A stretch of 64,000 nt of DNA, from NCBI RefSeq assembly GCF_029238095.1, contig NZ_JAQWGS010000003.1:1-64000 (forward strand), given 5' to 3'. Made by a program: the position numbers and the translations under genes. Below, one piece after another: positions 1 to 64,000 of this stretch. The stretch comes from Lacinutrix sp. Its GTDB lineage: Bacteria > Bacteroidota > Bacteroidia > Flavobacteriales > Flavobacteriaceae. Numbering within the stretch: the first letter of the stretch is position 1; every line of letters begins with the position of its first letter. The notes under the pieces are model-generated. The model was not told the origin of the DNA. It was given only the letters and a program-made list of their open reading frames with translations, and did no database searches.

Positions 1-243
1 TTATTCGATAAATTAACAGGTACAGAACTTGCAACAGTAACCACAACTCTGCCATTAACAGAAGATTTAAAGGTAAAAGTTTTAGCAAAAGTTAAAGAAC
101 TTACAGGAAAAGAAGTTGCGGTAGAAAATATTATAGACGAAAACATCTTAGGAGGTTTTGTTCTAAGAGTTGGAGATTTACAATACGACGCAAGTATTTT
201 AAATCAACTAAGCAAATTAAAAAGAGAATTTATATTAAACTAA
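1..243 (+). CDS. atpH: ATP synthase F1 subunit delta, C-terminal part (cut by window edge)
   Basis: The frame is open from base 1 and stops at 241-243, giving the last 80 residues. They match the C-terminal region of the delta/OSCP family, with GGFVLRVGDLQYDASI followed by a closing LSKLKREF helix. Delta belongs to the peripheral stalk that ties F1 to subunit b on the cytoplasmic side of the inner membrane. atpA and atpG follow, as expected for an atp operon, but a small secreted-protein gene sits between delta and alpha. The start lies outside the window. Confidence 0.93.
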   Translation, partial: LFDKLTGTELATVTTTLPLTEDLKVKVLAKVKELTGKEVAVENIIDENILGGFVLRVGDLQYDASILNQLSKLKREFILN

Positions 244-245
244 TT

Positions 246-653
246 ATGAAAACTATTAAAACAACATTATTTATTGGGATCCTTCTTTTAGCTTTTTCTG
301 CGAATGCACAAAAAGTTAAAATAAAGAAAGATATTGCCTATGTAAATAAAGTTGAATATTTAAAGTTTGACGACTGTGGTACTTTTTCTGCATCATGTAC
401 TATCATGAATTTAGATGAAGATGATGTAATAGTATTACAATACCAAAGTTTCGATAAGCCATCTCCATCACCTAGAAATCCAAAATCTAAAGCGCCTTAC
501 CAATCAATGGTAAAAGAAAATTACGCAGAGTTAAGGTTTTTAGATATAGATTTAGAGTGCGAAGTTCAATTATCAAGAAAAAAATTAATTAAAGCTTTAT
601 ACAAGTCTGAGGTTTTTAACAAAGACGGAAGCGTTAATCAAGAAAATGCTTAG
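246..653 (+). CDS. Small secreted hypothetical protein, probably truncated by an in-frame TAG
   Basis: This encodes 135 residues beginning with a clear signal peptide (MKTIKTTLFIGILLLAFSANAQ, cleavage after ANA). The mature part is charged and has three Cys residues. I do not recognise the family. ATG lies two bases after the atpH stop, so it is probably cotranscribed with the ATP synthase genes. Past the TAG at 651-653 the same frame stays open for 21 more codons to a second TAG at 717-719. That tail (RFARKYDRNVSGNRPTIIITN) reads like real protein, so the amber codon looks like a recent nonsense change. The present product may still be functional; only homologues can tell. Confidence 0.7.
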   Translation: MKTIKTTLFIGILLLAFSANAQKVKIKKDIAYVNKVEYLKFDDCGTFSASCTIMNLDEDDVIVLQYQSFDKPSPSPRNPKSKAPYQSMVKENYAELRFLDIDLECEVQLSRKKLIKALYKSEVFNKDGSVNQENA

Positions 654-759
654 CGGTTTGCAAGGAAATACGATAGAAATGTTTCAGGAAACAGACCAAC
701 AATAATAATTACAAATTAGAATACAAGGAGTTTATCCTAAAAATTAAATAAATAATAAG

Positions 760-2340
760 ATGGCAGAAGTAAAACCAGCTGAAGTATCAGCAATCTTAAA
801 ACAACAACTTTCAGGATTCGAAGCTAGCGCTTCATTAGACGAAGTTGGAACAGTATTAACTGTAGGTGATGGTATTGTACGTGCTTACGGATTAGCTAAC
901 GCTCAATATGGAGAATTAGTAGAATTCGAAGGCGGTTTAGAAGGTATCGTACTTAACCTTGAAGAAGATAATGTAGGTATTGTATTATTAGGAACTTCAG
1001 TAGGAGTAAGAGAAGGTTCTACAGTAAAGCGTACAGAACGTATTGCATCTATTAAAGTAGGTGAAGGTATTGTTGGTCGTGTTGTAGATACTTTAGGAAA
1101 CCCTATTGATGGAAAAGGACCTATTACTGGTGAAACTTACGAGATGCCTTTAGAGCGTAAAGCACCTGGTGTTATTTACAGAGAACCAGTAACAGAGCCA
1201 TTACAAACAGGAATTAAAGCCATTGATGCCATGATTCCAGTTGGTAGAGGACAACGTGAGTTAGTAATTGGAGATAGACAGACAGGTAAAACTGCAGTTT
1301 GTATTGATGCTATCTTAAATCAAAAAGAATTTTACGATGCAGGTGAGCCTGTATATTGTATATATGTTGCTGTAGGTCAAAAGGCTTCAACAGTAGCTTT
1401 AATTGCTAAAACTTTAGAAGAAAAAGGAGCTTTAGCATATACGACAATAGTAGCTGCAAACGCATCAGATCCTGCTGCAATGCAAGTGTATGCACCAATG
1501 ACAGGAGCATCTATTGGAGAATATTTTAGAGATACTGGTAGACCAGCTTTAATTGTTTTTGATGATTTATCAAAACAAGCCGTTGCATACCGTGAGGTAT
1601 CTTTATTATTAAGACGTCCACCAGGACGTGAGGCATATCCTGGAGATGTTTTCTACTTACACTCAAGATTATTAGAGCGTTCAGCAAAAATTATTAATAA
1701 TGATGCTATTGCTAAAGAGATGAATGATTTACCAGATTCATTAAAACCATTAGTAAAAGGTGGTGGTTCTCTAACAGCTTTACCAATTATTGAAACACAA
1801 GCAGGTGATGTATCAGCTTATATCCCAACAAACGTAATTTCTATTACAGATGGACAAATTTTCTTAGATGGAGATTTATTTAACTCTGGTGTACGTCCAG
1901 CAATTAATGTAGGTATTTCTGTATCTCGTGTAGGTGGTAATGCTCAGATTAAATCCATGAAAAAAGTATCTGGAACATTAAAATTAGATCAAGCACAGTA
2001 TCGTGAATTAGAAGCGTTTGCTAAGTTTGGTTCAGATTTAGATGCAGTTACTTTAAACGTAATTAATAAAGGTAAGCGTAATGTTGAGATTTTAAAACAA
2101 GGTCAAAACGATCCGTTTACAGTAGAAGATCAAGTAGCAATTATTTATGCTGGATCTAAAAATTTACTAAAGGACGTACCTGTAGAAAAAGTAAAAGAAT
2201 TTGAACGCGATTATTTAGAGTTCTTAAACGCAAAACATAGAGACGTATTAGATACTTTAAAAGCAGGGAAATTAACAGATGAGGTTACAGACACTTTAAC
2301 AACTGTTTGTAAAGACCTTTCTGCTAAATATAGATCATAA
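760..2340 (+). CDS. atpA: ATP synthase F1 subunit alpha
   Basis: At 526 residues it is full length for AtpA. Visible features are the N-terminal beta-barrel domain (about 25-95), the P-loop GDRQTGKT at 171-178, the alpha-subunit signature region around [14 protein letters not shown], and a C-terminal helical domain. Alpha forms the alpha3beta3 hexamer with beta and carries the non-catalytic nucleotide sites. It lies 106 bases after the small secreted ORF and 59 bases before atpG. The beta gene is not in this window. In Bacteroidota it is often at a separate locus, which fits. Confidence 0.98.
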
Positions 2341-2399
2341 TTAACATTACTGCTTTTAAACATTTAGAAGCAGGAATATTATATTTCATATTTTAAAAT

Positions 2400-3260
2400 A
2401 TGGCAAATTTAAAAGAAATACGTAATAGAATATCGTCAGTGTCTTCGACAATGCAGATTACTAGTGCCATGAAAATGGTATCTGCTGCTAAGTTAAAGAA
2501 AGCGCAAGATGCTATTACTGCAATGCGTCCTTATGCAGATAAGCTAACCGAGCTTTTACAGAGCTTAAGTGCAACTCTTGATGCAGATTCTGGAAGTCAG
2601 TATTCTGAAGAAAGAGACATTAAAAATGTACTTATAGTTTCAATTTCTTCAAATAGAGGTTTAGCTGGTGCTTTTAACTCGAATATTATCAAGCAAACAC
2701 AACATTTAATTGATAATGTACATTCTGGAAAAAAGGTATCTGTAATAGCTATTGGAAAGAAAATTAATGATGCTTTTTCTAAAAAAGGTATTGTAGTTGC
2801 AAATCATAGTAGTATTTACGATGATTTAACTTTCGATAATGTTGCAACAATAGCAGAGGTTTTAATGGATAAGTTTGTAACAGGCGAATTTGATAAAATA
2901 GAAATCGTTTACAACAAATTTAAAAATGCGGCTACTCAAATTGTAATGACAGAGCAATTTTTACCAATAGTACCAGTAGAAGGAGAGGCTAATGTAAATT
3001 CAGATTATGTTTTTGAGCCATCAAAAATTGAAATTGTAGAGCAATTAATACCTAAGTCTTTAAAAACACAATTATACAAAGGGATTAGAGATAGTTTTGC
3101 AAGTGAGCATGGTGCACGTATGACAGCGATGCACAAAGCAACAGATAATGCAACCGAACTTAGAGATCAATTAAAATTAACATACAATAAAGCACGTCAG
3201 GCATCTATTACTAATGAGATATTAGAGATTGTTGGTGGTGCAGAAGCTTTAAATAATTAA
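2400..3260 (+). CDS. atpG: ATP synthase F1 subunit gamma
   Basis: The product has 286 residues. The N-terminal helix MANLKEIRNRISSVSSTMQI and the C-terminal helix (ATDNATELRDQLKLTYNKAR) form the antiparallel coiled coil of the rotor shaft, and a Rossmann-like middle lies between them. It couples c-ring rotation to catalysis in the alpha3beta3 head. It is the last gene of this atp stretch and is followed within 45 bases by a strong intrinsic terminator, so the operon ends here. Confidence 0.97.
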   Translation: MANLKEIRNRISSVSSTMQITSAMKMVSAAKLKKAQDAITAMRPYADKLTELLQSLSATLDADSGSQYSEERDIKNVLIVSISSNRGLAGAFNSNIIKQTQHLIDNVHSGKKVSVIAIGKKINDAFSKKGIVVANHSSIYDDLTFDNVATIAEVLMDKFVTGEFDKIEIVYNKFKNAATQIVMTEQFLPIVPVEGEANVNSDYVFEPSKIEIVEQLIPKSLKTQLYKGIRDSFASEHGARMTAMHKATDNATELRDQLKLTYNKARQASITNEILEIVGGAEALNN

Positions 3261-3302
3261 TTTCTATTTTTTTAGAAATAGAAAATTAAAAAGTTAGTAT
3301 AA

Positions 3303-3334
3303 AAAACCTTGTTCAAATAGAGCAAGGTTTTTTT
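3303..3334 (+). terminator. Intrinsic terminator after atpG
   Basis: AAAACCTTG at 3303-3311 pairs with CAAGGTTTT at 3323-3331, and TTC/GAG extends the stem towards a five-base loop. A run of T ends at 3334. This is a textbook rho-independent terminator closing the atp operon. Confidence 0.85.
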
Positions 3335-3411
3335 CGTTTTACCCACATATTGAATTTAATAAAAAACGGAATGAATATTGTTTTACTATATTTAGAATTA
3401 AATTTAAAAAC

Positions 3412-4014
3412 ATGAAACGATATAAAACAGTAGTATTTTTTACTTTATCAATAGTAATGCTATCAAGTTTAACACAATGTAAGTGTTCTAAAGAATCTAC
3501 AACTATGGAAAAAGCTCAATCTACTAGTCATTCTCAACAAACAGACGAAATTGGACAAACAAATGAAGGAGACGAAAACCAAGTAACACAAGTTAGAGGT
3601 AAACAAATGCCTCTTTTTATAAGAGACACTTATTTTCAACGTTCTATTTCTGGAAAGGAAGAAGGAGGGTCTGGAATAAATATTTATTTTCCTACCTTAA
3701 TTAATAAATCTAATTACAAACTAGAGAAGGTCTATTTTAGAGGGATGATTGGTGAAATGCAGTCTGGTAAAGCATCACATTTTGCAAATCTAAAATCAAA
3801 TAAAGTTGGTCTTATCATGAGTAATGAGGACAAAGCCGAATATGGCAATACTGTTCCAACTAAGCCAGAACCTTTTCCTTTCGAATTAAAAGATAACGAA
3901 TGCATGATTAGCTATCTGGACAATGGTGAAACTAAATATTTTCAAGTGTATAATATTGTTGAGAAAGCTGCAAAATATTATCCTTCTGCTCCTCCAAAAC
4001 AAAATAAAGATTAG
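3412..4014 (+). CDS. Hypothetical lipoprotein
   Basis: This is a 200-residue protein with an N-terminal hydrophobic stretch ending in LTQC (Cys23), a plausible though non-ideal lipobox. A Ser/Thr/Gln-rich linker (about 25-65) precedes a globular part with PTLINKSNYKLEKVYFRG and a C-terminal KDNECMISYLDNGETKYFQV segment. I do not recognise the family. It stands alone between the atp terminator and the flippase gene, with its own upstream region. It probably sits on the periplasmic or outer-membrane side. No function is proposed. Confidence 0.75.
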   Translation: MKRYKTVVFFTLSIVMLSSLTQCKCSKESTTMEKAQSTSHSQQTDEIGQTNEGDENQVTQVRGKQMPLFIRDTYFQRSISGKEEGGSGINIYFPTLINKSNYKLEKVYFRGMIGEMQSGKASHFANLKSNKVGLIMSNEDKAEYGNTVPTKPEPFPFELKDNECMISYLDNGETKYFQVYNIVEKAAKYYPSAPPKQNKD

Positions 4015-4136
4015 TTTTTTAGTGTAAGAGTACATAAACTAAAATTTAAACCCATTATCAAATGGCAAAATCTAATCTAAATACTTTTATAGGTCTCACA
4101 AAAACAATACATTTAAGCTAATAATTATATACCAAT

Positions 4137-5594
4137 TTGAGCGGATTTAAATCTCTTTTTAAACAAACATTTATTTACGGTTTAGCAACTGTATTACCAC
4201 GAATGTTAACCTTTATTTTGGTGCCATTGTATACAAATCCAACTGTATTATCTACAGCAGAGTATGGACGCGTTTCTTTTATATTTGCCTACTTCGTGCT
4301 TTTTAATGTGGTTCTAGCTTATGGAATGGAAACTGCCTTTTTTAGGTTTTTTAATAAAGTTGAAGATCAAGAAAAAGTAACTAGCACATCTTCCATTTCA
4401 CTAATAATAAGTTCATTTGTTTTATTAGGTGGAGCTTTTCTTCTTAGAAATCATATATCAACACTAATTAATATAGAACTAAAATATCTAAACTTAATTT
4501 TTATAATTTTACTTTTAGATGCTTTGGTTATTATTCCATTTGCTTGGTTGCGAGCAACAGCAAGACCTATGCGCTATGCAATTATTAAAATATTAAACGT
4601 AGCAATAAATTTAGGTCTCAATGTTTTCTTGTTATTGTATTTAAAAGGCTTAGCTCAGAGTCATTCTGTTTTTAATATTATTTACATTCAGGATTTCGAA
4701 ATCAGTTATATATTTATATCTAATTTAATTGCTAGTGCAATTACGTTAATACTATTACTCTCATTTTACACTAAAATTAAATTTAGATTCGACACAGAGC
4801 TTTGGAAAAAAATGATGCGCTATGCTATGCCAGTTTTAATTGCTGGTATTGCATTTTCTATAAACGAAACGTTCGATCGTATTTTATTAGAAAAACTATT
4901 ACCAGAAAATATAGCAGATGAACAAATAGGAATGTACTCAGCCTGTTACAAACTCGCGTTGTTCATGACCTTATTTGCAACCGCTTTCCGTTTAGGAATT
5001 GAGCCTTACTTTTTTAGTCATTCTAAAACAGAAAATCCGCAAAAAAATTACGCAAAAATATTAGAGTACTTTGTAGCATTAGGCTCTGTAATTCTATTGG
5101 GTGTTGTTGTTTTTGCAGATGTTTTAAAACCTTATATAATTAGAAGTGAAGCCTATTACGAAGCCATGTGGATAGTACCATTTATTCTATTAGCAAACTT
5201 TTGTTTAGGTATTTATCATAACCTTTCCGTTTGGTACAAAATTACAGATCGCACAAAGTTTGGTGCTTATATTTCAATATTTGGAGCTATCATTACATTG
5301 GTATTAAATTATGTGTTAATTCCTAAAATTGGCTTTAAAGGCTCAGCTATCGCTACACTTTCAGCTTATGCTTTAATGATGTTTTTGTCTTTTTTCTTTG
5401 GAAGAAAATACTATCCTGTTCCATATAATTTAAAAAAGATTATACTTTATTTTGGACTGTCAACAACACTTTCTATGTTGTATTTTTACATTTTTAGAGG
5501 TGATTATATTATTGGAATTGGAGCATTAATTGTATTTTTAGGCATCGTTTTTCAGCTTGAAAAAAAGGAATTAAAACAATTATTAAACAAATAA
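4137..5594 (+). CDS. Polysaccharide flippase (Wzx/MATE-like)
   Basis: This 485-residue membrane protein has roughly 12-14 hydrophobic segments along its whole length. It belongs to the polysaccharide-biosynthesis export family, with the typical opening SLFKQTFIYGLATVLPRML. It likely flips lipid-linked glycan units across the inner membrane for O-antigen or capsule. The start is a TTG, chosen because no ATG lies near the conserved N-terminus and the region upstream is non-coding. dut and a sugar nucleotidyltransferase follow, so the neighbourhood concerns surface glycans. The substrate is unknown. Confidence 0.88.
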   Translation: MSGFKSLFKQTFIYGLATVLPRMLTFILVPLYTNPTVLSTAEYGRVSFIFAYFVLFNVVLAYGMETAFFRFFNKVEDQEKVTSTSSISLIISSFVLLGGAFLLRNHISTLINIELKYLNLIFIILLLDALVIIPFAWLRATARPMRYAIIKILNVAINLGLNVFLLLYLKGLAQSHSVFNIIYIQDFEISYIFISNLIASAITLILLLSFYTKIKFRFDTELWKKMMRYAMPVLIAGIAFSINETFDRILLEKLLPENIADEQIGMYSACYKLALFMTLFATAFRLGIEPYFFSHSKTENPQKNYAKILEYFVALGSVILLGVVVFADVLKPYIIRSEAYYEAMWIVPFILLANFCLGIYHNLSVWYKITDRTKFGAYISIFGAIITLVLNYVLIPKIGFKGSAIATLSAYALMMFLSFFFGRKYYPVPYNLKKIILYFGLSTTLSMLYFYIFRGDYIIGIGALIVFLGIVFQLEKKELKQLLNK

Positions 5595-5642
5595 TCTAAA
5601 TCTCATTCTGAATAAAAGTTAAGAATCTCAAATAAATTTTTA

Positions 5643-6077
5643 ATGCAAATAAAAATAATAAACAAATCTGCTCACGCTTTACCACACTACGAAACCATTG
5701 CCTCAGCAGGAATGGATTTACGAGCAAATATTCAAGAAAACATAATACTAAAACCTATGGATCGTGCCATAGTGCCAACAGGCTTGTTTTTAGAACTTCC
5801 TTTAGGTACAGAAGCACAAGTAAGACCAAGAAGTGGTCTTGCAGCAAAAAAAGGCATTACAGTGCTTAACGCTCCAGGAACTATAGATGCAGATTACAGA
5901 GGTGAAGTAGGTGTAATATTAGTTAATTTATCTACAGAAGTATTTATAGTCGAAAATGGAGAACGCATAGCACAATTAGTTATTGCTAAGCATAAAAGGG
6001 CAGAATGGATAGAAGTTAAAACGCTTTCTGAAACTAAGAGAGGAGCAGGTGGCTTTGGAAGCACAGGGGTAAAATAA
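5643..6077 (+). CDS. dut: dUTP diphosphatase
   Basis: At 144 residues this is the usual trimeric dUTPase size. The family motifs are present: [19 protein letters not shown] (about 63-73), [16 protein letters not shown] with the catalytic Asp, GERIAQLVI, and the C-terminal [10 protein letters not shown] that closes over the active site. It hydrolyses dUTP to dUMP and pyrophosphate, keeping uracil out of DNA and feeding thymidylate synthesis. It lies between the flippase and nucleotidyltransferase genes on the same strand, probably one transcript. Confidence 0.97.
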
Positions 6078-6151
6078 TTTAGGAACATTAATCGTAAATT
6101 TCTAGAAAAAATAAATCAATAACTAAATAAAAAATAAACCAACCTTATAAT

Positions 6152-7171
6152 ATGAAAATAATTGTACCAATGGCAGGAAGAGGTTCTCGACTGCGTCCAC
6201 ATAGTTTAACAGTTCCAAAACCGTTAATTCCTGTTGCAGGACTACCAATAGTGCATCGTTTAGTTAAAGACATAGTAAAAGTATTAAATCAACCAATCGA
6301 AGAGATTGCTTTTGTATTAGGCGATCCAGCTTGGTTTGGTGACGATGTAGTAGCCAGCTTAAAAGACCTAGCAAAAAATTTAGGCGCAAAGGCATCTATT
6401 TATAGACAAGATCAACCTTTAGGAACAGGTCATGCTATTATGTGTGCAAAAGAGTCGCTTTCTGGACCAGCAGTTATTGCTTATGCAGATACACTTATTC
6501 GAGCCAGTTTTAACTTAGATCCAGAAGCAGATGCCGTAATTTGGGTAAAACAAGTAGAAAAACCAGAAGCGTATGGTGTTGTTAAGTTAAACGATAAAAA
6601 AGAGATTGTTGAATTGGTTGAAAAGCCAGAACAATTTGTAAGCGATTTAGCAGTTATTGGAATTTACTATTTTAAAGAAGTTTCAGTATTAAAAGCTGAG
6701 CTTCAAAAAGTGTTAGATAACAATATAATTAATGGAGGCGAATACCAAATTAACGATGGTATTAAAGGCATGATGTCTAACGGAAAAGTATTTAAAACAG
6801 GTGAAGTTAGCGAATGGATGGATTGTGGTAATAAAGCTGTTACCTTAGAAACTAACCAACGTATGTTAGGTTTTTTAAAAGCAGATGGTGAAGAACAATT
6901 AATAGCAACCTCTGTAAAAAACGAAAACTCAAACATTATTGAGCCTTGTTATATAGGTGAAAATGTAGTGTTAAAAAACACAACCATTGGACCAAATGTA
7001 TCTATTGGTAACCATTGCGTTATTGAAAACAGTACAATTAAAAATAGCTTAATACAAAATAATACCACAATAAAAAACGCTAATTTAGACCAAGCTATGA
7101 TTGGTAATCATGTTAAGTACGATGGTAAATTTACCAAAATTAGTATTGGTGATTATTCAGTTTTGGAATAA
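6152..7171 (+). CDS. Sugar-1-phosphate nucleotidyltransferase
   Basis: This 339-residue protein has the nucleotidyltransferase fold, starting MKIIVPMAGRGSRLRPHSLTVPKPL (glycine-rich nucleotide loop plus PKPL). GTGHAI and ADTL follow, the latter carrying a probable metal-binding Asp. The C-terminal third has hexapeptide-like repeats (IGENVVLKNTTIGPNVSIGNHCVIENSTI) forming a left-handed beta helix. It should couple NTP and a sugar 1-phosphate to give an NDP-sugar for glycan synthesis. Glucose-1-phosphate thymidylyl- or uridylyltransferase is most likely, but the sugar cannot be read off. Confidence 0.88.
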   Translation: MKIIVPMAGRGSRLRPHSLTVPKPLIPVAGLPIVHRLVKDIVKVLNQPIEEIAFVLGDPAWFGDDVVASLKDLAKNLGAKASIYRQDQPLGTGHAIMCAKESLSGPAVIAYADTLIRASFNLDPEADAVIWVKQVEKPEAYGVVKLNDKKEIVELVEKPEQFVSDLAVIGIYYFKEVSVLKAELQKVLDNNIINGGEYQINDGIKGMMSNGKVFKTGEVSEWMDCGNKAVTLETNQRMLGFLKADGEEQLIATSVKNENSNIIEPCYIGENVVLKNTTIGPNVSIGNHCVIENSTIKNSLIQNNTTIKNANLDQAMIGNHVKYDGKFTKISIGDYSVLE

Positions 7172-7178
7172 CTATTGA

Positions 7179-7210
7179 TTGTAGAATGTTACGCTGAGCT
7201 TGTTGAAGCA
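7179..7210 (+). repeat. Relic of a dispersed intergenic repeat
   Basis: The stretch ACGCTGAGCTTGTTGAAGCA just before the TPR gene resembles half of the TTCGA-containing palindromic elements seen more fully at 50392 and 58410. A longer reading frame starting with TTG at 7175 would translate this repeat, which is why ATG 7220 was preferred for the next gene. Assignment is by eye. Confidence 0.4.
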
Positions 7211-7219
7211 TTTATAAAA

Positions 7220-8587
7220 ATGAAAAACAAAATACATTATATATTACTTTTTATCTTCGGATTGCTACTCTTCTCTCAGGCTACATCTGCACAAGTAGAT
7301 TCTAAAGCTAAACCAGATGATGATCTTGGAAATGTTACAGATGAGTTTCAAGAATTATTCTACGAGGCGCTTCAGCAAAAAGCAATAGAAAATTACGATA
7401 AAGCCATTGTTGCACTTCAAAAGTGTATTGCAATAGATGATTCTGAATCTATTCTTTATTTTGAATTAGGTAAAAATTACAATAAGCTTATAAACTATGG
7501 ATCAGCAGAAGATGCACTTAAAAAAGCAATAAGCATTGTTCCAGATAACGAGTGGTATTTAGATGAATTATACGAAAGCTATGCGCAGCAAAAAGAGTAT
7601 AGTAAAGCAATAAAAACAATTAAGCAGCTAGTAAAATACCATCCAGATTATAAAGAGGATTTAGCAGCATTATACGTTAAAACAAAAAATTATAAAGAGG
7701 CACTTAAAGTATTAGACGATTTAGATCAAGAGTTAGGAGTTACAGATGTTAGAGACCGTTTACGAAATCAAATTTACAATGCAACAGGTCAAAAAAAACA
7801 ACAAATAAAAAACCTCGAAGATCGTGTTGATAATAATCCAGATGCCGAAAAAAACTATTTAGCACTAATCTTTAGATACAGTGAAAATAACGAGAATAAA
7901 AAAGCTTTTGAAACCGCTAAAAAATTATTGGAAATTAAGCCAGAATCACAACTAGTTCATCTCGCTCTTTATAAATTTTATCTTGAAGAAGACAATGTAA
8001 CTATGGCAAAACAGTCTATGAAAGTTGTTTTATCAAGCAAACAAATAAAGCCAGAAGCTAAGTTAAAAGTAATAAAAGACTTTGTGAGTTTTGTAAGTAA
8101 AAACCCTGAATACGAAAAAGACTTAGTAGAAATCACAACTTTAGTTACAGAGGATACTGCAGATGCTAAAACGTTTGTAGAAATAGCAGAATATTATTTA
8201 GAAAAAAACAATAAAGTAAAAGCAATAGAATATTATACAAAAGCACAAGCACAAGAGCCTGAAAATTTTGGAATATTAAGAAATATTATTTTATTACATA
8301 TCGATTTAAATGAGTTTGAACAAGCAGAACAAAAAAGTACTTTAGGTCTAGAAAAGTATCCATCTCAACCTGTACTTTATTTAATAAATGGTGTAGCATT
8401 TAATCAATTATCTCAACACAAACAAGCCATACAAAGTCTTGAAATAGGATTAGATTACATTATAGAAGATAATAAAATGGAAGCCGATTTTTATAAGCAG
8501 TTAAGTAAAGCTTACAAAGGTTTAAACAATTTAGCTAAAGCAAAAACGTTTAGTGATAAAGCTAAAAAGTTAGAAATCCCAAATTAA
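7220..8587 (+). CDS. TPR-repeat exported protein
   Basis: The product has 455 residues from ATG 7220. This start gives a clean signal peptide (MKNKIHYILLFIFGLLLFSQATSAQ); an upstream TTG would translate repeat DNA. The rest is a helical solenoid of tetratricopeptide repeats, for example AIVALQKCIAIDDSESILYFELGKN and AIEYYTKAQAQEPENFGIL. It is likely a periplasmic scaffold. Its stop touches the ATG of the DUF4292 lipoprotein with no gap, and the EnvC-like gene follows, so the three probably act together at the cell envelope. The binding partner is unknown. Confidence 0.88.
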   Translation: MKNKIHYILLFIFGLLLFSQATSAQVDSKAKPDDDLGNVTDEFQELFYEALQQKAIENYDKAIVALQKCIAIDDSESILYFELGKNYNKLINYGSAEDALKKAISIVPDNEWYLDELYESYAQQKEYSKAIKTIKQLVKYHPDYKEDLAALYVKTKNYKEALKVLDDLDQELGVTDVRDRLRNQIYNATGQKKQQIKNLEDRVDNNPDAEKNYLALIFRYSENNENKKAFETAKKLLEIKPESQLVHLALYKFYLEEDNVTMAKQSMKVVLSSKQIKPEAKLKVIKDFVSFVSKNPEYEKDLVEITTLVTEDTADAKTFVEIAEYYLEKNNKVKAIEYYTKAQAQEPENFGILRNIILLHIDLNEFEQAEQKSTLGLEKYPSQPVLYLINGVAFNQLSQHKQAIQSLEIGLDYIIEDNKMEADFYKQLSKAYKGLNNLAKAKTFSDKAKKLEIPN

Positions 8588-9364
8588 ATGACCTTTAGAC
8601 CACAAATATTTTCGCTAATACTTTTAATCTGTATTGGTTTTGTAAGTTGTAAATCTGCTAAAACAATAGCAGATAATGGCACCTTAAATACAAACCTTTC
8701 TGCAAAACAAATTATTAAAAACAATACTAAAAATAATACTAAGCTAAATACGTTAAGTGGACGATTAAAAATAGATTCTAACGATGGAGAAAAGTCGCAG
8801 TCTGCTTCTGTATCTTTTAGAATGGAAAAGGACAAAACTATTTGGATGAGTAAGTTAGGAATTGTTAAAGCACTTATTACTCCTAATAGAGTAGCTTTTT
8901 ACAATAAATTAGATGGCACATATTTTGATGGAGATTTCACTTATTTAAGTCAGTTGTTAGGCACAGAGTTAGACTTTAACAAAGTACAAGCATTACTTTT
9001 AGGAGAGCCTGTTTTTAAACCCAATGCAAAAGATTATGAAGCTTCTGTTTTCGAAAAATCGTATATGCTTAAACCTATAACTCAAAATGACGTATTTGAA
9101 TTGTTTATGCTATTTAATCCAACTCACTTTAAAATGGATTCTCAGCAAATAAGCCAATCTAAAGTGCAACGTCATCTTGAAATTAATTATTTAGCATATC
9201 AAAATGTTGAAAAAGAAATAGTACCAGAGCGCATTAAAATTATTGCCCTTGAGAATGACGATCAATTAAGTATAGATTTAGTATTTAAAGGTGTAGAACT
9301 AAATAAAAACCTTAGGTTTCCTTTCTCTATTCCTTCAGGTTATAAACTAATTACTCTTAAATAA
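8588..9364 (+). CDS. DUF4292-type lipoprotein
   Basis: This 258-residue lipoprotein has a signal peptide ending FVSC (Cys21). The body matches the DUF4292 pattern of Bacteroidota, with SGRLKIDSNDGEKSQSASVSFRMEKDKTIWMS, a PNRVAFYNKLDGTYFDGD segment, and an end on FSIPSGYKLI. The fold may resemble LolA/LolB lipoprotein carriers, but this is from memory of the family rather than shown here. The gene directly follows the TPR gene and its TAA overlaps the next ATG as TAATG, indicating coupled translation with the EnvC-like protein. Confidence 0.85.
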   Translation: MTFRPQIFSLILLICIGFVSCKSAKTIADNGTLNTNLSAKQIIKNNTKNNTKLNTLSGRLKIDSNDGEKSQSASVSFRMEKDKTIWMSKLGIVKALITPNRVAFYNKLDGTYFDGDFTYLSQLLGTELDFNKVQALLLGEPVFKPNAKDYEASVFEKSYMLKPITQNDVFELFMLFNPTHFKMDSQQISQSKVQRHLEINYLAYQNVEKEIVPERIKIIALENDDQLSIDLVFKGVELNKNLRFPFSIPSGYKLITLK

Positions 9365-10593
9365 TGAAAAGCTTTAAACATACAATATTAGTTTTTAGCC
9401 TACTTCTTATTAGCAGTATCTCTGTATTTGCTCAAGGAGCAAAGCAAAAAGAGTTAGAGGCTAGGCGTTTAGAATTATCCAGAGAAATTCAACAAATAAA
9501 TTCATTATTATCTTCAAACCAATCTAAAAAAAAGTCTCAAATCTCTCAAATTGAAGATCTAAATCATAAACTAAGTGTTAGAGAAAACCTCATTAAAGTT
9601 ACCAATCAACAAGCCAATTTATTAACTCGAGAAATTAATAATAACCAGAAGCAAATTACTGCAAATAGAGCAGAGTTAACATTGCTAAAAGAAAGCTATG
9701 CAAGCATGTTACAAAAAGCATACAAGAATAAGAACAAACAAAGTCGTGTTATGTTTTTGTTGTCTTCAAACACTTTTAAACAAGCTTATAAACGTGTGCA
9801 GTATTTAAACCAATATGCAGATTACCAAAAAGAACAGGCAGAAAAGATTAAAGTAAAAACAAAGGATTTACAAGACGCTAACCTTAATCTTCTAGAGCAA
9901 AAAGAAGCAAAAAGTAAACTTATTGCTGAAAATAAAATTGAGCAACAAACGCTTCAGAAAGAACGTAAAGAGCACGAGGAGATTATGCAATCTATTAAAA
10001 AGGATTTAAATAAATATACTGCTCAAATTAAAGCAAAACAAAAAGAAGCTAGTCTAATAGATAGAGAAATAGATAAATTAATTAGTGAAGCTATTGCAGC
10101 CTCTAATAAAAAGGCTGGAGTAAAAACAACTACAAAATCTAAAAGTTTTGCTTTAACAGCAGAAGCTAAAGCGCTTGCAGCAGACTTTTTAGGCAATAAA
10201 GGTAAATTACCTTGGCCTGTAGAAAAAGGTGTGGTAAAACTGCGCTATGGCAAACAACCATCGCCTTTAGATAGAAACTTAACCATTAACAGTAATGGTG
10301 TGAGAATTTCTACAGCTAAAGGCGAAAAAGTACGTGCTGTTTTTAATGGTGAGGTTATGAGTATTTTAAAACCTAGACGTAGCAATCCTATTGTAATGAT
10401 TAAACATGGTAACTATATTACCACCTATCAAAACTTAGGTAAAATTTATGTTAAAACAGGAGATAAGGTAACTACTAAACAAGAAATTGGCGAGGTGTTT
10501 ACTAACCCAACTACAGGAGAAACTATTCTAAAATTTAGAATTGATAAGGATGATAAAACGCAAAACCCATCCAGCTGGATTTATAAAATGTAA
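9364..10593 (+). CDS. EnvC-like murein hydrolase activator (M23/LytM fold)
   Basis: This exported protein has 409 residues: a signal peptide (ending SVFAQ), a long coiled coil (about 25-250, rich in Gln/Lys/Glu) and a C-terminal LytM domain (about 285-409). The usual zinc ligands are missing: the H-x-G-x-D region reads NSNGVRIS and the HxH position reads LKFRI. That is the pattern of EnvC-type activators, which switch on amidases rather than cut peptidoglycan. It probably works in daughter-cell separation, in the periplasm. It overlaps the preceding stop by one base (TAATG). Confidence 0.9.
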   Translation: MKSFKHTILVFSLLLISSISVFAQGAKQKELEARRLELSREIQQINSLLSSNQSKKKSQISQIEDLNHKLSVRENLIKVTNQQANLLTREINNNQKQITANRAELTLLKESYASMLQKAYKNKNKQSRVMFLLSSNTFKQAYKRVQYLNQYADYQKEQAEKIKVKTKDLQDANLNLLEQKEAKSKLIAENKIEQQTLQKERKEHEEIMQSIKKDLNKYTAQIKAKQKEASLIDREIDKLISEAIAASNKKAGVKTTTKSKSFALTAEAKALAADFLGNKGKLPWPVEKGVVKLRYGKQPSPLDRNLTINSNGVRISTAKGEKVRAVFNGEVMSILKPRRSNPIVMIKHGNYITTYQNLGKIYVKTGDKVTTKQEIGEVFTNPTTGETILKFRIDKDDKTQNPSSWIYKM

Positions 10594-10623
10594 AATTCCT
10601 AAGAGGCAATAATCTTATTAAAT

Positions 10624-11133
10624 TTATTGAAACAATGCCTTCAATTCGGTAGCGTCGTTAGGTTTCATTTTGCCAGCTAAAACTAAACTTAATTGTTTGC
10701 GTCTTAAAGCACCTTCAAAACGTTCAATTTCTATTTTAGTTTCTGGAATTAATTCTGGAACAGGAACAGGTCTTCCCGTTTCATCTACAGCTACAAAAGT
10801 ATAAATAGCTTCGTTGGCTTTCGCTTTTACACCAGATTCTCTGTCTTCAATCCAAACGTCTATATAAATTTCCATCGAGCTTTTAAAAGCGCGAGAGACT
10901 TTAGCATCTACAGTAACAACACTTCCTAATGGAATAGCACGATTAAAAGCCACGTGATTTACAGAAGCGGTTACAACAATACGTCTAGAATGACGACGCG
11001 CACTAATTCCAGCAGCACGATCCATTCTAGCAAGCAGTTCGCCACCAAAAAGATTATTAATTGGGTTGGTTTCACCAGTTAAAACCATATCTGTCATTAT
11101 TGTTCTTGAGTGTTTTGCTGTTCTTGCTTCCAT
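10624..11133 (-). CDS. Acyl-CoA thioesterase (hotdog fold)
   Basis: This 169-residue hotdog-fold protein is of the YciA/ACOT type, with TGETNPINNLFGGELLARMDRAAGISARRH and the conserved region VNHVAFNRAIPLGSVVTVDAKV. It hydrolyses acyl-CoA to free acid and CoA in the cytoplasm. It is a single-gene unit on the minus strand with a CAAAGGTA (TACCTTTG) promoter about 80 bases upstream. A perfect 22-bp palindrome lies between promoter and start. Chain-length preference cannot be inferred. Confidence 0.92.
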   Translation of the reverse strand: MEARTAKHSRTIMTDMVLTGETNPINNLFGGELLARMDRAAGISARRHSRRIVVTASVNHVAFNRAIPLGSVVTVDAKVSRAFKSSMEIYIDVWIEDRESGVKAKANEAIYTFVAVDETGRPVPVPELIPETKIEIERFEGALRRKQLSLVLAGKMKPNDATELKALFQ

Positions 11134-11150
11134 AGAAAATGATTATTTTT

Positions 11151-11172
11151 GATTTTCGCCTAGGCGAAAATC
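11151..11172. promoter_or_regulatory. Perfect 22-bp palindrome in thioesterase leader
   Basis: GATTTTCGCCT followed by AGGCGAAAATC is a perfect inverted repeat with no spacer, 18 bases upstream of the thioesterase start and downstream of its probable promoter. It could be an operator, an mRNA hairpin near the ribosome site, or one of the short intergenic palindromes found elsewhere in the window. Confidence 0.5.
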
Positions 11173-11214
11173 CATATGCAATACCTTCAGAATGTTTTCT
11201 AAAAATATTAACCA

Positions 11215-11222
11215 CAAAGGTA
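11215..11222 (-). promoter_or_regulatory. Probable -7 promoter element for thioesterase
   Basis: CAAAGGTA on the plus strand reads TACCTTTG on the minus strand, an exact match to the Bacteroidota -7 consensus TAnnTTTG. It gives a leader of about 75 bases to the start at 11133. No good -33 TTTG was seen. Confidence 0.5.
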
Positions 11223-11272
11223 AACCGATTTAGAATTTCAGCCTTAAGATTTAGGAAAATTTAAGAGAAAGT

Positions 11273-12223
11273 TTAGTCTAGTGCTTTAACTAACAACCAC
11301 GCGTTTTCATTATCGCTTTGTCTAACACTTTTTAACTCACGTAATGCTTCGTTTCTATCACTAAAACTAGAATAAACTACTTGGTGTAAGCCGTATTTAT
11401 TAGTTCCAATTTTTCTAGCTTTAAAACCTAAGGCTTTAAGTTCAGAAACTTTTTTATCGCAGTTTGCTTCAACTCTAAAGGCGCCAGCTACAATATGGTA
11501 GTTTCCAGATTGCTTACTTACATTTAAAGTAGCAGCTGGTAAAGGATTACTAATAATAAAAGTAGCTTCTTGAATTTTAGTTTCTAACTGTGCATTCGCT
11601 TCTTCTTGAGCAATTTCGTTTTGAGCGTTAATCTCGTTTACATAATAATTACCAGAAACTAAACCTCCTAGTGTAAGCGCTATTAAAGCAACAGCAGCAT
11701 ATTTAAGATAAGGTTTGGTGGTTTTTGAAGCCGAACGTTTTTCTGGAGTTATGGTTAAAGGAATAACTTTTTCAATAGCTTCAACCTCTTCCTTGTAAAC
11801 TTCACGCGAAACAGCTGGAGAAACAAATTGAGACAATCCAAAAGCATCCGTTAAATAGTTTAAGTGGTAACTTGGGTTAAACTCTATTTTACTATGGTTA
11901 TTAAGTTTTAACTCACCAATATTTTCAAGTGAAATGGTTTCACCTTGTGTTAAATTAGATTTTAACACTTTTACACGTTTTGCAATTTTTTCTGTGGCAG
12001 TTTCGTATTGAATTTTTTCCACATCAGCAATATAACGCGCTAACAAGCCATCGTTATTTTGAATTTGCTCGTTAAACAATAATTGTTTTTTTGGTGGATA
12101 AAATGCATTAGTAGATTCATGAACAGTTGCCGAAACACGTTGTGATAAAAAAGCACCAAACTCAGGCACAGTAACACATTCGTAACGGTATAATAAATCG
12201 CTTATGTAAGTTTCTAATTGCAT
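11273..12223 (-). CDS. HU-CCDC81/SPOR-domain membrane protein
   Basis: This 316-residue protein has three parts. An N-terminal domain (about 1-140) resembles the HU-like CCDC81 domain (YISDLLYRYECVTVPEFGAFLS). A single membrane segment follows (about 172-190, YLKYAAVALIALTLGGLVSG). A C-terminal SPOR domain (about 240-316, GNYHIVAGAFRVEANCDKKVSELKALG) would bind denuded peptidoglycan at division sites. The topology puts the HU-like part in the cytoplasm. Exact function is unknown. The probable promoter lies only six bases upstream, implying a leaderless mRNA. Confidence 0.88.
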   Translation of the reverse strand: MQLETYISDLLYRYECVTVPEFGAFLSQRVSATVHESTNAFYPPKKQLLFNEQIQNNDGLLARYIADVEKIQYETATEKIAKRVKVLKSNLTQGETISLENIGELKLNNHSKIEFNPSYHLNYLTDAFGLSQFVSPAVSREVYKEEVEAIEKVIPLTITPEKRSASKTTKPYLKYAAVALIALTLGGLVSGNYYVNEINAQNEIAQEEANAQLETKIQEATFIISNPLPAATLNVSKQSGNYHIVAGAFRVEANCDKKVSELKALGFKARKIGTNKYGLHQVVYSSFSDRNEALRELKSVRQSDNENAWLLVKALD

Positions 12224-12228
12224 AAAAA

Positions 12229-12236
12229 CAAAGTTA
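12229..12236 (-). promoter_or_regulatory. Probable promoter for the HU/SPOR gene, leaderless
   Basis: CAAAGTTA on the plus strand is TAACTTTG on the minus strand, matching TAnnTTTG. It ends six bases before the start codon at 12223, so transcription would begin at or next to the ATG. Confidence 0.45.
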
Positions 12237-12327
12237 ATATTTTTTGTTACCTAATAAAATATAGTCGCTATTAGTTATTAACACCATGAAAATTCTTTTA
12301 TTGTAGTCTCAAAATCAATGAAATAAA

Positions 12328-13431
12328 ATGACAGAAAATAATTTGCTTTACACTTTAGCGTTACAAAACGTCACTAAAATAGGCGATGTTACTGCCAAAA
12401 AGCTCATTTCGCATTGTGGTTCAGCAGAAGCTGTGCTTAAAGAAAAGAAGCAAAATTTGTTAAAAATTGACGGTATTGGTAGTGTAACAATTTCAGATTT
12501 ATTTAACCGAAATCACCTTGAAGCCGCAGAAGCTGAGCTTAAATTTATTAAATCAGAAAGCATAAAAGCACACTATTTTAATTCTGAAACTTATCCTGAA
12601 AGACTTAAACATTGCATCGATAGTCCTATTTTACTTTTTGAAGCTGGAAATATTAACCTTAACAAAAAACACATAATTAGTGTTGTTGGTGCTCGAAAAA
12701 TAACCACTTCTGGAATTGCCTTTTGCGAAAAACTAGTGGAAGAACTCGCCATTTATAACCCAGTAATTGTATCTGGTTTTGCTTATGGTACAGACATTAC
12801 AGCACAAAAAGCAGCAATAAAACACAATTTACAAACCATAGGTTGTTTGGCTCATGGTTTAAACCAAATTTACCCTAAAACGCATAAAAAATATATGGCT
12901 GAGGTGGAGAATAATGGTGGTTTTTATACCGATTTTTGGAGTACAGCAGCTTTTGATCGCAATAATTTTTTAAAACGTAATCGTATAATTGCTGGTATAA
13001 GTGAAGCAACTATTGTTATAGAAAGTGCAGAAAAAGGAGGAAGTTTAGTAACAGCAGATATTGCAAATTCTTATAATCGCGAGGTGTTTGCAGTTCCTGG
13101 TCGCACTACAGATTCGCAAAGTGTTGGCTGCAATAATTTAATAAAACAACAGAAAGCACATTTACTCTCCACACCTTTAGATGTACCATACTTACTCAAT
13201 TGGCAATTAGAAGATACTATAAAACCTGTTGTACAAAAACAATTGTTTGTAGAACTTGATGAAAAAGAAAAAGTAATCTACAATTACCTAAAAGATAACG
13301 ATAAGCAAATGCTTGACATTATTGCTTTACACTGCAATATGCCAACTTTTAAAATTGCTGGTTTGTTGTTAAATATGGAATTAAAAGGTGTGGTGAGACC
13401 TTTGCCTGGGAAATTGTTTGAGGTTATTTAG
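12328..13431 (+). CDS. dprA: DNA-processing protein DprA
   Basis: The product has 367 residues: an N-terminal helix-hairpin-helix region (about 1-75), the Rossmann-like DprA core (about 110-290) with SVVGARKITTSG, VSGFAYGTDITAQKAA and FLKRNRIIAGIS, then a C-terminal winged-helix part. DprA loads RecA onto incoming single-stranded DNA during natural transformation. Other competence genes are not in the window, though recA lies 5 kb away. It ends in a short palindromic intergenic repeat shared with a convergent gene. Confidence 0.96.
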   Translation: MTENNLLYTLALQNVTKIGDVTAKKLISHCGSAEAVLKEKKQNLLKIDGIGSVTISDLFNRNHLEAAEAELKFIKSESIKAHYFNSETYPERLKHCIDSPILLFEAGNINLNKKHIISVVGARKITTSGIAFCEKLVEELAIYNPVIVSGFAYGTDITAQKAAIKHNLQTIGCLAHGLNQIYPKTHKKYMAEVENNGGFYTDFWSTAAFDRNNFLKRNRIIAGISEATIVIESAEKGGSLVTADIANSYNREVFAVPGRTTDSQSVGCNNLIKQQKAHLLSTPLDVPYLLNWQLEDTIKPVVQKQLFVELDEKEKVIYNYLKDNDKQMLDIIALHCNMPTFKIAGLLLNMELKGVVRPLPGKLFEVI

Positions 13432-13437
13432 GCTGTC

Positions 13438-13457
13438 ATTCCTGCGAAGGCAGGAAT
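13438..13457. repeat. Short palindromic intergenic repeat (copy 1)
   Basis: ATTCCTGC, a four-base loop GAAG, then GCAGGAAT form an 8-bp stem between two convergent genes. The flanking GTC...CT matches the inverted copy at 27498-27521 and a degenerate copy at 13986-14006. It may also serve as a two-way terminator. Confidence 0.6.
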
Positions 13458-13462
13458 CTATT

Positions 13463-13933
13463 TTATTTTTTCTGAGAAGTATTAATCTTTTTTCTACTAT
13501 TAAAAGCTTTTAAAAATTCGCCTTCAAGTTTGCTTTTATGTTTTCCTTCTTTATATGGATCTTTAAACAGGTAATCCTCGAATGTTAGTTCATCTCCAAT
13601 TATTCTTTTATAAATTATAAAACTACCATCTATTAATTCAAAAGAGATAACATTTTCATTGATATATTGAATATTTGAATGTTTGATGTTTTCATCATTA
13701 ATTATTAAATAAAGGACATTTTTTTCTTGAGTGTAAAAATATTCAATATTAAAACCATAAATATCTTGATAGACACTAATAACTTTATCAGAGATAAAAA
13801 TTTCTTTATATGTAAAACCTTCTAAACCTTTATGTGGTGACAAATACCAATTACCTGTAATATCAATTTCTTTCTCTTGAGCATTACAAGAAAAAACTAG
13901 AAGTATTACAAGTATTGAAAGAAAGTGTTTCAT
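13463..13933 (-). CDS. Hypothetical lipoprotein
   Basis: This 156-residue lipoprotein has a signal peptide ending VFSC (Cys16). The mature chain has alternating polar/aromatic segments (GNWYLSPHKGL, EIFISDKVISVYQDIYGFNIEYFYTQ) that suggest a small beta barrel, perhaps lipocalin-like. I do not recognise the family and propose no function. The gene stands alone, flanked on both sides by short palindromic repeats. Confidence 0.75.
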   Translation of the reverse strand: MKHFLSILVILLVFSCNAQEKEIDITGNWYLSPHKGLEGFTYKEIFISDKVISVYQDIYGFNIEYFYTQEKNVLYLIINDENIKHSNIQYINENVISFELIDGSFIIYKRIIGDELTFEDYLFKDPYKEGKHKSKLEGEFLKAFNSRKKINTSQKK

Positions 13934-13985
13934 AATTAATTAGTAGTAAAAGAATTAAATATGTTACTAAAATTATTTGTTCGTG

Positions 13986-14006
13986 GATCCTGCTTTCACA
14001 GGAATA
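13986..14006. repeat. Degenerate palindromic repeat (copy 2)
   Basis: GGATCCTGCTTTCACAGGAAT resembles the copy-1 element read on the opposite strand (AGATTCCTGCTTTCGCAGGAAT expected), with a few mismatches. It lies between the lipoprotein gene and trpS. Confidence 0.4.
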
Positions 14007-14012
14007 TAAGAA

Positions 14013-14981
14013 TTAATACCCAACTTTACCTCTCACACGCTCTAAAACAACGTCTGCAATAAGCTTTGCTTTTTCTGCACCTTTAGCTAAAGCTTCATCT
14101 ATTTTATTAAGGTTATTCATATAAAAATCATAACGCTCACGTTGAGTTTTAAACGTTTTTAAAATCAATTCAAACAAGGCTTGTTTAGCATGACCATAAC
14201 CATAATTACCATTTGTGTAATTGGCTTTCATGGTTGTTATTTCAGCTTCAGAAGCTAATAAACTATAAATAGCAAAGCAATTACAGGTTGTCCAGTCTTT
14301 TGGGTCTTCAAGTGGAGTACTATCGGTTTCAATACTCATTATTTGTTTACGTAGTTTTTTTTCCGGTAAAAAAATATTGATGATATTGCCTTTACTTTTA
14401 CTCATTTTTGCACCATCTGTTCCTGGAATAAGCATGGTTTCTTTTTGTATTTCTGCTTTTGGAAGGACAAAAGTTTCTCCCATTTTTGCATGAAAACGTG
14501 AAGCAACATCACGTGTCATTTCTATATGCTGTTCTTGGTCTTTTCCAACTGGGATAATTTCGGCATCATACAACAAAATATCTGCAGCCATTAATATTGG
14601 GTAGGTAAACAAACCAGAGTTTACATCTTCTAACCTATCTGCTTTGTCTTTAAAACTATGTGCTAATGTTAGGCGTTGAAAAGGAAAAAAGCAGCTTAAA
14701 TACCAAGAGAGTTCTGTTACTTGAGGCACGTCGCTTTGTCTGTAAAACACTGTTTTTTCTATATCTAATCCAAAAGCCAACCATGTTGCTGCTGTAGAAT
14801 ACGTATTGTGTCTTAATGTTGCACCATCTTTAATTTGCGTTAACGAATGCATGTCTGCAATAAATAAAAACGAATTGTTTTTTTCGTCTTTAGACATTTC
14901 TATTGCTGGCATTAATGCACCTAATATGTTTCCTAAATGTGGTGTTCCTGTGCTTTGTATTCCTGTAAGTATTCTTGCCAT
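14013..14981 (-). CDS. trpS: Tryptophan-tRNA ligase
   Basis: This class I aminoacyl-tRNA synthetase has 322 residues from the ATG at 14981. That start gives the family's usual MARILTGIQSTGTPHLGN, in which GTPHLGN is the HIGH-type motif; an in-frame ATG four codons upstream is less likely. KMSKS is intact (GAKMSKSKGN). It charges tRNA-Trp in the cytoplasm. It has its own promoter with a good -33/-7 pair and is divergent from the acyltransferase gene. Confidence 0.96.
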   Translation of the reverse strand: MARILTGIQSTGTPHLGNILGALMPAIEMSKDEKNNSFLFIADMHSLTQIKDGATLRHNTYSTAATWLAFGLDIEKTVFYRQSDVPQVTELSWYLSCFFPFQRLTLAHSFKDKADRLEDVNSGLFTYPILMAADILLYDAEIIPVGKDQEQHIEMTRDVASRFHAKMGETFVLPKAEIQKETMLIPGTDGAKMSKSKGNIINIFLPEKKLRKQIMSIETDSTPLEDPKDWTTCNCFAIYSLLASEAEITTMKANYTNGNYGYGHAKQALFELILKTFKTQRERYDFYMNNLNKIDEALAKGAEKAKLIADVVLERVRGKVGY

Positions 14982-15041
14982 GGCATTTCCCATGAAAATG
15001 GGAATCTGTTTAAATTAAACTTCATTTTAATTCTTGAGAAA

Positions 15042-15075
15042 CAAAGGTATTTTTTTTCAATTAAAATAGCTCAAA
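15042..15075 (-). promoter_or_regulatory. trpS promoter (-33 TTTG, -7 TACCTTTG)
   Basis: On the minus strand TTTG (plus 15072-15075) is followed after 22 bases by TACCTTTG (plus 15042-15049), matching the Bacteroidota TTTG/TAnnTTTG promoter. The leader to the trpS start is about 55 bases. Confidence 0.6.
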
Positions 15076-15084
15076 ACAATTGTG

Positions 15085-15092
15085 TATTTTTG
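15085..15092 (+). promoter_or_regulatory. Probable promoter for acyltransferase, leaderless
   Basis: TATTTTTG matches TAnnTTTG and ends six bases before the ATG at 15099, so the transcript would start at or just before the start codon. It is back to back with the trpS promoter. Confidence 0.45.
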
Positions 15093-15098
15093 GCGCTT

Positions 15099-15842
15099 AT
15101 GATTGTATTTAAATACATTTTTTGGGTCTTGTATCGCATTTGGTTTTATATTATGGTGGCTTTGCCTATTATTATTATGTTTCCATTGCTAATAATCTCT
15201 ATTTTAAAAGAGACTTGGTATCCTTATTTTTTTAAATTAGCGCGTATTTGGGCCAGAGTTATTTTAATTGGCATGGGTTTTAATACTAAAATTATTAGAG
15301 AACAAAATCCTAGTAAAGATAAAAGCTACATGTTTATAGCTAACCATACGTCTATGGCAGATATTATGCTCATGTTAGTCACGGTAAAAAATCCTTTTGT
15401 TTTTGTTGGTAAAGCTGAATTATCAAAGATTCCATTATTTGGTTTTTTTTATAAGCGTACTTGTATTTTGGTAGACAGAAGTAGTGCGAAAAGCAGACAA
15501 GCTGTTTTTTTAAGAGCACAAAGACGATTAAAACAAGGTTTAAGTATTTGTATTTTCCCTGAAGGTTTAGTGCCAGACGAAGACATTTTACTTGCAGATT
15601 TTAAAGATGGTGCTTTTCGTCTAGCCATTAATCACCAAATACCAATAGTACCTATTACTTTTGCAGATAACAAAACACGTTTTTCTTATACTTTTTTTAG
15701 TGGTGGTCCAGGAAGAATGAGAGCTAAAATTCACAAATTTATAGAAACAAAAGATTTAACAATTAAAGACACTTCTATAATACGAGAGCAGTCTAAAGCT
15801 TTAATTTATAATCAATTAATTGAATTTTCTTATCCTAAATAA
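15099..15842 (+). CDS. 1-acyl-sn-glycerol-3-phosphate acyltransferase (PlsC family)
   Basis: This 247-residue protein has N-terminal hydrophobic segments, the acyltransferase motif I NHTSMAD (HX4D) and motif III FPEGLVPD. It adds an acyl chain to lysophosphatidic acid, or a related lysolipid, at the inner membrane. ATG 15099 was chosen because the frame upstream runs antisense into trpS, crosses the promoters, and shows no protein-like sequence. A second PlsC homologue is at 52943-53680, so the two may differ in substrate. Confidence 0.92.
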   Translation: MIVFKYIFWVLYRIWFYIMVALPIIIMFPLLIISILKETWYPYFFKLARIWARVILIGMGFNTKIIREQNPSKDKSYMFIANHTSMADIMLMLVTVKNPFVFVGKAELSKIPLFGFFYKRTCILVDRSSAKSRQAVFLRAQRRLKQGLSICIFPEGLVPDEDILLADFKDGAFRLAINHQIPIVPITFADNKTRFSYTFFSGGPGRMRAKIHKFIETKDLTIKDTSIIREQSKALIYNQLIEFSYPK

Positions 15843-15847
15843 ATTAA

Positions 15848-15876
15848 AAAAGCTGCTCTAGCGAAGAGCAGCTTTT
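15848..15876. terminator. Two-way terminator between convergent genes
   Basis: AAAAGCTGCTCT (15848-15859) pairs with AGAGCAGCTTTT (15865-15876) over a five-base loop. Flanking A and T runs allow it to work for both the acyltransferase (+) and the anti-sigma gene (-). Confidence 0.8.
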
Positions 15877-15931
15877 AAATCATCATAGGTGTTATAAAGT
15901 AGTAGTCTAACCAACTAAAATAACCTAAAAC

Positions 15932-17680
15932 TTAAAATTTATAACTAAAACCAGTATAAACACCAATGATGTATGGTCTAAAGTTTCCAGACGTTTCGCT
16001 GTAAGCATTAATTTGATACTTGAAAGTAGGCTCTAAATTAAACTTAAAAGCTTTATTAAATTTATAATCTAAACCTATTCCTGCATTTGCACTAAAGCTT
16101 AAATTGTTAATATTATTGGCTTCGCCAATTTTTGTTTTTCTATTATCTACTTCGGTAACAACTTCATTATCACTTAAAATAAAAGTGCTAAAACCTCCAA
16201 TTAAGTTAACTCCCAAACGTTTATTAACTACTGCATATTCAAGTTCTAAAGGCACTTCGAAATAGCTTATTCTTTGGCTTAATGCTGCGTTAAGATCGTC
16301 GTTTATAAAATTGTCTATTTGTTGTATAGATAAACTGTTAGAGCTTAACACAGATATGTTTTGTCCATTACTTGTTGGAATAAAATCTATATTTCTTAAT
16401 GGAGTACTACTTGGAGTATTTGTAACGTTTTCGTAAACAATAACATTAGCAGTATCGTAACTTATATTAAGTTTATTTACTCCTGAACGCACTCTTAACC
16501 TATTGTTTAAAGCATAACCAACATTAACACCATAACTTGTGTTAATCTCTCCGTTTTTAGTATTATCGATAAATTGATCGTGAATGTGAGATCCTTTGCC
16601 AAGAGTATTATAGTAAACAGGTGCAGCATTTGCATTTACTGACCACCTGTCTACGTTTTCTTCTTCTTTTTCATCAAGATCTTCTATCTTGGCAAGAGCC
16701 TCTTCGATGGTGTTAGACGAGTTTGCGCTGTCTGGTTCCATCTTTTTTTCTTCTTCTTTTTCTTTTTCTTTATCACTATTAGTTGTCGCAACTACTGTAT
16801 TAGATATTGCATTATTGGTATTTATAGTATTTGTATCTATAGTATTTTTATTGTTTAGGTTATTGTCATTATTAATGGTACTGTTTGAACTTATGTTCTT
16901 TGTAACATTATTGTTAGAAATAGTACTCTCTAAATTATTTTCGTTTGTTAGTCTAGTGTTGTTGTTTGTTGAATTTTTATTATTTGTAACTACACTATTA
17001 TTATTGATAGCTGAATTAGGATTTAAGTTATTAGAAACTGAACTATCTTTTTTATCTTTTGAATTACGTTGCGCAATAGATTGAGAATCCTTAGAGGTAT
17101 TTAAATCTACTTTATTTATTGAAGTTGTAACAAGATTATTGAAATTCTTTTTATTCGGACTTGCAACATAGTTAATAGTGTTTGCAGTATTTTGATTTGA
17201 AACACCTTCTGTATTTAATGCTTTAGAATTTAAAGAATTAACATTGTCTTTGTTGGTTTGTATGTTATGCTTGCTTTTAGACTTATCATCAATTACAACA
17301 GATTTATTTTCTAATAAATTATATTCACTACTTTTGGAATTAGTCTTTTCTGAGGTGTTTATTGTATTATTAGAAACACTATTTATGGTCTTGGTATTAG
17401 ATGTGTTAGGTGTTGTGTTTTCTAGATTAGTATCTACAACATTTGTATTATTGTTTTCTTTATCATTGTTATTAAATGCTAAATTTCCAATGGTAAACAA
17501 TAAAACTAATGCTGCAGCAATACTTGCAAAACGTAACCAAAGCGGTAATACTTTTTTTGGTTTTTGTTGTGGCTGTTCCATTTTATTTTGAATGCCAGAC
17601 CACACATTACTGCTTGGCTTAGCTTCAAAATCCTTAAACTTTTCTTGAAAAAGTCTATCTATATGTTTTTTTTCACTCAT
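15932..17680 (-). CDS. Anti-sigma-like membrane protein with Asn-rich linker and outer-membrane-barrel-like C-terminus
   Basis: This 582-residue protein has a cytoplasmic N-terminus (1-48: DRLFQEKFKDFEAKPSSNVW), one membrane helix (about 49-68), a long linker (about 70-300) dominated by Asn, Ser, Thr and Lys, an acidic stretch, and a C-terminal domain (about 340-582) resembling small outer-membrane beta-barrel proteins (YGVNVGYALNNRLRVRSG, ending YTGFSYKF). Its start overlaps the sigma-factor stop as TAATG, so it is most likely the cognate anti-sigma factor. How a barrel-like domain is used downstream of an inner-membrane helix is unclear; it may be periplasmic. Confidence 0.8.
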   Translation of the reverse strand: MSEKKHIDRLFQEKFKDFEAKPSSNVWSGIQNKMEQPQQKPKKVLPLWLRFASIAAALVLLFTIGNLAFNNNDKENNNTNVVDTNLENTTPNTSNTKTINSVSNNTINTSEKTNSKSSEYNLLENKSVVIDDKSKSKHNIQTNKDNVNSLNSKALNTEGVSNQNTANTINYVASPNKKNFNNLVTTSINKVDLNTSKDSQSIAQRNSKDKKDSSVSNNLNPNSAINNNSVVTNNKNSTNNNTRLTNENNLESTISNNNVTKNISSNSTINNDNNLNNKNTIDTNTINTNNAISNTVVATTNSDKEKEKEEEKKMEPDSANSSNTIEEALAKIEDLDEKEEENVDRWSVNANAAPVYYNTLGKGSHIHDQFIDNTKNGEINTSYGVNVGYALNNRLRVRSGVNKLNISYDTANVIVYENVTNTPSSTPLRNIDFIPTSNGQNISVLSSNSLSIQQIDNFINDDLNAALSQRISYFEVPLELEYAVVNKRLGVNLIGGFSTFILSDNEVVTEVDNRKTKIGEANNINNLSFSANAGIGLDYKFNKAFKFNLEPTFKYQINAYSETSGNFRPYIIGVYTGFSYKF

Positions 17681-18225
17681 TATAAAGATTGAGATTTTAG
17701 TCTCGTTTTATAGTCTGTTATTTTATCTTTTAAAATCTGTCTAGCTCTTGCTAAATTAGATTTTGATGTTCCTGTTGTTATTTTTAACATTTCGGCTATA
17801 TCTTGATGCGAATAGCCATCCATTACATAGAGGTTAAAGACCAAACGGTATCTATCTGGTAGTTCTTGAATGATTTTTAAGAGATAATCTAGTGAAATAT
17901 TATCTTCATCTTCTATTGTAATTGCAACATCTTCTATTAAATGGTCATTTACAATATCAAAAACGCCTTGTGTTCTATAACACTGCAATGCAGTATTTAT
18001 GGTAATTCGTTTTAACCAGCCTTCAAAAGAACCTTTACTTTTATATTGCCCTATTTTTTTAAAAATAGTAACAAATGCATCTTGCAAATTATCTTCTGCT
18101 TCTGCATAGTTTCTTGAATACTTCAAGCATACTGAAAACAACTTGCTCGAAAAGAGCTTATAGAGTTCGCTTTGTGCTTTGGTATCATTAATCTTACAAT
18201 TTTCTATGAGTTGGTTTAAACTCAA
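17680..18225 (-). CDS. ECF RNA polymerase sigma factor
   Basis: This 181-residue sigma-70 family protein contains only regions 2 and 4. Region 2 reads YAEAEDNLQDAFVTIFKKIGQY with SFEGWLKRITINTALQCYR; region 4 reads LPDRYRLVFNLYVMDGYSHQDIAEML with a helix-turn-helix. The start appears to be TTG. The anti-sigma gene overlaps its stop, and a small lipoprotein gene lies 25 bases upstream. An ECF-type promoter (GCAACC-N15-CATCTA) precedes that lipoprotein, suggesting autoregulation. The inducing signal is unknown. Confidence 0.93.
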   Translation of the reverse strand: MSLNQLIENCKINDTKAQSELYKLFSSKLFSVCLKYSRNYAEAEDNLQDAFVTIFKKIGQYKSKGSFEGWLKRITINTALQCYRTQGVFDIVNDHLIEDVAITIEDEDNISLDYLLKIIQELPDRYRLVFNLYVMDGYSHQDIAEMLKITTGTSKSNLARARQILKDKITDYKTRLKSQSL

Positions 18226-18250
18226 ATTAAATCCACGTATTAGTTATTAA

Positions 18251-18658
18251 TTATTCTACCACAGTAATCTCTTCTGTTAAGTAAATATCTTCTCCATTAT
18301 CATCTTCACCTTGCCAAAATTTAAAGATATAAGTGCCTGCTATAGTTGGATTAAAATTAAATGAGGCTTCAAGCTCTGCGTTTAGCTCTGTACAATTGCC
18401 ATTACTTTGAAAAACAGTACCAATAACATAAAAGTTTCTTTCGTTATCATGCTTTTGTAATAATATATTATTGAAGGCATGGCAAGTTGTAGGTCTTAAA
18501 TAAGTTAGTGTAATGTCATACTCTTCATTTACAATAAATTCTTGTGGTAATGCAACAGATTCTATAGGCATTGCTTCTTGATAGTCGTCAAGTGAATCGT
18601 CGGCTGAGTTACAAGAAAAAATAGTTAAACCAATTAATAAAACAAGGAGTTTTTTCAT
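18251..18658 (-). CDS. Small lipoprotein heading the ECF sigma operon
   Basis: This 135-residue lipoprotein has a signal peptide ending IFSC (Cys16). The mature part has an immunoglobulin-like strand pattern (YDITLTYLRPTTCHAFNN, IAGTYIFKFWQG, ending YLTEEITVVE) and two Cys that could form a disulfide. I do not recognise a named family. It is the first gene of the sigma/anti-sigma transcription unit and has the ECF-type promoter about 37 bases upstream, so it is probably both a regulon member and perhaps a sensor or effector of the stress concerned. Confidence 0.78.
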   Translation of the reverse strand: MKKLLVLLIGLTIFSCNSADDSLDDYQEAMPIESVALPQEFIVNEEYDITLTYLRPTTCHAFNNILLQKHDNERNFYVIGTVFQSNGNCTELNAELEASFNFNPTIAGTYIFKFWQGEDDNGEDIYLTEEITVVE

Positions 18659-18694
18659 TTTTTAAATTTGTATTCTAATTTACGTGTTTATCTG

Positions 18695-18721
18695 TAGATG
18701 CAAAAATGTCTAAAAGGTTGC
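18695..18721 (-). promoter_or_regulatory. ECF-type promoter of lipoprotein/sigma/anti-sigma operon
   Basis: On the minus strand GCAACC (plus 18716-18721) is followed after 15 bases by CATCTA (plus 18695-18700). The same two boxes with identical spacing, plus matching bases between them (CTTTT and TTTTTG), recur on the plus strand at 19848-19874. The transcript would start about 30 bases before the lipoprotein ATG. Confidence 0.6.
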
Positions 18722-18735
18722 GTCTAAAAACAAAA

Positions 18736-18757
18736 AAATCCCGAAAAAATCGGGATT
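18736..18757 (-). terminator. recA terminator
   Basis: AAATCCCGA and TCGGGATTT form a 9-bp stem over a short A-rich loop, about 20 bases beyond the recA stop. On the minus strand it is followed by a T run (plus-strand A7), giving an intrinsic terminator. Confidence 0.85.
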
Positions 18758-18775
18758 TAGTAATTATGTAATGTT

Positions 18776-19780
18776 TTACATATCGTCTTTAATAGCTTGT
18801 TTTATTTTCTGTTCAAGCTCATCAAAAAGTTCAGGATTGTCTTTTATTATTGCTTTTACAGCATCTCGACCTTGTCCTAATTTTGTGTCTCCATAACTAA
18901 ACCAAGAGCCACTTTTTTTAATTATTTCTTTTTCTACTGCCACATCTAAAATCTCACCAACTTTACTAACACCTTCTCCGTACATGATATCGAACTCTGC
19001 TAATTTAAATGGTGGTGCAACTTTGTTTTTAACTACTTTAACTCTAGTTTTATTTCCTAAAACAGCACCATCTGTACTTTTAATTTGTGTAGAACGTCTT
19101 ATATCTAAACGCACTGAAGCATAAAATTTAAGCGCGTTACCTCCAGTTGTTGTTTCTGGGTTTCCAAACATAACACCAATTTTCTCACGTAATTGGTTTA
19201 TAAATATTACAGTACAATTTGTTTTACTAATGGATGCGGTTAATTTTCTTAAAGCCTGAGACATTAAACGAGCGTGTAATCCCATTTTACTGTCTCCCAT
19301 TTCACCTTCAATTTCACTTTTTGGAGTTAATGCAGCAACCGAGTCGATTACAACAATATCAATAGCACCAGAACGAATTAAATTATCTGCAATTTCTAAT
19401 GCTTGTTCTCCATTATCTGGTTGAGAAATAATTAAATTATCGATATCTACACCAAGTTTTTCGGCATAAAAACGATCAAAAGCATGTTCAGCATCAATAA
19501 AAGCTGCAATACCACCTGCTTTTTGTGCTTCTGCAATAGCATGAAGTGTAAGTGTCGTTTTACCAGAAGATTCCGGACCATAAATTTCTATAACACGTCC
19601 TCGTGGATAACCACCAACGCCTAAAGCAATATCCAAACCTAAAGAACCAGAAGGAATGGCTTCGACATCTACAATTGCAGCGTCGCTCATTTTCATAACT
19701 GTTCCTTTTCCGTATGCTTTATCTAATTTATCTAATGTTAGCTTTAATGCTTTTAGTTTCGCTTCTTTTTCATTGCTCAT
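18776..19780 (-). CDS. recA: Recombinase RecA
   Basis: This 334-residue protein has the Walker A motif GPESSGKT at 68-75, the FIDAEHAFD segment, the loop L1/L2 regions ([31 protein letters not shown]) and a normal acidic C-terminus. It forms ATP-dependent filaments on single-stranded DNA for strand exchange and the SOS response. It is a single-gene unit ended by its own terminator. No SOS box was recognised upstream. It is divergent from the small ECF-promoter transcript at 19848-20135. Confidence 0.98.
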
Positions 19781-19847
19781 AGTATCTTTTTTTTACTGTT
19801 ATTCGTGCTAAAATACTACTTTTTTAATCTTTTTTTTAATTTCTCAC

Positions 19848-19874
19848 GCAACCTTTTCAAACTTTTTGCATCTA
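19848..19874 (+). promoter_or_regulatory. ECF-type promoter for a short stand-alone transcript
   Basis: GCAACC (19848-19853), a 15-base spacer, then CATCTA (19869-19874). The core from ACGCAACCTTTT through TTTTTGCATCTAC is nearly identical to the promoter of the ECF sigma operon. No annotated gene follows before an intrinsic terminator at 20103-20135, so it should drive an RNA of about 250 bases. Confidence 0.6.
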
Positions 19875-19960
19875 CTAATAAAGATGGGAAAGTTTTAGCT
19901 ATGAAAAAGAAAAATTAACCTCATTTTTTAATTCATGTTTAATCTATTAAGTGTAATGAC

Positions 19961-20053
19961 ATGAGGTATTTAAAAAAAGTATTAACATCAAAAGCATTAG
20001 GTGTTTCAGTCTCTGTTATAGTTAATAGTAGCTGCAAAGCCGATGGAGGTTAG
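19961..20053 (+). CDS. Candidate small ORF (30 residues) under ECF-type promoter
   Basis: ATG at 19961 opens a 30-codon frame reading MRYLKKVLTSKALGVSVSVI followed by VNSSCKADGG and a TAG. It has a basic N-terminus, a short hydrophobic core, one Cys and a C-terminal Gly-Gly. It is the longest frame in the 477-base gap between recA and trhO. It lies between an ECF-type promoter and an intrinsic terminator. A 7-base inverted repeat (ACCTCAT at 19918, ATGAGGT at the start codon) could mask initiation. I do not recognise the peptide. The RNA could equally act as a non-coding regulator; a 5-codon frame at 19901-19918 precedes it. Confidence 0.35.
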   Translation: MRYLKKVLTSKALGVSVSVIVNSSCKADGG

Positions 20054-20102
20054 CTCGTTTGTTTTTTAGAGATAAAAGAATTTAATAACGAGTTAGTCTA
20101 TT

Positions 20103-20135
20103 AAAAGTCCGTTACGCAAATAGCGGACTTTTTTT
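20103..20135 (+). terminator. Terminator of the short ECF-promoter transcript
   Basis: AAAAGTCCGTTA (20103-20114) pairs with TAGCGGACTTTT (20121-20132) over the loop CGCAAA, with one G-T pair, followed by T to 20135. It lies upstream of the trhO promoter, so it ends a separate plus-strand transcript. Confidence 0.8.
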
Positions 20136-20176
20136 GTGCTTTATATTTTCAAACTTGCTACTTTCATTTAAAATAA

Positions 20177-20184
20177 TACCTTTG
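20177..20184 (+). promoter_or_regulatory. trhO promoter -7 element
   Basis: TACCTTTG matches TAnnTTTG exactly, 73 bases before the trhO ATG. A partial -33 (CTTGC at 20154-20158) lies about 18 bases upstream. Confidence 0.5.
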
Positions 20185-20257
20185 TAGCTTTAAACCTAAA
20201 ACGCTTCCTTTTGAGAAGTTACTTAGAAATTCTTTAACCTTAAAAAATTAGTATAGC

Positions 20258-21325
20258 ATGCAACTGTACAACAAATTAAGCGCCAAAGAAAGAGCAGAGC
20301 TTATAGAAAAAGCTGGAAAAGAACGTTTAACATTATCATTTTACGCTTATGCTCAAATTGGCAATCCACAACAATTACGTGACGATTTATTTATTAAATG
20401 GGATAGTTTAGACGTTTTAGGACGTATTTACGTAGCCCAAGAAGGTATTAACGCGCAATTATCACTTCCTGCAGATAATTTTGAAGCCTTTAAAAACCAT
20501 TTAGATAGTATTCCTTTTTTAAAAGGAATCCGTTTAAATATCGCTATAGAACAAGATAATATGTCTTTTCTTAAACTAAAAGTTAAAGTAAGAGACAAAA
20601 TAGTTGCAGATGGTTTAAACGACGACACTTTTGATGTTACAAATAAAGGTGTTCACCTTTCGGCTAAAGATTTTAACGAGATGTTATCTAATCCAAACAC
20701 AGTTTGTGTAGATATGCGAAACCACTACGAAAGTGAAATTGGGCATTTTGATGGAGCTGTAACTCCAGATGTAGATACATTTCGTGAAAGTTTAGATATT
20801 ATTGAAGCCGATTTACGTGAACATAAAGAAGAAAAAAACCTACTAATGTATTGTACAGGTGGCATTCGTTGTGAAAAAGCAAGTGCCTATTACAAACACA
20901 AAGGTTTTAAAAATGTATACCAACTTGAAGGTGGAATTATAGAATATACCAGACAAGTAAATGCAGAAGGTATTGAGAATAAGTTTATTGGTAAAAACTT
21001 TGTTTTTGACGATAGACGAGCCGAAAAAATTAGCGACCATGTTATAGCAAAATGCCATCAATGTGGCAACCCTTTCGATGTGCATACCAATTGCGCAAAC
21101 GATGCCTGCCATCTTCTTTTTCTGCAATGTGATACTTGTAAAGAAGAAATGAATAACTGTTGCTCAACCACTTGTAAAGATATTCATGCAATGCCCTTTG
21201 AAGAACAAAAAGAGCTAAGAAAAGGGCAAGGTAATAGTAACGATATCTTTAAAAAAGGAAGAGCAGACCACTTACCATATAAAAAAGATTTGAGAAACAT
21301 TTTTGAGACTTTAAAAAAAGAGTAA
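20258..21325 (+). CDS. trhO: tRNA uridine(34) hydroxylase TrhO (rhodanese family)
   Basis: This 355-residue protein has an N-terminal acylphosphatase-like part (about 1-120), a rhodanese domain (about 125-230) with the active-site loop YCTGGIRCEKA, and a C-terminal Cys-rich segment (CHQCG, CANDACH, CDTCKEE, CCSTTC) that may bind zinc. TrhO (formerly YceA) hydroxylates U34 of certain tRNAs to 5-hydroxyuridine using oxygen and prephenate-derived steps. It has its own promoter and a downstream hairpin, so is probably monocistronic. Confidence 0.93.
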   Translation: MQLYNKLSAKERAELIEKAGKERLTLSFYAYAQIGNPQQLRDDLFIKWDSLDVLGRIYVAQEGINAQLSLPADNFEAFKNHLDSIPFLKGIRLNIAIEQDNMSFLKLKVKVRDKIVADGLNDDTFDVTNKGVHLSAKDFNEMLSNPNTVCVDMRNHYESEIGHFDGAVTPDVDTFRESLDIIEADLREHKEEKNLLMYCTGGIRCEKASAYYKHKGFKNVYQLEGGIIEYTRQVNAEGIENKFIGKNFVFDDRRAEKISDHVIAKCHQCGNPFDVHTNCANDACHLLFLQCDTCKEEMNNCCSTTCKDIHAMPFEEQKELRKGQGNSNDIFKKGRADHLPYKKDLRNIFETLKKE

Positions 21326-21343
21326 TAAGTTTAATTGTTAAGT

Positions 21344-21373
21344 ATAAACCTGAGAAAGCATTCTCAGGTTTAT
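21344..21373 (+). terminator. Hairpin after trhO
   Basis: ATAAACCTGAGAA pairs perfectly with TTCTCAGGTTTAT over the loop AGCA, 19 bases after the trhO stop. The downstream T tract is interrupted, so it is a good hairpin but not an ideal terminator. Confidence 0.65.
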
Positions 21374-21541
21374 TTATATTTTAAAGTCATAATAATAATC
21401 TTATCTTTACCGTTAGATTTTATTGTAAGCTGAAATCTTAATATTTCGGTATAAAATAAAATAGTATTAATCGTCTTCTGATGCTTAAACCAGACATTTA
21501 GCATGGTATAAAGTATTCAGAATCAATATATCTACTAATAT

Positions 21542-22795
21542 ATGGCTTGCGCAAGTTGCTCAACTAAAGACGGCCAACCTAAAGGCTGCAAAAACAATGG
21601 TACGTGTGGTACAGATAGTTGTAATAAACTAACCGTTTTCGATTGGTTAGCAAACATGTCTGTTCCTAATGGAGAAAAACCTTTCGATTTTGTCGAAGTT
21701 CGTTTTAAAAACGGAAGAAAACATTACTATAAAAACACAGAAAACTTATCACTATCTATCGGAGACATTGTAGCTACTCAAGCACAATCAGGTCACGATA
21801 TTGGTATGGTAACTCTAACTGGTGAATTGGTTCGCGTACAAATGAAACGCAAAAAAATTAATGAGAAACCAGAAGAAGTTTTAAAAATATATAGAAAAGC
21901 CTCTCAAAAAGATATAGATATCTGGAGTGAAGCACGTGATAGAGAAGAGCCAATGAAGGTTCGTGCAAGACAATATGCAATAGACTTAAAACTTCAAATG
22001 AAGATTTCAGATATTGAGTTTCAAGGCGATGCTAGTAAAGCCACTTTTTATTACACAGCAGAAGAACGTGTAGATTTTAGAGACCTTATTAAAGTTTTTG
22101 CTCGCGAATTTAGAACGCGAATAGAAATGAAACAAGTTGGTTTTAGACAAGAAGCATCAAGACTTGGTGGTATTGGCTCTTGTGGTCGTGAATTGTGTTG
22201 TTCTACGTGGTTAACAGATTTTAGATCTGTAAGCACCAGTGCAGCACGTTACCAACAACTCTCGTTAAATCCACAAAAGCTAGCAGGACAATGTGGAAAG
22301 TTAAAATGTTGTTTAAATTATGAGTTAGATTCTTATCAAGATGCTTTAAAAGCTTTCCCAAAAACAGACACTAAATTATACACAGAAAAAGGAACTGCTG
22401 TTTGTCAAAAAACAGATATTTTTAAAGGCCATATGTGGTATGCTTACGAAGGTGAGTGGATGAATTGGCATAAAATAACTACAGATCAAGCTAGAGAAAT
22501 TATTGAATTAAATAAGAAAAAGGAAAAGGTTGCAAGTTTAGAAGAATACGCATCAGAACTCGAAGAAGAAGTAGCTGTAACATTCGAAAATGTAGTTGGT
22601 CAAGATAGTTTAACACGTTTCGATAGTCCAAAAGGTAATAAAAAACGTAAAAACAATAAGAGTCGTAATCGTAATAACTCTAATAGCTCAAACAATAAGC
22701 TTCATAATAAACAAGAAAACAACTCAAAGCCAAAGGCAAAACACAAACCAAGACCGAGACCAAAGTCTCAAAATAAACCTAAGGATGCCAAGTAA
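21542..22795 (+). CDS. ricT: PSP1-domain protein, RicT-like
   Basis: This 417-residue protein has a Cys-rich N-terminus (Cys3, 6, 16, 22, 27), a PSP1 core, then GSCGRELCCSTWLTDF and GQCGKLKCCLNYELDSY, the Cys motifs of RicT (YaaT). In Bacillus RicT binds iron-sulfur clusters and acts with RicA/RicF in RNA maturation. The C-terminal 55 residues are a Lys/Asn/Pro-rich basic tail suited to nucleic-acid contact. In flavobacteria this gene commonly precedes gldH, as here, with an 11-base overlap. The role in this phylum is inferred, not shown. Confidence 0.85.
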   Translation: MACASCSTKDGQPKGCKNNGTCGTDSCNKLTVFDWLANMSVPNGEKPFDFVEVRFKNGRKHYYKNTENLSLSIGDIVATQAQSGHDIGMVTLTGELVRVQMKRKKINEKPEEVLKIYRKASQKDIDIWSEARDREEPMKVRARQYAIDLKLQMKISDIEFQGDASKATFYYTAEERVDFRDLIKVFAREFRTRIEMKQVGFRQEASRLGGIGSCGRELCCSTWLTDFRSVSTSAARYQQLSLNPQKLAGQCGKLKCCLNYELDSYQDALKAFPKTDTKLYTEKGTAVCQKTDIFKGHMWYAYEGEWMNWHKITTDQAREIIELNKKKEKVASLEEYASELEEEVAVTFENVVGQDSLTRFDSPKGNKKRKNNKSRNRNNSNSSNNKLHNKQENNSKPKAKHKPRPRPKSQNKPKDAK

Positions 22796-23270
22796 ATTGT
22801 TTTATTTTTTTTTACTATTCGCTTTAATTTTAGTGTCATGCGACACTAAAAGTGTATTCGATGATTACAAAACCGTTCCAAAAGTATGGAATAAAGATAA
22901 AACCATAAGCTTTAATGTCAATCCGCCAGATTCTACCAAAGCCTATAACTTATTTGTTAATTTACGCAACACACCAGATTATAAATACAGTAATTTATTT
23001 CTAATTGTTGAAATGAATTTTCCACACGGAAAAAACATTATAGACACCTTAGAATATAAAATGGCAAAACCAAATGGTGAGTTTTTAGGAACCGGTTTGT
23101 CTAGTGTTAAGGAGAATAAATTATGGTATAAAGAAGGTGTCGTGTTTAACGAAACAGGAGAATACGTAGTAAATATTAAACACGCCATGCGTGAAAACGG
23201 AGAAGTTAATGGCATTGCTAATTTAGAAGGCATTACAGATATTGGTTTCCGAATAGAAAAAACAGAATAA
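22785..23270 (+). CDS. gldH: Gliding motility lipoprotein GldH
   Basis: This 161-residue lipoprotein has a signal peptide ending LVSC (Cys19). The mature region matches GldH, with FDDYKTVPKVWNKDKTISFNV, an LFLIVEMNFPHGK strand and an end on GFRIEK. GldH is needed for gliding and is linked to type IX secretion in Flavobacterium. It overlaps the end of ricT by 11 bases and precedes a class A penicillin-binding protein, a gene order common in the family. It points to a gliding or T9SS-bearing flavobacterium. Confidence 0.9.
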   Translation: MPSKLFYFFLLFALILVSCDTKSVFDDYKTVPKVWNKDKTISFNVNPPDSTKAYNLFVNLRNTPDYKYSNLFLIVEMNFPHGKNIIDTLEYKMAKPNGEFLGTGLSSVKENKLWYKEGVVFNETGEYVVNIKHAMRENGEVNGIANLEGITDIGFRIEKTE

Positions 23271-23335
23271 AATTAAATGTCAATTCGATTGATTTTGCTT
23301 TTAGCATCGTTGTATTGAGAAGAATTATTACATAA

Positions 23336-25684
23336 ATGGCAAAGACAAAAACAAAACAAACACAAGATCCCCAGAGCTTCGAAAATTACGTACGTTGGTT
23401 TTGGAAACTATTTATAGGAGGCATTCTAGCTATTGCATTATTATTTTTATTAGCATCTTGGGATGTGTTTGGAGAAATGCCAAATCATACTGTTTTAGAA
23501 AATCCTAAAACAAATTTAGCAACCGAAATTATCTCTAGTGATGGCAAAACTTTAGGGAAATTTTACTTCGATGATAATAGAACTCCTGTAGGTTACGACG
23601 AGTTAACAGAAAACCTTGTAAATGCTCTTATAGCCACGGAAGACACAAGATATTTAGAACATTCTGGAATAGACGCAAGAGGAACTTTAAGAGCTATATT
23701 GAAACCAGGAAGTGGTGGAGCAAGTACAATTTCTCAACAACTTGCAAAGCAATTATTTCATGGAGAAGGCTCAAGAAATATTGTCATGCGTGTCCTTCAA
23801 AAAGCCAAAGAGTGGATTATTGCAACACGTTTAGAACGTCAATATACTAAAGAAGAAATAATTACTCAATACTTTAATATTTACGATTTTGGTAACAATG
23901 GTGATGGTATTCGTTCGGCATCAAACATCTATTTCGATAAAGAACCCAAAGACTTAAGTATTAAGGAGTCTGCAATGTTAGTTGGGATGTTTAAAAATTC
24001 TTCTTTATATAACCCTAGAACAAATCCTGTAGGTGTTAAAAACCGAAGAAATGTGGTGTTGTTACAAATGCATAAATACGGTTATATTACAGAAGAAGTA
24101 AAAGATTCACTTCAAAAAACAGCATTAGATTTAAGGTATTCTCCGCAATCACATCGTGATGGTACTGCAACGTATTTTAGAGAATATCTAAGAAGCTGGA
24201 TGAAAGATTGGACAAACGATAAAGCCAATAGAAAACCAGACGGTAAAAAATACAACATTAATAGCGATGGTTTAAAAGTGTTTGTAACTATAGATTCTCG
24301 TATGCAAAAGTATGCTGAAACTGCAGTAAACAGGCACATGCCAAGACTGCAAGCAGCGTTTGATAACCAAAATACTCCCAAAAAAAATCCTACTGCACCT
24401 TTTTTAGAATTAACTAAAGACGAGGTTGAAGATTTATTAAAAAAAGGCATGCGTCGTGGAGAACGTTGGAGGATATTAAAAAAACAAGGAAAAAGTAACA
24501 AAGAGATTGAAGCTTCATTTGAAGAACCAATAAAAATGACTGTTTTTAAATGGGTAGATGGTAAAGCTAGTGAAGTAGATACTATCATGAAACCTATAGA
24601 TTCTATGCGTTATTATAAATCATTTTTACGAACAGGAATGATGAGTATGGATCCACAAACAGGACATGTAAAAGCTTGGGTTGGTGGCATGAATTATAGA
24701 CATTTTCAATACGATATGGTAAAACAAGGAAAACGACAAGTTGGTTCCACATTTAAACCTTTTGTTTATGCCACAGCAATGGATCAATTACACATGTCAC
24801 CTTGCGATAAATTACCACTATCACAAATAACAATAGAAGCTAATAAATATGGAAATCCAGAAGCTTGGTCACCCAAAAATGATGATGGAAATTACGGTGG
24901 AGACAAAACATTAACAGATGCTTTGGCAAATTCTGTAAATACTATTACTGCAAGATTAATGGATAAGGTTGGACCACAACCAGTAGCAGATTTAGCAAGA
25001 CGATTAGGTATAACATCAAATATTCCAGAAGTGCCTTCAATAGCATTAGGAACACCAGATATTAGCGTTTACGAAATGGTTGGAGCTTATTCAGCATTTG
25101 CAAACCAAGGTGTATATACAAAGCCAGTAATGATTGAGCGTATTGAAGATAAAAACGGAACTGTTTTATACCAATTTACACCAGAAACAAGAGATGTATT
25201 AAGCGCAGAATCTGCTTATGTAACCGTTAAGTTAATGGAAGGTGTAACACAAAGTGGTTCTGGTGCACGATTACGTAGAACTTGGATGCCAAAAACAGGA
25301 GTTTATCCAGAAATAATAACAGGTTATCCTTACGAATTTAAAAATCCAATTGCAGGAAAAACAGGAACAACACAAAACCAAAGTGACGGTTGGTTTATGG
25401 GAATGGTACCAAATTTAGTAACAGGTGTTTGGGTTGGAGCAGAGGACAGAGCGGCACATTTTAAAAGCATTACTTATGGTCAAGGCGCAGCAATGGCATT
25501 ACCTATTTGGGGAATGTATATGAAAAGTTGCTATGAAGACGAGAAACTAGATATTTCAGATGAAAACTTCGAAAGGCCTAAAGATTTAACCATTGAAGTC
25601 GATTGCTCTAAATACCAAGCTGAAAATCCAGATGGTGGTACAGATACACCACTTGAGGAAATTCCGGATGGTTTAGAATTGTAA
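23336..25684 (+). CDS. Class A penicillin-binding protein (PBP1A type)
   Basis: This 782-residue bifunctional enzyme has a cytoplasmic tail, one membrane helix (about 25-43), a GT51 transglycosylase domain (catalytic Glu102 in TEDTRYLEHSG; GASTISQQLAKQ) and a transpeptidase domain with the nucleophile Ser in VGSTFKP (about 470), SVN (about 535) and KTGTT (about 675). It polymerises glycan strands from lipid II and crosslinks peptides in the periplasm. A Lys/Arg-rich insert lies between the domains. It follows gldH by 65 bases. Confidence 0.96.
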   Translation: MAKTKTKQTQDPQSFENYVRWFWKLFIGGILAIALLFLLASWDVFGEMPNHTVLENPKTNLATEIISSDGKTLGKFYFDDNRTPVGYDELTENLVNALIATEDTRYLEHSGIDARGTLRAILKPGSGGASTISQQLAKQLFHGEGSRNIVMRVLQKAKEWIIATRLERQYTKEEIITQYFNIYDFGNNGDGIRSASNIYFDKEPKDLSIKESAMLVGMFKNSSLYNPRTNPVGVKNRRNVVLLQMHKYGYITEEVKDSLQKTALDLRYSPQSHRDGTATYFREYLRSWMKDWTNDKANRKPDGKKYNINSDGLKVFVTIDSRMQKYAETAVNRHMPRLQAAFDNQNTPKKNPTAPFLELTKDEVEDLLKKGMRRGERWRILKKQGKSNKEIEASFEEPIKMTVFKWVDGKASEVDTIMKPIDSMRYYKSFLRTGMMSMDPQTGHVKAWVGGMNYRHFQYDMVKQGKRQVGSTFKPFVYATAMDQLHMSPCDKLPLSQITIEANKYGNPEAWSPKNDDGNYGGDKTLTDALANSVNTITARLMDKVGPQPVADLARRLGITSNIPEVPSIALGTPDISVYEMVGAYSAFANQGVYTKPVMIERIEDKNGTVLYQFTPETRDVLSAESAYVTVKLMEGVTQSGSGARLRRTWMPKTGVYPEIITGYPYEFKNPIAGKTGTTQNQSDGWFMGMVPNLVTGVWVGAEDRAAHFKSITYGQGAAMALPIWGMYMKSCYEDEKLDISDENFERPKDLTIEVDCSKYQAENPDGGTDTPLEEIPDGLEL

Positions 25685-25771
25685 TTATACTAAGAGTTAT
25701 TAATTCAAATAGTTCTAAAGCTTAAGGAATTGTCTCAATAATTTTTAGATTATAATGTTTAAATTTTTAAA

Positions 25772-26659
25772 ATGAATTTCCTCAAAAAATATAAATATAA
25801 TTACTTACTAATAAGTGCAGTTGTAATATTCTGCACTTTTTTAATTTTATTTTTCGGTTTTTTCTATGAAGAGGAAATAAATGAAATACCAAGCAGATAC
25901 GATTCTAATTTAGGTTTTTTACCTTTTGTTTTTTTAGCACTTATTTTTGCGCCACTTTTTGAAGAAATAGCTTTTAGAGGTTATTTTACTATGCATAAAG
26001 TATTAAAAATAGCTTCAATTTTAGTAATACCATTTTTCATTTTATTAATGAAAAATTATTTTATTTTAATAATAGCACTTCCATATTTAGTTTTGTTAAT
26101 TATCAACATAATAAATAAAAAGCTTCTTATAAATGAGCATTTTTTATTTATTTATAGCGCAATTTTATTTGGCGCAATGCACTATAAATTAGAGCATTTA
26201 GAAAGCGTAATTACAATTTTACCAATTTTAGTTCAATTTTCGTTGGGACTATTATTGGTTTGGGTTGTTTTAAATTTTAATATAATAAAATCAATAATAG
26301 TGCACTGTATTTATAATTTAATTTTTCTTTTACCTGTTTTTATAGGTTTACAATTTCCGAATAATGAAGTTCAAAGTTTAAATTATAATAATCATAAAAT
26401 AACTTGGGAACAAACACCAATAATTGGAGGTTTAAAAACAATATCAATACCTAATCCACAAGAAGTAATTGTAAAAAATTATACACCATTCGACGTTTAT
26501 AAACTGTACGATTTTGATAATAAACCAAATCTAAGAAATGCAGAAATGTTTGTTAAATACAAGCTTTCAATAGAAAAGATAAATGATAATGCTATAAAAT
26601 TAGATAGTATAACAGTAAAGGAAATGTTGTTAAAAGCGGAATTACTAATTAAAGATTAA
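25772..26659 (+). CDS. CPBP-family intramembrane metalloprotease
   Basis: This 295-residue membrane protein carries the CPBP (CAAX protease/bacteriocin-processing) motifs in order: EEIAFRGY (EExxxR), FGAMHYKLEH and IVHCIYNLIF (HxxxN), within about 6-7 hydrophobic helices. The C-terminal 90 residues are soluble and unlike the usual family, which ends soon after the last helix. Substrate unknown; some members process peptides or give bacteriocin immunity. It stands alone and is followed by a strong terminator. Confidence 0.85.
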   Translation: MNFLKKYKYNYLLISAVVIFCTFLILFFGFFYEEEINEIPSRYDSNLGFLPFVFLALIFAPLFEEIAFRGYFTMHKVLKIASILVIPFFILLMKNYFILIIALPYLVLLIINIINKKLLINEHFLFIYSAILFGAMHYKLEHLESVITILPILVQFSLGLLLVWVVLNFNIIKSIIVHCIYNLIFLLPVFIGLQFPNNEVQSLNYNNHKITWEQTPIIGGLKTISIPNPQEVIVKNYTPFDVYKLYDFDNKPNLRNAEMFVKYKLSIEKINDNAIKLDSITVKEMLLKAELLIKD

Positions 26660-26682
26660 TAATTTCATTATTAAAAAAATTT

Positions 26683-26712
26683 AAAAGCCATTCATTACAG
26701 AATGGCTTTTTT
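26683..26712 (+). terminator. Terminator after CPBP protease gene
   Basis: AAAAGCCATTC (26683-26693) pairs with GAATGGCTTTT (26700-26710) over the loop ATTACA, followed by more T. It separates the protease gene from the CoA-transferase genes. Confidence 0.85.
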
Positions 26713-26748
26713 ATTTCATAAATTTAAGCCACGATTAAAAATAGAAAA

Positions 26749-27450
26749 ATGATAAACAAAAAAGTAAACTCGGTTAACGAAGCTACAAAAGGTATAAAAG
26801 ACAATATGACTTTAATGTTAGGGGGCTTTGGCTTGTCTGGAATTCCTGAAAACGCAATAACAGCTTTAGTTAAAAGTGGAGTAAAAGGTTTAACCTGTAT
26901 ATCTAATAATGCAGGAGTAGACGATTTTGGCTTAGGTTTATTATTACACCAAAAGCAAATCAAAAAAATGGTATCCTCTTACGTTGGAGAAAACGATGAA
27001 TTTGAGCGCCAAATGCTATCTGGAGAATTAGATGTAGAATTAATTCCACAAGGTACTTTAGCAGAGCGTTGTCGTGCAGCACAAGCAGGTTTTCCAGCCA
27101 TTTACACACCTGCTGGTTATGGAACCGAAGTTGTAGAAGGTAAAGAAACACGAGAATTCGATGGTAAAATGTATGTTTTAGAGCACGCTTTTAAAGCAGA
27201 TTTTGCTTTTGTAAAAGCCTGGAAAGGCGATGCAGCTGGAAACTTAATTTTTAAAGGAACTGCAAGAAATTTTAATCCAAATATGTGTGGAGCTGCAAAA
27301 ATTACAGTTGCTGAGGTAGAAGAATTAGTACCAGTTGGCGAATTAGATCCTAACCAAATACATATTCCAGGTATTTTTGTGCAGCGTATTTTTCAAGGTG
27401 AAAACTATGAGAAAAGAATAGAACAAAGGACAGTAAGAACAAGAGTGTAA
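26749..27450 (+). CDS. scoA: 3-oxoacid CoA-transferase subunit A
   Basis: This 233-residue protein has the CoA-transferase family I alpha-subunit pattern, with [30 protein letters not shown] and the C-terminal GIFVQRI. With subunit B it moves CoA from succinyl-CoA to acetoacetate (SCOT reaction) in ketone-body or branched-chain and Leu catabolism. Subunit B follows 83 bases later; the gap holds two short palindromic repeats, which is an unusual insertion inside a two-subunit operon. Confidence 0.94.
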
Positions 27451-27497
27451 AAATCTTTCCTATGTTTTCAGGAATCTAAAGATTAAGAAATAATATA

Positions 27498-27521
27498 GAT
27501 TTCTGCTTTCGCAGAAATGAC
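27498..27521. repeat. Palindromic intergenic repeat (copy 3) between scoA and scoB
   Basis: ATTTCTGC, TTTC, GCAGAAAT form an 8-bp hairpin, with flanking GAC and GAT matching copy 1 on the opposite strand. A decayed version (TTTCCTATGTTTTCAGGAAT) lies just upstream at about 27455-27474. Confidence 0.6.
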
Positions 27522-27533
27522 AAAACTAAAATT

Positions 27534-28187
27534 ATGTTAGATAAAACAGGAATAGCAAAACGCATAGCAAAAGAAGTACAAGATGGTTACTATGTAAACC
27601 TTGGAATTGGTATTCCAACCTTAGTAGCAAATTATGTTCGTGACGATATTGAAGTAGAATTTCAAAGTGAAAATGGTGTGCTTGGTATGGGACCATTTCC
27701 TTTTGAAGGCGAAGAAGATTCAGATATTATAAACGCAGGAAAGCAAACCATTACTACCTTACCAGGCGCAAGTTTTTTTGATAGTGCAACCAGTTTCGCC
27801 ATGATTCGTGGACAGCATGTAGACTTAACCATTTTAGGAGCTATGGAAGTAGCTGAAAATGGTGACATTGCCAACTGGAAAATTCCAGGAAAAATGGTAA
27901 AAGGAATGGGTGGCGCAATGGATTTGGTTGCAAGTGCAGAAAATATTATTGTTGCCATGATGCATACCAATAGAGCAGGAGAATCAAAATTACTTAAAAC
28001 CTGTTCTTTACCATTAACTGGTGTTGGTTGTGTAAAAAAAGTAGTTACTAATTTAGCTGTATTAGAAGTTACAGATAAAGGTTTTAAATTGTTAGAACGT
28101 GCACCTGGAGTTACTGTAGAGGAGATTCAAAAAGCCACAGAAGGCACTTTAATTATTGATGGTGAAATTCCAGAAATGGATATTTAA
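27534..28187 (+). CDS. scoB: 3-oxoacid CoA-transferase subunit B
   Basis: This 217-residue protein has the beta-subunit pattern, with YVNLGIGIPTLVANY and SENGVLGMGP, whose Glu is the covalent CoA-linked catalytic residue, then SFFDSATSFAMIRGQHVD. It forms the active enzyme with the subunit A encoded upstream. The gene ends 15 bases before the convergent end of an ABC ATPase gene. Confidence 0.95.
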   Translation: MLDKTGIAKRIAKEVQDGYYVNLGIGIPTLVANYVRDDIEVEFQSENGVLGMGPFPFEGEEDSDIINAGKQTITTLPGASFFDSATSFAMIRGQHVDLTILGAMEVAENGDIANWKIPGKMVKGMGGAMDLVASAENIIVAMMHTNRAGESKLLKTCSLPLTGVGCVKKVVTNLAVLEVTDKGFKLLERAPGVTVEEIQKATEGTLIIDGEIPEMDI

Positions 28188-28202
28188 TGATTTTAGTATA
28201 AG

Positions 28203-29894
28203 TTATAATCCCTTAGGAATAGCATCAATCAACTTTTGTGTATATTCCTTTTTAGGCGCACTATAAATTTCATCAGCATCAGCGAGTTCTTCAATTTTGC
28301 CTTTATTCATAACCAATAATTGATCACTCATGTATTTTACAACAGCCAGATCATGAGAGATAAAGATATAAGTAAAGCCAAAGTTTTCTTTCAATTCATT
28401 TAATAAATTTAAAACTTGTGCTTGTACAGAGATGTCAAGTGCAGAAACCGACTCGTCGCAAACTATTAATTTAGGTTGTAAAGCAACAGTTCGTGCAATA
28501 CCAATACGCTGTCTTTGTCCACCAGAAAATTCATGAGGATATCTATTAAAGTGAGACGCTTCTAAACCAACACGTTCTAAAATTTCAATAGTTTTTTCTT
28601 GTCTTTCAAAGTCATTAGAAAATAGATTATGAACTTTCATGGGCTCCATTATAGCCTCACCAACTGTTAATCTAGGATTTAATGAAGAGTATGGGTCTTG
28701 AAATATTATTTGAATGTCTTTTCTAAGCGCTTTTACCTGAGAAGTATTTAGTTTTGTAATGTCCACACCATGAAACAAAACAGTACCAGCTGTTGGTCTG
28801 TTTAACAATAATATTGCGTTTCCGAGAGTAGATTTCCCACAACCAGACTCTCCTACTAAACCTAGAGTTTCACCTTCGTATAATTTAAAACTTACATTGT
28901 TTACAGCTTTAAATTTTTCTGCTTTAGAAAACAATCCAGATTTAGAGAGATATTCTTTTTCAAGATTAATAACTTCTAATAAAGGTGGTTTGCTATATAT
29001 TTTTTTATGTTGTATCGCTCTCAATTCTGAAGTAATTACTTCTGCTCCAACACTGTTATTCATAACATCCTCAATTGTTGGCAGCCTTTTTAATCGCGTT
29101 TCTAAAGACGGTCTAGAATTTATTAGCGCTTTTGTATAATTGTGTTTAGGAGTTTTAAAAATAGCTTCTACGGTGTTTTGCTCCACAATATTTCCCTTAT
29201 ACATAACAAGCACACGATTTGCAATTTGAGAAATCAATGATAAGTCGTGTGTAATAAAAATAATACTCATTTTAGTTTCTGCCTGTAACTCTTTTAATAA
29301 TTTAATTATATCATTTTGCACAGTAACATCTAGAGCAGTAGTAGGCTCATCGGCAATTAATATTTGTGGTTTAGATGCAATAGCCATGGCAATCATAACA
29401 CGTTGTTTCTGTCCTCCAGAAATTTCATGAGGATAGGAAGTAAAGACACGCTGTGGTTCTGGTAATTTTACTTTTTCAAAGAGTAACAATGTTTCTGCCT
29501 TTACTCCTTTTTTAGAGAGTTTTGTATGCTGAAATAAGATTTCTTCTACTTGCTTACCGCAAGTCATCGATGGATTTAGAGAACTCATAGGTTCTTGAAA
29601 AATCATCGCTATTTTTTGTCCTCTTATTTTTTGAAATGCTTTAGAAGATAAAACAGCTAAATCTTGTGTTTCAAAAACAATATTGCCAGATGTTATTTTA
29701 GAAATTTTATTTGGGAGCAATCCAAGTATAGCTAGTGAAGAGACTGATTTTCCTGAACCAGATTCACCAACAATTCCTAATATTTCATTGGTATTTAAAT
29801 GATATGATATATTATGTATAATTTCTTTTTCAATTCCGTTTGAAAAAAATGAAATGGATAGATTTTTAATGGTAAGAAGTCTATTTTCTAACAT
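28203..29894 (-). CDS. Double ABC ATPase of peptide/nickel-uptake type
   Basis: This 563-residue protein contains two complete nucleotide-binding domains: Walker A GESGSGKS and signature SGGQKQR in the first half, GESGCGKS and SGGQRQR in the second. It matches the fused DppD-DppF arrangement (YejF/GsiA type) and would power uptake of oligopeptides or similar solutes. No permease or binding-protein gene is next to it, so its membrane partners lie elsewhere. Its start overlaps the stop of the exonuclease gene (TAATG), an odd but tight pairing. Confidence 0.92.
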   Translation of the reverse strand: MLENRLLTIKNLSISFFSNGIEKEIIHNISYHLNTNEILGIVGESGSGKSVSSLAILGLLPNKISKITSGNIVFETQDLAVLSSKAFQKIRGQKIAMIFQEPMSSLNPSMTCGKQVEEILFQHTKLSKKGVKAETLLLFEKVKLPEPQRVFTSYPHEISGGQKQRVMIAMAIASKPQILIADEPTTALDVTVQNDIIKLLKELQAETKMSIIFITHDLSLISQIANRVLVMYKGNIVEQNTVEAIFKTPKHNYTKALINSRPSLETRLKRLPTIEDVMNNSVGAEVITSELRAIQHKKIYSKPPLLEVINLEKEYLSKSGLFSKAEKFKAVNNVSFKLYEGETLGLVGESGCGKSTLGNAILLLNRPTAGTVLFHGVDITKLNTSQVKALRKDIQIIFQDPYSSLNPRLTVGEAIMEPMKVHNLFSNDFERQEKTIEILERVGLEASHFNRYPHEFSGGQRQRIGIARTVALQPKLIVCDESVSALDISVQAQVLNLLNELKENFGFTYIFISHDLAVVKYMSDQLLVMNKGKIEELADADEIYSAPKKEYTQKLIDAIPKGL

Positions 29895-30607
29895 TACACA
29901 TGCAAAATTTCTTCATCTGTTAATATACTGTCACCACGTAACCTTAAAAAGATTTGTGCTACTGCAATTGTATCTTTCTCGCAGTAAGTAATAATGCGAT
30001 CGATATCGTTTTCTTCATAATAAACACGATAGACTTCGCTTCCATCAATATCATCTTTTGGAGATGGTATACCTAAAACGTTGGTCATTAACTTTAAAGA
30101 TGTGAAGGTTTTGTAGTCGCCAAATTTCCAGAGATCTAAAGTGTCTAAATGTGGTACTTCCCAAGGTTTTTTGCCAAACAGATTAAGTTTGTATGGCAAT
30201 TCTATATTATGAATAATCATACGCCTTGCTATGTACGGGAAATCGAATTCTTTACCATTATGCGCGCACAGTAAATGTTTTGCTTGGCTAAAATGAGAAA
30301 TTAATAAGTTTTTAAAATCTTTTAATAAGTTACGTTCTTCTCCATAAAATGAAGTGGTACGAAACAAACGTGTATTGCCTTGATTTGTAAAATACCCAAC
30401 CGAAATACAAATAATCTTTCCAAATTCTGCCCAAATTCCTGCACGATCGTAAAATTCTTCTGCCGAGAACTCTTCTTTTCTTTGGTAGCGCGATTTTGCT
30501 TCCCAAAGGTCTTGTTTAGTTGTATCTAATTCAGAGAAATGCTGTGTTTCGGGAACCGTTTCAATGTCTAAGAATAAGATGTTTTCTAGGTTGAGTTTCG
30601 AGATCAT
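29894..30607 (-). CDS. Predicted 3'-5' exonuclease (DEDD/PolB-like)
   Basis: This 237-residue ribonuclease-H-fold protein has DIETVPE near the N-terminus (the DxE exonuclease I motif), CAHNGKEFDFPYIARRM (motif II, N-x3-FD) and YCEKDTIAVAQIFLRL (motif III with YC..D). The motifs match the PolB-like exonuclease group of stand-alone DEDD enzymes. It likely trims DNA or RNA 3' ends in the cytoplasm; the substrate cannot be read. Its stop overlaps the ATG of the ABC ATPase gene. Confidence 0.87.
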   Translation of the reverse strand: MISKLNLENILFLDIETVPETQHFSELDTTKQDLWEAKSRYQRKEEFSAEEFYDRAGIWAEFGKIICISVGYFTNQGNTRLFRTTSFYGEERNLLKDFKNLLISHFSQAKHLLCAHNGKEFDFPYIARRMIIHNIELPYKLNLFGKKPWEVPHLDTLDLWKFGDYKTFTSLKLMTNVLGIPSPKDDIDGSEVYRVYYEENDIDRIITYCEKDTIAVAQIFLRLRGDSILTDEEILHV

Positions 30608-30659
30608 GTTATTAAATAGTATTTCTTTTTATACATATAACTAAAACCATATAGACAAA

Positions 30660-31169
30660 TTACAGCCCTAATTTTGCCTTCACTTTTGATGTAAGATCTA
30701 AAGCCTCGAGACCAAACAATATATTTGTTTTATCGAAAACCATATCAATTGAGTTTTCTTTAGCAACTTGACTTATTGCAGCATCTATTTTAGCGTAAAT
30801 TGGTTCAAGTAGTTCACTTCTTTTATTCTTTATCTTAGAAACCATGTCTTGTTCAAATTTTGCAATAGCATTCTGTTCTAATTCAAATTTATTGCTTTCT
30901 TCTTCCTGTTGTTTTGGTGTTAGTAGTCCCTGAGCAATTTCATCTTGAATCTTTTCAAGCCTTTTCTGAAAAGCTTCTACCTTAGCTTGTCCTTGACTTT
31001 GAAGTTTCTTCTGTAGAGTTTCTAATGTGGCTTCGGCTTGCTTTACTTCTTGCATTTGTGATAAAATTAACGAGCTATCTACGTAAGCATTTTTTTGTGC
31101 TTGAGACGTATGTATTCCCATAAAAAGGAGAAAAACAAGTAATGAAGGAATTGTAAATTTAAGTTTCAT
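30660..31169 (-). CDS. OmpH/Skp-family periplasmic chaperone
   Basis: This 169-residue exported protein has a signal peptide (ending IHTSQAQ), then the OmpH pattern: KNAYVDSSLILSQMQEVKQAEATLETL, a long coiled coil (about 45-130) and a C-terminal AKENSIDMVFDKTNILFG strand. Skp-like proteins hold unfolded outer-membrane proteins in the periplasm. It sits between a serine-hydrolase gene and the exonuclease gene on the same strand. Confidence 0.9.
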   Translation of the reverse strand: MKLKFTIPSLLVFLLFMGIHTSQAQKNAYVDSSLILSQMQEVKQAEATLETLQKKLQSQGQAKVEAFQKRLEKIQDEIAQGLLTPKQQEEESNKFELEQNAIAKFEQDMVSKIKNKRSELLEPIYAKIDAAISQVAKENSIDMVFDKTNILFGLEALDLTSKVKAKLGL

Positions 31170-31184
31170 AATTTATGTGTTTTA

Positions 31185-32333
31185 TTAATTGTTATTCATC
31201 ATCTTATAAGCTTCATCAATATAAATAGAGATGTCTTTTGTGTAACTACCAATACCTTCATCTGGAGATTTTTGGTGACCTAAACGTACAATAATGACAT
31301 TGTCTTCTGGTTGCACAATTACATATTGTCCAAGATGTCCACGCATCATTTTAAAATCTTTACCATTGTGTTTTTTTAACCACCAACCATAACCATAAAC
31401 AGGATCGAATTTTGGTGTTAAAGACTTAGCAACAAATGTAGAATCCAGTATTTGTTTACCATTCCATTTTCCGTGGTCTTTGTATAGTTTCCCAAAACGC
31501 GCAAAATCTTTTGCATTACTAGCAATACAACAATAGGCTTTTACTAAATCGTGTGCTTCACTATCTACTTGCCATAAGGTTTGGTTTTCGCTTCCTAGAG
31601 GTTTCCAAAAGCTATCTTCAAAATAATTGTGTAATTTTTTGCCTGTAGCTTTTTCAATCACCATTGCTAACATTTGTGTGTCTCCACTTGCATATTTAAA
31701 GGCTGTTCCTGGCTCGTTTACTACTTTAAGGCCATTCATTACTTTGGCTAAATCGTCATCAAAATAAGCACGTGTTGTGATTGATAAAGGCGAATAATAG
31801 GCTTCGTCCCAATTGGTACCAGAACTCATGGTAGATAAGTCTCCAACTGTCATTTTTGCTGCTAAACCATCACAAAATGCTGGTAGAAAGTCGCAAACAG
31901 GTTGGTCTACACTTTTTATGTAACCTTCCATTATGGCTTTTCCTAATAATCCAGAAACATAGCTTTTTGCCATAGAAAACGAATTGGATTTTGAGTTTTC
32001 GTTGTAACCATCGTAATAGTTTTCAAACCAAATACTATCGTTTTTTATAATAACATAAGCTACAGTTCCATAATCTGTATTGGCTTTATTTAATTTTTCA
32101 GTTTCTTTTACAGAGTTGTAATTCTTATGGTTTGGCCAAGGTTGTGGTGAACTAATATCTATTGTCTGGTTATCAAATTTTTTATAATCGTCTAAAAAAG
32201 CAGTGGTATAGCCTTGTGCATAAATGGTTCTTACTGCTTTTATTAAGTAATCTGTGTCTGTAATGTATAGTATTGCGATGAGTAATCCACAAAGAATTAC
32301 AAAGGCTTTAAGTGGTTTTTTTAAAAATTTCAT
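31185..32333 (-). CDS. Beta-lactamase-fold serine hydrolase
   Basis: This 382-residue protein has an N-terminal membrane anchor or signal (about 8-25) and a class C beta-lactamase/esterase fold. The nucleophile motif SxxK is SMAK (SFSMAKSYVSG); the second motif region reads YASGDTQ, and a final RGHLGQ replaces KTG. Such proteins act as esterases, DD-peptidases or D-aminopeptidases rather than true beta-lactamases. Substrate unknown. It lies 15 bases upstream of the OmpH gene, probably cotranscribed. Confidence 0.88.
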   Translation of the reverse strand: MKFLKKPLKAFVILCGLLIAILYITDTDYLIKAVRTIYAQGYTTAFLDDYKKFDNQTIDISSPQPWPNHKNYNSVKETEKLNKANTDYGTVAYVIIKNDSIWFENYYDGYNENSKSNSFSMAKSYVSGLLGKAIMEGYIKSVDQPVCDFLPAFCDGLAAKMTVGDLSTMSSGTNWDEAYYSPLSITTRAYFDDDLAKVMNGLKVVNEPGTAFKYASGDTQMLAMVIEKATGKKLHNYFEDSFWKPLGSENQTLWQVDSEAHDLVKAYCCIASNAKDFARFGKLYKDHGKWNGKQILDSTFVAKSLTPKFDPVYGYGWWLKKHNGKDFKMMRGHLGQYVIVQPEDNVIIVRLGHQKSPDEGIGSYTKDISIYIDEAYKMMNNN

Positions 32334-32429
32334 GTAGTTGTTAATTTGGTGCTTAAATATAAGTTAAAGAAAGGAAATTAAAGGCTTGACCATTAGAATT
32401 TTTAAAGTTCTATAATCGTTGTGGTATCC

Positions 32430-33032
32430 TCAAGGCGTTTTTTTTATTTCCATAATTTCAAAAAATACTTTAATAATTAAAAATGGTAGAATGGCTGCAA
32501 GCGATTTATTAAAATCAATATTCAACTGCATATCTATTATTTTACCGCTTAAAAAAGCCCATAAAAAAATCCCAAATATTATAGAGAGATGAAGTGTTAT
32601 AATGCCGTTAGATAAAATGTGTCTTACTTGAAGACTTTGCTCTTTATGCACATATATTAAAGCGGTTTCACGTAAGAAAAAACTAAATATAGTAAAATTA
32701 AAAAATGAATTTTTAAATAGGAGGACTTCAAAATTACCAATAACTATCGCATCTGAATTCCAATCTATTACCAGACCAAACATTACAAAAATAAAAACAA
32801 AATATACAGATAACATAAAAAACCTGCTACTAATAATCTTGCTGATAGCTCTGTCTTTGTAATAAAATTTATAGGTTAAAAAATCGGAAATAGTTTTAAT
32901 AAACTCATCAAACCAGAACAAATAAATAAGATAAAATATGCTTACTTGTTGCTCTAAAATTGCAAAAATGGTAATACCACTAAAAAAAATGAGCGAGATA
33001 ATTTTTGCCGTTTTATTTTCTTTAATTACCAT
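32430..33032 (-). CDS. Hypothetical multi-pass membrane protein
   Basis: This 200-residue protein has about five hydrophobic helices and few charged residues. Recognisable stretches are IYLFWFDEFIKTISDF near the N-terminus and a basic loop (KFYYKDRAISK). It resembles the DUF6498-like group of small membrane proteins in general layout, but I cannot confirm the family. It ends 97 bases before the serine hydrolase and starts 7 bases after the ogt stop, so it probably belongs to the same minus-strand transcript. Confidence 0.72.
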   Translation of the reverse strand: MVIKENKTAKIISLIFFSGITIFAILEQQVSIFYLIYLFWFDEFIKTISDFLTYKFYYKDRAISKIISSRFFMLSVYFVFIFVMFGLVIDWNSDAIVIGNFEVLLFKNSFFNFTIFSFFLRETALIYVHKEQSLQVRHILSNGIITLHLSIIFGIFLWAFLSGKIIDMQLNIDFNKSLAAILPFLIIKVFFEIMEIKKTP

Positions 33033-33038
33033 TTACTT

Positions 33039-33515
33039 TTAGAAAAGTTGAAGTTGCTTTAATGGGTTTTCATGCGCAATAAGCCATTTCTTTCTATGCA
33101 AACCACCAGCATAACCTGTTAAACTACCATCGCTACCTATAACACGATGGCATGGTACAATTATCCAAAGCGGATTTTTACCATTAGCATTTGCGACTGC
33201 TCTTATCGCTTTTTCATCGCCTAATTGTCTCGATAATTGTAAGTATGATATTGTTTTACCATATGGTATACTTAATAAAGCGTCCCAAACACGTTCTTGA
33301 AAAATAGTACCTTTAGGATTTAGTTTTAAGCTGAATTGTTTTCGAGAACCTTCAAAATATTCGTTAAGTTGAAGCACACAGTCCTCAAGCATCTCAGGAA
33401 TAATATCTGAAACTTTTTCGGTTGAATTCAATACAGAAACAGAAGCAATACCATCTTCATCACCAACAATTTTGGTGATTCCTATAGGAGAGTTGATATA
33501 GCAGGTTTCTTCCAT
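33039..33515 (-). CDS. ogt: Methylated-DNA-[protein]-cysteine S-methyltransferase
   Basis: This 158-residue protein has the active-site motif IVPCHRVIG, whose Cys accepts the alkyl group from O6-methylguanine, and GYAGGLHRKKWLIAHE, the usual C-terminal segment. It repairs alkylated DNA in a one-time suicide reaction. The start overlaps the stop of the CNNM/CBS gene (TAATG), so translation is probably coupled to that frameshifted gene. Confidence 0.95.
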   Translation of the reverse strand: MEETCYINSPIGITKIVGDEDGIASVSVLNSTEKVSDIIPEMLEDCVLQLNEYFEGSRKQFSLKLNPKGTIFQERVWDALLSIPYGKTISYLQLSRQLGDEKAIRAVANANGKNPLWIIVPCHRVIGSDGSLTGYAGGLHRKKWLIAHENPLKQLQLF

Positions 33516-34590
33516 TACTGGTTGTCTTGAATGTTCTCTATGATACCTAGTTTTTTTGCACGTGCCTCCCAGTTTTTTCTAGCTTGATGCTGTAAGTCGC
33601 TAACATTATCGCTTTCATCCATAATTTCTAAACCAAGCAATGTTTCTATAACATCTTCCATAGTTACTAAACCACTTACAGTTCCATATTCGTCTATAAC
33701 AAGTGCCATATGGTTTCTGGTTTCTACTAATTGTTCAAATAATATAGGTATTGCCATATCTCTATTTACAATAATAATATCTCGTTTTAATTCTGATAAT
33801 TTTTTAGTTCCGTTTCCTAAGGCCATTTCTTTAAAGATTTCATCTTTTAAAACAAGGCCATTTATGTTGTCTTCTGTACCTGAATATAAAGGGACTCTAG
33901 AAAAACGTAAGTTCAAGTTTTTATTAAAAAAATCCTCTACAGTAGTCTCATCACTTTCTGCTTTCATGACTGTTCTGGGAGTCATTATACTTTTAGCCAT
34001 TATATCTTTAAACGTTAATAGGTTTTTAATAACCTTACTTTCACTTTCTTGAAAAACACCTTCTTCATGAGCCATATCTGCCATTACTAAAAAGCCTTCT
34101 CTACTTAGTACACTACCATGCCCTTTGCCACCAATGAGCTTTGTTGTTAATTGCATTATCCAAAGTAGACCTGTCCATTTTAATGGGGAAATTAAAACTT
34201 TTAATGCTTTGGTAGTGAAATTAGCTAAGCTTTTCCAGTAAGTAGCACCTATTGTTTTTGGTATAATCTCTGAAGCCACTAAAATTAAAATAGTCATGAC
34301 AGCAGACACTATAAAAACGCCATAACCATCACCATTTCCATATAACCCTTCGGCTTCTTTTCCTACTAAAATGGCACCAACGGTGTGCGCAATTGTATTT
34401 AATGTTAGAATAGCAATAAGAGGTCTATCGACATCTTTTTTAAGGCTTCTAATGCTGTTGCATACTCTTTTCCTGCTTGTTTTTTAACATTAATAAAGGT
34501 TGGTGTTACACTTAAAAGTACAGCTTCTAAAATGGAACATAAAAATGAAAAAAAGATGGAGATAACTCCGTAAAATATTAATAATCCCAT
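33515..34590 (-). pseudogene. CNNM/CBS-domain transporter-like protein, frameshifted
   Basis: Two overlapping frames form one protein. The first (from 34590) has an N-terminal membrane segment and ends EALKKMSIDLLLLF. The second continues with DVDRPLIAILTLNTIAHTVG, further DUF21 helices, and a CBS pair (RFSRVPLYSG; MALVIDEYGTVSGLVTMEDV). Joined, they give about 358 residues, the normal CNNM-type length without a CorC domain. The junction is a run of six A where seven would keep frame (34435-34441), and the sequence is A_AAA_AAG, a classic -1 slippery site that would restore exactly this frame. It is therefore a pseudogene, a programmed shift, or a sequencing error. Confidence 0.85.
34435..34441 (-). 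other. Slippery heptamer A_AAA_AAG at the CNNM frameshift
   Basis: On the minus strand, codons TTA AAA AAG overlap the heptamer A AAA AAG. A one-base backward slip continues as GAT GTC GAT AGA, restoring the protein. No close downstream stem-loop of the usual stimulating kind was seen; CACC-GTT-GGTG lies about 40 bases on. Confidence 0.5.
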
Positions 34591-34616
34591 GGATTTTAAG
34601 TTTGTTTTTGGCTAAT

Positions 34617-35606
34617 TTACGATATTAATTTTACTACATCCTTAGCAAAATAGCTTGCAATAACATCTGCGCCAGCACGTTTTATGGCTGTAATTTGCTC
34701 TATCATAACTGCATCATGGTCTAACCAACCTTTTTCTGCTGCTGCTTTTAGCATAGCATATTCTCCAGAAACTTGATATACTGCAACAGGAACATCGACT
34801 TCGTTTTTAATTTCTCGTACAATATCTAAATAGCATAAACCGGGTTTTACCATTACAATGTCTGCGCCTTCGTCAATATCCATTTCGGTTTCACGAATGG
34901 CTTCAAAACGATTAGCGTAATCCATTTGATATGTTTTTTTGTTTTTTGGAATATCTTGAGCATCTACTGGTGCAGAGTCTAAAGCATCGCGAAATGGGCC
35001 ATAAAATGCTGAGGAGTATTTAGCCGAATAGCTCATGATGCCTGTATCTGTAAAACCTTCGTCTTCTAATGTTTCACGAATTGCTAAAATACGTCCATCC
35101 ATCATATCACTTGGTGCCACAAAATTTGCTCCAGCTTGTGCATGAGACAAACTCATTTCGGCCAAAACATCTACTGTAGCATCGTTTACTATTTTTCCGT
35201 TTTCTATAATGCCATCATGACCAAAAGCGGAATATGGATCTAGTGCAACGTCTGTCATCACTAGCATATCAGGACATACATTTTTAACGGTCTTGATAGC
35301 TCGTTGCATTAATCCGTTTGGGTTTAGAGCCTCTGTGCCTTTATTGTCTTTTAGATTATCTGGTACTTTTACAAAGAGTAAAACCGATTTTAAACCTAGT
35401 GCCCAAAGTGCTTTCACTTCAGCTTGTAATAAATCTAAGCTAAAACGATAGTAATTTGGCATAGATGCTATTTCTTCTTTTATACCTTTTCCTTCCACTA
35501 CAAATAATGGTACTAGAAAGTCGTTTGGAGAAATTATGGTTTCACGAACTAAGCTTCTAATGGCTTCGTTGGTTCTTAGTCTTCTATTTCTTTTTATAGG
35601 ATACAT
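34617..35606 (-). CDS. hemB: Delta-aminolevulinic acid dehydratase (porphobilinogen synthase)
   Basis: The product has 329 residues from ATG 35606, which gives the family opening MYPIKRNRRLR; a start 12 codons upstream would overlap the previous gene. Active-site lysines are in MSYSAKYSSAFYGPFRDA and VMVKPGLCYLD. The zinc-binding Cys cluster of the Zn-type enzyme is absent (VALDPYSAFGHDG), so this is the Cys-less, magnesium-type form. It condenses two aminolevulinate molecules into porphobilinogen. It is part of the minus-strand heme cluster. Confidence 0.97.
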   Translation of the reverse strand: MYPIKRNRRLRTNEAIRSLVRETIISPNDFLVPLFVVEGKGIKEEIASMPNYYRFSLDLLQAEVKALWALGLKSVLLFVKVPDNLKDNKGTEALNPNGLMQRAIKTVKNVCPDMLVMTDVALDPYSAFGHDGIIENGKIVNDATVDVLAEMSLSHAQAGANFVAPSDMMDGRILAIRETLEDEGFTDTGIMSYSAKYSSAFYGPFRDALDSAPVDAQDIPKNKKTYQMDYANRFEAIRETEMDIDEGADIVMVKPGLCYLDIVREIKNEVDVPVAVYQVSGEYAMLKAAAEKGWLDHDAVMIEQITAIKRAGADVIASYFAKDVVKLIS

Positions 35607-35608
35607 AG

Positions 35609-36001
35609 TTATTTGTTTTTGGCATAACCTAAGTAATACCATTTATCGTTTTCTTTTATAAAGGCAGATTTTTCATGAATAACATCAATGTTTCCGTTTT
35701 CATAAAAATAAGCATTAAATGTTACTGTTCCTTCTTTGTCCTTTTCTAAACCATTTAAGGTTTCAAGCAGTTCTAGTTTTATCCATTCTACAGATTTTGC
35801 CCATTTTACTATTGCCTTTTTTTCTTTTATTGGTCTTGTAGATTTATGGTGTGTTTGCATTAAATAATTGCCATTTGCTAATACAAAGGCACTATACCTA
35901 GAGCGCATTAACTGTTGTGCAGTTTCGGTTTGTCCATTATTTAAATGAAAAATTTCGCAACATGTATTGTAGCTCTTAATATTTCCGCAGTAGCATTTCA
36001 T
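35609..36001 (-). CDS. YchJ-family SEC-C/NTF2-like protein
   Basis: This 130-residue protein starts with a Cys-containing motif (MKCYCGNIKSYNTCCEIFH, a SEC-C-like zinc site) followed by an NTF2-like domain with TAQQLMRSRYSAFVLANGNYLMQTHH and an end on DKWYYLGYAKN. This is the YchJ/UPF0225 family of unknown role. It lies between hemF (1 base gap) and hemB (2 base gap), so it is certainly in the same transcript as these heme genes. Confidence 0.88.
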   Translation of the reverse strand: MKCYCGNIKSYNTCCEIFHLNNGQTETAQQLMRSRYSAFVLANGNYLMQTHHKSTRPIKEKKAIVKWAKSVEWIKLELLETLNGLEKDKEGTVTFNAYFYENGNIDVIHEKSAFIKENDKWYYLGYAKNK

Positions 36002-36002
36002 C

Positions 36003-36905
36003 TTAAATCCAATCTATTGGGTTTTTTAATACTTCGATTAAACGTTCTTCTTCACTTCCAGCTTCTGGATGATGATCGTAAACCCATTGGACATGTGGTG
36101 GTAAACTCATTAATATACTTTCTATTCTACCATTGGTTTTTAAGCCGAAAAGCGTGCCTTTATCGTGCACTAAGTTAAATTCTACATAACGACCTCGACG
36201 TATTTCTTGCCATTTACGTTGTGCTTCGGTATAATTTAAATCTTTTCTTTTTTCCATAATAGGAAGATAGGCAGAAACAAAACTGTTGCCAACTTCGGTA
36301 ACAAAATTGTACCAGTTTTCCATACTCATTTCATCTGAAGCTTTGCAATAATCGAAAAACAAACCTCCAACACCTCGACCTTCGTTTCTATGCGAGTTGT
36401 AAAAATACTCGTCGCAACGTGCTTTGTATTTTGAGTAGAATTCTGGATTATGCTTGTCGCAAGCGGTTTTACAGGCTCGGTGAAAATGTGTTGCATCTTC
36501 ATTAAACAAATAATATGGTGTTAAATCTTGACCACCACCAAACCATTGGTCTACAATGTTTCCCTCTTTATCGTACATTTCAAAATAACGCCAATTTGCG
36601 TGAACCGTTGGTACCATTGGGCTTTTAGGATGAATAACCAAGCTTAGTCCACAGGCAAAAAAATCGGCATCTTTAACACCAAAATACTGTTGCATAGAAT
36701 CTGGCAATTTACCGTGTACACCAGAGATATTTACACCTCCTTTTTCTATAACATTTCCATTTTCAATAACACGTGTTCGTCCACCACCACCTTCAGGACG
36801 TTTCCAGATGTCTTCTTGAAACTTAGCTTTGCCATCTGCAGCTTCAAGAGCTGAGGTTATGGTGTCTTGTAATTGGTGTATGTATTTAAAGAATTTATCT
36901 TTCAT
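36003..36905 (-). CDS. hemF: Oxygen-dependent coproporphyrinogen III oxidase
   Basis: This 300-residue enzyme shows the HemF signatures: GGGQDLTPYYLF, NHRNE-type segment YFYNSHRNEGRGVGGLFFDY, and RGRYVEFNLVHDKGTLFGL. It oxidatively decarboxylates two propionates to vinyls, giving protoporphyrinogen IX, and needs oxygen. Its presence means heme synthesis here is aerobic. An oxygen-independent HemN is not in the window. It follows a GNAT acetyltransferase gene by 3 bases. Confidence 0.97.
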   Translation of the reverse strand: MKDKFFKYIHQLQDTITSALEAADGKAKFQEDIWKRPEGGGGRTRVIENGNVIEKGGVNISGVHGKLPDSMQQYFGVKDADFFACGLSLVIHPKSPMVPTVHANWRYFEMYDKEGNIVDQWFGGGQDLTPYYLFNEDATHFHRACKTACDKHNPEFYSKYKARCDEYFYNSHRNEGRGVGGLFFDYCKASDEMSMENWYNFVTEVGNSFVSAYLPIMEKRKDLNYTEAQRKWQEIRRGRYVEFNLVHDKGTLFGLKTNGRIESILMSLPPHVQWVYDHHPEAGSEEERLIEVLKNPIDWI

Positions 36906-36908
36906 TTA

Positions 36909-37445
36909 TTATTGTTTATATAATTCATATAATTCCATATCTAGAGCTTGTTTTCCAATAGGAGTAAATTCTTTTTCTAAGGTTCTTTGCCAAACAAAAC
37001 CATTATTTAAAGCTACGTTTATACTTGACAAATTGTCTTTATGAGCAATTATTTGGAGTGTTTCTAACTCTAAAGTGTTTAAAGCATAATCAGAGAGTGC
37101 TTTTATAGCTTTCGAGATTAGATTTTTTCCTTTAAAGTTATAATCGATGCAGTATGCAAATTCTCCTTGTTTTAAAGACCAATCTAATTCTTTAATGTAA
37201 ACAATTCCTATTAGTTTTTGTATTTCAGAGTGTTTTAAAGTGAATAAAAATTCTTCCTTTTTACTAAACTGTTTTGTTTTTTGTTCTACAAAAAACGTCG
37301 ACAATGTTGGATTTAAATTTTCCTTTAAAGTCGCTGGAAAATAACGCTTAAAACGGTCTGCATTTGTAACCATAAAACCGCATAGTTTCCAAGCATCACC
37401 TTTGTGAATTGGGTTTATTTCAAAGCCATCAAACGTTAATAACAT
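36909..37445 (-). CDS. GNAT-family N-acetyltransferase
   Basis: This 178-residue protein is of the RimJ/RimL type, with GIVYIKELDWSLKQGEFAYCID, the acetyl-CoA loop region NFKGKNLISKAIKALSDYAL, and TLQIIAHKDNLSSINVALNNGF. It would transfer an acetyl group to a protein N-terminus, amine or small molecule; the target is unknown. It sits between an EI24 gene and hemF, tightly spaced, so its expression follows the heme genes even if its role differs. Confidence 0.87.
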   Translation of the reverse strand: MLLTFDGFEINPIHKGDAWKLCGFMVTNADRFKRYFPATLKENLNPTLSTFFVEQKTKQFSKKEEFLFTLKHSEIQKLIGIVYIKELDWSLKQGEFAYCIDYNFKGKNLISKAIKALSDYALNTLELETLQIIAHKDNLSSINVALNNGFVWQRTLEKEFTPIGKQALDMELYELYKQ

Positions 37446-37457
37446 TTTATTACAGTT

Positions 37458-38213
37458 TTACTCTTTTACTAATTTATTTTCTGCTTTTAAAAGCTGAACA
37501 GTTTGTGTTGTTGCCGCTGTTACAGAAAGCGGCAGCACGATTATTATTCCAATAATTGGTATAAACAAAAACAGCATAAAAACAATACCGTTTCCTATTG
37601 CTAAACCTCTATTTTTTCTAACAAAAGCAATACTTTCTTTGTACTTAAAATGGCGTTCTAGTGTGTAGTCTATATTACCAAAACCAGTATAATAAGCTTG
37701 AATTAGTAATAATAATATTGCCGAAAAAATATTGACTACAGGAATAAATTTTAGCACTAAAAGTGGCACAGAAAAGAGTAATTCTCTTAATAAGTTTCTA
37801 CCATTTATTCTAATACCTCTCCAAAGTTGTGCTTTAAAAGATGTGTTTCTGTGTTTATTATTTTTATTTTCTGTTAAATGAGTTTCAATTTTTTCTGAAA
37901 CCGGACTCATAAATGGTGCAGAAAGCGCCATAACAATGTGTTTGTATAAAATAAACCCAATAACTACAATAATAATGGCACCAACAATTGTAGAAAAAGA
38001 AGTAAATGTTTCTTTTCCCCAATCCCAAATCCACACTTTAGCAAAAAAATTGCCTAGATTATCTGATAATCCATAAGCAGAAAAACCAATAATACTAGCT
38101 GTAATAATGCTTATTATAATTGGAATAAGAAAATATTTCCAAAGTTTTAATTTTGAAATTAATGCTAAAGTTCCTGTGTAAGCTTTAATACCTTTTAGTA
38201 TGTTTTTAATCAT
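37458..38213 (-). CDS. EI24-domain (CysZ-like) membrane protein
   Basis: This 251-residue protein has four to six hydrophobic helices and the EI24/CysZ layout, including IVMALSAPFMSPVSEKIE and a PVVNIFSAILLLLIQAYYTGFGNIDYTLERH segment. CysZ of enterobacteria is a sulfate transporter, but many EI24 proteins outside that group have no known substrate. No sulfur genes are nearby; it lies inside the heme cluster between hemE and the acetyltransferase gene. Confidence 0.85.
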   Translation of the reverse strand: MIKNILKGIKAYTGTLALISKLKLWKYFLIPIIISIITASIIGFSAYGLSDNLGNFFAKVWIWDWGKETFTSFSTIVGAIIIVVIGFILYKHIVMALSAPFMSPVSEKIETHLTENKNNKHRNTSFKAQLWRGIRINGRNLLRELLFSVPLLVLKFIPVVNIFSAILLLLIQAYYTGFGNIDYTLERHFKYKESIAFVRKNRGLAIGNGIVFMLFLFIPIIGIIIVLPLSVTAATTQTVQLLKAENKLVKE

Positions 38214-38276
38214 TAAATAAGTGTATAATTAAACATAAATAAAAGACGCATAAAGTTTGATAAGTTACATTAATAT

Positions 38277-39302
38277 TTACGCCTTGTATTCCTTAACAGC
38301 GTCTATAAATGCTTTAGCGTTTTCTAACGGAATATTTGGTAAAATACCATGACCTAAATTTACAATGTATTTGTCTTTACCAAATTCGTTAATCATTTGG
38401 TGAACCATTTTCTTTATCTCTGAAGGTGGTGAAAACAACCTTGTAGGATCAAAATTTCCTTGTAAAGTTATATTTCCACCAGTTAAATAACGTGCGTTTC
38501 TTGCAGAACAAGTCCAATCTATACCTAAAGCAGAAGCTCCAGATTTAGACATCTCACCAAGAGCAAACCAACAACCTTTTCCAAAAGCAATTACTGGTGT
38601 TTCGTCTTTTAAAGCATTTATTATTTGTTGGATATATTGCCAAGAAAATTCTTGATAATCTACTGGAGAAAGCATTCCTCCCCAAGAATCAAATACTTGA
38701 ACAGCATTTACACCTGCTTTTACTTTTTCTTTTAAATAGGCTATTGTAGTATCTGTGATTTTTTGTAATAATTGGTGTGCAGCGATTGGATTAGTAAAAC
38801 AAAATTCTTTGGCTTTATCAAAGTTTTTAGAGCCTTGACCTTGAACACAATAACAAAGAATGGTCCATGGAGAACCTGCAAAACCAATTAATGGAATGTC
38901 GTTGTTTAGTTTTTCCTTAGTCATTTTAATAGCTTCGTAAACATAGCCTAAGCTTTCTTTTACGTCTGGTACAATAACATTGTCGACATCTTTTTGAGTA
39001 CGTACAGGATTTGGCAAATAAGGACCAAAGTTTGGTTTCATTTGTACTTCTATATTCATGGCCTGTGGAATTACTAAAATATCACAGAATAAAATAGCGG
39101 CATCCATTCCATATCGTCTAATAGGTTGAACAGTTATTTCACTTGCTAATTCTGGTGTTTGGCAACGTGTAAAGAAATCGTATTTAGCCTTTATCTCCAT
39201 AAATTCTGGCAAATACCTTCCTGCTTGTCTCATCATCCAAACTGGTGGACGCTCAACGGTTTCTCCTTTTAATGCTCTTAAAAATAAATCGTTTTTAATC
39301 AT
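38277..39302 (-). CDS. hemE: Uroporphyrinogen decarboxylase
   Basis: This 341-residue enzyme has the family start [17 protein letters not shown], the substrate-binding [11 protein letters not shown] and the C-terminal [16 protein letters not shown]. It removes four carboxylates from uroporphyrinogen III to give coproporphyrinogen III. Downstream of the tRNA-Ser gene and upstream of EI24, it bridges hemCD and hemF in the pathway order. Confidence 0.97.
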
Positions 39303-39342
39303 AATCTACTCTAACCTTAATTGGTTATTACGTTAGTTATTG

Positions 39343-39429
39343 CAGAGAGTAAGGGATTCGAACCCTTGGTACCTTTGCAGGTACACTACCTTTCCAAGGT
39401 AGCACGATCGGCCGCTCTGTCAACTCTCT
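39343..39429 (-). tRNA. tRNA-Ser (anticodon GGA)
   Basis: On the minus strand the acceptor AGAGAGT pairs perfectly with ACTCTCT. The anticodon stem CTACC/GGTAG encloses the loop TTGGAAA (anticodon GGA), a long variable arm GTACCT-GCAA-AGGTAC is typical of tRNA-Ser, and the T arm AAGGG-TTCGAAT-CCCTT is intact. The discriminator is G; the 3' CCA is not encoded. Length is 87 bases. It lies between hemCD and hemE, inside an otherwise protein-coding cluster. Confidence 0.96.
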
Positions 39430-39469
39430 TTTTATATTTTATTTTCATTCTAGTTTTAAGCCAAAAAAG

Positions 39470-41053
39470 CTATACATAGTGTTCGTTAACCAATTCAATT
39501 ACACTTTCAACAGTAGGAAGCTTAGCAACTCTAACATCTTTAAAATGTTTACTAGCCTCTTTTGCTGTAGAATCGCCAATACAAAACGCAATGGTATTAT
39601 CTTCTACTGTATTTTCCTGTTTATAGCTTTTAACCGTAGATGGACTATAAAACATGACGCCTTCTACGTTACTATCTATTTTTATGCCATCAAATTTTGT
39701 TTGATAGGCCTCAATTTCGTTTACTTTTATATTGTTTTCTTCGAGAATATTAGGTAAATCGTCTAGTCTTAAATCACTACAGAAATAAGACACTTCGCTA
39801 CCTTCCATGAATTCAACTAAATGTTCTGCTAATTTTTTAGCATTGTTTTCGCTGTGTTTTACTTTTCCTATTCTGTTTTCTACTAAACGTTTTGTTCGAC
39901 GGCCAACACAGTATATGTTTTTAAATTGCAGTTCGATTGCAGAAAAGTTTGTTAGTAAAGCTTCTACAGCATTTTTACTTGTAATGACAACATTCTCAAT
40001 CTCATTTTTTAAGAATCTTGGTGCAATTCTATTTAAGCTAATTTTAATAAAATCGCTACTTTTAGCATTTACTTTCTCATTAAACAATAAACGTTGATCT
40101 TCTGTAAAAGATTTTGTTGAATAGATATTTGTTGGCTTACTAGATTGTTTAATAGCATCCATTAATCGCTTACCTCCTTTATCTATAACGTAATTGGCAC
40201 ACCACTGAGCTAAATCGGTATGTTCGCCTAGCGCTTTTACACGTTCTACAGTAATTTTTTTAGTACCATTAGGACTTAATAAAACACCCTCAAAATAAAC
40301 TTCTTCGTCTTTTATATAACATAGAGCACCAATAGGAGCAGTACATCCACCTTCTAATCGGTTTAAAAACTCACGTTCTATGGTTGTGCAAATTTCAGTC
40401 TCTTTGTCATTTATTTCTGCTAAAATATCGAGTATTTCATCATCTTTTTCTAAAGCAGTTGTCATAATTGCACCTTGACCAGGAGCAGGAACCATCCATT
40501 CTAAATTATCTGCTGTTTCTGGGCGCACGTCTAAACGACCAAGACCAGCTGCAGCAAATATGGCAGCATTCCAATGTTTTGTATTATTTAATTTTTCTAA
40601 ACGTGTCGCCACATTACCACGAATATCTTCTATGGTATGTGTTGGATAACGGTTGAGCCATTGTGCTTTTCTACGTAAACTACTAGTTGCAATAACAGCT
40701 TCTCGTCCACCTAAAAATTCTTCAGTTCCTTTAAAAACGATGGTATCGCGAACATTACCACGTTTCATTACTGCGCCTTGAACAATACCTTTTGGTAAAA
40801 TAGTTGGTACATCTTTTAGGGAATGCACAGCAATGTCTATTTCTCCATTTAGCATAGCAATATCTAGAGTTCTGGTAAATATTCCAGTAATACCAAGTTC
40901 GTAAAGTGGTTTATCTAAAACAATGTCACCAGTAGACTTTACAGGTACTAGAATTGTTTTATGCCCTAGGTTTTCTAATTGATTTCTTACTGCGTTGGCT
41001 TGATATAATGCTAACTCACTGTCGCGAGTTCCTATTCTAATTGTTCTAGACAT
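39470..41053 (-). CDS. hemCD: Fused hydroxymethylbilane synthase / uroporphyrinogen-III synthase
   Basis: The product has 527 residues. The first 305 are HemC (RIGTRDSELALYQA, VHSLKDVPT, SSLRRKAQWL, and the dipyrromethane-cofactor Cys in LEGGCTAPIGA). The rest, from about 312, is a HemD domain (FIKISLNRIAPRFL, NVVITSKNAVEALL, GVMFYSPSTVKSY). HemC makes hydroxymethylbilane; HemD closes and inverts ring D. Fusion would channel the unstable linear intermediate. It overlaps the end of hemA by 8 bases. Confidence 0.96.
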   Translation of the reverse strand: MSRTIRIGTRDSELALYQANAVRNQLENLGHKTILVPVKSTGDIVLDKPLYELGITGIFTRTLDIAMLNGEIDIAVHSLKDVPTILPKGIVQGAVMKRGNVRDTIVFKGTEEFLGGREAVIATSSLRRKAQWLNRYPTHTIEDIRGNVATRLEKLNNTKHWNAAIFAAAGLGRLDVRPETADNLEWMVPAPGQGAIMTTALEKDDEILDILAEINDKETEICTTIEREFLNRLEGGCTAPIGALCYIKDEEVYFEGVLLSPNGTKKITVERVKALGEHTDLAQWCANYVIDKGGKRLMDAIKQSSKPTNIYSTKSFTEDQRLLFNEKVNAKSSDFIKISLNRIAPRFLKNEIENVVITSKNAVEALLTNFSAIELQFKNIYCVGRRTKRLVENRIGKVKHSENNAKKLAEHLVEFMEGSEVSYFCSDLRLDDLPNILEENNIKVNEIEAYQTKFDGIKIDSNVEGVMFYSPSTVKSYKQENTVEDNTIAFCIGDSTAKEASKHFKDVRVAKLPTVESVIELVNEHYV

Positions 41054-42305
41054 TTTTTAGTGGTTCTAACTGAAATACTTTTTGAATAAGTTCCAGGCTT
41101 TCGTTTGTAGAAATGGCGTCTTCTTTTAAATGATGCGCGAAGTGATTTGTTATTTTTTGAATGAGTTTATTACTAATTAACTCTGCTTGCGCTTCGTTAA
41201 AGTCGGCATTTTTTTTACGTTGTGTCTCTAATTCTGTTTTTTTAAAGTCTTGTAATTTAATTTTTAAAGCTTTAATTGTGGGCGCAAATTTTCTTGTTTC
41301 TAACCAACTATTGAATTCTGTTTTTACGTCTTCAATAATACTTTCGGCTAATGGGATTTGTAGTTTCCTCTTTTGTAATGTTTCATCGGTAATTTGCGAT
41401 AAATCGTCTAAATGAAACAGATTAACATTATTTAGTTCCTTAACGTTACTGTTAACGTTTTTTGGAATTGATAAATCTAAAATGAGTAATTCTTTTTTAG
41501 ATTGAATAATATGTTTATCTATTGTTGGGTTTTGTGCTCCAGTGGCAACAATTAAAATATCTGAAGCATTAATTTCTTCTTGCAGATTTGCATAATCTTT
41601 TACAACTAAGTTAAATTTTCCTGCTATAGCCTCTGCTTTTCCTTTTGTTCTATTAATTAAGGTAATTTGTTCGTTTTTGGTATGCTTTACCAGGTTTTCG
41701 CAGGTATTTCTTCCTATTTTTCCTGTTCCGAAGAGTAAAATGTTTTTTTCTGAAATATGCTCTACATGTTTCATTATATATTGCACAGAAGCAAAAGAAA
41801 CAGAAGTTGCACCTGAAGATATATTGGTTTCTGTTTTTATTCGCTTACTAGCTTGAATAACTGCATTTACCAAGCGCTCTATAAAGTGATTAAGTAAACC
41901 TTGTTTTTTTGAAGCTCTTGCAGCTGTTTTTAACTGACTTATTATTTCGAAATCACCAAGAATCTGGCTGTCTAAACCAGAACCAACCCGAAACATGTGA
42001 GAAACAGCTTCTTTATTTTTGTACACATAAGCCACTTTTTGAAATTCTTCTACTGTGCCCTTTGTGTTATCGCAAAGTAATTTTATAAGTTGAAAAGGAT
42101 GTTCTGCAAAACCAAAAATCTCTGTTCGGTTACAGGTAGAAGTTACTATTAAACTCTCGATATTATTAGCTTTTGCTTGCTCTAACAGCATTTGTTTAGC
42201 CTCTTCACTTAGGCTAAAATTACCACGAATTTCAGCATCGGCTTTTTTGTAGCTTAAGCCAATGGCATAAAATGTTGTGCTTTTTGAGATGTTGTATTGT
42301 TTCAT
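41046..42305 (-). CDS. hemA: Glutamyl-tRNA reductase
   Basis: This 419-residue enzyme has the catalytic Cys58 in STCNRTEIFG, the SQILGDFEIISQ motif and a Rossmann NADPH domain (LLFGTGKIGRNTCENL), with a C-terminal dimerisation helix. It commits glutamyl-tRNA to 5-aminolevulinate synthesis (C5 route). It is the first gene of the minus-strand heme cluster, with a TACTTTTG promoter element about 15 bases upstream, and is divergent from an AraC-type regulator that may control it. Confidence 0.97.
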   Translation of the reverse strand: MKQYNISKSTTFYAIGLSYKKADAEIRGNFSLSEEAKQMLLEQAKANNIESLIVTSTCNRTEIFGFAEHPFQLIKLLCDNTKGTVEEFQKVAYVYKNKEAVSHMFRVGSGLDSQILGDFEIISQLKTAARASKKQGLLNHFIERLVNAVIQASKRIKTETNISSGATSVSFASVQYIMKHVEHISEKNILLFGTGKIGRNTCENLVKHTKNEQITLINRTKGKAEAIAGKFNLVVKDYANLQEEINASDILIVATGAQNPTIDKHIIQSKKELLILDLSIPKNVNSNVKELNNVNLFHLDDLSQITDETLQKRKLQIPLAESIIEDVKTEFNSWLETRKFAPTIKALKIKLQDFKKTELETQRKKNADFNEAQAELISNKLIQKITNHFAHHLKEDAISTNESLELIQKVFQLEPLKNV

Positions 42306-42319
42306 AAATCTAACTACAG

Positions 42320-42327
42320 CAAAAGTA
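42320..42327 (-). promoter_or_regulatory. hemA promoter -7 element
   Basis: CAAAAGTA on the plus strand is TACTTTTG on the minus strand, matching TAnnTTTG. It gives a very short leader of roughly 8-10 bases to the hemA ATG. Confidence 0.5.
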
Positions 42328-42421
42328 ATAGCTAAAAAATCTTAAAAACAACGATAAAAGAACTATTAATATCGATTCTGGTTTTTTTGCGTTGTTTTTT
42401 AATTATTTTCTTTTTAAGGAC

Positions 42422-42429
42422 TATATTTG
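42422..42429 (+). promoter_or_regulatory. Promoter -7 element for the AraC-type regulator
   Basis: TATATTTG matches TAnnTTTG, 54 bases before the GTG start. With the hemA element on the other strand it makes a divergent control region of about 180 bases. Confidence 0.5.
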
Positions 42430-42483
42430 TTATGGAAACAAGCTTTTTTTGTTTTATAATTTAGAATAAATCTAAATAGTATT

Positions 42484-43386
42484 GTGACAAATTTAGAAAA
42501 GATAAGTAACAAAAGTATCGCTAGAGGTTTTTTTGTAGAAACACTTGCAGACGATGGTGTTTTTATTTTAACTCATCAAAATGAGACACAGGATGTTAAG
42601 GTTATAGAACGAGAAATTGATAGTCGTTATATTCAATTTCATTTTTGTGTTAAAGGTAATGCTCAATTTTTATTTAATAATGGTAATTATACCATAAATC
42701 TTGCTGAAGAAACTTCTTTATTATTATATAATCCACAACGTGATCTGCCTATTCACCTAGAAGTTAAACCTCATTCTTGGTTGGTATCTGTTATTATTTC
42801 AATAAAAAAATTTCATGGTTTATTTTCTCAAGAAGCCAATTATATTACATTTTTGAGTGAAGATAATCGTGATAAAAAATATTATAAAGATGGTAAAATA
42901 TCACCATCAATGGCCATTGCACTAAATCAGTTGGTAAACTACAATCTTAACCATAGCATAAGAAACATTTATTTTAAAGCGAAAGCTTACGAGGTTTTAA
43001 GTTTGTATTTTAATAAAAGTGAAGATGCAGATATAGAACAATGCCCATTTTTAGTTGACGAGTCTAATGTTATAAAAATTAGAAAGGCTAAAGATATTGT
43101 AATATCAAGACTAGCAGAGCCACCAACGCTACAGGAATTAGCAAACGAAATTGGTTTAACACTCAAGAAATTAAAAGAAGGGTTTAAACAAATTTATGGA
43201 GATTCTGTTTTTAGTTTTTTGTTAGATTATAAAATGGAAGTAGCTAGAAAACTACTTGAATCTGGTACACATAATGTAAACGAAGTTGGTTTAAAAGTAG
43301 GTTACAGTACATCTAGCCATTTTATTGCTGCTTTTAAGAAAAAGTATGGGACAACGCCTAAGAAGTACGTGCAGTCTATTGGTTAG
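42484..43386 (+). CDS. AraC-family transcriptional regulator next to hemA
   Basis: This 300-residue protein has an N-terminal sensing domain (about 1-190) and a C-terminal double helix-turn-helix (about 200-300) with PTLQELANEIGLTLKKLKEGFK and the AraC signature VGLKVGYSTSSHFIAAFKKKYGTTPKKY. The start codon is GTG. It is divergent from hemA, an arrangement that suggests control of the heme genes. The effector and operator are unknown; by position, a heme-pathway intermediate or iron is a fair guess only. Confidence 0.9.
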   Translation: MTNLEKISNKSIARGFFVETLADDGVFILTHQNETQDVKVIEREIDSRYIQFHFCVKGNAQFLFNNGNYTINLAEETSLLLYNPQRDLPIHLEVKPHSWLVSVIISIKKFHGLFSQEANYITFLSEDNRDKKYYKDGKISPSMAIALNQLVNYNLNHSIRNIYFKAKAYEVLSLYFNKSEDADIEQCPFLVDESNVIKIRKAKDIVISRLAEPPTLQELANEIGLTLKKLKEGFKQIYGDSVFSFLLDYKMEVARKLLESGTHNVNEVGLKVGYSTSSHFIAAFKKKYGTTPKKYVQSIG

Positions 43387-43459
43387 AGTTTTTGAGACAG
43401 AATACTAAATTAAAAAACACAAATACTTATAACCTACTTAAATAGGTTTTCAAGAAGTT

Positions 43460-46400
43460 TTATCTCCTATTTATGTGCTTTCTTGTTTTATACTTCACTA
43501 AGTCTAAAACATCATCTATTAGTTCTTCTTCTTTATCATTTTCATCTATGTATTTTCCACTGTAACTAGACTCAAAATATATATTTGTAACTAATTTGTT
43601 GTTTTTTTTTGTCTCTAAAAATGCAGCATAGTAAAGCTTACTCGAATCGTTATAGTCTTTCTTTTTAACCAATTTAAAAAAGTAAATGGTGCCTTTTTTA
43701 TTGTTATCTGTTTCAAAAAATTTTTGGGCTAAAAAAGAAATGGAATCTCTTCCAGTTTCAATATTTACATCGCTAAAAAGATATGATTTTGCATACTTTA
43801 ATTGAGATATCTCTTCCAATAAGTAAGGTTCTCTAAGTCCTAAATCATACAACTTATCTACCAATAGCGATTGATTTCTGTAATCGTAAAGTGTTTTGTT
43901 TTTAAGCTTAGCAGGAATTGGCTCTTTCGCTTTTTCTAATAAAACATAATAGGTGGTTAAAGCTTCTGCATTATCACAATCAATTAATTTCTCGAAAAAA
44001 GCTTTAGCTTGAGCTTCTTTTCTAAACGGGAAAATTAGCTTTACGTAGCTATAGAGTGAGCTATTTCTAGAGCCATAACCAGAGGCTTCACTTATACTGC
44101 GTTTAATTTCTATTTTACCATCGTTAATTATTGTTTTTTTATACTTTTTGTAGTCTTTAGATTTTACAATGCTACTGTCTTTTAGTTTTGCTAATAAATT
44201 ATAAACTGGCTCTTTATACTCTTGAATACTTGTGTATTCTAAAAGTTCTGGAAATAAAGCTTTTTTAAGTGCTAAAGAGTCTTTATAGGTATAAAACAAA
44301 GAGCTAACAGCATATTGCTCGAGTGGTAAATCTTTACGCATGAGTGCTAAGACTTCTTTATTTAGCGTTCTGTCTTTTTTATTAAGAAAGGCCTTTAATA
44401 TGGCGGTTTGAATTTTTGGATTAGAGTAAGACTCTGCATATAAATCTTTTAAAAACGGAACTGCTTTTTTCTCATCTAGTTTTATAAGCTCATTTATTAA
44501 ATTTATTTTAATTTTCTCTTTGTTTTCTGGAAATTCAAAGTTTTTAACTAAGTCTATAATAGTATTCGTATGCGATGTATTGAATTTTAATAAATCGAAT
44601 GCATTAAAAACAATACTGTCGTCTTTTTTTAGAGCTTCAAAAAACAGTCCTGTTTTATCTTTAAAAACAGACTTTCCCATTACGGTGTCTATTGGTTTAA
44701 ACGTTTCATAAAAATTTGTAATAAATGGAGACGGATTAGTTATAGAATCGTTTAGTGATTTAATGGTATATAACACACCTTCTTTTAAAATATGCTTTAC
44801 TTTAATTGATTTTGCACTAAGAGTATCTGAAAGTGTGTAACTATAGGTATAAATATTATCCTTTTTTGTTTTTTTAGTATGACCAATTTTTAATGGTTTA
44901 GTATTGTCTACATTATATTTTGATAATTTTGCATCATCCATTTCTTGCCACAAACTATCAATATCTGTGTACATTTGAAAGTCATGAAACTTAGTTCTAC
45001 TTACATAAATCTGCTCATTAGCCTTAGAGTAGTAGCTTGCTTGTTTGGTCTCAGCTTCGTAGTCTTTGTTTTTATTATTGTTGTAGCTATTACGTCTTGA
45101 TATTACAGGTTTTGTATTGGTTAATACAGTAAAATGCAAGGAAGTATCGGTTCTGGTTTCAAAACCATCATGAGTTGTTTTGTTAAACTTAAAGGAACTA
45201 AAAAAGGCTTTAGCTTTATTTTTCTCGAAACCAGAGTAGCCTAACAAATAATAACTTCCGTCTTTTACAATAGTTTTTAAATGGATTTTTCTTTTGGAAA
45301 CCGAATCGAATGTAGCAATAGCCTCGTAACTTTTATAAGTTCTGTTATTATATTTGCCAGACATACTATCGTCTATTTTTAACTCCTTAAAAAAGTTTTC
45401 TGCTATGTATTTGGCTTCAAATTCGTCTTCTTCTATGTAATAAGTATCATGGTTTACAGATTCTTTTAAAAAATAATAATTTTCGCCAATATTGGCTTGA
45501 ATTAATTTATTTCCAGCATTATTAAGATTGTCCTGTGTGTTAAATTTAGGTAAACGCACTTGGTATTTACCATATGGAGATTTAAAAGTTTCTATAATTT
45601 TAGAAGGTGTTTTAAACCGAATAGATTCGAAAAGCACTTTTTCATAATCTAAAACGTAATGTTTAGGACCTCCAAATTTTATAATTATAAGTTCTAAAGG
45701 TGTTTTGTAAATATGATACTTTTGGTAATCGCCTTTCTTTGTTTTGTTTAAAACGCTTAAGCCAGGAAAAGGACTTGTTATTATTTTTTTTGAAATAATA
45801 TCGCCAGGAATATCTTCAAATAGAAAGTTCTCTAAACGCTCTAACGTAATGTTATCTTCACTTGGTAAAAACTCTAATAAATTAAACCTGCTTATAGTTA
45901 AAAAAGCACCATTAGTCATATCTGGTGAAACAGAGAATTTTTGACCATTATAGAAAAAATCTTTAAGGTCGTTAAAACTATTCATAGTTATAAAACCATC
46001 TGCTGTAGTGTATTCTTTTAAACTAGGTGGAGCAATAAAGTCTTCTATTTTTTGCTTTTGCTCTTGACCATTTTTTGTTTGTTCAGAAAGCAACGCTTTT
46101 ACAGTATAACCTTTATCTCGAAGCGATTTAAGCATACCACGTTTTCCTGGTAAATGCGCAGCACCAACACCAGCAAAAACAGACTTATTCTGTATTATAC
46201 TATCTAACTTTAACCATATTATCGTTACGAATAAACAACATATGCTCTCTAAAATATGGCGTGTTAGAGGCTTCACCAATAGAGTCTAAAAGTGCTAAGT
46301 TACGTTCGCGATAGGTGTTTTCTTGTAACAAATATGGGCTTTCTTTTTCATAAACCTCTGTAAGCCAAGGATCCATTTTTTTCTTGTAAGCATTTGTACT

Positions 46401-46931
46401 CGCTTTAGCTGTTAAGTACTCTGCCTCTTCTAAGTACTCTAGGCTTATTATAGATTTATTTTGCTTTTTTCCTGCTTGATAAATAAACATATCAAGATAG
46501 GTTTCTTCTTCAAAATTATCTAATTGCGAGTTTTTTCTATATAAATAGCCATTAAGCATTCTATTATCTTGCCTAATGGCTCCCCTAATTAAAAGTTCGT
46601 CTGGATGTTCTAAATTAAATAAAGAAGTGTAGAACCCATCTTTATAGTTACTACTAAAATTTTGAGGCGATAAAATTGCTGTTTTATAACTATGGTCTAA
46701 CCAAGTAGATGGATCGCTTTCTAATGCAATAGCTTCACTTTTTTCAAGAGCTTCAAAAAAAACATCGTCTAATCTAAAGGCAACCTTTTTACTAACATGC
46801 ATAGTACCATAGATGTAAGAGGATTGTTTTAAACCATTGCCAGAAATCTCCCAAAGTAAACTTTGTTCCTGTTCTTGAGAAAAACTAATAAACCCTATAA
46901 ATAGAAAAAGCAATCGAAACGTTTTATGCAT
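43460..46931 (-). pseudogene. TraB/GumN-domain exported protein with large C-terminal region, frameshifted
   Basis: Two overlapping frames form one gene. From 46931 the frame has a signal peptide (ending FISFSQ) and the first part of a TraB/GumN domain (SYIYGTMHVSKK) and stops at 46200. The second frame resumes with LDSIIQNKSVFAGVGAAHLPGKRGMLKSLRDKGYTV, the end of the same domain, then about 900 residues rich in Lys, Ser and Phe with helical-repeat-like stretches. The joint product would be about 1156 residues. The break is at 46208, where ATG GTT AAA G is followed by TTA GAT: one extra base or two missing. Function unknown. Confidence 0.8.
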
Positions 46932-47056
46932 AGATTTGTTTTTGTGCGAATAGTAAATATATTTAATTCGTTTAAACTTAAAGTAAAATATAGAAATTTA
47001 ACTTGTTTATAACATAACCAGCGTTTTAAACTATAGATAAATACCATTTAGTATTG

Positions 47057-47064
47057 TATTTTTG
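47057..47064 (+). promoter_or_regulatory. hemH promoter -7 element
   Basis: TATTTTTG matches TAnnTTTG, about 80 bases before the hemH ATG. Confidence 0.45.
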
Positions 47065-47143
47065 CTAAAAAGAAAAAGAAAGCAGATTTCTATCTTTACT
47101 GGAACAACTTCAGGAAAAAACGGAAATAAAATAAAGATAATTA

Positions 47144-48184
47144 ATGAAAGGAGCACTACTCGTAAACTTAGGATCACCAGACAGCCCAGAACCTAAAGAT
47201 GTAAAAAAATACTTAGGCGAATTTTTAATGGACGAACGTGTAATCGATGTGCCACTTTGGGCAAGAACATTACTAGTAAAAGGTATTATTTTAAATACAA
47301 GACCAAAAGCCTCTGCAAAAGCCTATAAAAAAATATGGTGGGAAGAAGGTTCGCCATTAATTGTATTGTCTGAGCAGTTACAGGAAAAAGTTCAAGAACA
47401 CGTTGCTTTTCCTGTTGCACTTGCTATGCGTTATGGAAGTATGACTATTAAAAAAGGACTACAAGAATTGGTAGATAAAGGTTGTGACGAGGTGTTTTTG
47501 GTACCTTTATATCCACAATTTGCAATGGCAACAACAGAGACTATTTTAGTTTTAGCCGAAGAGATAAGACAAGCACATTTTCCAAACCTTAAAATAGAGT
47601 CTTTAAAACCTTTTTATAACAATCCAGAATATATTTCAGTCCTAGCCAACAGCATAAAAGAAGACTTAAAAGATAAAGAATATGAGCATTTGCTCTTCTC
47701 ATATCATGGTATTCCAGAACGACATATACGTAAAAGCGATATCACTAAATCGCACTGTAAACCAAGCAATAAAGAAAATTGTGTCTGTTGCAAAACACCA
47801 AGCAAAGCACACGAATTTTGTTATAAACATCAATGTAAAGAAGTTACGCGTCTAGTTGGTGAGTATTTAGAATTGGAACCAGATACGTATTCTACTTCTT
47901 TTCAATCCCGTTTAGGTTTCGATCCTTGGTTACAACCATATACAGATAGAACCATAGAGCGTTTAGGTAAAAAAGGCATTAAAAATATGGCTATTGTAAC
48001 ACCTGCTTTTGTAAGCGATTGTTTAGAAACTTTAGAAGAAATAGCAATGGAAGGCGAAGAAATTTTCCACGAAGTAGGCGGAAAAGACTTTACTACTATT
48101 CCTTGTTTAAACACTAATAAAGATTGGGTAGTGTTTCTTGCAAAACAAATTAACGAATGGTCTAAAGCAAAAGTACAAGCTTAG
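47144..48184 (+). CDS. hemH: Ferrochelatase
   Basis: This 346-residue enzyme has the family start GALLVNLGSPDSPEPKDVKKYL, the active-site His in LLFSYHGIPERH, and the C-terminal TPAFVSDCLETLEEI. It inserts ferrous iron into the porphyrin. An insert after the active-site His carries six Cys within about 30 residues (HC, ENCVCC, FC, QC at roughly 205-232), which could bind a metal or iron-sulfur cluster. hemJ follows by 3 bases, forming an operon for the last two heme steps. Confidence 0.96.
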   Translation: MKGALLVNLGSPDSPEPKDVKKYLGEFLMDERVIDVPLWARTLLVKGIILNTRPKASAKAYKKIWWEEGSPLIVLSEQLQEKVQEHVAFPVALAMRYGSMTIKKGLQELVDKGCDEVFLVPLYPQFAMATTETILVLAEEIRQAHFPNLKIESLKPFYNNPEYISVLANSIKEDLKDKEYEHLLFSYHGIPERHIRKSDITKSHCKPSNKENCVCCKTPSKAHEFCYKHQCKEVTRLVGEYLELEPDTYSTSFQSRLGFDPWLQPYTDRTIERLGKKGIKNMAIVTPAFVSDCLETLEEIAMEGEEIFHEVGGKDFTTIPCLNTNKDWVVFLAKQINEWSKAKVQA

Positions 48185-48187
48185 AAC

Positions 48188-48736
48188 ATGGAATATTATT
48201 TTTACATAAAAGCCTTACACCTTATTTTTGTAATCACATGGTTTGCAGGATTGTTTTACATTCCAAGGTTATTTGTGTACCATATAGAATCTTCTCAAAA
48301 ACCATCACCAGAAAAAGAGATACTAACCAAGCAATTAAAACTAATGTCAAAACGTTTATGGTCTATAATAGCATGGCCATCAGCTATTTTAGCAGTGTTT
48401 TTTGGGTTACTATTATTTTATTTAAATCCCTATTTAATACAAAACAGCTGGATGCAAGTAAAATTGGGTTTTATAGTTTTACTCATCATATATCATTTGC
48501 AAACACATGTTTATTATAAACAATTACAGAATGATGTTGTAAAAAAGTCATCTAATTTTATGCGTATTTGGAACGAAGGCGCAACCTTTATTCTATTTGC
48601 AGTAATTTTTTTAGTTTTATTAAAAAGTGCTTTCAATTGGATTTTTGGCGTCTTAGGTATTTTTATTTTAGGCCTACTATTAATGTTAGGTTTTAAGGTT
48701 TATAAAAACATTAGAAATACAAATCCAGAAGCCTAG
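48188..48736 (+). CDS. hemJ: Protoporphyrinogen IX oxidase, HemJ type
   Basis: This 182-residue membrane protein with four or more helices matches the HemJ/UPF0093 family: MEYYFYIKALHLIFVITWFA with His11, RLWSIIAWPSAILAVFFG, and SWMQVKLGFI with Lys92. It oxidises protoporphyrinogen IX to protoporphyrin IX in the inner membrane and replaces HemG/HemY. Directly downstream of hemH, it completes the pathway from aminolevulinate to heme within the window except hemL. Confidence 0.92.
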   Translation: MEYYFYIKALHLIFVITWFAGLFYIPRLFVYHIESSQKPSPEKEILTKQLKLMSKRLWSIIAWPSAILAVFFGLLLFYLNPYLIQNSWMQVKLGFIVLLIIYHLQTHVYYKQLQNDVVKKSSNFMRIWNEGATFILFAVIFLVLLKSAFNWIFGVLGIFILGLLLMLGFKVYKNIRNTNPEA

Positions 48737-48792
48737 TTTTTTTTGCATTCCCTAAAGGTCGTGTTTTACACTATATCTTTTTTTTGCATTTA

Positions 48793-48842
48793 GGCAACAA
48801 AAAAAAGGATGCCGTTTCAACCACTAACGCGAAATAGTGGTT
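48793..48842 (+). other. Paired hairpins upstream of histidine kinase
   Basis: GGCA...TGCC (48793-48813) and AACCACTA-N8-TAGTGGTT (48819-48842) are consecutive inverted repeats between hemJ and the kinase gene, following A/T-rich direct repeats (TTTTTTTGCATT twice). They may be a terminator region for hemHJ or a control site for the kinase. Confidence 0.4.
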
Positions 48843-48876
48843 CGATTATTGTTATCTTTAATGCAACAAAAAACAA

Positions 48877-50328
48877 ATGAAGTTAAAAAAGCTGTCTTTA
48901 CGAACCAGAATATTCATAGCCATGATTTTGCTGGTATTATTGTCTTCAATTTTAATTGCTGCAGTTTCTATATACCAATATAACGAAGAAACCCAAGACT
49001 ATCACAAACAGCGTCTAGACAGAAAAGAAACCGCTATTATTAGAAGTTTAGATTTTGTTATTCGCGAAACTACATTTCCAGTAACAACAGCAAATGTGCC
49101 GCTAATTTTTAAAACTAAAATCTACGAAGTTGCAGAGGTACATAACATACAAATAAACCTGTACGATTTAGAAGGCTCTTTGCTTATTTCATCTAAAGCA
49201 GATATAAAACAAGAAGTTACCGAAAAATGTCTAGAACCAAACGTTTTAAATGCATTATCCAACACTGCAGAGCATCGTTTCGAAGAACGTCGAGAGGAAG
49301 AAGATAAAGCTTGGAGATCTTCTTATCTCTATATTACAGATGCAAAATTTAAAGATTTAGCAATATTAAATTTACCTTATTTAGAGAAAGATGATTTTCT
49401 AGCAAAAGAACTTGAAGAGTTTCTAGAACGGCTAGCGTATACTTCATTGCTTGTTATGCTTGCTGCAGTTGCACTTGCTTTTTTCTTGTCAAAATACATT
49501 ACTAAATCGCTAAAAACCATTAGCGAAAAAATGAAGAATACGCGATTAGAGAAACGTAACGAAAAAATAAATATTAAAAACACAAGTGAAGAAATTGCAG
49601 TATTAGTGAACTCTTACAATAGCATGATTGACGAACTAGAAGAAAGTGCAGTGCAATTAGCTACAAGCGAGCGTGAACAAGCTTGGCGAGAAATGGCAAA
49701 ACAAGTAGCGCACGAAATTAAAAACCCATTAACACCAATGCGTTTAAGTGTCCAAAGTTTTCAACGTAAATTTAATCCTGAAGATGAGAATATTCATCAA
49801 AAAGTAGATGAATATTCTAAAACGTTAATCCAGCAAATAGATACTATGAGTTCTATAGCAAGCGCCTTTTCTAACTTTGCGAAAATGCCAGCTCAAAAAA
49901 ACGAAATGCTTAATGTTGTTGAGGTTGTAGATTTAACACTCGATATTTTTAACGAAGACTACATTACGTTTCAGTCTAATACACAAGAGATTATAGCAAA
50001 ATTTGATAGAACACAACTTATTAGAGTTATTACAAATTTAATTAAAAATGGCATTCAAGCGATTCCTCAAGACAAGCAACCAGAGATTCTTGTTAATGTT
50101 TCAGACGAAAATAATTTTGTTAAAATTACAGTTTCAGATAATGGAATTGGTATAACCGATGAAAATAAATCAAAGATTTTTGAACCTAAATTCACCACAA
50201 AATCTAGCGGAATGGGATTAGGCTTGGCTATGGTAAAAAATATTATGGAAACTTATGGAGGAACAATTACCTTTGTAACAGAAAAAGGCAAAGGCACAAT
50301 TTTTACGGTGGCTTTTCCTAAAAATTAA
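48877..50328 (+). CDS. Sensor histidine kinase (NtrY-like), orphan
   Basis: This 483-residue protein has a membrane helix (about 10-30), a periplasmic sensor part (about 31-180), a second helix (about 185-205), a HAMP-like linker, a HisKA box with the phospho-His in AKQVAHEIKNPLTPMRLS, and a HATPase domain (N box NLIKNGIQAIP, G boxes DNGIGI and GMGLGLAMVKNI). The box resembles NtrY-type kinases. No response regulator is adjacent, so its partner lies elsewhere. The signal is unknown. Confidence 0.92.
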   Translation: MKLKKLSLRTRIFIAMILLVLLSSILIAAVSIYQYNEETQDYHKQRLDRKETAIIRSLDFVIRETTFPVTTANVPLIFKTKIYEVAEVHNIQINLYDLEGSLLISSKADIKQEVTEKCLEPNVLNALSNTAEHRFEERREEEDKAWRSSYLYITDAKFKDLAILNLPYLEKDDFLAKELEEFLERLAYTSLLVMLAAVALAFFLSKYITKSLKTISEKMKNTRLEKRNEKINIKNTSEEIAVLVNSYNSMIDELEESAVQLATSEREQAWREMAKQVAHEIKNPLTPMRLSVQSFQRKFNPEDENIHQKVDEYSKTLIQQIDTMSSIASAFSNFAKMPAQKNEMLNVVEVVDLTLDIFNEDYITFQSNTQEIIAKFDRTQLIRVITNLIKNGIQAIPQDKQPEILVNVSDENNFVKITVSDNGIGITDENKSKIFEPKFTTKSSGMGLGLAMVKNIMETYGGTITFVTEKGKGTIFTVAFPKN

Positions 50329-50391
50329 AACGTTCTCGATACAGAATTCTTAAAAAAGAATTTTACTAAAACTGATAGATCAATTTATTTT

Positions 50392-50425
50392 GTCACTTCG
50401 AGTAATTTTTGAAGCACGAGAAAAC
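50392..50425 (+). repeat. Partial TTCGA-type intergenic repeat
   Basis: GTCACTTCGAGTAATTTTTG followed by AAGCACGAGAAAA matches one arm of the composite element at 58410-58511 read on the opposite strand, with few mismatches. Upstream, TTCTCGATACAG (about 50333) matches that element's internal part. Confidence 0.55.
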
Positions 50426-50465
50426 AGTAACAATAAGCCAAATAAAATAAAAAACAACATTTTAT

Positions 50466-51248
50466 ATGACATACGAAAACATACTTTCAGATTATCAAAA
50501 TGGTATTACAACTATAACCATAAATAGACCTTCAAAATTAAACGCTTTAAACAAAGCAACCATAGAAGAACTTCATGAAGCTTTTAAAGCGGCAAATAAT
50601 GATAATGAAACTAAAGTAATCATTATCACAGGAAGTGGCGAAAAAGCCTTTGTTGCAGGAGCAGATATTAGTGAGTTTGCAAACTTTAATATAGAGAATG
50701 GAGGTAAGCTAGCTGCAAAAGGGCAAGAATTGTTGTTCGATTTTGTAGAGCATTTAAGCACTCCAGTAATAGCAGCAGTTAATGGCTTTGCACTTGGTGG
50801 TGGTTTAGAATTGGCAATGGCAGCACATTTTAGAGTGGCCAGCGATAATGCAAAAATGGGATTGCCAGAAGTCTCATTAGGTGTAATTCCTGGTTATGGA
50901 GGTACACAACGTCTACCTCAACTAGTAGGTAAAGGTCGTGCTATGGAAATGATTATGACAGCAGGAATGATAGATGCAAATACAGCCAAAGATTACGGTT
51001 TGGTTAACCACGTAGTAACACAAGAAGAACTAATACCATTGACCAAAAAAATTGCCAGCAAAATCATACGTAATTCTACAGTCGCAATTAGTAAAGCTAT
51101 AAAAGCAGTTAATGCTAATTATCAAGATGGCGTTAATGGTTATGAAACTGAAATAAAACAATTTGGAGATTGTTTTGGTACCGAAGACTTTAAAGAAGGT
51201 ACAACAGCTTTTTTAGAAAAACGTAAGGCTGAATTTCCTGGGAAATAA
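50466..51248 (+). CDS. Enoyl-CoA hydratase (crotonase family)
   Basis: This 260-residue protein has the crotonase oxyanion-hole segments AFVAGADISEF and NGFALGGGLELAMAAHFRVAS, and PEVSLGVIPGYGGTQRL. Both catalytic Glu positions are present, fitting a true hydratase of short-chain enoyl-CoA in beta-oxidation. It is a single gene between repeat DNA and a good terminator, with no other fatty-acid oxidation gene beside it. Confidence 0.94.
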   Translation: MTYENILSDYQNGITTITINRPSKLNALNKATIEELHEAFKAANNDNETKVIIITGSGEKAFVAGADISEFANFNIENGGKLAAKGQELLFDFVEHLSTPVIAAVNGFALGGGLELAMAAHFRVASDNAKMGLPEVSLGVIPGYGGTQRLPQLVGKGRAMEMIMTAGMIDANTAKDYGLVNHVVTQEELIPLTKKIASKIIRNSTVAISKAIKAVNANYQDGVNGYETEIKQFGDCFGTEDFKEGTTAFLEKRKAEFPGK

Positions 51249-51264
51249 GACTTAAATTAAATTT

Positions 51265-51297
51265 AACCTCATGGTAATATTTATTATGAGGTTTTTT
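51265..51297 (+). terminator. Terminator after crotonase gene
   Basis: AACCTCAT (51265-51272) pairs with ATGAGGTT (51286-51293) over a 13-base loop, followed by a T run to 51297. It also borders the end of the convergent HD-domain gene. Confidence 0.75.
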
Positions 51298-51950
51298 TAT
51301 TTCTCACCTTTACATTCCGCAAAAAACTGCTCTAAAAAGCCAATCATATAATCATGGCGTTTTTTTGCTATTTTTTTACCAGAATTGGTGTTCATTTTAT
51401 CTTTTAAAAGTATTAGCTTCTCGTAAAAATGATTAATTGTTGGCGCAGTAGAGGCTTTATACTCCGCTTTTGTTAAATTAAGATTTGGGGTAATTTCTGG
51501 ATTATAGATAGCTCTATTTTTAAAGCCACCATAGTTAAAGGCACGTGCAATACCAATGGCTCCTATAGCGTCTAGTCGGTCTGCATCTTGTACCACTTGT
51601 AATTCTAGAGAATTAAAAACATTTGTTTTTTCAATACTAGAACTAAAAGAAATGTTTTCTATAATTTTTATAACGTGTTCGATAATTACAGAATCTACAC
51701 TTTTTTCAAACAGAAACTTCCTTGCTTTTTTAGGACCTACAGTATCATCTCCATCATGAAATTTACTATCGGCAATATCATGTAATAAAGCACCTAAAGC
51801 AACAATTTCTATATTTACGGTTTCATTTTTAGCAATAAGCATTGCATTATTATAAACACGCTCAATATGAAACCAATCGTGACCACCTTCTGCATTAGCC
51901 AATTCTTTTTTTACAAAAGCTTTGGTAGCTTCTATTAAATCGTAATTCAT
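51297..51950 (-). CDS. HD-domain phosphohydrolase
   Basis: This 217-residue metal-dependent hydrolase has the HD signature: GHDWFHIERVYNNAM (H), LLHDIADSKFHDGDD (HD) and VQDADRLDAIG (D). It matches the small YedJ/YpgQ-like group, which hydrolyse nucleotides or small phosphate esters. Substrate unknown. It is 1 base downstream of the acyl-ACP desaturase gene and so in its operon. Confidence 0.9.
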   Translation of the reverse strand: MNYDLIEATKAFVKKELANAEGGHDWFHIERVYNNAMLIAKNETVNIEIVALGALLHDIADSKFHDGDDTVGPKKARKFLFEKSVDSVIIEHVIKIIENISFSSSIEKTNVFNSLELQVVQDADRLDAIGAIGIARAFNYGGFKNRAIYNPEITPNLNLTKAEYKASTAPTINHFYEKLILLKDKMNTNSGKKIAKKRHDYMIGFLEQFFAECKGEK

Positions 51951-51951
51951 G

Positions 51952-52938
51952 CTATAACTTTGCAGGATCTACCCATTTAAATTGAAATGAATTTTCAGGT
52001 ATTTTAATACGTTCAGACAAACGATACATTCTAGGAGGCAGTTTCATTAAATAATCTCTAGCTTTTTCAGCTTCTTCATTTAAACCAGTAATTTTTCCAA
52101 TCTCCCAACGATCAATAAGTTTTTGTAAAATATCGACATAATCGTTAGATGTATAAACACCAATACGTTGAGCAGTATTCGAGAATTCTTCGAAAGCAGA
52201 ACCTATTTGGCCACCAGATTCTCTTAAAAAATGTGCTGGCATAGCAATTTTTCGTTTCATCATGTCATGAAAAGCCATCATCATTTGGTTTGGATCTACA
52301 GTAAAGATGCGTTCTACAAATTCGCTGTAAGCGTGATGGTGTCTCATTTCGTCTCCAGCAATAATTTTACACATTTTAGCTAATTGTTTACTCCCTTTTT
52401 GCTTAGCAATTTTTGCAACACGATTGTGCGAAACATAGGTTGCTAACTCTTGAAAGCTGGTATAAACAAAGTTCTTATAAGGATCTCTTCCTGTACCAAT
52501 ATCATGTCCATCTGCAATAAGGTGTTGCGTGGTCTTTTCAATCTCTTTCATATTAACTCTCCCAGAAAGATATAAGTATTTGTTAAGCACATCTCCATGA
52601 CGGTTTTCTTCACCTGTCCAATGTCTTATCCACTTAGACCATCCATTGGCTTCTATTTGGTCTATACCTTCAACATCCATGAGCCAAGATTCGTAACTTG
52701 GTAAAGCTTCTTCGGTAATCATGTCACCAACCAAAACCACCCAAAAATCATATGGGAGTTCTTTAGAAAGCTCCCTAATTTCTCTAACCTCTTCAAAAAA
52801 AGAATCTTTTGTAGAGTCTGGTAAAAAATCTGTAGGCTGCCAAATGGTATCAATAGGAATCAAATATTTTTCAATAAGAGAATCCACATCCTTTTCAAGA
52901 TGTTGCATCACTTCTAATCTTACATTTTTTAATGACAT
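51952..52938 (-). CDS. Acyl-ACP desaturase (di-iron)
   Basis: The product has 328 residues from the ATG at 52938, which gives the usual MSLKNVRLEVMQHLEKD; a GTG six codons upstream would overlap the next gene. Di-iron ligand motifs are present: WTGEENRHGDVLNKYL and AGDEMRHHHAYSEFVERIF. It introduces a double bond into acyl-ACP in the cytoplasm, adjusting membrane fluidity, which fits a marine or cold-tolerant flavobacterium. A PlsC acyltransferase gene ends 4 bases upstream, coupling desaturation to phospholipid assembly. Confidence 0.93.
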   Translation of the reverse strand: MSLKNVRLEVMQHLEKDVDSLIEKYLIPIDTIWQPTDFLPDSTKDSFFEEVREIRELSKELPYDFWVVLVGDMITEEALPSYESWLMDVEGIDQIEANGWSKWIRHWTGEENRHGDVLNKYLYLSGRVNMKEIEKTTQHLIADGHDIGTGRDPYKNFVYTSFQELATYVSHNRVAKIAKQKGSKQLAKMCKIIAGDEMRHHHAYSEFVERIFTVDPNQMMMAFHDMMKRKIAMPAHFLRESGGQIGSAFEEFSNTAQRIGVYTSNDYVDILQKLIDRWEIGKITGLNEEAEKARDYLMKLPPRMYRLSERIKIPENSFQFKWVDPAKL

Positions 52939-52942
52939 ATTA

Positions 52943-53680
52943 TTATATTTTAACACTGTTTTTTATTGTTGATTCTAAATGTAAAAGAAGCTTATCTGTA
53001 GAGCTAAAGTCTTTTGCACGAATTGGTTTGTGTACTGTAAACGTTATGTGGTTGCCTGTTCCCATTGGAAATTTACCATAGCGCAACGTTTTCCATGAGT
53101 TATTAATTGTTAATGGCACAATCATAGCACTTGGAATATATTTTATTAAGGTTTCTAAGCCTTTAGTTTGAAATGGTTTTGGTTTCCCATCTCTACTTCT
53201 GGTGCCTTCAGGAAAAATAACAGCTGCACGATTTGTAGACTCTATATAATTTGCAAATTTTTTAATAGCTACAATGGCTTGTCTTGGATTTTTTCGGTCT
53301 ATTAAAGCAGAGCCTCCTTTAAGCAAACTGTAAGATACACTTGGAATACCTTTGCCTAATTCTTTTTTACTCACAAATTTTACATGATGCTTTCTAAAAT
53401 ACCACATAATTGGTGGAATATCTGCCATACTTTGGTGATTAGACACAATTATAAGAGGTTGACTAGTACTTAGCTTATATGGATTTATTAATGTATGCCA
53501 ATTACCTAAACAATTTATACATCGCATTAAACAAAACTGTAAAAGATCTGCACTTTTTCTGTGCGCATTGTAGCCAAAGCCATTAAAACATAACCATTGT
53601 ATGGGATGAAATATAAGTAAACACAATCCAAAAAAAAGGAAATATATACAGGTTAATGGATAAGCTAATAGTTTTCTCAT
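52943..53680 (-). CDS. 1-acyl-sn-glycerol-3-phosphate acyltransferase (PlsC family)
   Basis: The product has 245 residues from ATG 53680 (MRKLLAYPLTCIYFLFFG), with N-terminal hydrophobic segments, motif I NHQSMADI (HX4D) and motif III FPEGTRSRDGKPKPFQ. The start was chosen because a promoter element and the preceding gene's terminator lie just upstream, inside the longer frame beginning 16 codons earlier. It acylates lysophosphatidic acid at the inner membrane, in an operon with the desaturase. This is the second PlsC of the window. Confidence 0.93.
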   Translation of the reverse strand: MRKLLAYPLTCIYFLFFGLCLLIFHPIQWLCFNGFGYNAHRKSADLLQFCLMRCINCLGNWHTLINPYKLSTSQPLIIVSNHQSMADIPPIMWYFRKHHVKFVSKKELGKGIPSVSYSLLKGGSALIDRKNPRQAIVAIKKFANYIESTNRAAVIFPEGTRSRDGKPKPFQTKGLETLIKYIPSAMIVPLTINNSWKTLRYGKFPMGTGNHITFTVHKPIRAKDFSSTDKLLLHLESTIKNSVKI

Positions 53681-53701
53681 TTTTAATAAAAATCTATATT
53701 C

Positions 53702-53729
53702 CAAAAATAGAAAAACCACGTTTAACAAA
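53702..53729 (-). promoter_or_regulatory. Promoter of the plsC/desaturase/HD operon
   Basis: On the minus strand TTTG (plus 53726-53729) and, 16 bases on, TATTTTTG (plus 53702-53709, read as CAAAAATA) match the -33/-7 pattern. The -7 ends 21 bases before the start at 53680. The -33 falls in the terminator hairpin of the upstream gene. Confidence 0.5.
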
Positions 53730-53738
53730 CGTGGTTTT
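53712..53738 (-). terminator. Terminator of bacilliredoxin gene
   Basis: AAAACCACGTTT and AAACGTGGTTTT form a 12-bp stem over the loop AAC, with flanking A/T runs. On the minus strand it lies about 50 bases after the bacilliredoxin stop. Confidence 0.8.
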
Positions 53739-53789
53739 TCTATAATACTTGGTTTAAAACAAGCTAATTAAGTTGTTTTAAAATAGGTG

Positions 53790-54200
53790 TTAGCAATGCT
53801 CGTTGTAAGCATCCATAAGGTTTTCTGCAATTAGTTCTGCAGAACGACCTTCAATGTGATGACGCTCTAACATGTGTACTAATTCTCCATTTTTAAATAA
53901 AGCCATACTTGGCGAACTTGGAGGAAAAGGAACCATATGCGCTCTTGCTTGGTTTACTGCTTCTTTATCTACACCTGCAAAAACAGTGACGATAGTAGTA
54001 GGTTTTTTATCGTTTTTTAAACTCATTTTTGCGCCTGGGCGTGCATTTGCTGCAGCACAACCACAAACCGAATTTACAACTACTAATGTAGTCCCTTCTT
54101 TTTTTATAGCTGCATCTACTGCCTCTACAGTGTGTAATGCTTCAAAACCTGCGTTTGTTAAATCTTCGCTCATAGGTTTTACTAATTCTGCTGGATACAT
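53790..54200 (-). CDS. Bacilliredoxin (BrxA/BrxB, YphP family)
   Basis: This 136-residue protein has the family start MYPAELVKPMSEDLTNAGFE and the redox motif CGC in VNSVCGCAAANARPG. Bacilliredoxins remove bacillithiol from protein thiols; flavobacteria are among the groups that make bacillithiol. It is in the cytoplasm. It stands alone with a clear promoter and terminator, on the minus strand. Confidence 0.94.
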   Translation of the reverse strand: MYPAELVKPMSEDLTNAGFEALHTVEAVDAAIKKEGTTLVVVNSVCGCAAANARPGAKMSLKNDKKPTTIVTVFAGVDKEAVNQARAHMVPFPPSSPSMALFKNGELVHMLERHHIEGRSAELIAENLMDAYNEHC

Positions 54201-54234
54201 ATCTTTTATAATTTATATTATTATTCCATTTATG

Positions 54235-54242
54235 CAAAGTTA
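54235..54242 (-). promoter_or_regulatory. Promoter -7 element for bacilliredoxin
   Basis: CAAAGTTA on the plus strand is TAACTTTG on the minus strand, matching TAnnTTTG, 35 bases before the start at 54200. Confidence 0.5.
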
Positions 54243-54473
54243 ATCAAAAACTGTGCAATAATTATTATTGCTTACTCATATAACACTTATGGTGCCATAA
54301 GGTCAGGCTATCACTACTTAAGCTTTACTTGGCATTTAAAAATAAAGTTTATATTGAGTATAGTTTAATTTTTAAGTTGTTAATGGGTTTATTTATCAAG
54401 TGACATAGCGAACCATACTAATTGACAACTAACAAAGTATTATATTTACAATCTTAAAATTTTAGTTATATCA

Positions 54474-55288
54474 ATGAATGGATTAAAATGGATTGGCGTC
54501 ACCTTAGGTTGGTCTTTTGGTGGACCAATAGGTGCAATAATAGGATTGCAATTGGTAGTATAGGCGATGCTTTCGCATCTGGTAAAGGCGGTTTTTTACT
54601 AGGTGATGGAGACCATCCGTTTGGCAGCCAACAATCACGACAAGGTAGAAGACCTCAATACGAACAAAGACCAAATTATAGAACACAGCAAGAACGACGT
54701 GACCAAACAACTTCTGGAGATTTTGAAGTAAGTTTACTGGTTTTAGCATCTGTAGTTATAAAAGCAGATGGTAAACAAGACCAACGCGAATTAGATTTTG
54801 TGCGTAAAGAATTTGTAAAAATGTATGGCAAAGAGAGAGCTAATAAAGCCTTCGATTTGTTTAAACGAGTAAGCCAGCAAACCATACCATTACGTAAAGT
54901 ATGCTTACAAATTCAGCACATGATGGATCACTCGTCTCGTTTACAACTCATACACTTTTTGTTCGGTATTGCAAAGGCAGATACAATGGTAACTGATGAC
55001 GAAGAACTTCAAATTTTTACCATTGCAGGTTATCTAGGTATAAGTTCTCGCGATTATAATAGTATAAAAGCGATGTTTTATAATAGCAGTAATAATGCTT
55101 ATAAAATTTTAGAAATCGATAAATCTGCTTCAGTAGACCAAATTAAAAAAGCTTACCGCACAATGGCCAAAAAATACCATCCAGATAAAGTAGAACATTT
55201 AGGAGATGAGCATAAAAAAGGAGCCGAAGATAAATTTAAACAAGTTCAAAAAGCTTACGAGCAGTTGCAGAAAGAACGTGGGTTTTAA
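54474..55288 (+). pseudogene. DjlA-like TerB/J-domain protein, frameshifted
   Basis: The intact start is ATG 54474 ([20 protein letters not shown]), a Gly-rich membrane segment. The frame breaks near 54548, where GGATTG is followed by CAATTGG; one extra G (GGATTGGCAATTGG) would give [14 protein letters not shown] and continue into the main frame. That frame has a TerB-like domain (about 75-180, [19 protein letters not shown]) and a C-terminal J domain with HPD ([10 protein letters not shown]). Joined, it is 271 residues, the normal DjlA-like length. Its stop overlaps the ATG of the next gene (TAATG). Confidence 0.82.
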
Positions 55289-56084
55289 TGAAGAAGTTAA
55301 TTATTATTTTTTTTTTTTAATATTTCATTGTATGCACAAGAGTGTGATTATGAAGAATATTATCAATTGGTTAGTCTAGCAAAAAAACAAACTGATCAAA
55401 AAGACTATATCCAAGCCAATTCTAATTTCAAAAAAAGCTTTTTTAAAAGTTGATTTTCCTTTAGGTAAAGATTTAGGCTATGCATTGCTAGTTGCACAAA
55501 AAACAAATGATGACAGCTTGGCAATGGAAATTTCTATAAAGCTTGCAAAAGGTGGAGTCCCAATTCGATATTTTACGCATCTCTATAAAATGAGTTGGTA
55601 TAAAGATTTTAAAGAAAACTTTAAAACCTATACCTCTTTTTTCAAGTCGAATTATAATCAAGAGTTAAAAGATAAATGGATAGACTTAATTTTAAAAGAC
55701 AGGTATTTTAACAAAGAAAGGTACCATGCTCACAGAGAAGGGGAAATAGATATAAGTTTAGAAGAACTTATTAACGAAGCATCCATGATTTCTAAAGAAT
55801 TAAAAGGTATGGTTAATGTTTATGGTTTTCCACACGAAAAACAAATGGGTTACCTATATATTAAAGGTCAGAATAGAATAAGTGACTATCCTATAGATAT
55901 TGTTTTAAGACATATTTATCAAAGAGGCGAACTGATTTTTGAAAATAAGGAAATAGATAATTTTATTTGCGCGGGCAATTTAAGAACAAAAGAAAATATT
56001 TCTCAGGAATCTATAGGATTATGGTATGGTCTAGGTTTAAAAAATGTGATGACGAAATTTTACAACAGATACAGTAAATACTAA
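55288..56084 (+). pseudogene. Exported hypothetical protein with two frameshifts in homopolymers
   Basis: ATG 55288 opens a signal peptide (MKKLIIIFFF...) that runs into a T12 tract (55307-55318) and stops. One T fewer would continue as NISLYAQECDYEEYYQLVSL. That frame breaks again at an A7 run (55430-55436); one A fewer joins it to AFLKVDFPLGKDLGYALLVA and the remaining 199-residue frame. Corrected, the product is about 264 residues, exported, with an unknown C-terminal part (ELKGMVNVYGFPHEKQMGYL). Two breaks in runs suggest sequencing error or phase variation. Confidence 0.7.
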
Positions 56085-57241
56085 CCTCTAAACAAAAAGA
56101 AATCATCTTTCATATCTTCAATCTGCGCATCTCGATTTGTAATAATGTAATCGATAGCTTTAGAGGTGAAAGTGTCTCCTTTTTTTGTAAGTGAAACAAT
56201 ATTTTTATCAACTACAATCATATTATTTTTAAGCGCTAATTCTAGTACAGCTTTAGCTCTTACTCTTTGCCAATTAATATGCTCACGTAAATGGTTAACA
56301 TGCCTTTCTTCTAACTCAGTATGGTTTTTTAAATGCAATAAAAAGGTTAATAAAGAGACTTCGGCACGTTGTTGTTTTTCGCGATATAGCACTGCAATTA
56401 CACCTTTACTAGGTGCAAATAAATACACAAATAAGAAAATTAAACCTAACATTGTTGTAATTGAACCAGCAATAGAAGCATCTAACCAATGTGCAAACCA
56501 ATAGCCAGAAATAGCACTTAACACACCAAAACCAATGGCAAGTGCTAGCATTTTTTTTAAATCTGTGGTTAATAGATATGCGGTTGCAGCAGGCGCAATC
56601 ATTAAAGCGACTACTAAAATAGCACCAACAGCATCAAAAGCACCAACGGTTGTAACCGAAGCGACACTCATTAATCCATAGTGTATAATTGCTGGCGAAA
56701 AACCAAGAGAAGCTGCTAATCCAGCATCAAAAGTACTTACTTTTAGTTCCTTGAAAAAAGCAATTAAAAGCGTAATTGTTATAAATAAAATAACACCAAT
56801 AATCCATAAGGCTTTTGGGCCAACATCTGTACCTAGAATTAATAATCTATCGAAAGGAGCGAAAGCTAATTCGCCTAATAAAACTGCATCTACATCTAAA
56901 TGTACATCATTAGCGTTTTTAGCAATTAAAATAACACCAATACTAAACAAAGCCGGAAATACTAACCCAATAGCTGTATCTTCTTTTACCAAACCTGTTT
57001 TTTGAATATATTCTACCAAAACGACTGTAATAATACCAGTAAAAGCTGCAAAAAGAATTAGTATTGGAGAGTTGAGGTCTTGTGTTAAAAAGAAACCAAT
57101 AACAATGCCTGGCAAAATGGAATGACTAATAGCATCGCTAATCATTGCCATTTTTCTAAGCACTAAAAAAGTGCCTGGAATAGCACAAGCTATAGAAACC
57201 AAACTTGCAATAATTTGTATTTCTATTTGAGCGTTATTCAT
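56081..57241 (-). CDS. Metal ABC transporter permease with C-terminal winged-helix-like domain (second permease)
   Basis: The product has 386 residues from ATG 57241 (MNNAQIEIQIIASLVSI); the longer frame would overlap the first permease gene more deeply. The first 275 residues are the ZnuB/MntB-type permease (MISDAISHSILPGIVIGFFL, eight or so helices). The last 110 are soluble and resemble an iron-dependent-repressor-type winged helix (ELALKNNMIVVDKNIVSLTKKGDTF). It forms part of an inner-membrane importer of Mn, Zn or Fe. It overlaps the preceding permease gene by 8 bases. Confidence 0.9.
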   Translation of the reverse strand: MNNAQIEIQIIASLVSIACAIPGTFLVLRKMAMISDAISHSILPGIVIGFFLTQDLNSPILILFAAFTGIITVVLVEYIQKTGLVKEDTAIGLVFPALFSIGVILIAKNANDVHLDVDAVLLGELAFAPFDRLLILGTDVGPKALWIIGVILFITITLLIAFFKELKVSTFDAGLAASLGFSPAIIHYGLMSVASVTTVGAFDAVGAILVVALMIAPAATAYLLTTDLKKMLALAIGFGVLSAISGYWFAHWLDASIAGSITTMLGLIFLFVYLFAPSKGVIAVLYREKQQRAEVSLLTFLLHLKNHTELEERHVNHLREHINWQRVRAKAVLELALKNNMIVVDKNIVSLTKKGDTFTSKAIDYIITNRDAQIEDMKDDFFLFRG

Positions 57242-58361
57242 TGTCTGTAGATTTTTTAGTGTATAAATTTGCGGCAGTTTCAAAACCAATTTTGGTTAAA
57301 CTCCACATACTGCCTTTAATTTCCACATAATTTTTTTCTACTAATTTTTGAAGTGTAGAACGCGTATAACCTTGAAAATTATTTAGTAGTATAATAGCAT
57401 GAGGATGCGAAATATCATCATGTGTTTCTGCAATATGATGCATGAAAGCAAGGGTTTTATGAAGCTCTAAATCACGCCTATTTTTAATAAACCGGATTTG
57501 TTTAAATAACAAACCACGACTTGGAGAAAACACAAACGAAAAGAAAACAAAAACAGAAGCCACCAAAACAATTACTGGACCTGTAGATAAATTGGTTTGA
57601 CTTGCACTAATGGCTGTTCCAAAAACACCAGAAAACGCGCCAAAAATAGCAGCTAAAAACACCATAGTTGCTAAACTATTAGTCCATTGTCGTGCAGCTG
57701 CAGCAGGTGCTAAAAGCATGGCACTCATTAAAACAACACCTACAGTTTGCAAGCCTAAAACAATGGCTAAAACAATAAAACTAGTAATTAATATATCAAT
57801 AAATTTAGTATTAAAACCTAATGTTGTGGTGTAGTCTGCATCAAATAATAAAAGTTTAAATTCTTTCCAAAACAGTAATAATACAAATAAACATAAGCCT
57901 GTTACAATCGCCATCATCCAAACATCACTTTCTACTAAAGTGGCTGCTTGTCCAAATAAATATTTATCTAATCCTGCTTGATTGGCATTGGGTTGTTTTT
58001 GAATAAACGTTAACAATAACATACCAAAACCAAAAAACAAAGACAAGATCAAACCTAAAGCGGTATCACTCTTTAAGTGTGTTTTTTTTACAATACCTCT
58101 TATCCAAAACGTACCAATTAAACCACTAACCAAAGCACCTAAAAGCAATGTGTTAGTGTCTTTAGCTCCAGTAATTAAAAATGCAATGGCAATACCTGGT
58201 AAAGCAGCATGAGAAATGGCATCACCAAGTAAACTTTGTTTTCTTAATACAGCAAAGCTACCAAGCATTCCTGTTACAGCTCCTAAAATCGCTGTTCCAA
58301 GTGTAATGGTTCTTAATGTGTAGTCTGTGAAAACTAATTGAAAATATTCTGTTATGTCCAT
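57234..58361 (-). CDS. Metal ABC transporter permease with C-terminal winged-helix-like domain (first permease)
   Basis: The product has 375 residues. ATG 58361 was chosen; an ATG three codons upstream lies inside a dispersed repeat (GTCATTCCTG). It has a ZnuB/MntB-type permease domain (LLGDAISHAALPGIAIAFLI) and a C-terminal soluble domain (NFQGYTRSTLQKLVEKNYVEIKGSMWSLTKIGFETA) with the same winged-helix-like plan as the second permease. The two permeases would form a heterodimer fed by the ATPase and binding protein encoded upstream. A 102-bp repeat separates it from the ATPase gene. Confidence 0.9.
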   Translation of the reverse strand: MDITEYFQLVFTDYTLRTITLGTAILGAVTGMLGSFAVLRKQSLLGDAISHAALPGIAIAFLITGAKDTNTLLLGALVSGLIGTFWIRGIVKKTHLKSDTALGLILSLFFGFGMLLLTFIQKQPNANQAGLDKYLFGQAATLVESDVWMMAIVTGLCLFVLLLFWKEFKLLLFDADYTTTLGFNTKFIDILITSFIVLAIVLGLQTVGVVLMSAMLLAPAAAARQWTNSLATMVFLAAIFGAFSGVFGTAISASQTNLSTGPVIVLVASVFVFFSFVFSPSRGLLFKQIRFIKNRRDLELHKTLAFMHHIAETHDDISHPHAIILLNNFQGYTRSTLQKLVEKNYVEIKGSMWSLTKIGFETAANLYTKKSTDNE

Positions 58362-58368
58362 TTTTGTC

Positions 58369-58387
58369 ATTCCTGTAAAAAAAGGAA
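58369..58387. repeat. Palindromic intergenic repeat (copy 4, degenerate)
   Basis: ATTCCT, an A-rich loop and AGGAAT, preceded by GTC, resemble copy 1 with the inner stem lost. It abuts the first permease gene. Confidence 0.5.
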
Positions 58388-58409
58388 TTTACTTTATTTT
58401 TTTTGTTTT

Positions 58410-58511
58410 GTCAGTTCGAATAATTTCGATTTTTTCGAAATGGTATCGAGAATTTTTTTTTAAGACTTCTCGATACAATTTTCTCGTGCCTCAAAAATCA
58501 CTCGAAGTGAC
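58410..58511. mobile_element. Composite palindromic repeat element (MITE/REP-like) inside metal ABC operon
   Basis: The 102-base element is bounded by imperfect inverted ends, GTCAGTTCGAATAATTTCGA on the left and GTCACTTCGAGTGATTTTTG (read on the minus strand) on the right. Inside are TATCGAGAA/TTCTCGATA (58444-58475) and ATTTCGA/TCGAAAT hairpins. An arm recurs at 50392-50425 and a relic at 7179-7210. It encodes nothing. Whether it is mobile is an inference from its repeated, intergenic nature. Confidence 0.55.
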
Positions 58512-58576
58512 ATTCTTTTTATTTCATAGAATAAGCACTCAATACTGAGACTACCAACTGTAAATTGAATACTTTT

Positions 58577-59314
58577 TTACTCCTGAATGCTAACTTTATA
58601 GTTTATACCATAAGTCTTCGTTAAATTATCATCGTTAAAAATATCTTTTACTGGACCTGTCGCAATTTTCTTTACATTTAAAAACGTTACCCAATCAAAA
58701 TATTCTGGAACGGTTTGTAAATCATGATGTACAACAATAACAGTTTTACCTGCTTTTCGTAATTCTTTTAAAATATTAATAATTGTAATTTCTGTTGTAG
58801 CATCAACACCTTGAAAAGGCTCATCCATAAAATAAATAGAAGCATTTTGTACTAAAGCACGCGCTAAAAAAATACGTTGTTGTTGTCCACCCGATAACTG
58901 ACTAATTTGTCTGCCTTTAAAAGCCAACATGCCTACTTTTTCTAAAGCCTCTAAAGCCGCTTTTTTGTCTTTTTGTCTAGGCCTTTTTATCCAACCTAAG
59001 CTTCCATAAGTTCCCATCATAACAACATCTAAAGCTGTGGTTGGGAAATCCCAATCTACACTTCCTTTTTGTGGTACGTAAGCTACCAGTTGGAGTTGTT
59101 TTTTGTAAGGTTTACCATATATAGAAACACTTCCAGCAATAGGTTTTAAAATACCAAGAATTGCTTTTATAAGCGTCGATTTACCAGCTCCATTTGGCCC
59201 AACAATAGCCATTAAAACACCTTCAGGAATTTCTAAATCGATATCCCAAAGAACTGGCTTATAATTATAAGCGACTGTAAGGTCATCTACTTTTACTGCT
59301 ATGTTTTTATCCAT
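58577..59314 (-). CDS. Metal ABC transporter ATPase (ZnuC/MntB type)
   Basis: This 245-residue ATPase has the Walker A motif GPNGAGKST, signature [15 protein letters not shown], Walker [12 protein letters not shown] and H-loop VHHDL. It powers import of divalent metal through the two permeases encoded downstream. Its ATG overlaps the stop of the binding-protein gene (TAATG). Between it and the permease genes lie about 200 bases of repeat DNA, an unusual interruption of such an operon. Confidence 0.95.
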
Positions 59315-60228
59315 TATTTTAATGCATTAACAATTGTATTCACATTATCCTCAAACATACCAATATAACTACCTTCTATTGTTCCAGCATTTCCAAGGGC
59401 ATCAGAAAATAAAGTACCACCAATAATAACATCGTGACCTTTAGATTTTACTGCAGCTTGTAAAGCTTCAATAGTACGTTTTGGCACTGAGCTTTCTACA
59501 AAAATGGCTTTTACTTTGTTTTCTTTAATAAAGGCAGCTAGTTTTTGAACATCTTGAACTCCAGCTTCTGTAGCAGTACTTAAGCCTTGTAATCCCACAA
59601 CATTAAAACCGTAGTTTTTTCCAAAGTAATTAAAAGCATCATGTGCTGTTACTAATATTCTTTTTTCCTTAGGGAGTGTTGCAATATTAGTTTTAACTTT
59701 TGCTTGTAATTCATCTAATTTCCTAAGAAATTGTGTTTCATTTTTAATAAAATATACTGCATTTTCAGGATCTTTTTCAGATAAAACGACTGTTACTTTT
59801 TTCGCAAACTGCTTAAAGAAATCAATATTAAACCATACATGTGGATCGTAATTTGAAGCAAAATAATCTGAACCTATTAATTGAGATTTGTCTAAAATGG
59901 CACCAAGCGCGATAGGTGTTTTTGTCTTACTTCCCATTTTTTCGAACACTTCAACCAACTTACCTTCCAAATGGAGCCCGTTATAGAAAATAATATCTGC
60001 GTTAACTAATTTAGTAACGTCACCTTCACTGGCTTTATATAAATGCGGATCGACACCACTACCCATTAAACCTTGAACATTTACTAAATCGCCACCAATA
60101 TTTTTAACTAAATCTGTAATCATTGTAGTTGTTGTCACAATATTTAGCTTACCGTTTTCTTGTTTTGTATTGTTTTTACAATTAAATAATAATATTGTAA
60201 TTACAATTAAAAGTAAGTTTTTTTTCAT
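59314..60228 (-). CDS. Metal ABC transporter substrate-binding lipoprotein (cluster A-I)
   Basis: This 304-residue lipoprotein has a signal peptide ending LFNC (Cys17) and a helical-backbone metal-binding fold. The likely ligands are His62 (VDPHLY), His130 (YDPHVW), His196 (TAHDAF) and Asp276 (LFSDALG). A His-His-His-Asp set is as in TroA and nearer to zinc binders than the His-His-Glu-Asp of PsaA-type manganese proteins. No His-rich loop is present. With a DtxR-family regulator in the operon, manganese or iron is also possible. It sits between the outer-membrane protein and the ATPase gene. Confidence 0.92.
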
Positions 60229-60237
60229 TTTTAAAAT

Positions 60238-61038
60238 TTAAGATTTTGGAATTCTAAAACTAAATCCGGCACTTATTAAAATATCTTGACCTTTTGTTAA
60301 ACTAGAACCTATAGTTGCGTCTAATTGAAAGTTGTTAGAAATTAAATAAGTAAGTCCAGTATCCCATAGATGATTGGCTTTATTGTTTTCTGGTAAATCA
60401 CCATAAAATTCTATGTAAGCACCAATTTTATTATTAAAACTATAGCCATATGAAACAGAATAGAGGTATGCTGCTTGTGCATTGTCATTTTCCCAAGCTG
60501 CACCTAAATTATAAGATAAACTAGATTTTTCACTCAACGTGTGAGAAAAAGCAAACCTAAAATCTACACCAGTATTTTTTGGTCTTATTTCTTTATTAAC
60601 CGAAAAAGGTAAGTATAAATGACCCAAAAACCCTATTTCTGGCATTATACCTTTTTCTTCGTTTATTCTAGTTTTAAAACCTATAAGCAATGGCGAAAAG
60701 CTTGTAACCGACTCAATTTCATTACCATTAAATCTTGTTTTACTATTGGTATAATTGTAGCCTAATCTTAGTTCTAAATTATCTAGTAAACCATATCGCA
60801 TTAACATAGTATTGTATGTAAAATCTTCCGTTTTAATATTATTTTCTTCAAAACTTTCGTAAAATGTACCAGTCTCTATTTGTAAAAATCCTTTAGGCAT
60901 AGCAGTTGAAGATTCTGTTGCATCTGGTCTGTCTGTTATTAATGCACCAAGAGCGCTATCCTCTTGTGCGAAAGTAAAAGTAGCACCTACAAGAGAAAAT
61001 GTAAAGGTTAAGATTTTAAGTGGTTTAATTAATTTCAT
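60238..61038 (-). CDS. Outer-membrane transporter-like beta barrel in metal operon
   Basis: The product has 266 residues from ATG 61038 (MKLIKPLKILTFTFSLVGATFTFAQ signal peptide); the longer frame would run deep into the regulator gene. The mature protein has alternating beta strands (GFLQIETGTFYESFEENNIK, NLELRLGYNYTNSKTRFN) of the MetA-pathway/transporter type, ending on an aromatic-rich strand (GFSFRIP). Its place between the regulator and the metal-binding protein suggests a role in metal passage across the outer membrane. It overlaps the regulator gene by 14 bases. Confidence 0.82.
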   Translation of the reverse strand: MKLIKPLKILTFTFSLVGATFTFAQEDSALGALITDRPDATESSTAMPKGFLQIETGTFYESFEENNIKTEDFTYNTMLMRYGLLDNLELRLGYNYTNSKTRFNGNEIESVTSFSPLLIGFKTRINEEKGIMPEIGFLGHLYLPFSVNKEIRPKNTGVDFRFAFSHTLSEKSSLSYNLGAAWENDNAQAAYLYSVSYGYSFNNKIGAYIEFYGDLPENNKANHLWDTGLTYLISNNFQLDATIGSSLTKGQDILISAGFSFRIPKS

Positions 61039-61684
61039 TGACGTAAATAATATTTGTAAAGTCTTCATTAAGAAGAATTGTACTGTTATTAATAGATATT
61101 TGAGTCATTTTATTTTTACTGAATTGCTTTGTAACTAATACATTATTCCCATATTTAAGTCCGTTTAGTGCACAAAAATCGAAGAATTCTTTATCGTCAC
61201 TCATTAAGCGCGAAATAATGTAATTCTTTCCTTCTTTGGTATTAGATAAACTTATAGAAGTATCTATAGTTGTAATTTCTCCATTTGCGTTTGGAATAGG
61301 ATCTCCATGAGGATCGAACTTAGGATTGCCTAAATAATCACTAATTTTATTAGCTAAAAAATCAGAAGTTTCATGTTCTAAAAGTTCAGCTTCTCGATGT
61401 ATTTCATGTAAAGACATTTCGAAAGTTTTATGTAAAAAAGCTTCCCATAGCCTATGCTTTCTAATAACATTTAAGGCTAATTTTTCTCCGGTTTTTGTTA
61501 ATTTTAAGGCTTTGTATTTTTCATAGTTTAGTAAGTTTTTACTTGCTAAACTCTTAGCCATATCTGTAGCTGCAGCATTACTAATACCAAGAAGTTTGGC
61601 TATATTACCAGGCTTGGTGTTTTTAACATCATTAATTTTGTTTTTGTAAATAGCTTTTACAAAATTTTCTATTGCTACAGACAT
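61025..61684 (-). CDS. DtxR-family metal-dependent transcriptional regulator
   Basis: This 219-residue protein has an N-terminal winged helix (about 1-65: KPGNIAKLLGISNAAATDMAKSLASKNLL), a metal-binding/dimerisation domain (about 70-140, HRLWEAFLHKTFEMSLHEIHREAELLEHETSD with several His/Glu/Asp ligands) and a FeoA-like C-terminal domain (about 145-219). It would sense Mn or Fe and repress the transporter genes that follow. It heads the operon, with a TACCTTTG promoter 36 bases upstream, suggesting autoregulation. Confidence 0.93.
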   Translation of the reverse strand: MSVAIENFVKAIYKNKINDVKNTKPGNIAKLLGISNAAATDMAKSLASKNLLNYEKYKALKLTKTGEKLALNVIRKHRLWEAFLHKTFEMSLHEIHREAELLEHETSDFLANKISDYLGNPKFDPHGDPIPNANGEITTIDTSISLSNTKEGKNYIISRLMSDDKEFFDFCALNGLKYGNNVLVTKQFSKNKMTQISINNSTILLNEDFTNIIYVNEIN

Positions 61685-61719
61685 TTTAAATATTTTTTTA
61701 AGCTTACTTAAATTTACTT

Positions 61720-61727
61720 CAAAGGTA
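61720..61727 (-). promoter_or_regulatory. Promoter -7 element of the metal operon
   Basis: CAAAGGTA on the plus strand is TACCTTTG on the minus strand, matching TAnnTTTG, 36 bases before the dtxR-type gene. TTAAGCTTACTTAA at about 61698-61711 is a partly symmetric site between promoter and start that could be an operator; this is weak. Confidence 0.5.
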
Positions 61728-61820
61728 GCTAAAATAATTTAATTTTGTTGTGTTTGGCATGATTTGAGTTATATTTAGTTCCTAAAGACATATTAATTAA
61801 CAGACTCCTTTCTTTAAAGG

Positions 61821-62261
61821 ATGAAAAAAATATTTTCAATGAAAAATTTATTATTTACAATTACAATATTGTTTTCAGCTCTTGTATTTTCTCAAGACTC
61901 AACATCTATAAAAGCAGAAACGCCAAAAATTATCTCAAAATTAATGTATGGTAAAACCATTGCTTTTGAAGATTTAGCATTTAAGTTTGTAGCTGTAGAG
62001 AGCGATTCGCGCTGTCCAAAAGGCGTGCAATGTATTTGGGCTGGTGAAGCAATTGTATTAATTGATGTATTTAAAAAAGGAAAAAAAGTAGAGCAAAAAC
62101 GTATTGTGTTTTCACCAACAGCTCAATTAGAAAATACAATAGGAAACTTGTTTTCTTCAGAAAAACTAAAAATTTCAGGATTTAATATTGCACCTTATCC
62201 AGAATATAGAAATACAATTAAACCTGAAGAGTATTATATTCAGGTTGAAGTTTGGGAGTAA
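61821..62261 (+). CDS. Secreted hypothetical protein with DSRCP...C.W.G motif
   Basis: This 146-residue protein has a signal peptide (ending LVFSQ) and a compact mature domain including VESDSRCPKGVQCIWAGEA, with two Cys six apart, a motif I have seen in small exported Bacteroidota proteins without assigned function. The rest is beta-rich, ending YYIQVEVWE. A second in-frame ATG at 61839 is an alternative start. The gene is divergent from the metal operon and convergent with the feoB-associated gene. No function is proposed. Confidence 0.8.
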   Translation: MKKIFSMKNLLFTITILFSALVFSQDSTSIKAETPKIISKLMYGKTIAFEDLAFKFVAVESDSRCPKGVQCIWAGEAIVLIDVFKKGKKVEQKRIVFSPTAQLENTIGNLFSSEKLKISGFNIAPYPEYRNTIKPEEYYIQVEVWE

Positions 62262-62393
62262 TTAATGACAGCCACAATCATCTGTTCCACAAGCTTTTTT
62301 AGTTTTCTTTTTCCAGAAAAACTTCTTTATTAAAAATGCAAGTGCAAAGCCTAAAATTATAAATACAATAATATTTTGAAGGATAGTACTCAT
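62262..62393 (-). CDS. FeoB-associated Cys-rich membrane peptide
   Basis: The ORF gives 43 residues: MSTILQNIIVFIILGFALAF, then LIKKFFWKKKTKKACGTDDCGCH. It has one membrane helix, a basic stretch and a C-terminal CGTDDCGCH cluster, the pattern of FeoB-associated Cys-rich proteins. Its ATG lies 1 base after the feoB stop, so it is cotranscribed. It may aid or gate ferrous iron transport, like FeoC in other bacteria. The stop abuts the end of the convergent gene. Confidence 0.88.
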   Translation of the reverse strand: MSTILQNIIVFIILGFALAFLIKKFFWKKKTKKACGTDDCGCH

Positions 62394-62394
62394 T

Positions 62395-64000
62395 TTATTT
62401 CAAAAATTGAAAGGCTATTAAACCAGCAATATAGGCAATAGCTGTCATTATTGTAAATTGATAAATTGGCCATTTCCAGCTGTTTGTTTCCCGTTTTACA
62501 ATGGCTAAAGTACTCATACACTGCATGGCAAAAGCATAGAATAAAAGCAGCGAAATTCCAGAAGCAAAATTAAATAAAGGGCCTCCAAGAATTGGGTTTA
62601 CTTCTCCTGCCATTCTGTTTTTTATGGTCTCTTCGTCGTCACTGCCTACACTATAAATTGTAGCTAAAGTTCCTACAAAAACCTCTCTAGCAGCAAAAGA
62701 ACTTACAATAGCTATACCTATTTTCCAGTCGTAACCTAAAGGCCTAATGGCTGGCTCTATAGCTCTTCCAGTAATACCTATAAACGAATGTTCGAGTTTA
62801 TGTGATGCTATTTTATGTTGTAAATCATCTTCGCTTAAATTTTGATGCGCATATTTTTCTATTATAATACTTTCTGCATTATTAAATTGCTCACCTGGTC
62901 CATAAGATGCCAAAACCCAAAGCACGATTGAAATAGCTAAAATTATTTTACCAGCACCAAAAATAAAGGCTTTCGTTTTTTCTAAAACGGTAAGCGCAAC
63001 ATTTTTTAAAAGTGGTACTTTATAGTTTGGCATTTCTACCACAAAAAAGGTTTTACTTTTAATTTTTAGAATTTTATTTAAAATCCATGCAGACCCAACT
63101 GCTGCACCAAAACCTATAAGATAAAGCAACATTAGTGTTAAAGCTTGGTAGCTTAAACCCAATATTCTACCTTCTGGTATAACTAATGAGATAATAATTA
63201 AATACACTGGAAGCCTAGCAGAGCAAGTGGTAAAAGGCGTTACTAGAATGGTTATTAAACGCTCTTTCCAGCTTTCAATATTCCTAGTAGCCATAATGGC
63301 TGGAATTGCACAAGCGGTTCCAGAAATTAATGGTACAATACTTTTGCCGCTTAAACCAAAACGACGCATTATTCGGTCCATTAAAAAGACTACACGACTC
63401 ATATAGCCACTTTCTTCTAAGATGGCAATAAACAGAAATAGAAAGGCAATTTGTGGAATAAATATTACAATACCTCCTAATCCAGAAATTATGCCTTCAG
63501 CAATTAAATCTGTTACTTTTCCACCACCAGGAAATGTAGCTTTTACCCAATTACTTAAAGATGCAAAGGAAGAATCTATCCAATCCATTGGAATGCTAGA
63601 CCAATCATAAATGGCTTGAAAAATAGTTAAAAGGATAAGAAAGAAAATAACGTAGCCCCAAATTTTGTGAGTAAGAATACGATCTAATTTTGCACGAACA
63701 TCTGTGGCTTGTGATGCATCTATAGTTTGTCCTTTCTTTAATACATTATTAATAAATTGATACCTTTTTATTGTTTCTTTTTGTTGAAGCTTTTTTAAAT
63801 CGCCTTTTGCTTTTGTTTTAAAGCTTGAGATGGCTTCAATCTCTTTTCTATCTGTTTTACCAAAGTTTACATCTTGGGTTATAACTAACCATAATTTATA
63901 TAGTAACTGATTAGGAAAAGTTTTACGAAGACTATTAAAATACTCTACATCAATTTCTGAAGCATTTAAACAAGGTTTAATAGACAACTCTTTAAAGTTG
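62395..64000 (-). CDS. feoB: Ferrous iron transport protein B, C-terminal part (5' end beyond window)
   Basis: The frame is open to the right edge; 534 residues are visible. The N-terminal GTPase domain lies outside. Present are the cytosolic helical linker (DRKEIEAISSFKTKAKGDLKKLQQKETIKRYQF) and the membrane gate regions, each with Cys: LISGTACAIPAIMATRNIESWKERL and VTPFTTCSARLPVYLI. FeoB imports Fe(II) across the inner membrane. The TTG at 63985-63987 is not a real start, since the frame runs on upstream of it. The small Cys-rich peptide follows immediately. Confidence 0.95.
   Translation of the reverse strand, partial: NFKELSIKPCLNASEIDVEYFNSLRKTFPNQLLYKLWLVITQDVNFGKTDRKEIEAISSFKTKAKGDLKKLQQKETIKRYQFINNVLKKGQTIDASQATDVRAKLDRILTHKIWGYVIFFLILLTIFQAIYDWSSIPMDWIDSSFASLSNWVKATFPGGGKVTDLIAEGIISGLGGIVIFIPQIAFLFLFIAILEESGYMSRVVFLMDRIMRRFGLSGKSIVPLISGTACAIPAIMATRNIESWKERLITILVTPFTTCSARLPVYLIIISLVIPEGRILGLSYQALTLMLLYLIGFGAAVGSAWILNKILKIKSKTFFVVEMPNYKVPLLKNVALTVLEKTKAFIFGAGKIILAISIVLWVLASYGPGEQFNNAESIIIEKYAHQNLSEDDLQHKIASHKLEHSFIGITGRAIEPAIRPLGYDWKIGIAIVSSFAAREVFVGTLATIYSVGSDDEETIKNRMAGEVNPILGGPLFNFASGISLLLFYAFAMQCMSTLAIVKRETNSWKWPIYQFTIMTAIAYIAGLIAFQFLK

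Follow-up and report, generated by a model that had tools for sequence, protein, structure and literature searches.

The question raised by this locus is what lies behind the second of two identical promoter motifs that flank recA. The window, which is the whole stretch of DNA analysed (64,000 nt), comprises positions 1-64,000 of the forward strand of contig NZ_JAQWGS010000003.1 from Lacinutrix sp. (assembly GCF_029238095.1). One motif, P1, precedes an operon encoding a lipoprotein, an ECF sigma factor and a third protein. The other, P2, precedes no known gene and is followed by an intrinsic terminator, and a first-pass annotation had proposed that the interval contains a gene of about 250 bases, for either a small RNA or a peptide, that belongs to the regulon of the sigma factor. 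The features are listed in Table 1.

Table 1. Features of the recA region, numbered from the first base of the window
Feature	Position	Strand	Evidence
P2, ECF-type promoter GCAACC-N15-CATCTA of the small transcript	19848-19874	+	Exact match; 75/78 named loci
P1, ECF-type promoter of the lipoprotein/sigma/third-gene operon	18695-18721	-	Exact match; 70/75 loci
Small transcript (predicted)	19881-20135	+	Start predicted at ~19881; bounded by P2 and terminator
Leader segment antisense to the dnaJ-adjacent sRNA	19883-19917	+	Rank 1 of 6394 windows; z<-3 in 72/76 leaders
Upstream mini-ORF MKKKN* within the pairing segment	19901-19918	+	Sequence; variable or missing in relatives
30-aa micro-protein ORF, MRYLKKVLTSKALGVSVSVIVNSSCKADGG	19961-20053	+	ORF list, conservation, pN/pS
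Stop-codon stem, 20048-20059 pairing with AACGAGTTAGTC (20087-20098)	20048-20098	+	10.6/12 positions paired, mean over 98 loci
Intrinsic terminator of the small transcript	20103-20135	+	12-pair stem (20103-20132), then T
Lipoprotein gene, first in the sigma operon	18251-18658	-	Seen in 75/78 loci
ECF sigma factor gene	17680-18225	-	Sigma70_r2 and r4_2 (Pfam)
Third gene, probable anti-sigma factor	15932-17680	-	Position and architecture
recA, between both promoters	18776-19780	-	Pfam; divergent from the small transcript
Sigma-A-like -7 box of trhO, TACCTTTG	20177-20184	+	Sequence; consensus TAnnTTTG as given in the available part of PMC9723704
trhO, downstream neighbour	20258-21325	+	Family-model matches to TrhO domains

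The paired promoters and the sigma regulon

Both boxes were found where the first-pass annotation had placed them, with 0 mismatches, and the wider match that it had described between them, ACGCAACCTTTT...TTTTTGCATCTAC, is present at P1 and at P2. The terminator that it had placed downstream was also recovered, as was a sigma-A-like -7 box for the separate trhO promoter. Its description of the operon behind P1 stood for the gene order and for the sigma factor, which was recognised by Pfam, as were the RecA and TrhO domains. Neither the lipoprotein nor the third protein has a Pfam or NCBIfam match at E<=0.001, and the label 'anti-sigma' for the latter therefore denotes position and architecture. 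Inspected by eye, the third protein has a short N-terminus, a hydrophobic stretch, a long Asn/Ser-rich linker and a C-terminal part that resembles an outer-membrane beta-barrel.

If as many as 2 mismatches are tolerated, the motif by itself is weak: the window contains 4 matches, where 2.98 are expected from shuffles. The exact motif occurs at 47 sites in 13 Lacinutrix genomes (4 in the genome studied here and 2 to 6 in each of the 12 others), compared with 0 for the reversed pattern. The exact P1 and P2 pair flanks recA in 12 of the 13, and in the exception (G006) the first box reads GCATCTT. P2 shares both boxes and their spacing with P1, the sigma operon's own promoter, a pattern that points to autoregulation.

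A genome search for the motif, with a listing of the genes downstream, had been suggested as a check. Outside the recA pair there are 22 exact sites in the 13 genomes and, when G004:C38:11327 and G002:C1:1167797 are set aside, all 20 sites examined precede ORFs with signal-peptide-like starts. The distance from box to ORF is 10-34 nt for 18 of them and 128 nt for 2. A simple lipobox pattern is present in 12 of these ORFs; of the others, judged by eye, 5 are signal-like with a Cys before acidic residues and 3 have a signal peptide without Cys. From these sequence features, the sigma factor would be an autoregulated envelope-type ECF factor that serves surface lipoproteins.

A DNA search of 99 genomes, including the source genome, recovered a 301-base region in all 12 other genomes of the genus. 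A scan of named genomes matched 97 stretches, of which 78 were kept after confirmation. These 78 loci span Lacinutrix, Olleya, Psychroserpens, Bizionia, Winogradskyella, Flavivirga, Mangrovimonas and other Flavobacteriaceae. The divergent orientation relative to recA, part of the original claim, is found in 78 of 78, and trhO lies downstream in 76. The lipoprotein and sigma factor genes were each seen in 75 loci and the third gene in 74. The two boxes had also been predicted to recur in relatives, and they do. A P2 box lies upstream of the ORF in 75 of the 78 named loci, with a spacer of 15 in all 75 (13-17 permitted), and a P1 box precedes the lipoprotein in 70 of the 75 loci where that gene was seen. 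The loci without an exact box hold near variants, CATCTT or CATCTC-like for P1 and GCGTCTA, CAACTA or CATCTT for P2.

The micro-protein and the stem at its stop codon

The small transcript encodes a conserved 30-aa peptide with the C-terminal end ...NSxCKADGG. Members are 28-30 aa long and differ by whole-codon indels and by substitutions that fall mostly at third positions. For 64 ORFs, pN/pS was 0.41 in frame, versus 1.00 and 0.66 in the other frames; along the ORF it was 0.04 in the last nine codons and 0.63 in the first 21. Synonymous changes are thus favoured and the frame is kept through indels, as in a protein-coding gene. Among 28 diverse members, no residue other than M1 and the final D-G-G is invariant, and the distant members L191 and L196 lack an ATG at the aligned start. 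The ORF is broken in L205 (G123) and broken or shortened in L207 (G020), and promoter, leader and terminator are kept in both.

At E<=1e-4, the micro-protein was detected in 67 of the 397 genomes of the family. Outside the family, the best match in 296 genomes of the order had an E value of 0.001 and covered part of the profile. Neither Pfam nor NCBIfam gave a credible match. The possibility that the peptide is a mini-lipoprotein was rejected, as N-S-S/N before the Cys is not a lipobox and the Cys is replaced by Phe or missing in some members.

A 12-base arm made up of the last Gly codon, the stop codon and six further bases can pair with the downstream segment AACGAGTTAGTC. Over 98 loci a mean of 10.6 of the 12 positions are paired, versus 8.7 for shuffled arms, and at least 11 are paired in 60 of the 98 loci, versus 22 of 2000 shuffled arms. 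GCC encodes the Ala of CKADGG in 75 of 78 loci, which may reflect an added constraint at the RNA level. The terminator stems, inspected by eye in the alignment, vary without matching the stop-codon stem.

We note that CTAACTC or a near variant is found at 20048-20059 in the window and in L199, L201-L203, L214, L219, L357, L358, L367, L368, L372 and L380. This element forms the 5' side of the stop-codon stem, or stands alone where the peptide is missing. A role for the transcript as a leader-peptide attenuator of trhO is not favoured, as trhO has its own -7 box and the terminator stems vary.

A predicted small RNA beside dnaJ and its match to the leader

In the search of 99 genomes, the leader matched one additional place in most family genomes. 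An alignment from 20 genomes identifies this place as a predicted sRNA of ~90 nt that lies beside dnaJ and is encoded on the strand opposite to the match. The alignment includes 20 of 22 stretches, L243 and L244 having been dropped as they are without the search pattern. The order of elements is a -7 box, TATATTTG (18 of 20 genomes), a hairpin, the unpaired segment TTTCTTTTTCATAGCAA and a terminator, with two hairpins. In 18 of the 20, the terminator stem includes a U.G pair, which fixes the strand because the opposite strand would have a mismatch there. An earlier view of the dnaJ element as a second copy of the leader was dropped, as the U.G pairs, the T-run and TATATTTG put the RNA on the other strand. 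With its own promoter, an intrinsic terminator, an unpaired conserved seed and a strand assigned from structure, the element has the sequence features of a trans-encoded sRNA. The copy in the source genome (C5:56654-56745, L039) is outside the window, between dnaJ and an ABC-transporter gene.

A covariance model found the sRNA in 342 of the 397 family genomes at E<=1e-3 (55 are without a match). Of the 296 order genomes, 29 gave a match at E<=1e-5, all 29 being Flavobacteriaceae. The invariance of the seed in the 20-genome alignment is partly by construction, because the sequences were picked with part of the seed. A 17-base seed is present in all 35 of the best covariance-model loci, which are the top scorers. 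The sRNA locus L039 has no Rfam match at E<=1. For the small transcript, no Rfam model reached its gathering score, and the 8 sub-threshold matches (best E value 0.0005, IsrM) lie mostly over the terminator. The sRNA model also has weaker matches, two to seven per genome, in G169, G181, G369, G596 and G643; these may be related RNAs or chance matches to T-rich sequence.

Pairing with the sRNA segment of the source genome was assessed for 76 loci, with the small transcript represented by its first 70 nt and z computed against shuffles. The mean duplex energy was -30.7 kcal/mol and the median z -6.84, with z<-3 in 72 loci and z>=-3 in 4. For the control start regions, the mean energies were -5.8 for trhO (z<-3 in 0/76), -14.4 for recA (2/77) and -10.5 for the lipoprotein (11/75). 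Among 6394 sixty-base windows taken from both strands of the window, the leader was the best partner of the sRNA, at -41.4 versus -28.8 kcal/mol for the next locus. The leader thus shows extensive and conserved complementarity to an sRNA seed, beyond chance, as expected of a sponge. The second-best partner, at 25501 (+), falls inside a 782-aa ORF (23336-25684) and is probably a chance match.

At the nine core positions, between 63 and 68 of the 68 aligned leaders can form the pair; these counts are biased by the pattern used for alignment and leave out 8 of the 76 leaders, 7 of which visibly contain GCTATGA. Subject to the same bias, 15 differences in the core keep the pair and 8 break it.

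Other partners were also sought. No convincing further target of the sRNA was found in the window, where the best of 63 ORF starts reached -18.3. A general action of the sRNA on signal-peptide mRNAs is unsupported, the mean energy being -6.9 for 11 signal-like starts in the window and -8.4 for the others. Most of the sigma regulon is without a pairing site: z<-3 was found in 10 of 74 sigma-operon transcripts, and 25 other loci were mostly weak.

The leader also occurs where no peptide is detected. A composite motif, made up of the promoter, 18-28 nt and CTRTGAAA, is present in 104 of the 397 genomes (293 are without it), and the reversed pattern is present in 0; in this strict form it misses 23 of the 67 peptide genomes. 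Among the composite genomes, 87 have a GG..A leader, 44 with a peptide match and 43 without. Removal of four judged doubtful by eye (G137, G177, G267 and G316) leaves about 39 genomes with the leader and no detected peptide. Thirty composite loci were retrieved, and all 21 flagged as canonical sit between recA and trhO. In L357, L358, L368 and L372, and less clearly in L377, the transcript would consist of little more than the leader, a ACTAACTCGAA-like element and the terminator. According to a comparison of the lists by reading, all of the true-leader genomes are in the sRNA match list except G133, which is 89% complete.

Loci from genomes lacking a good peptide match were also sampled. Of 30 such genomes, 28 gave trhO, and one locus (L222) proved to encode a divergent peptide. 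Fifteen of the loci bear the promoter, and the site for the sRNA is in the leader in 9 (z -2.2 to -5.9), further inside in 4 and missing in 2; three of the sites in these 15 loci reach only z -2.2 to -2.5. The internal sites belong to another clade (L213, L214, L219 and L220, from G013, G030, G049 and G154, respectively), and lie 110-136 nt into the RNA, with z from -2.4 to -8.1. Persistence of the leader beyond the peptide is our main reason for preferring an antagonist of the sRNA to a plain micro-protein mRNA.

Candidate function and relation to known systems

Both halves of the original proposal gained support from the comparison of related sequences. 'Peptide gene' holds because the 30-codon ORF is conserved and under purifying selection, and 'small RNA' holds because the antisense match to a trans-encoded sRNA is conserved. 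We consider the small transcript to be probably a sigma-dependent antagonist (a sponge or decoy) of the dnaJ-adjacent sRNA, with a micro-protein added in one clade. The neighbouring ECF sigma factor would recognise P2 as well as P1. Once freed, the sigma factor would direct transcription of its own operon, of several surface lipoproteins and of the ~250-nt RNA divergent from recA. The 5' leader, the most constant part of this RNA, would form a duplex of ~30 nt with the sRNA, spanning the latter's unpaired region and 5' terminator arm; the sRNA is predicted to be made from a sigma-A-type promoter. Such a sponge would relieve whatever targets the sRNA has for as long as the sigma factor remains active. 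The clade of the source genome would also have the 30-aa micro-protein on the same transcript, with its stop codon in the conserved stem.

The direction of regulation could be the reverse. The pairing core covers an AUG or GUG, and a site over a start codon, as in ordinary sRNA repression, fits a target as well as a sponge. The leader ORF or micro-protein would then be silenced by the sRNA until the sigma factor makes enough transcript, and the micro-protein would be the product that matters. In genomes with a short leader (e.g. L097, L110, L120 and L146) the AUG of the pairing site is the start of the micro-protein, and purifying selection on the ORF is as this explanation predicts. However, the start of the micro-protein lies tens of bases downstream of the site in most genomes with the peptide, and the leader is kept in about 39 genomes without a detected peptide. 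Moreover, L125 and L202 have lost the leader ATG and retain most of the match to the sRNA. We regard repression of an ordinary target as unlikely, though deserving of serious consideration.

It is improbable that P2 is used by another ECF factor, or that its chief role is to supply trhO with read-through transcripts. The same boxes can serve several ECF factors, and an ECF-type start upstream of yceA/trhO is described for Flavobacterium psychrophilum in the available part of PMC9723704, but P1 and P2 retain identical boxes in the same loci, and a strong terminator and a separate trhO -7 box stand between P2 and trhO. There is very little to recommend the view that the transcript is solely a sigma-dependent micro-protein mRNA whose leader match reflects a shared style of translation start: the start-codon-like stretch GCTATGAAAAAG is indeed common to the leader and the sRNA complement, and the ORF is conserved, but the energies are far beyond those of shuffles and of three sets of real start regions, the complementarity reaches further upstream, as far as GGG (73 of 76 leaders have GG(G)A), the leader is retained without the ORF, and starts of the type TTGCTATGAAAA, the 12-base complement of the sRNA, are uncommon and not enriched in 7 genomes (20 sites versus 27 for the control).

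Returning to the sponge, the broader statement would be that in the Flavobacteriaceae an ECF sigma factor has under its control an RNA dedicated to antagonising an sRNA found across the family, and that one clade has added a micro-protein with its stop codon in a conserved stem. This we offer tentatively, as a reading slightly less likely than not. If true, transcription of surface lipoproteins and regulation by the sRNA would be switched together. To our knowledge, few studies have addressed RNA regulation in Bacteroidota other than Bacteroides. The locus offers a pairing that can be put to the test, between an sRNA whose seed is highly conserved and the antisense leader of a transcript preceded by an envelope-type sigma promoter, and a micro-protein family new to every family library searched. 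The sRNA is widespread in the family and has no Rfam match, and by itself gives a way into post-transcriptional control in an important group of marine bacteria.

Dual-function RNAs such as SgrS/SgrT also combine a pairing segment and a small protein in a short transcript, and SgrS pairs with mRNAs. Here, in contrast, pairing is with an sRNA, and many genomes have the pairing segment without the protein. We know of neither ECF control nor a micro-protein as a feature of the RoxS sponge of Bacillus subtilis. According to the available part of the report (PMC8216469), that RNA resembles the candidate described here in acting on one sRNA, in a species described as having no known RNA hub protein, but the organism and the sequences are different.

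Within the same family, the available part of PMC9723704 describes SM6 of F. psychrophilum, a set of ECF-type promoters that, as here, precede a sigma/anti-sigma operon, a small RNA and trhO; one lies upstream of yceA (trhO) and one before the putative RNA Rfp11. SM6 is, however, characterised there by a CGT box. The motif was not found within 560 nt upstream of trhO in 16 genomes of one large genus, g151, where recA was seen divergent in 1, and the F. psychrophilum case therefore seems to be separate. A literature search of open-licence papers found no ECF-controlled sponge in Bacteroidota, and a word search for 'sponge' gave no hit in the main text of two papers on sRNAs of Bacteroides thetaiotaomicron (PMC10994844 and PMC10861873).

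The most similar arrangement is that of the RybB sponges of Escherichia coli, FtsO, RbsZ and 3'ETS-leuZ, as set out in the available part of PMC7815308. There, a small RNA pairs with the seed of an sRNA linked to envelope stress and antagonises it, and seed and match are conserved together. The wiring differs: in E. coli it is the sponged sRNA that belongs to the envelope-stress response, whereas in the present case the ECF-type promoter precedes the candidate sponge and the sRNA has a promoter of housekeeping type. By analogy, and on the part of that account available, FtsO is the closest mechanism to the one proposed for the small transcript (PMC7815308).
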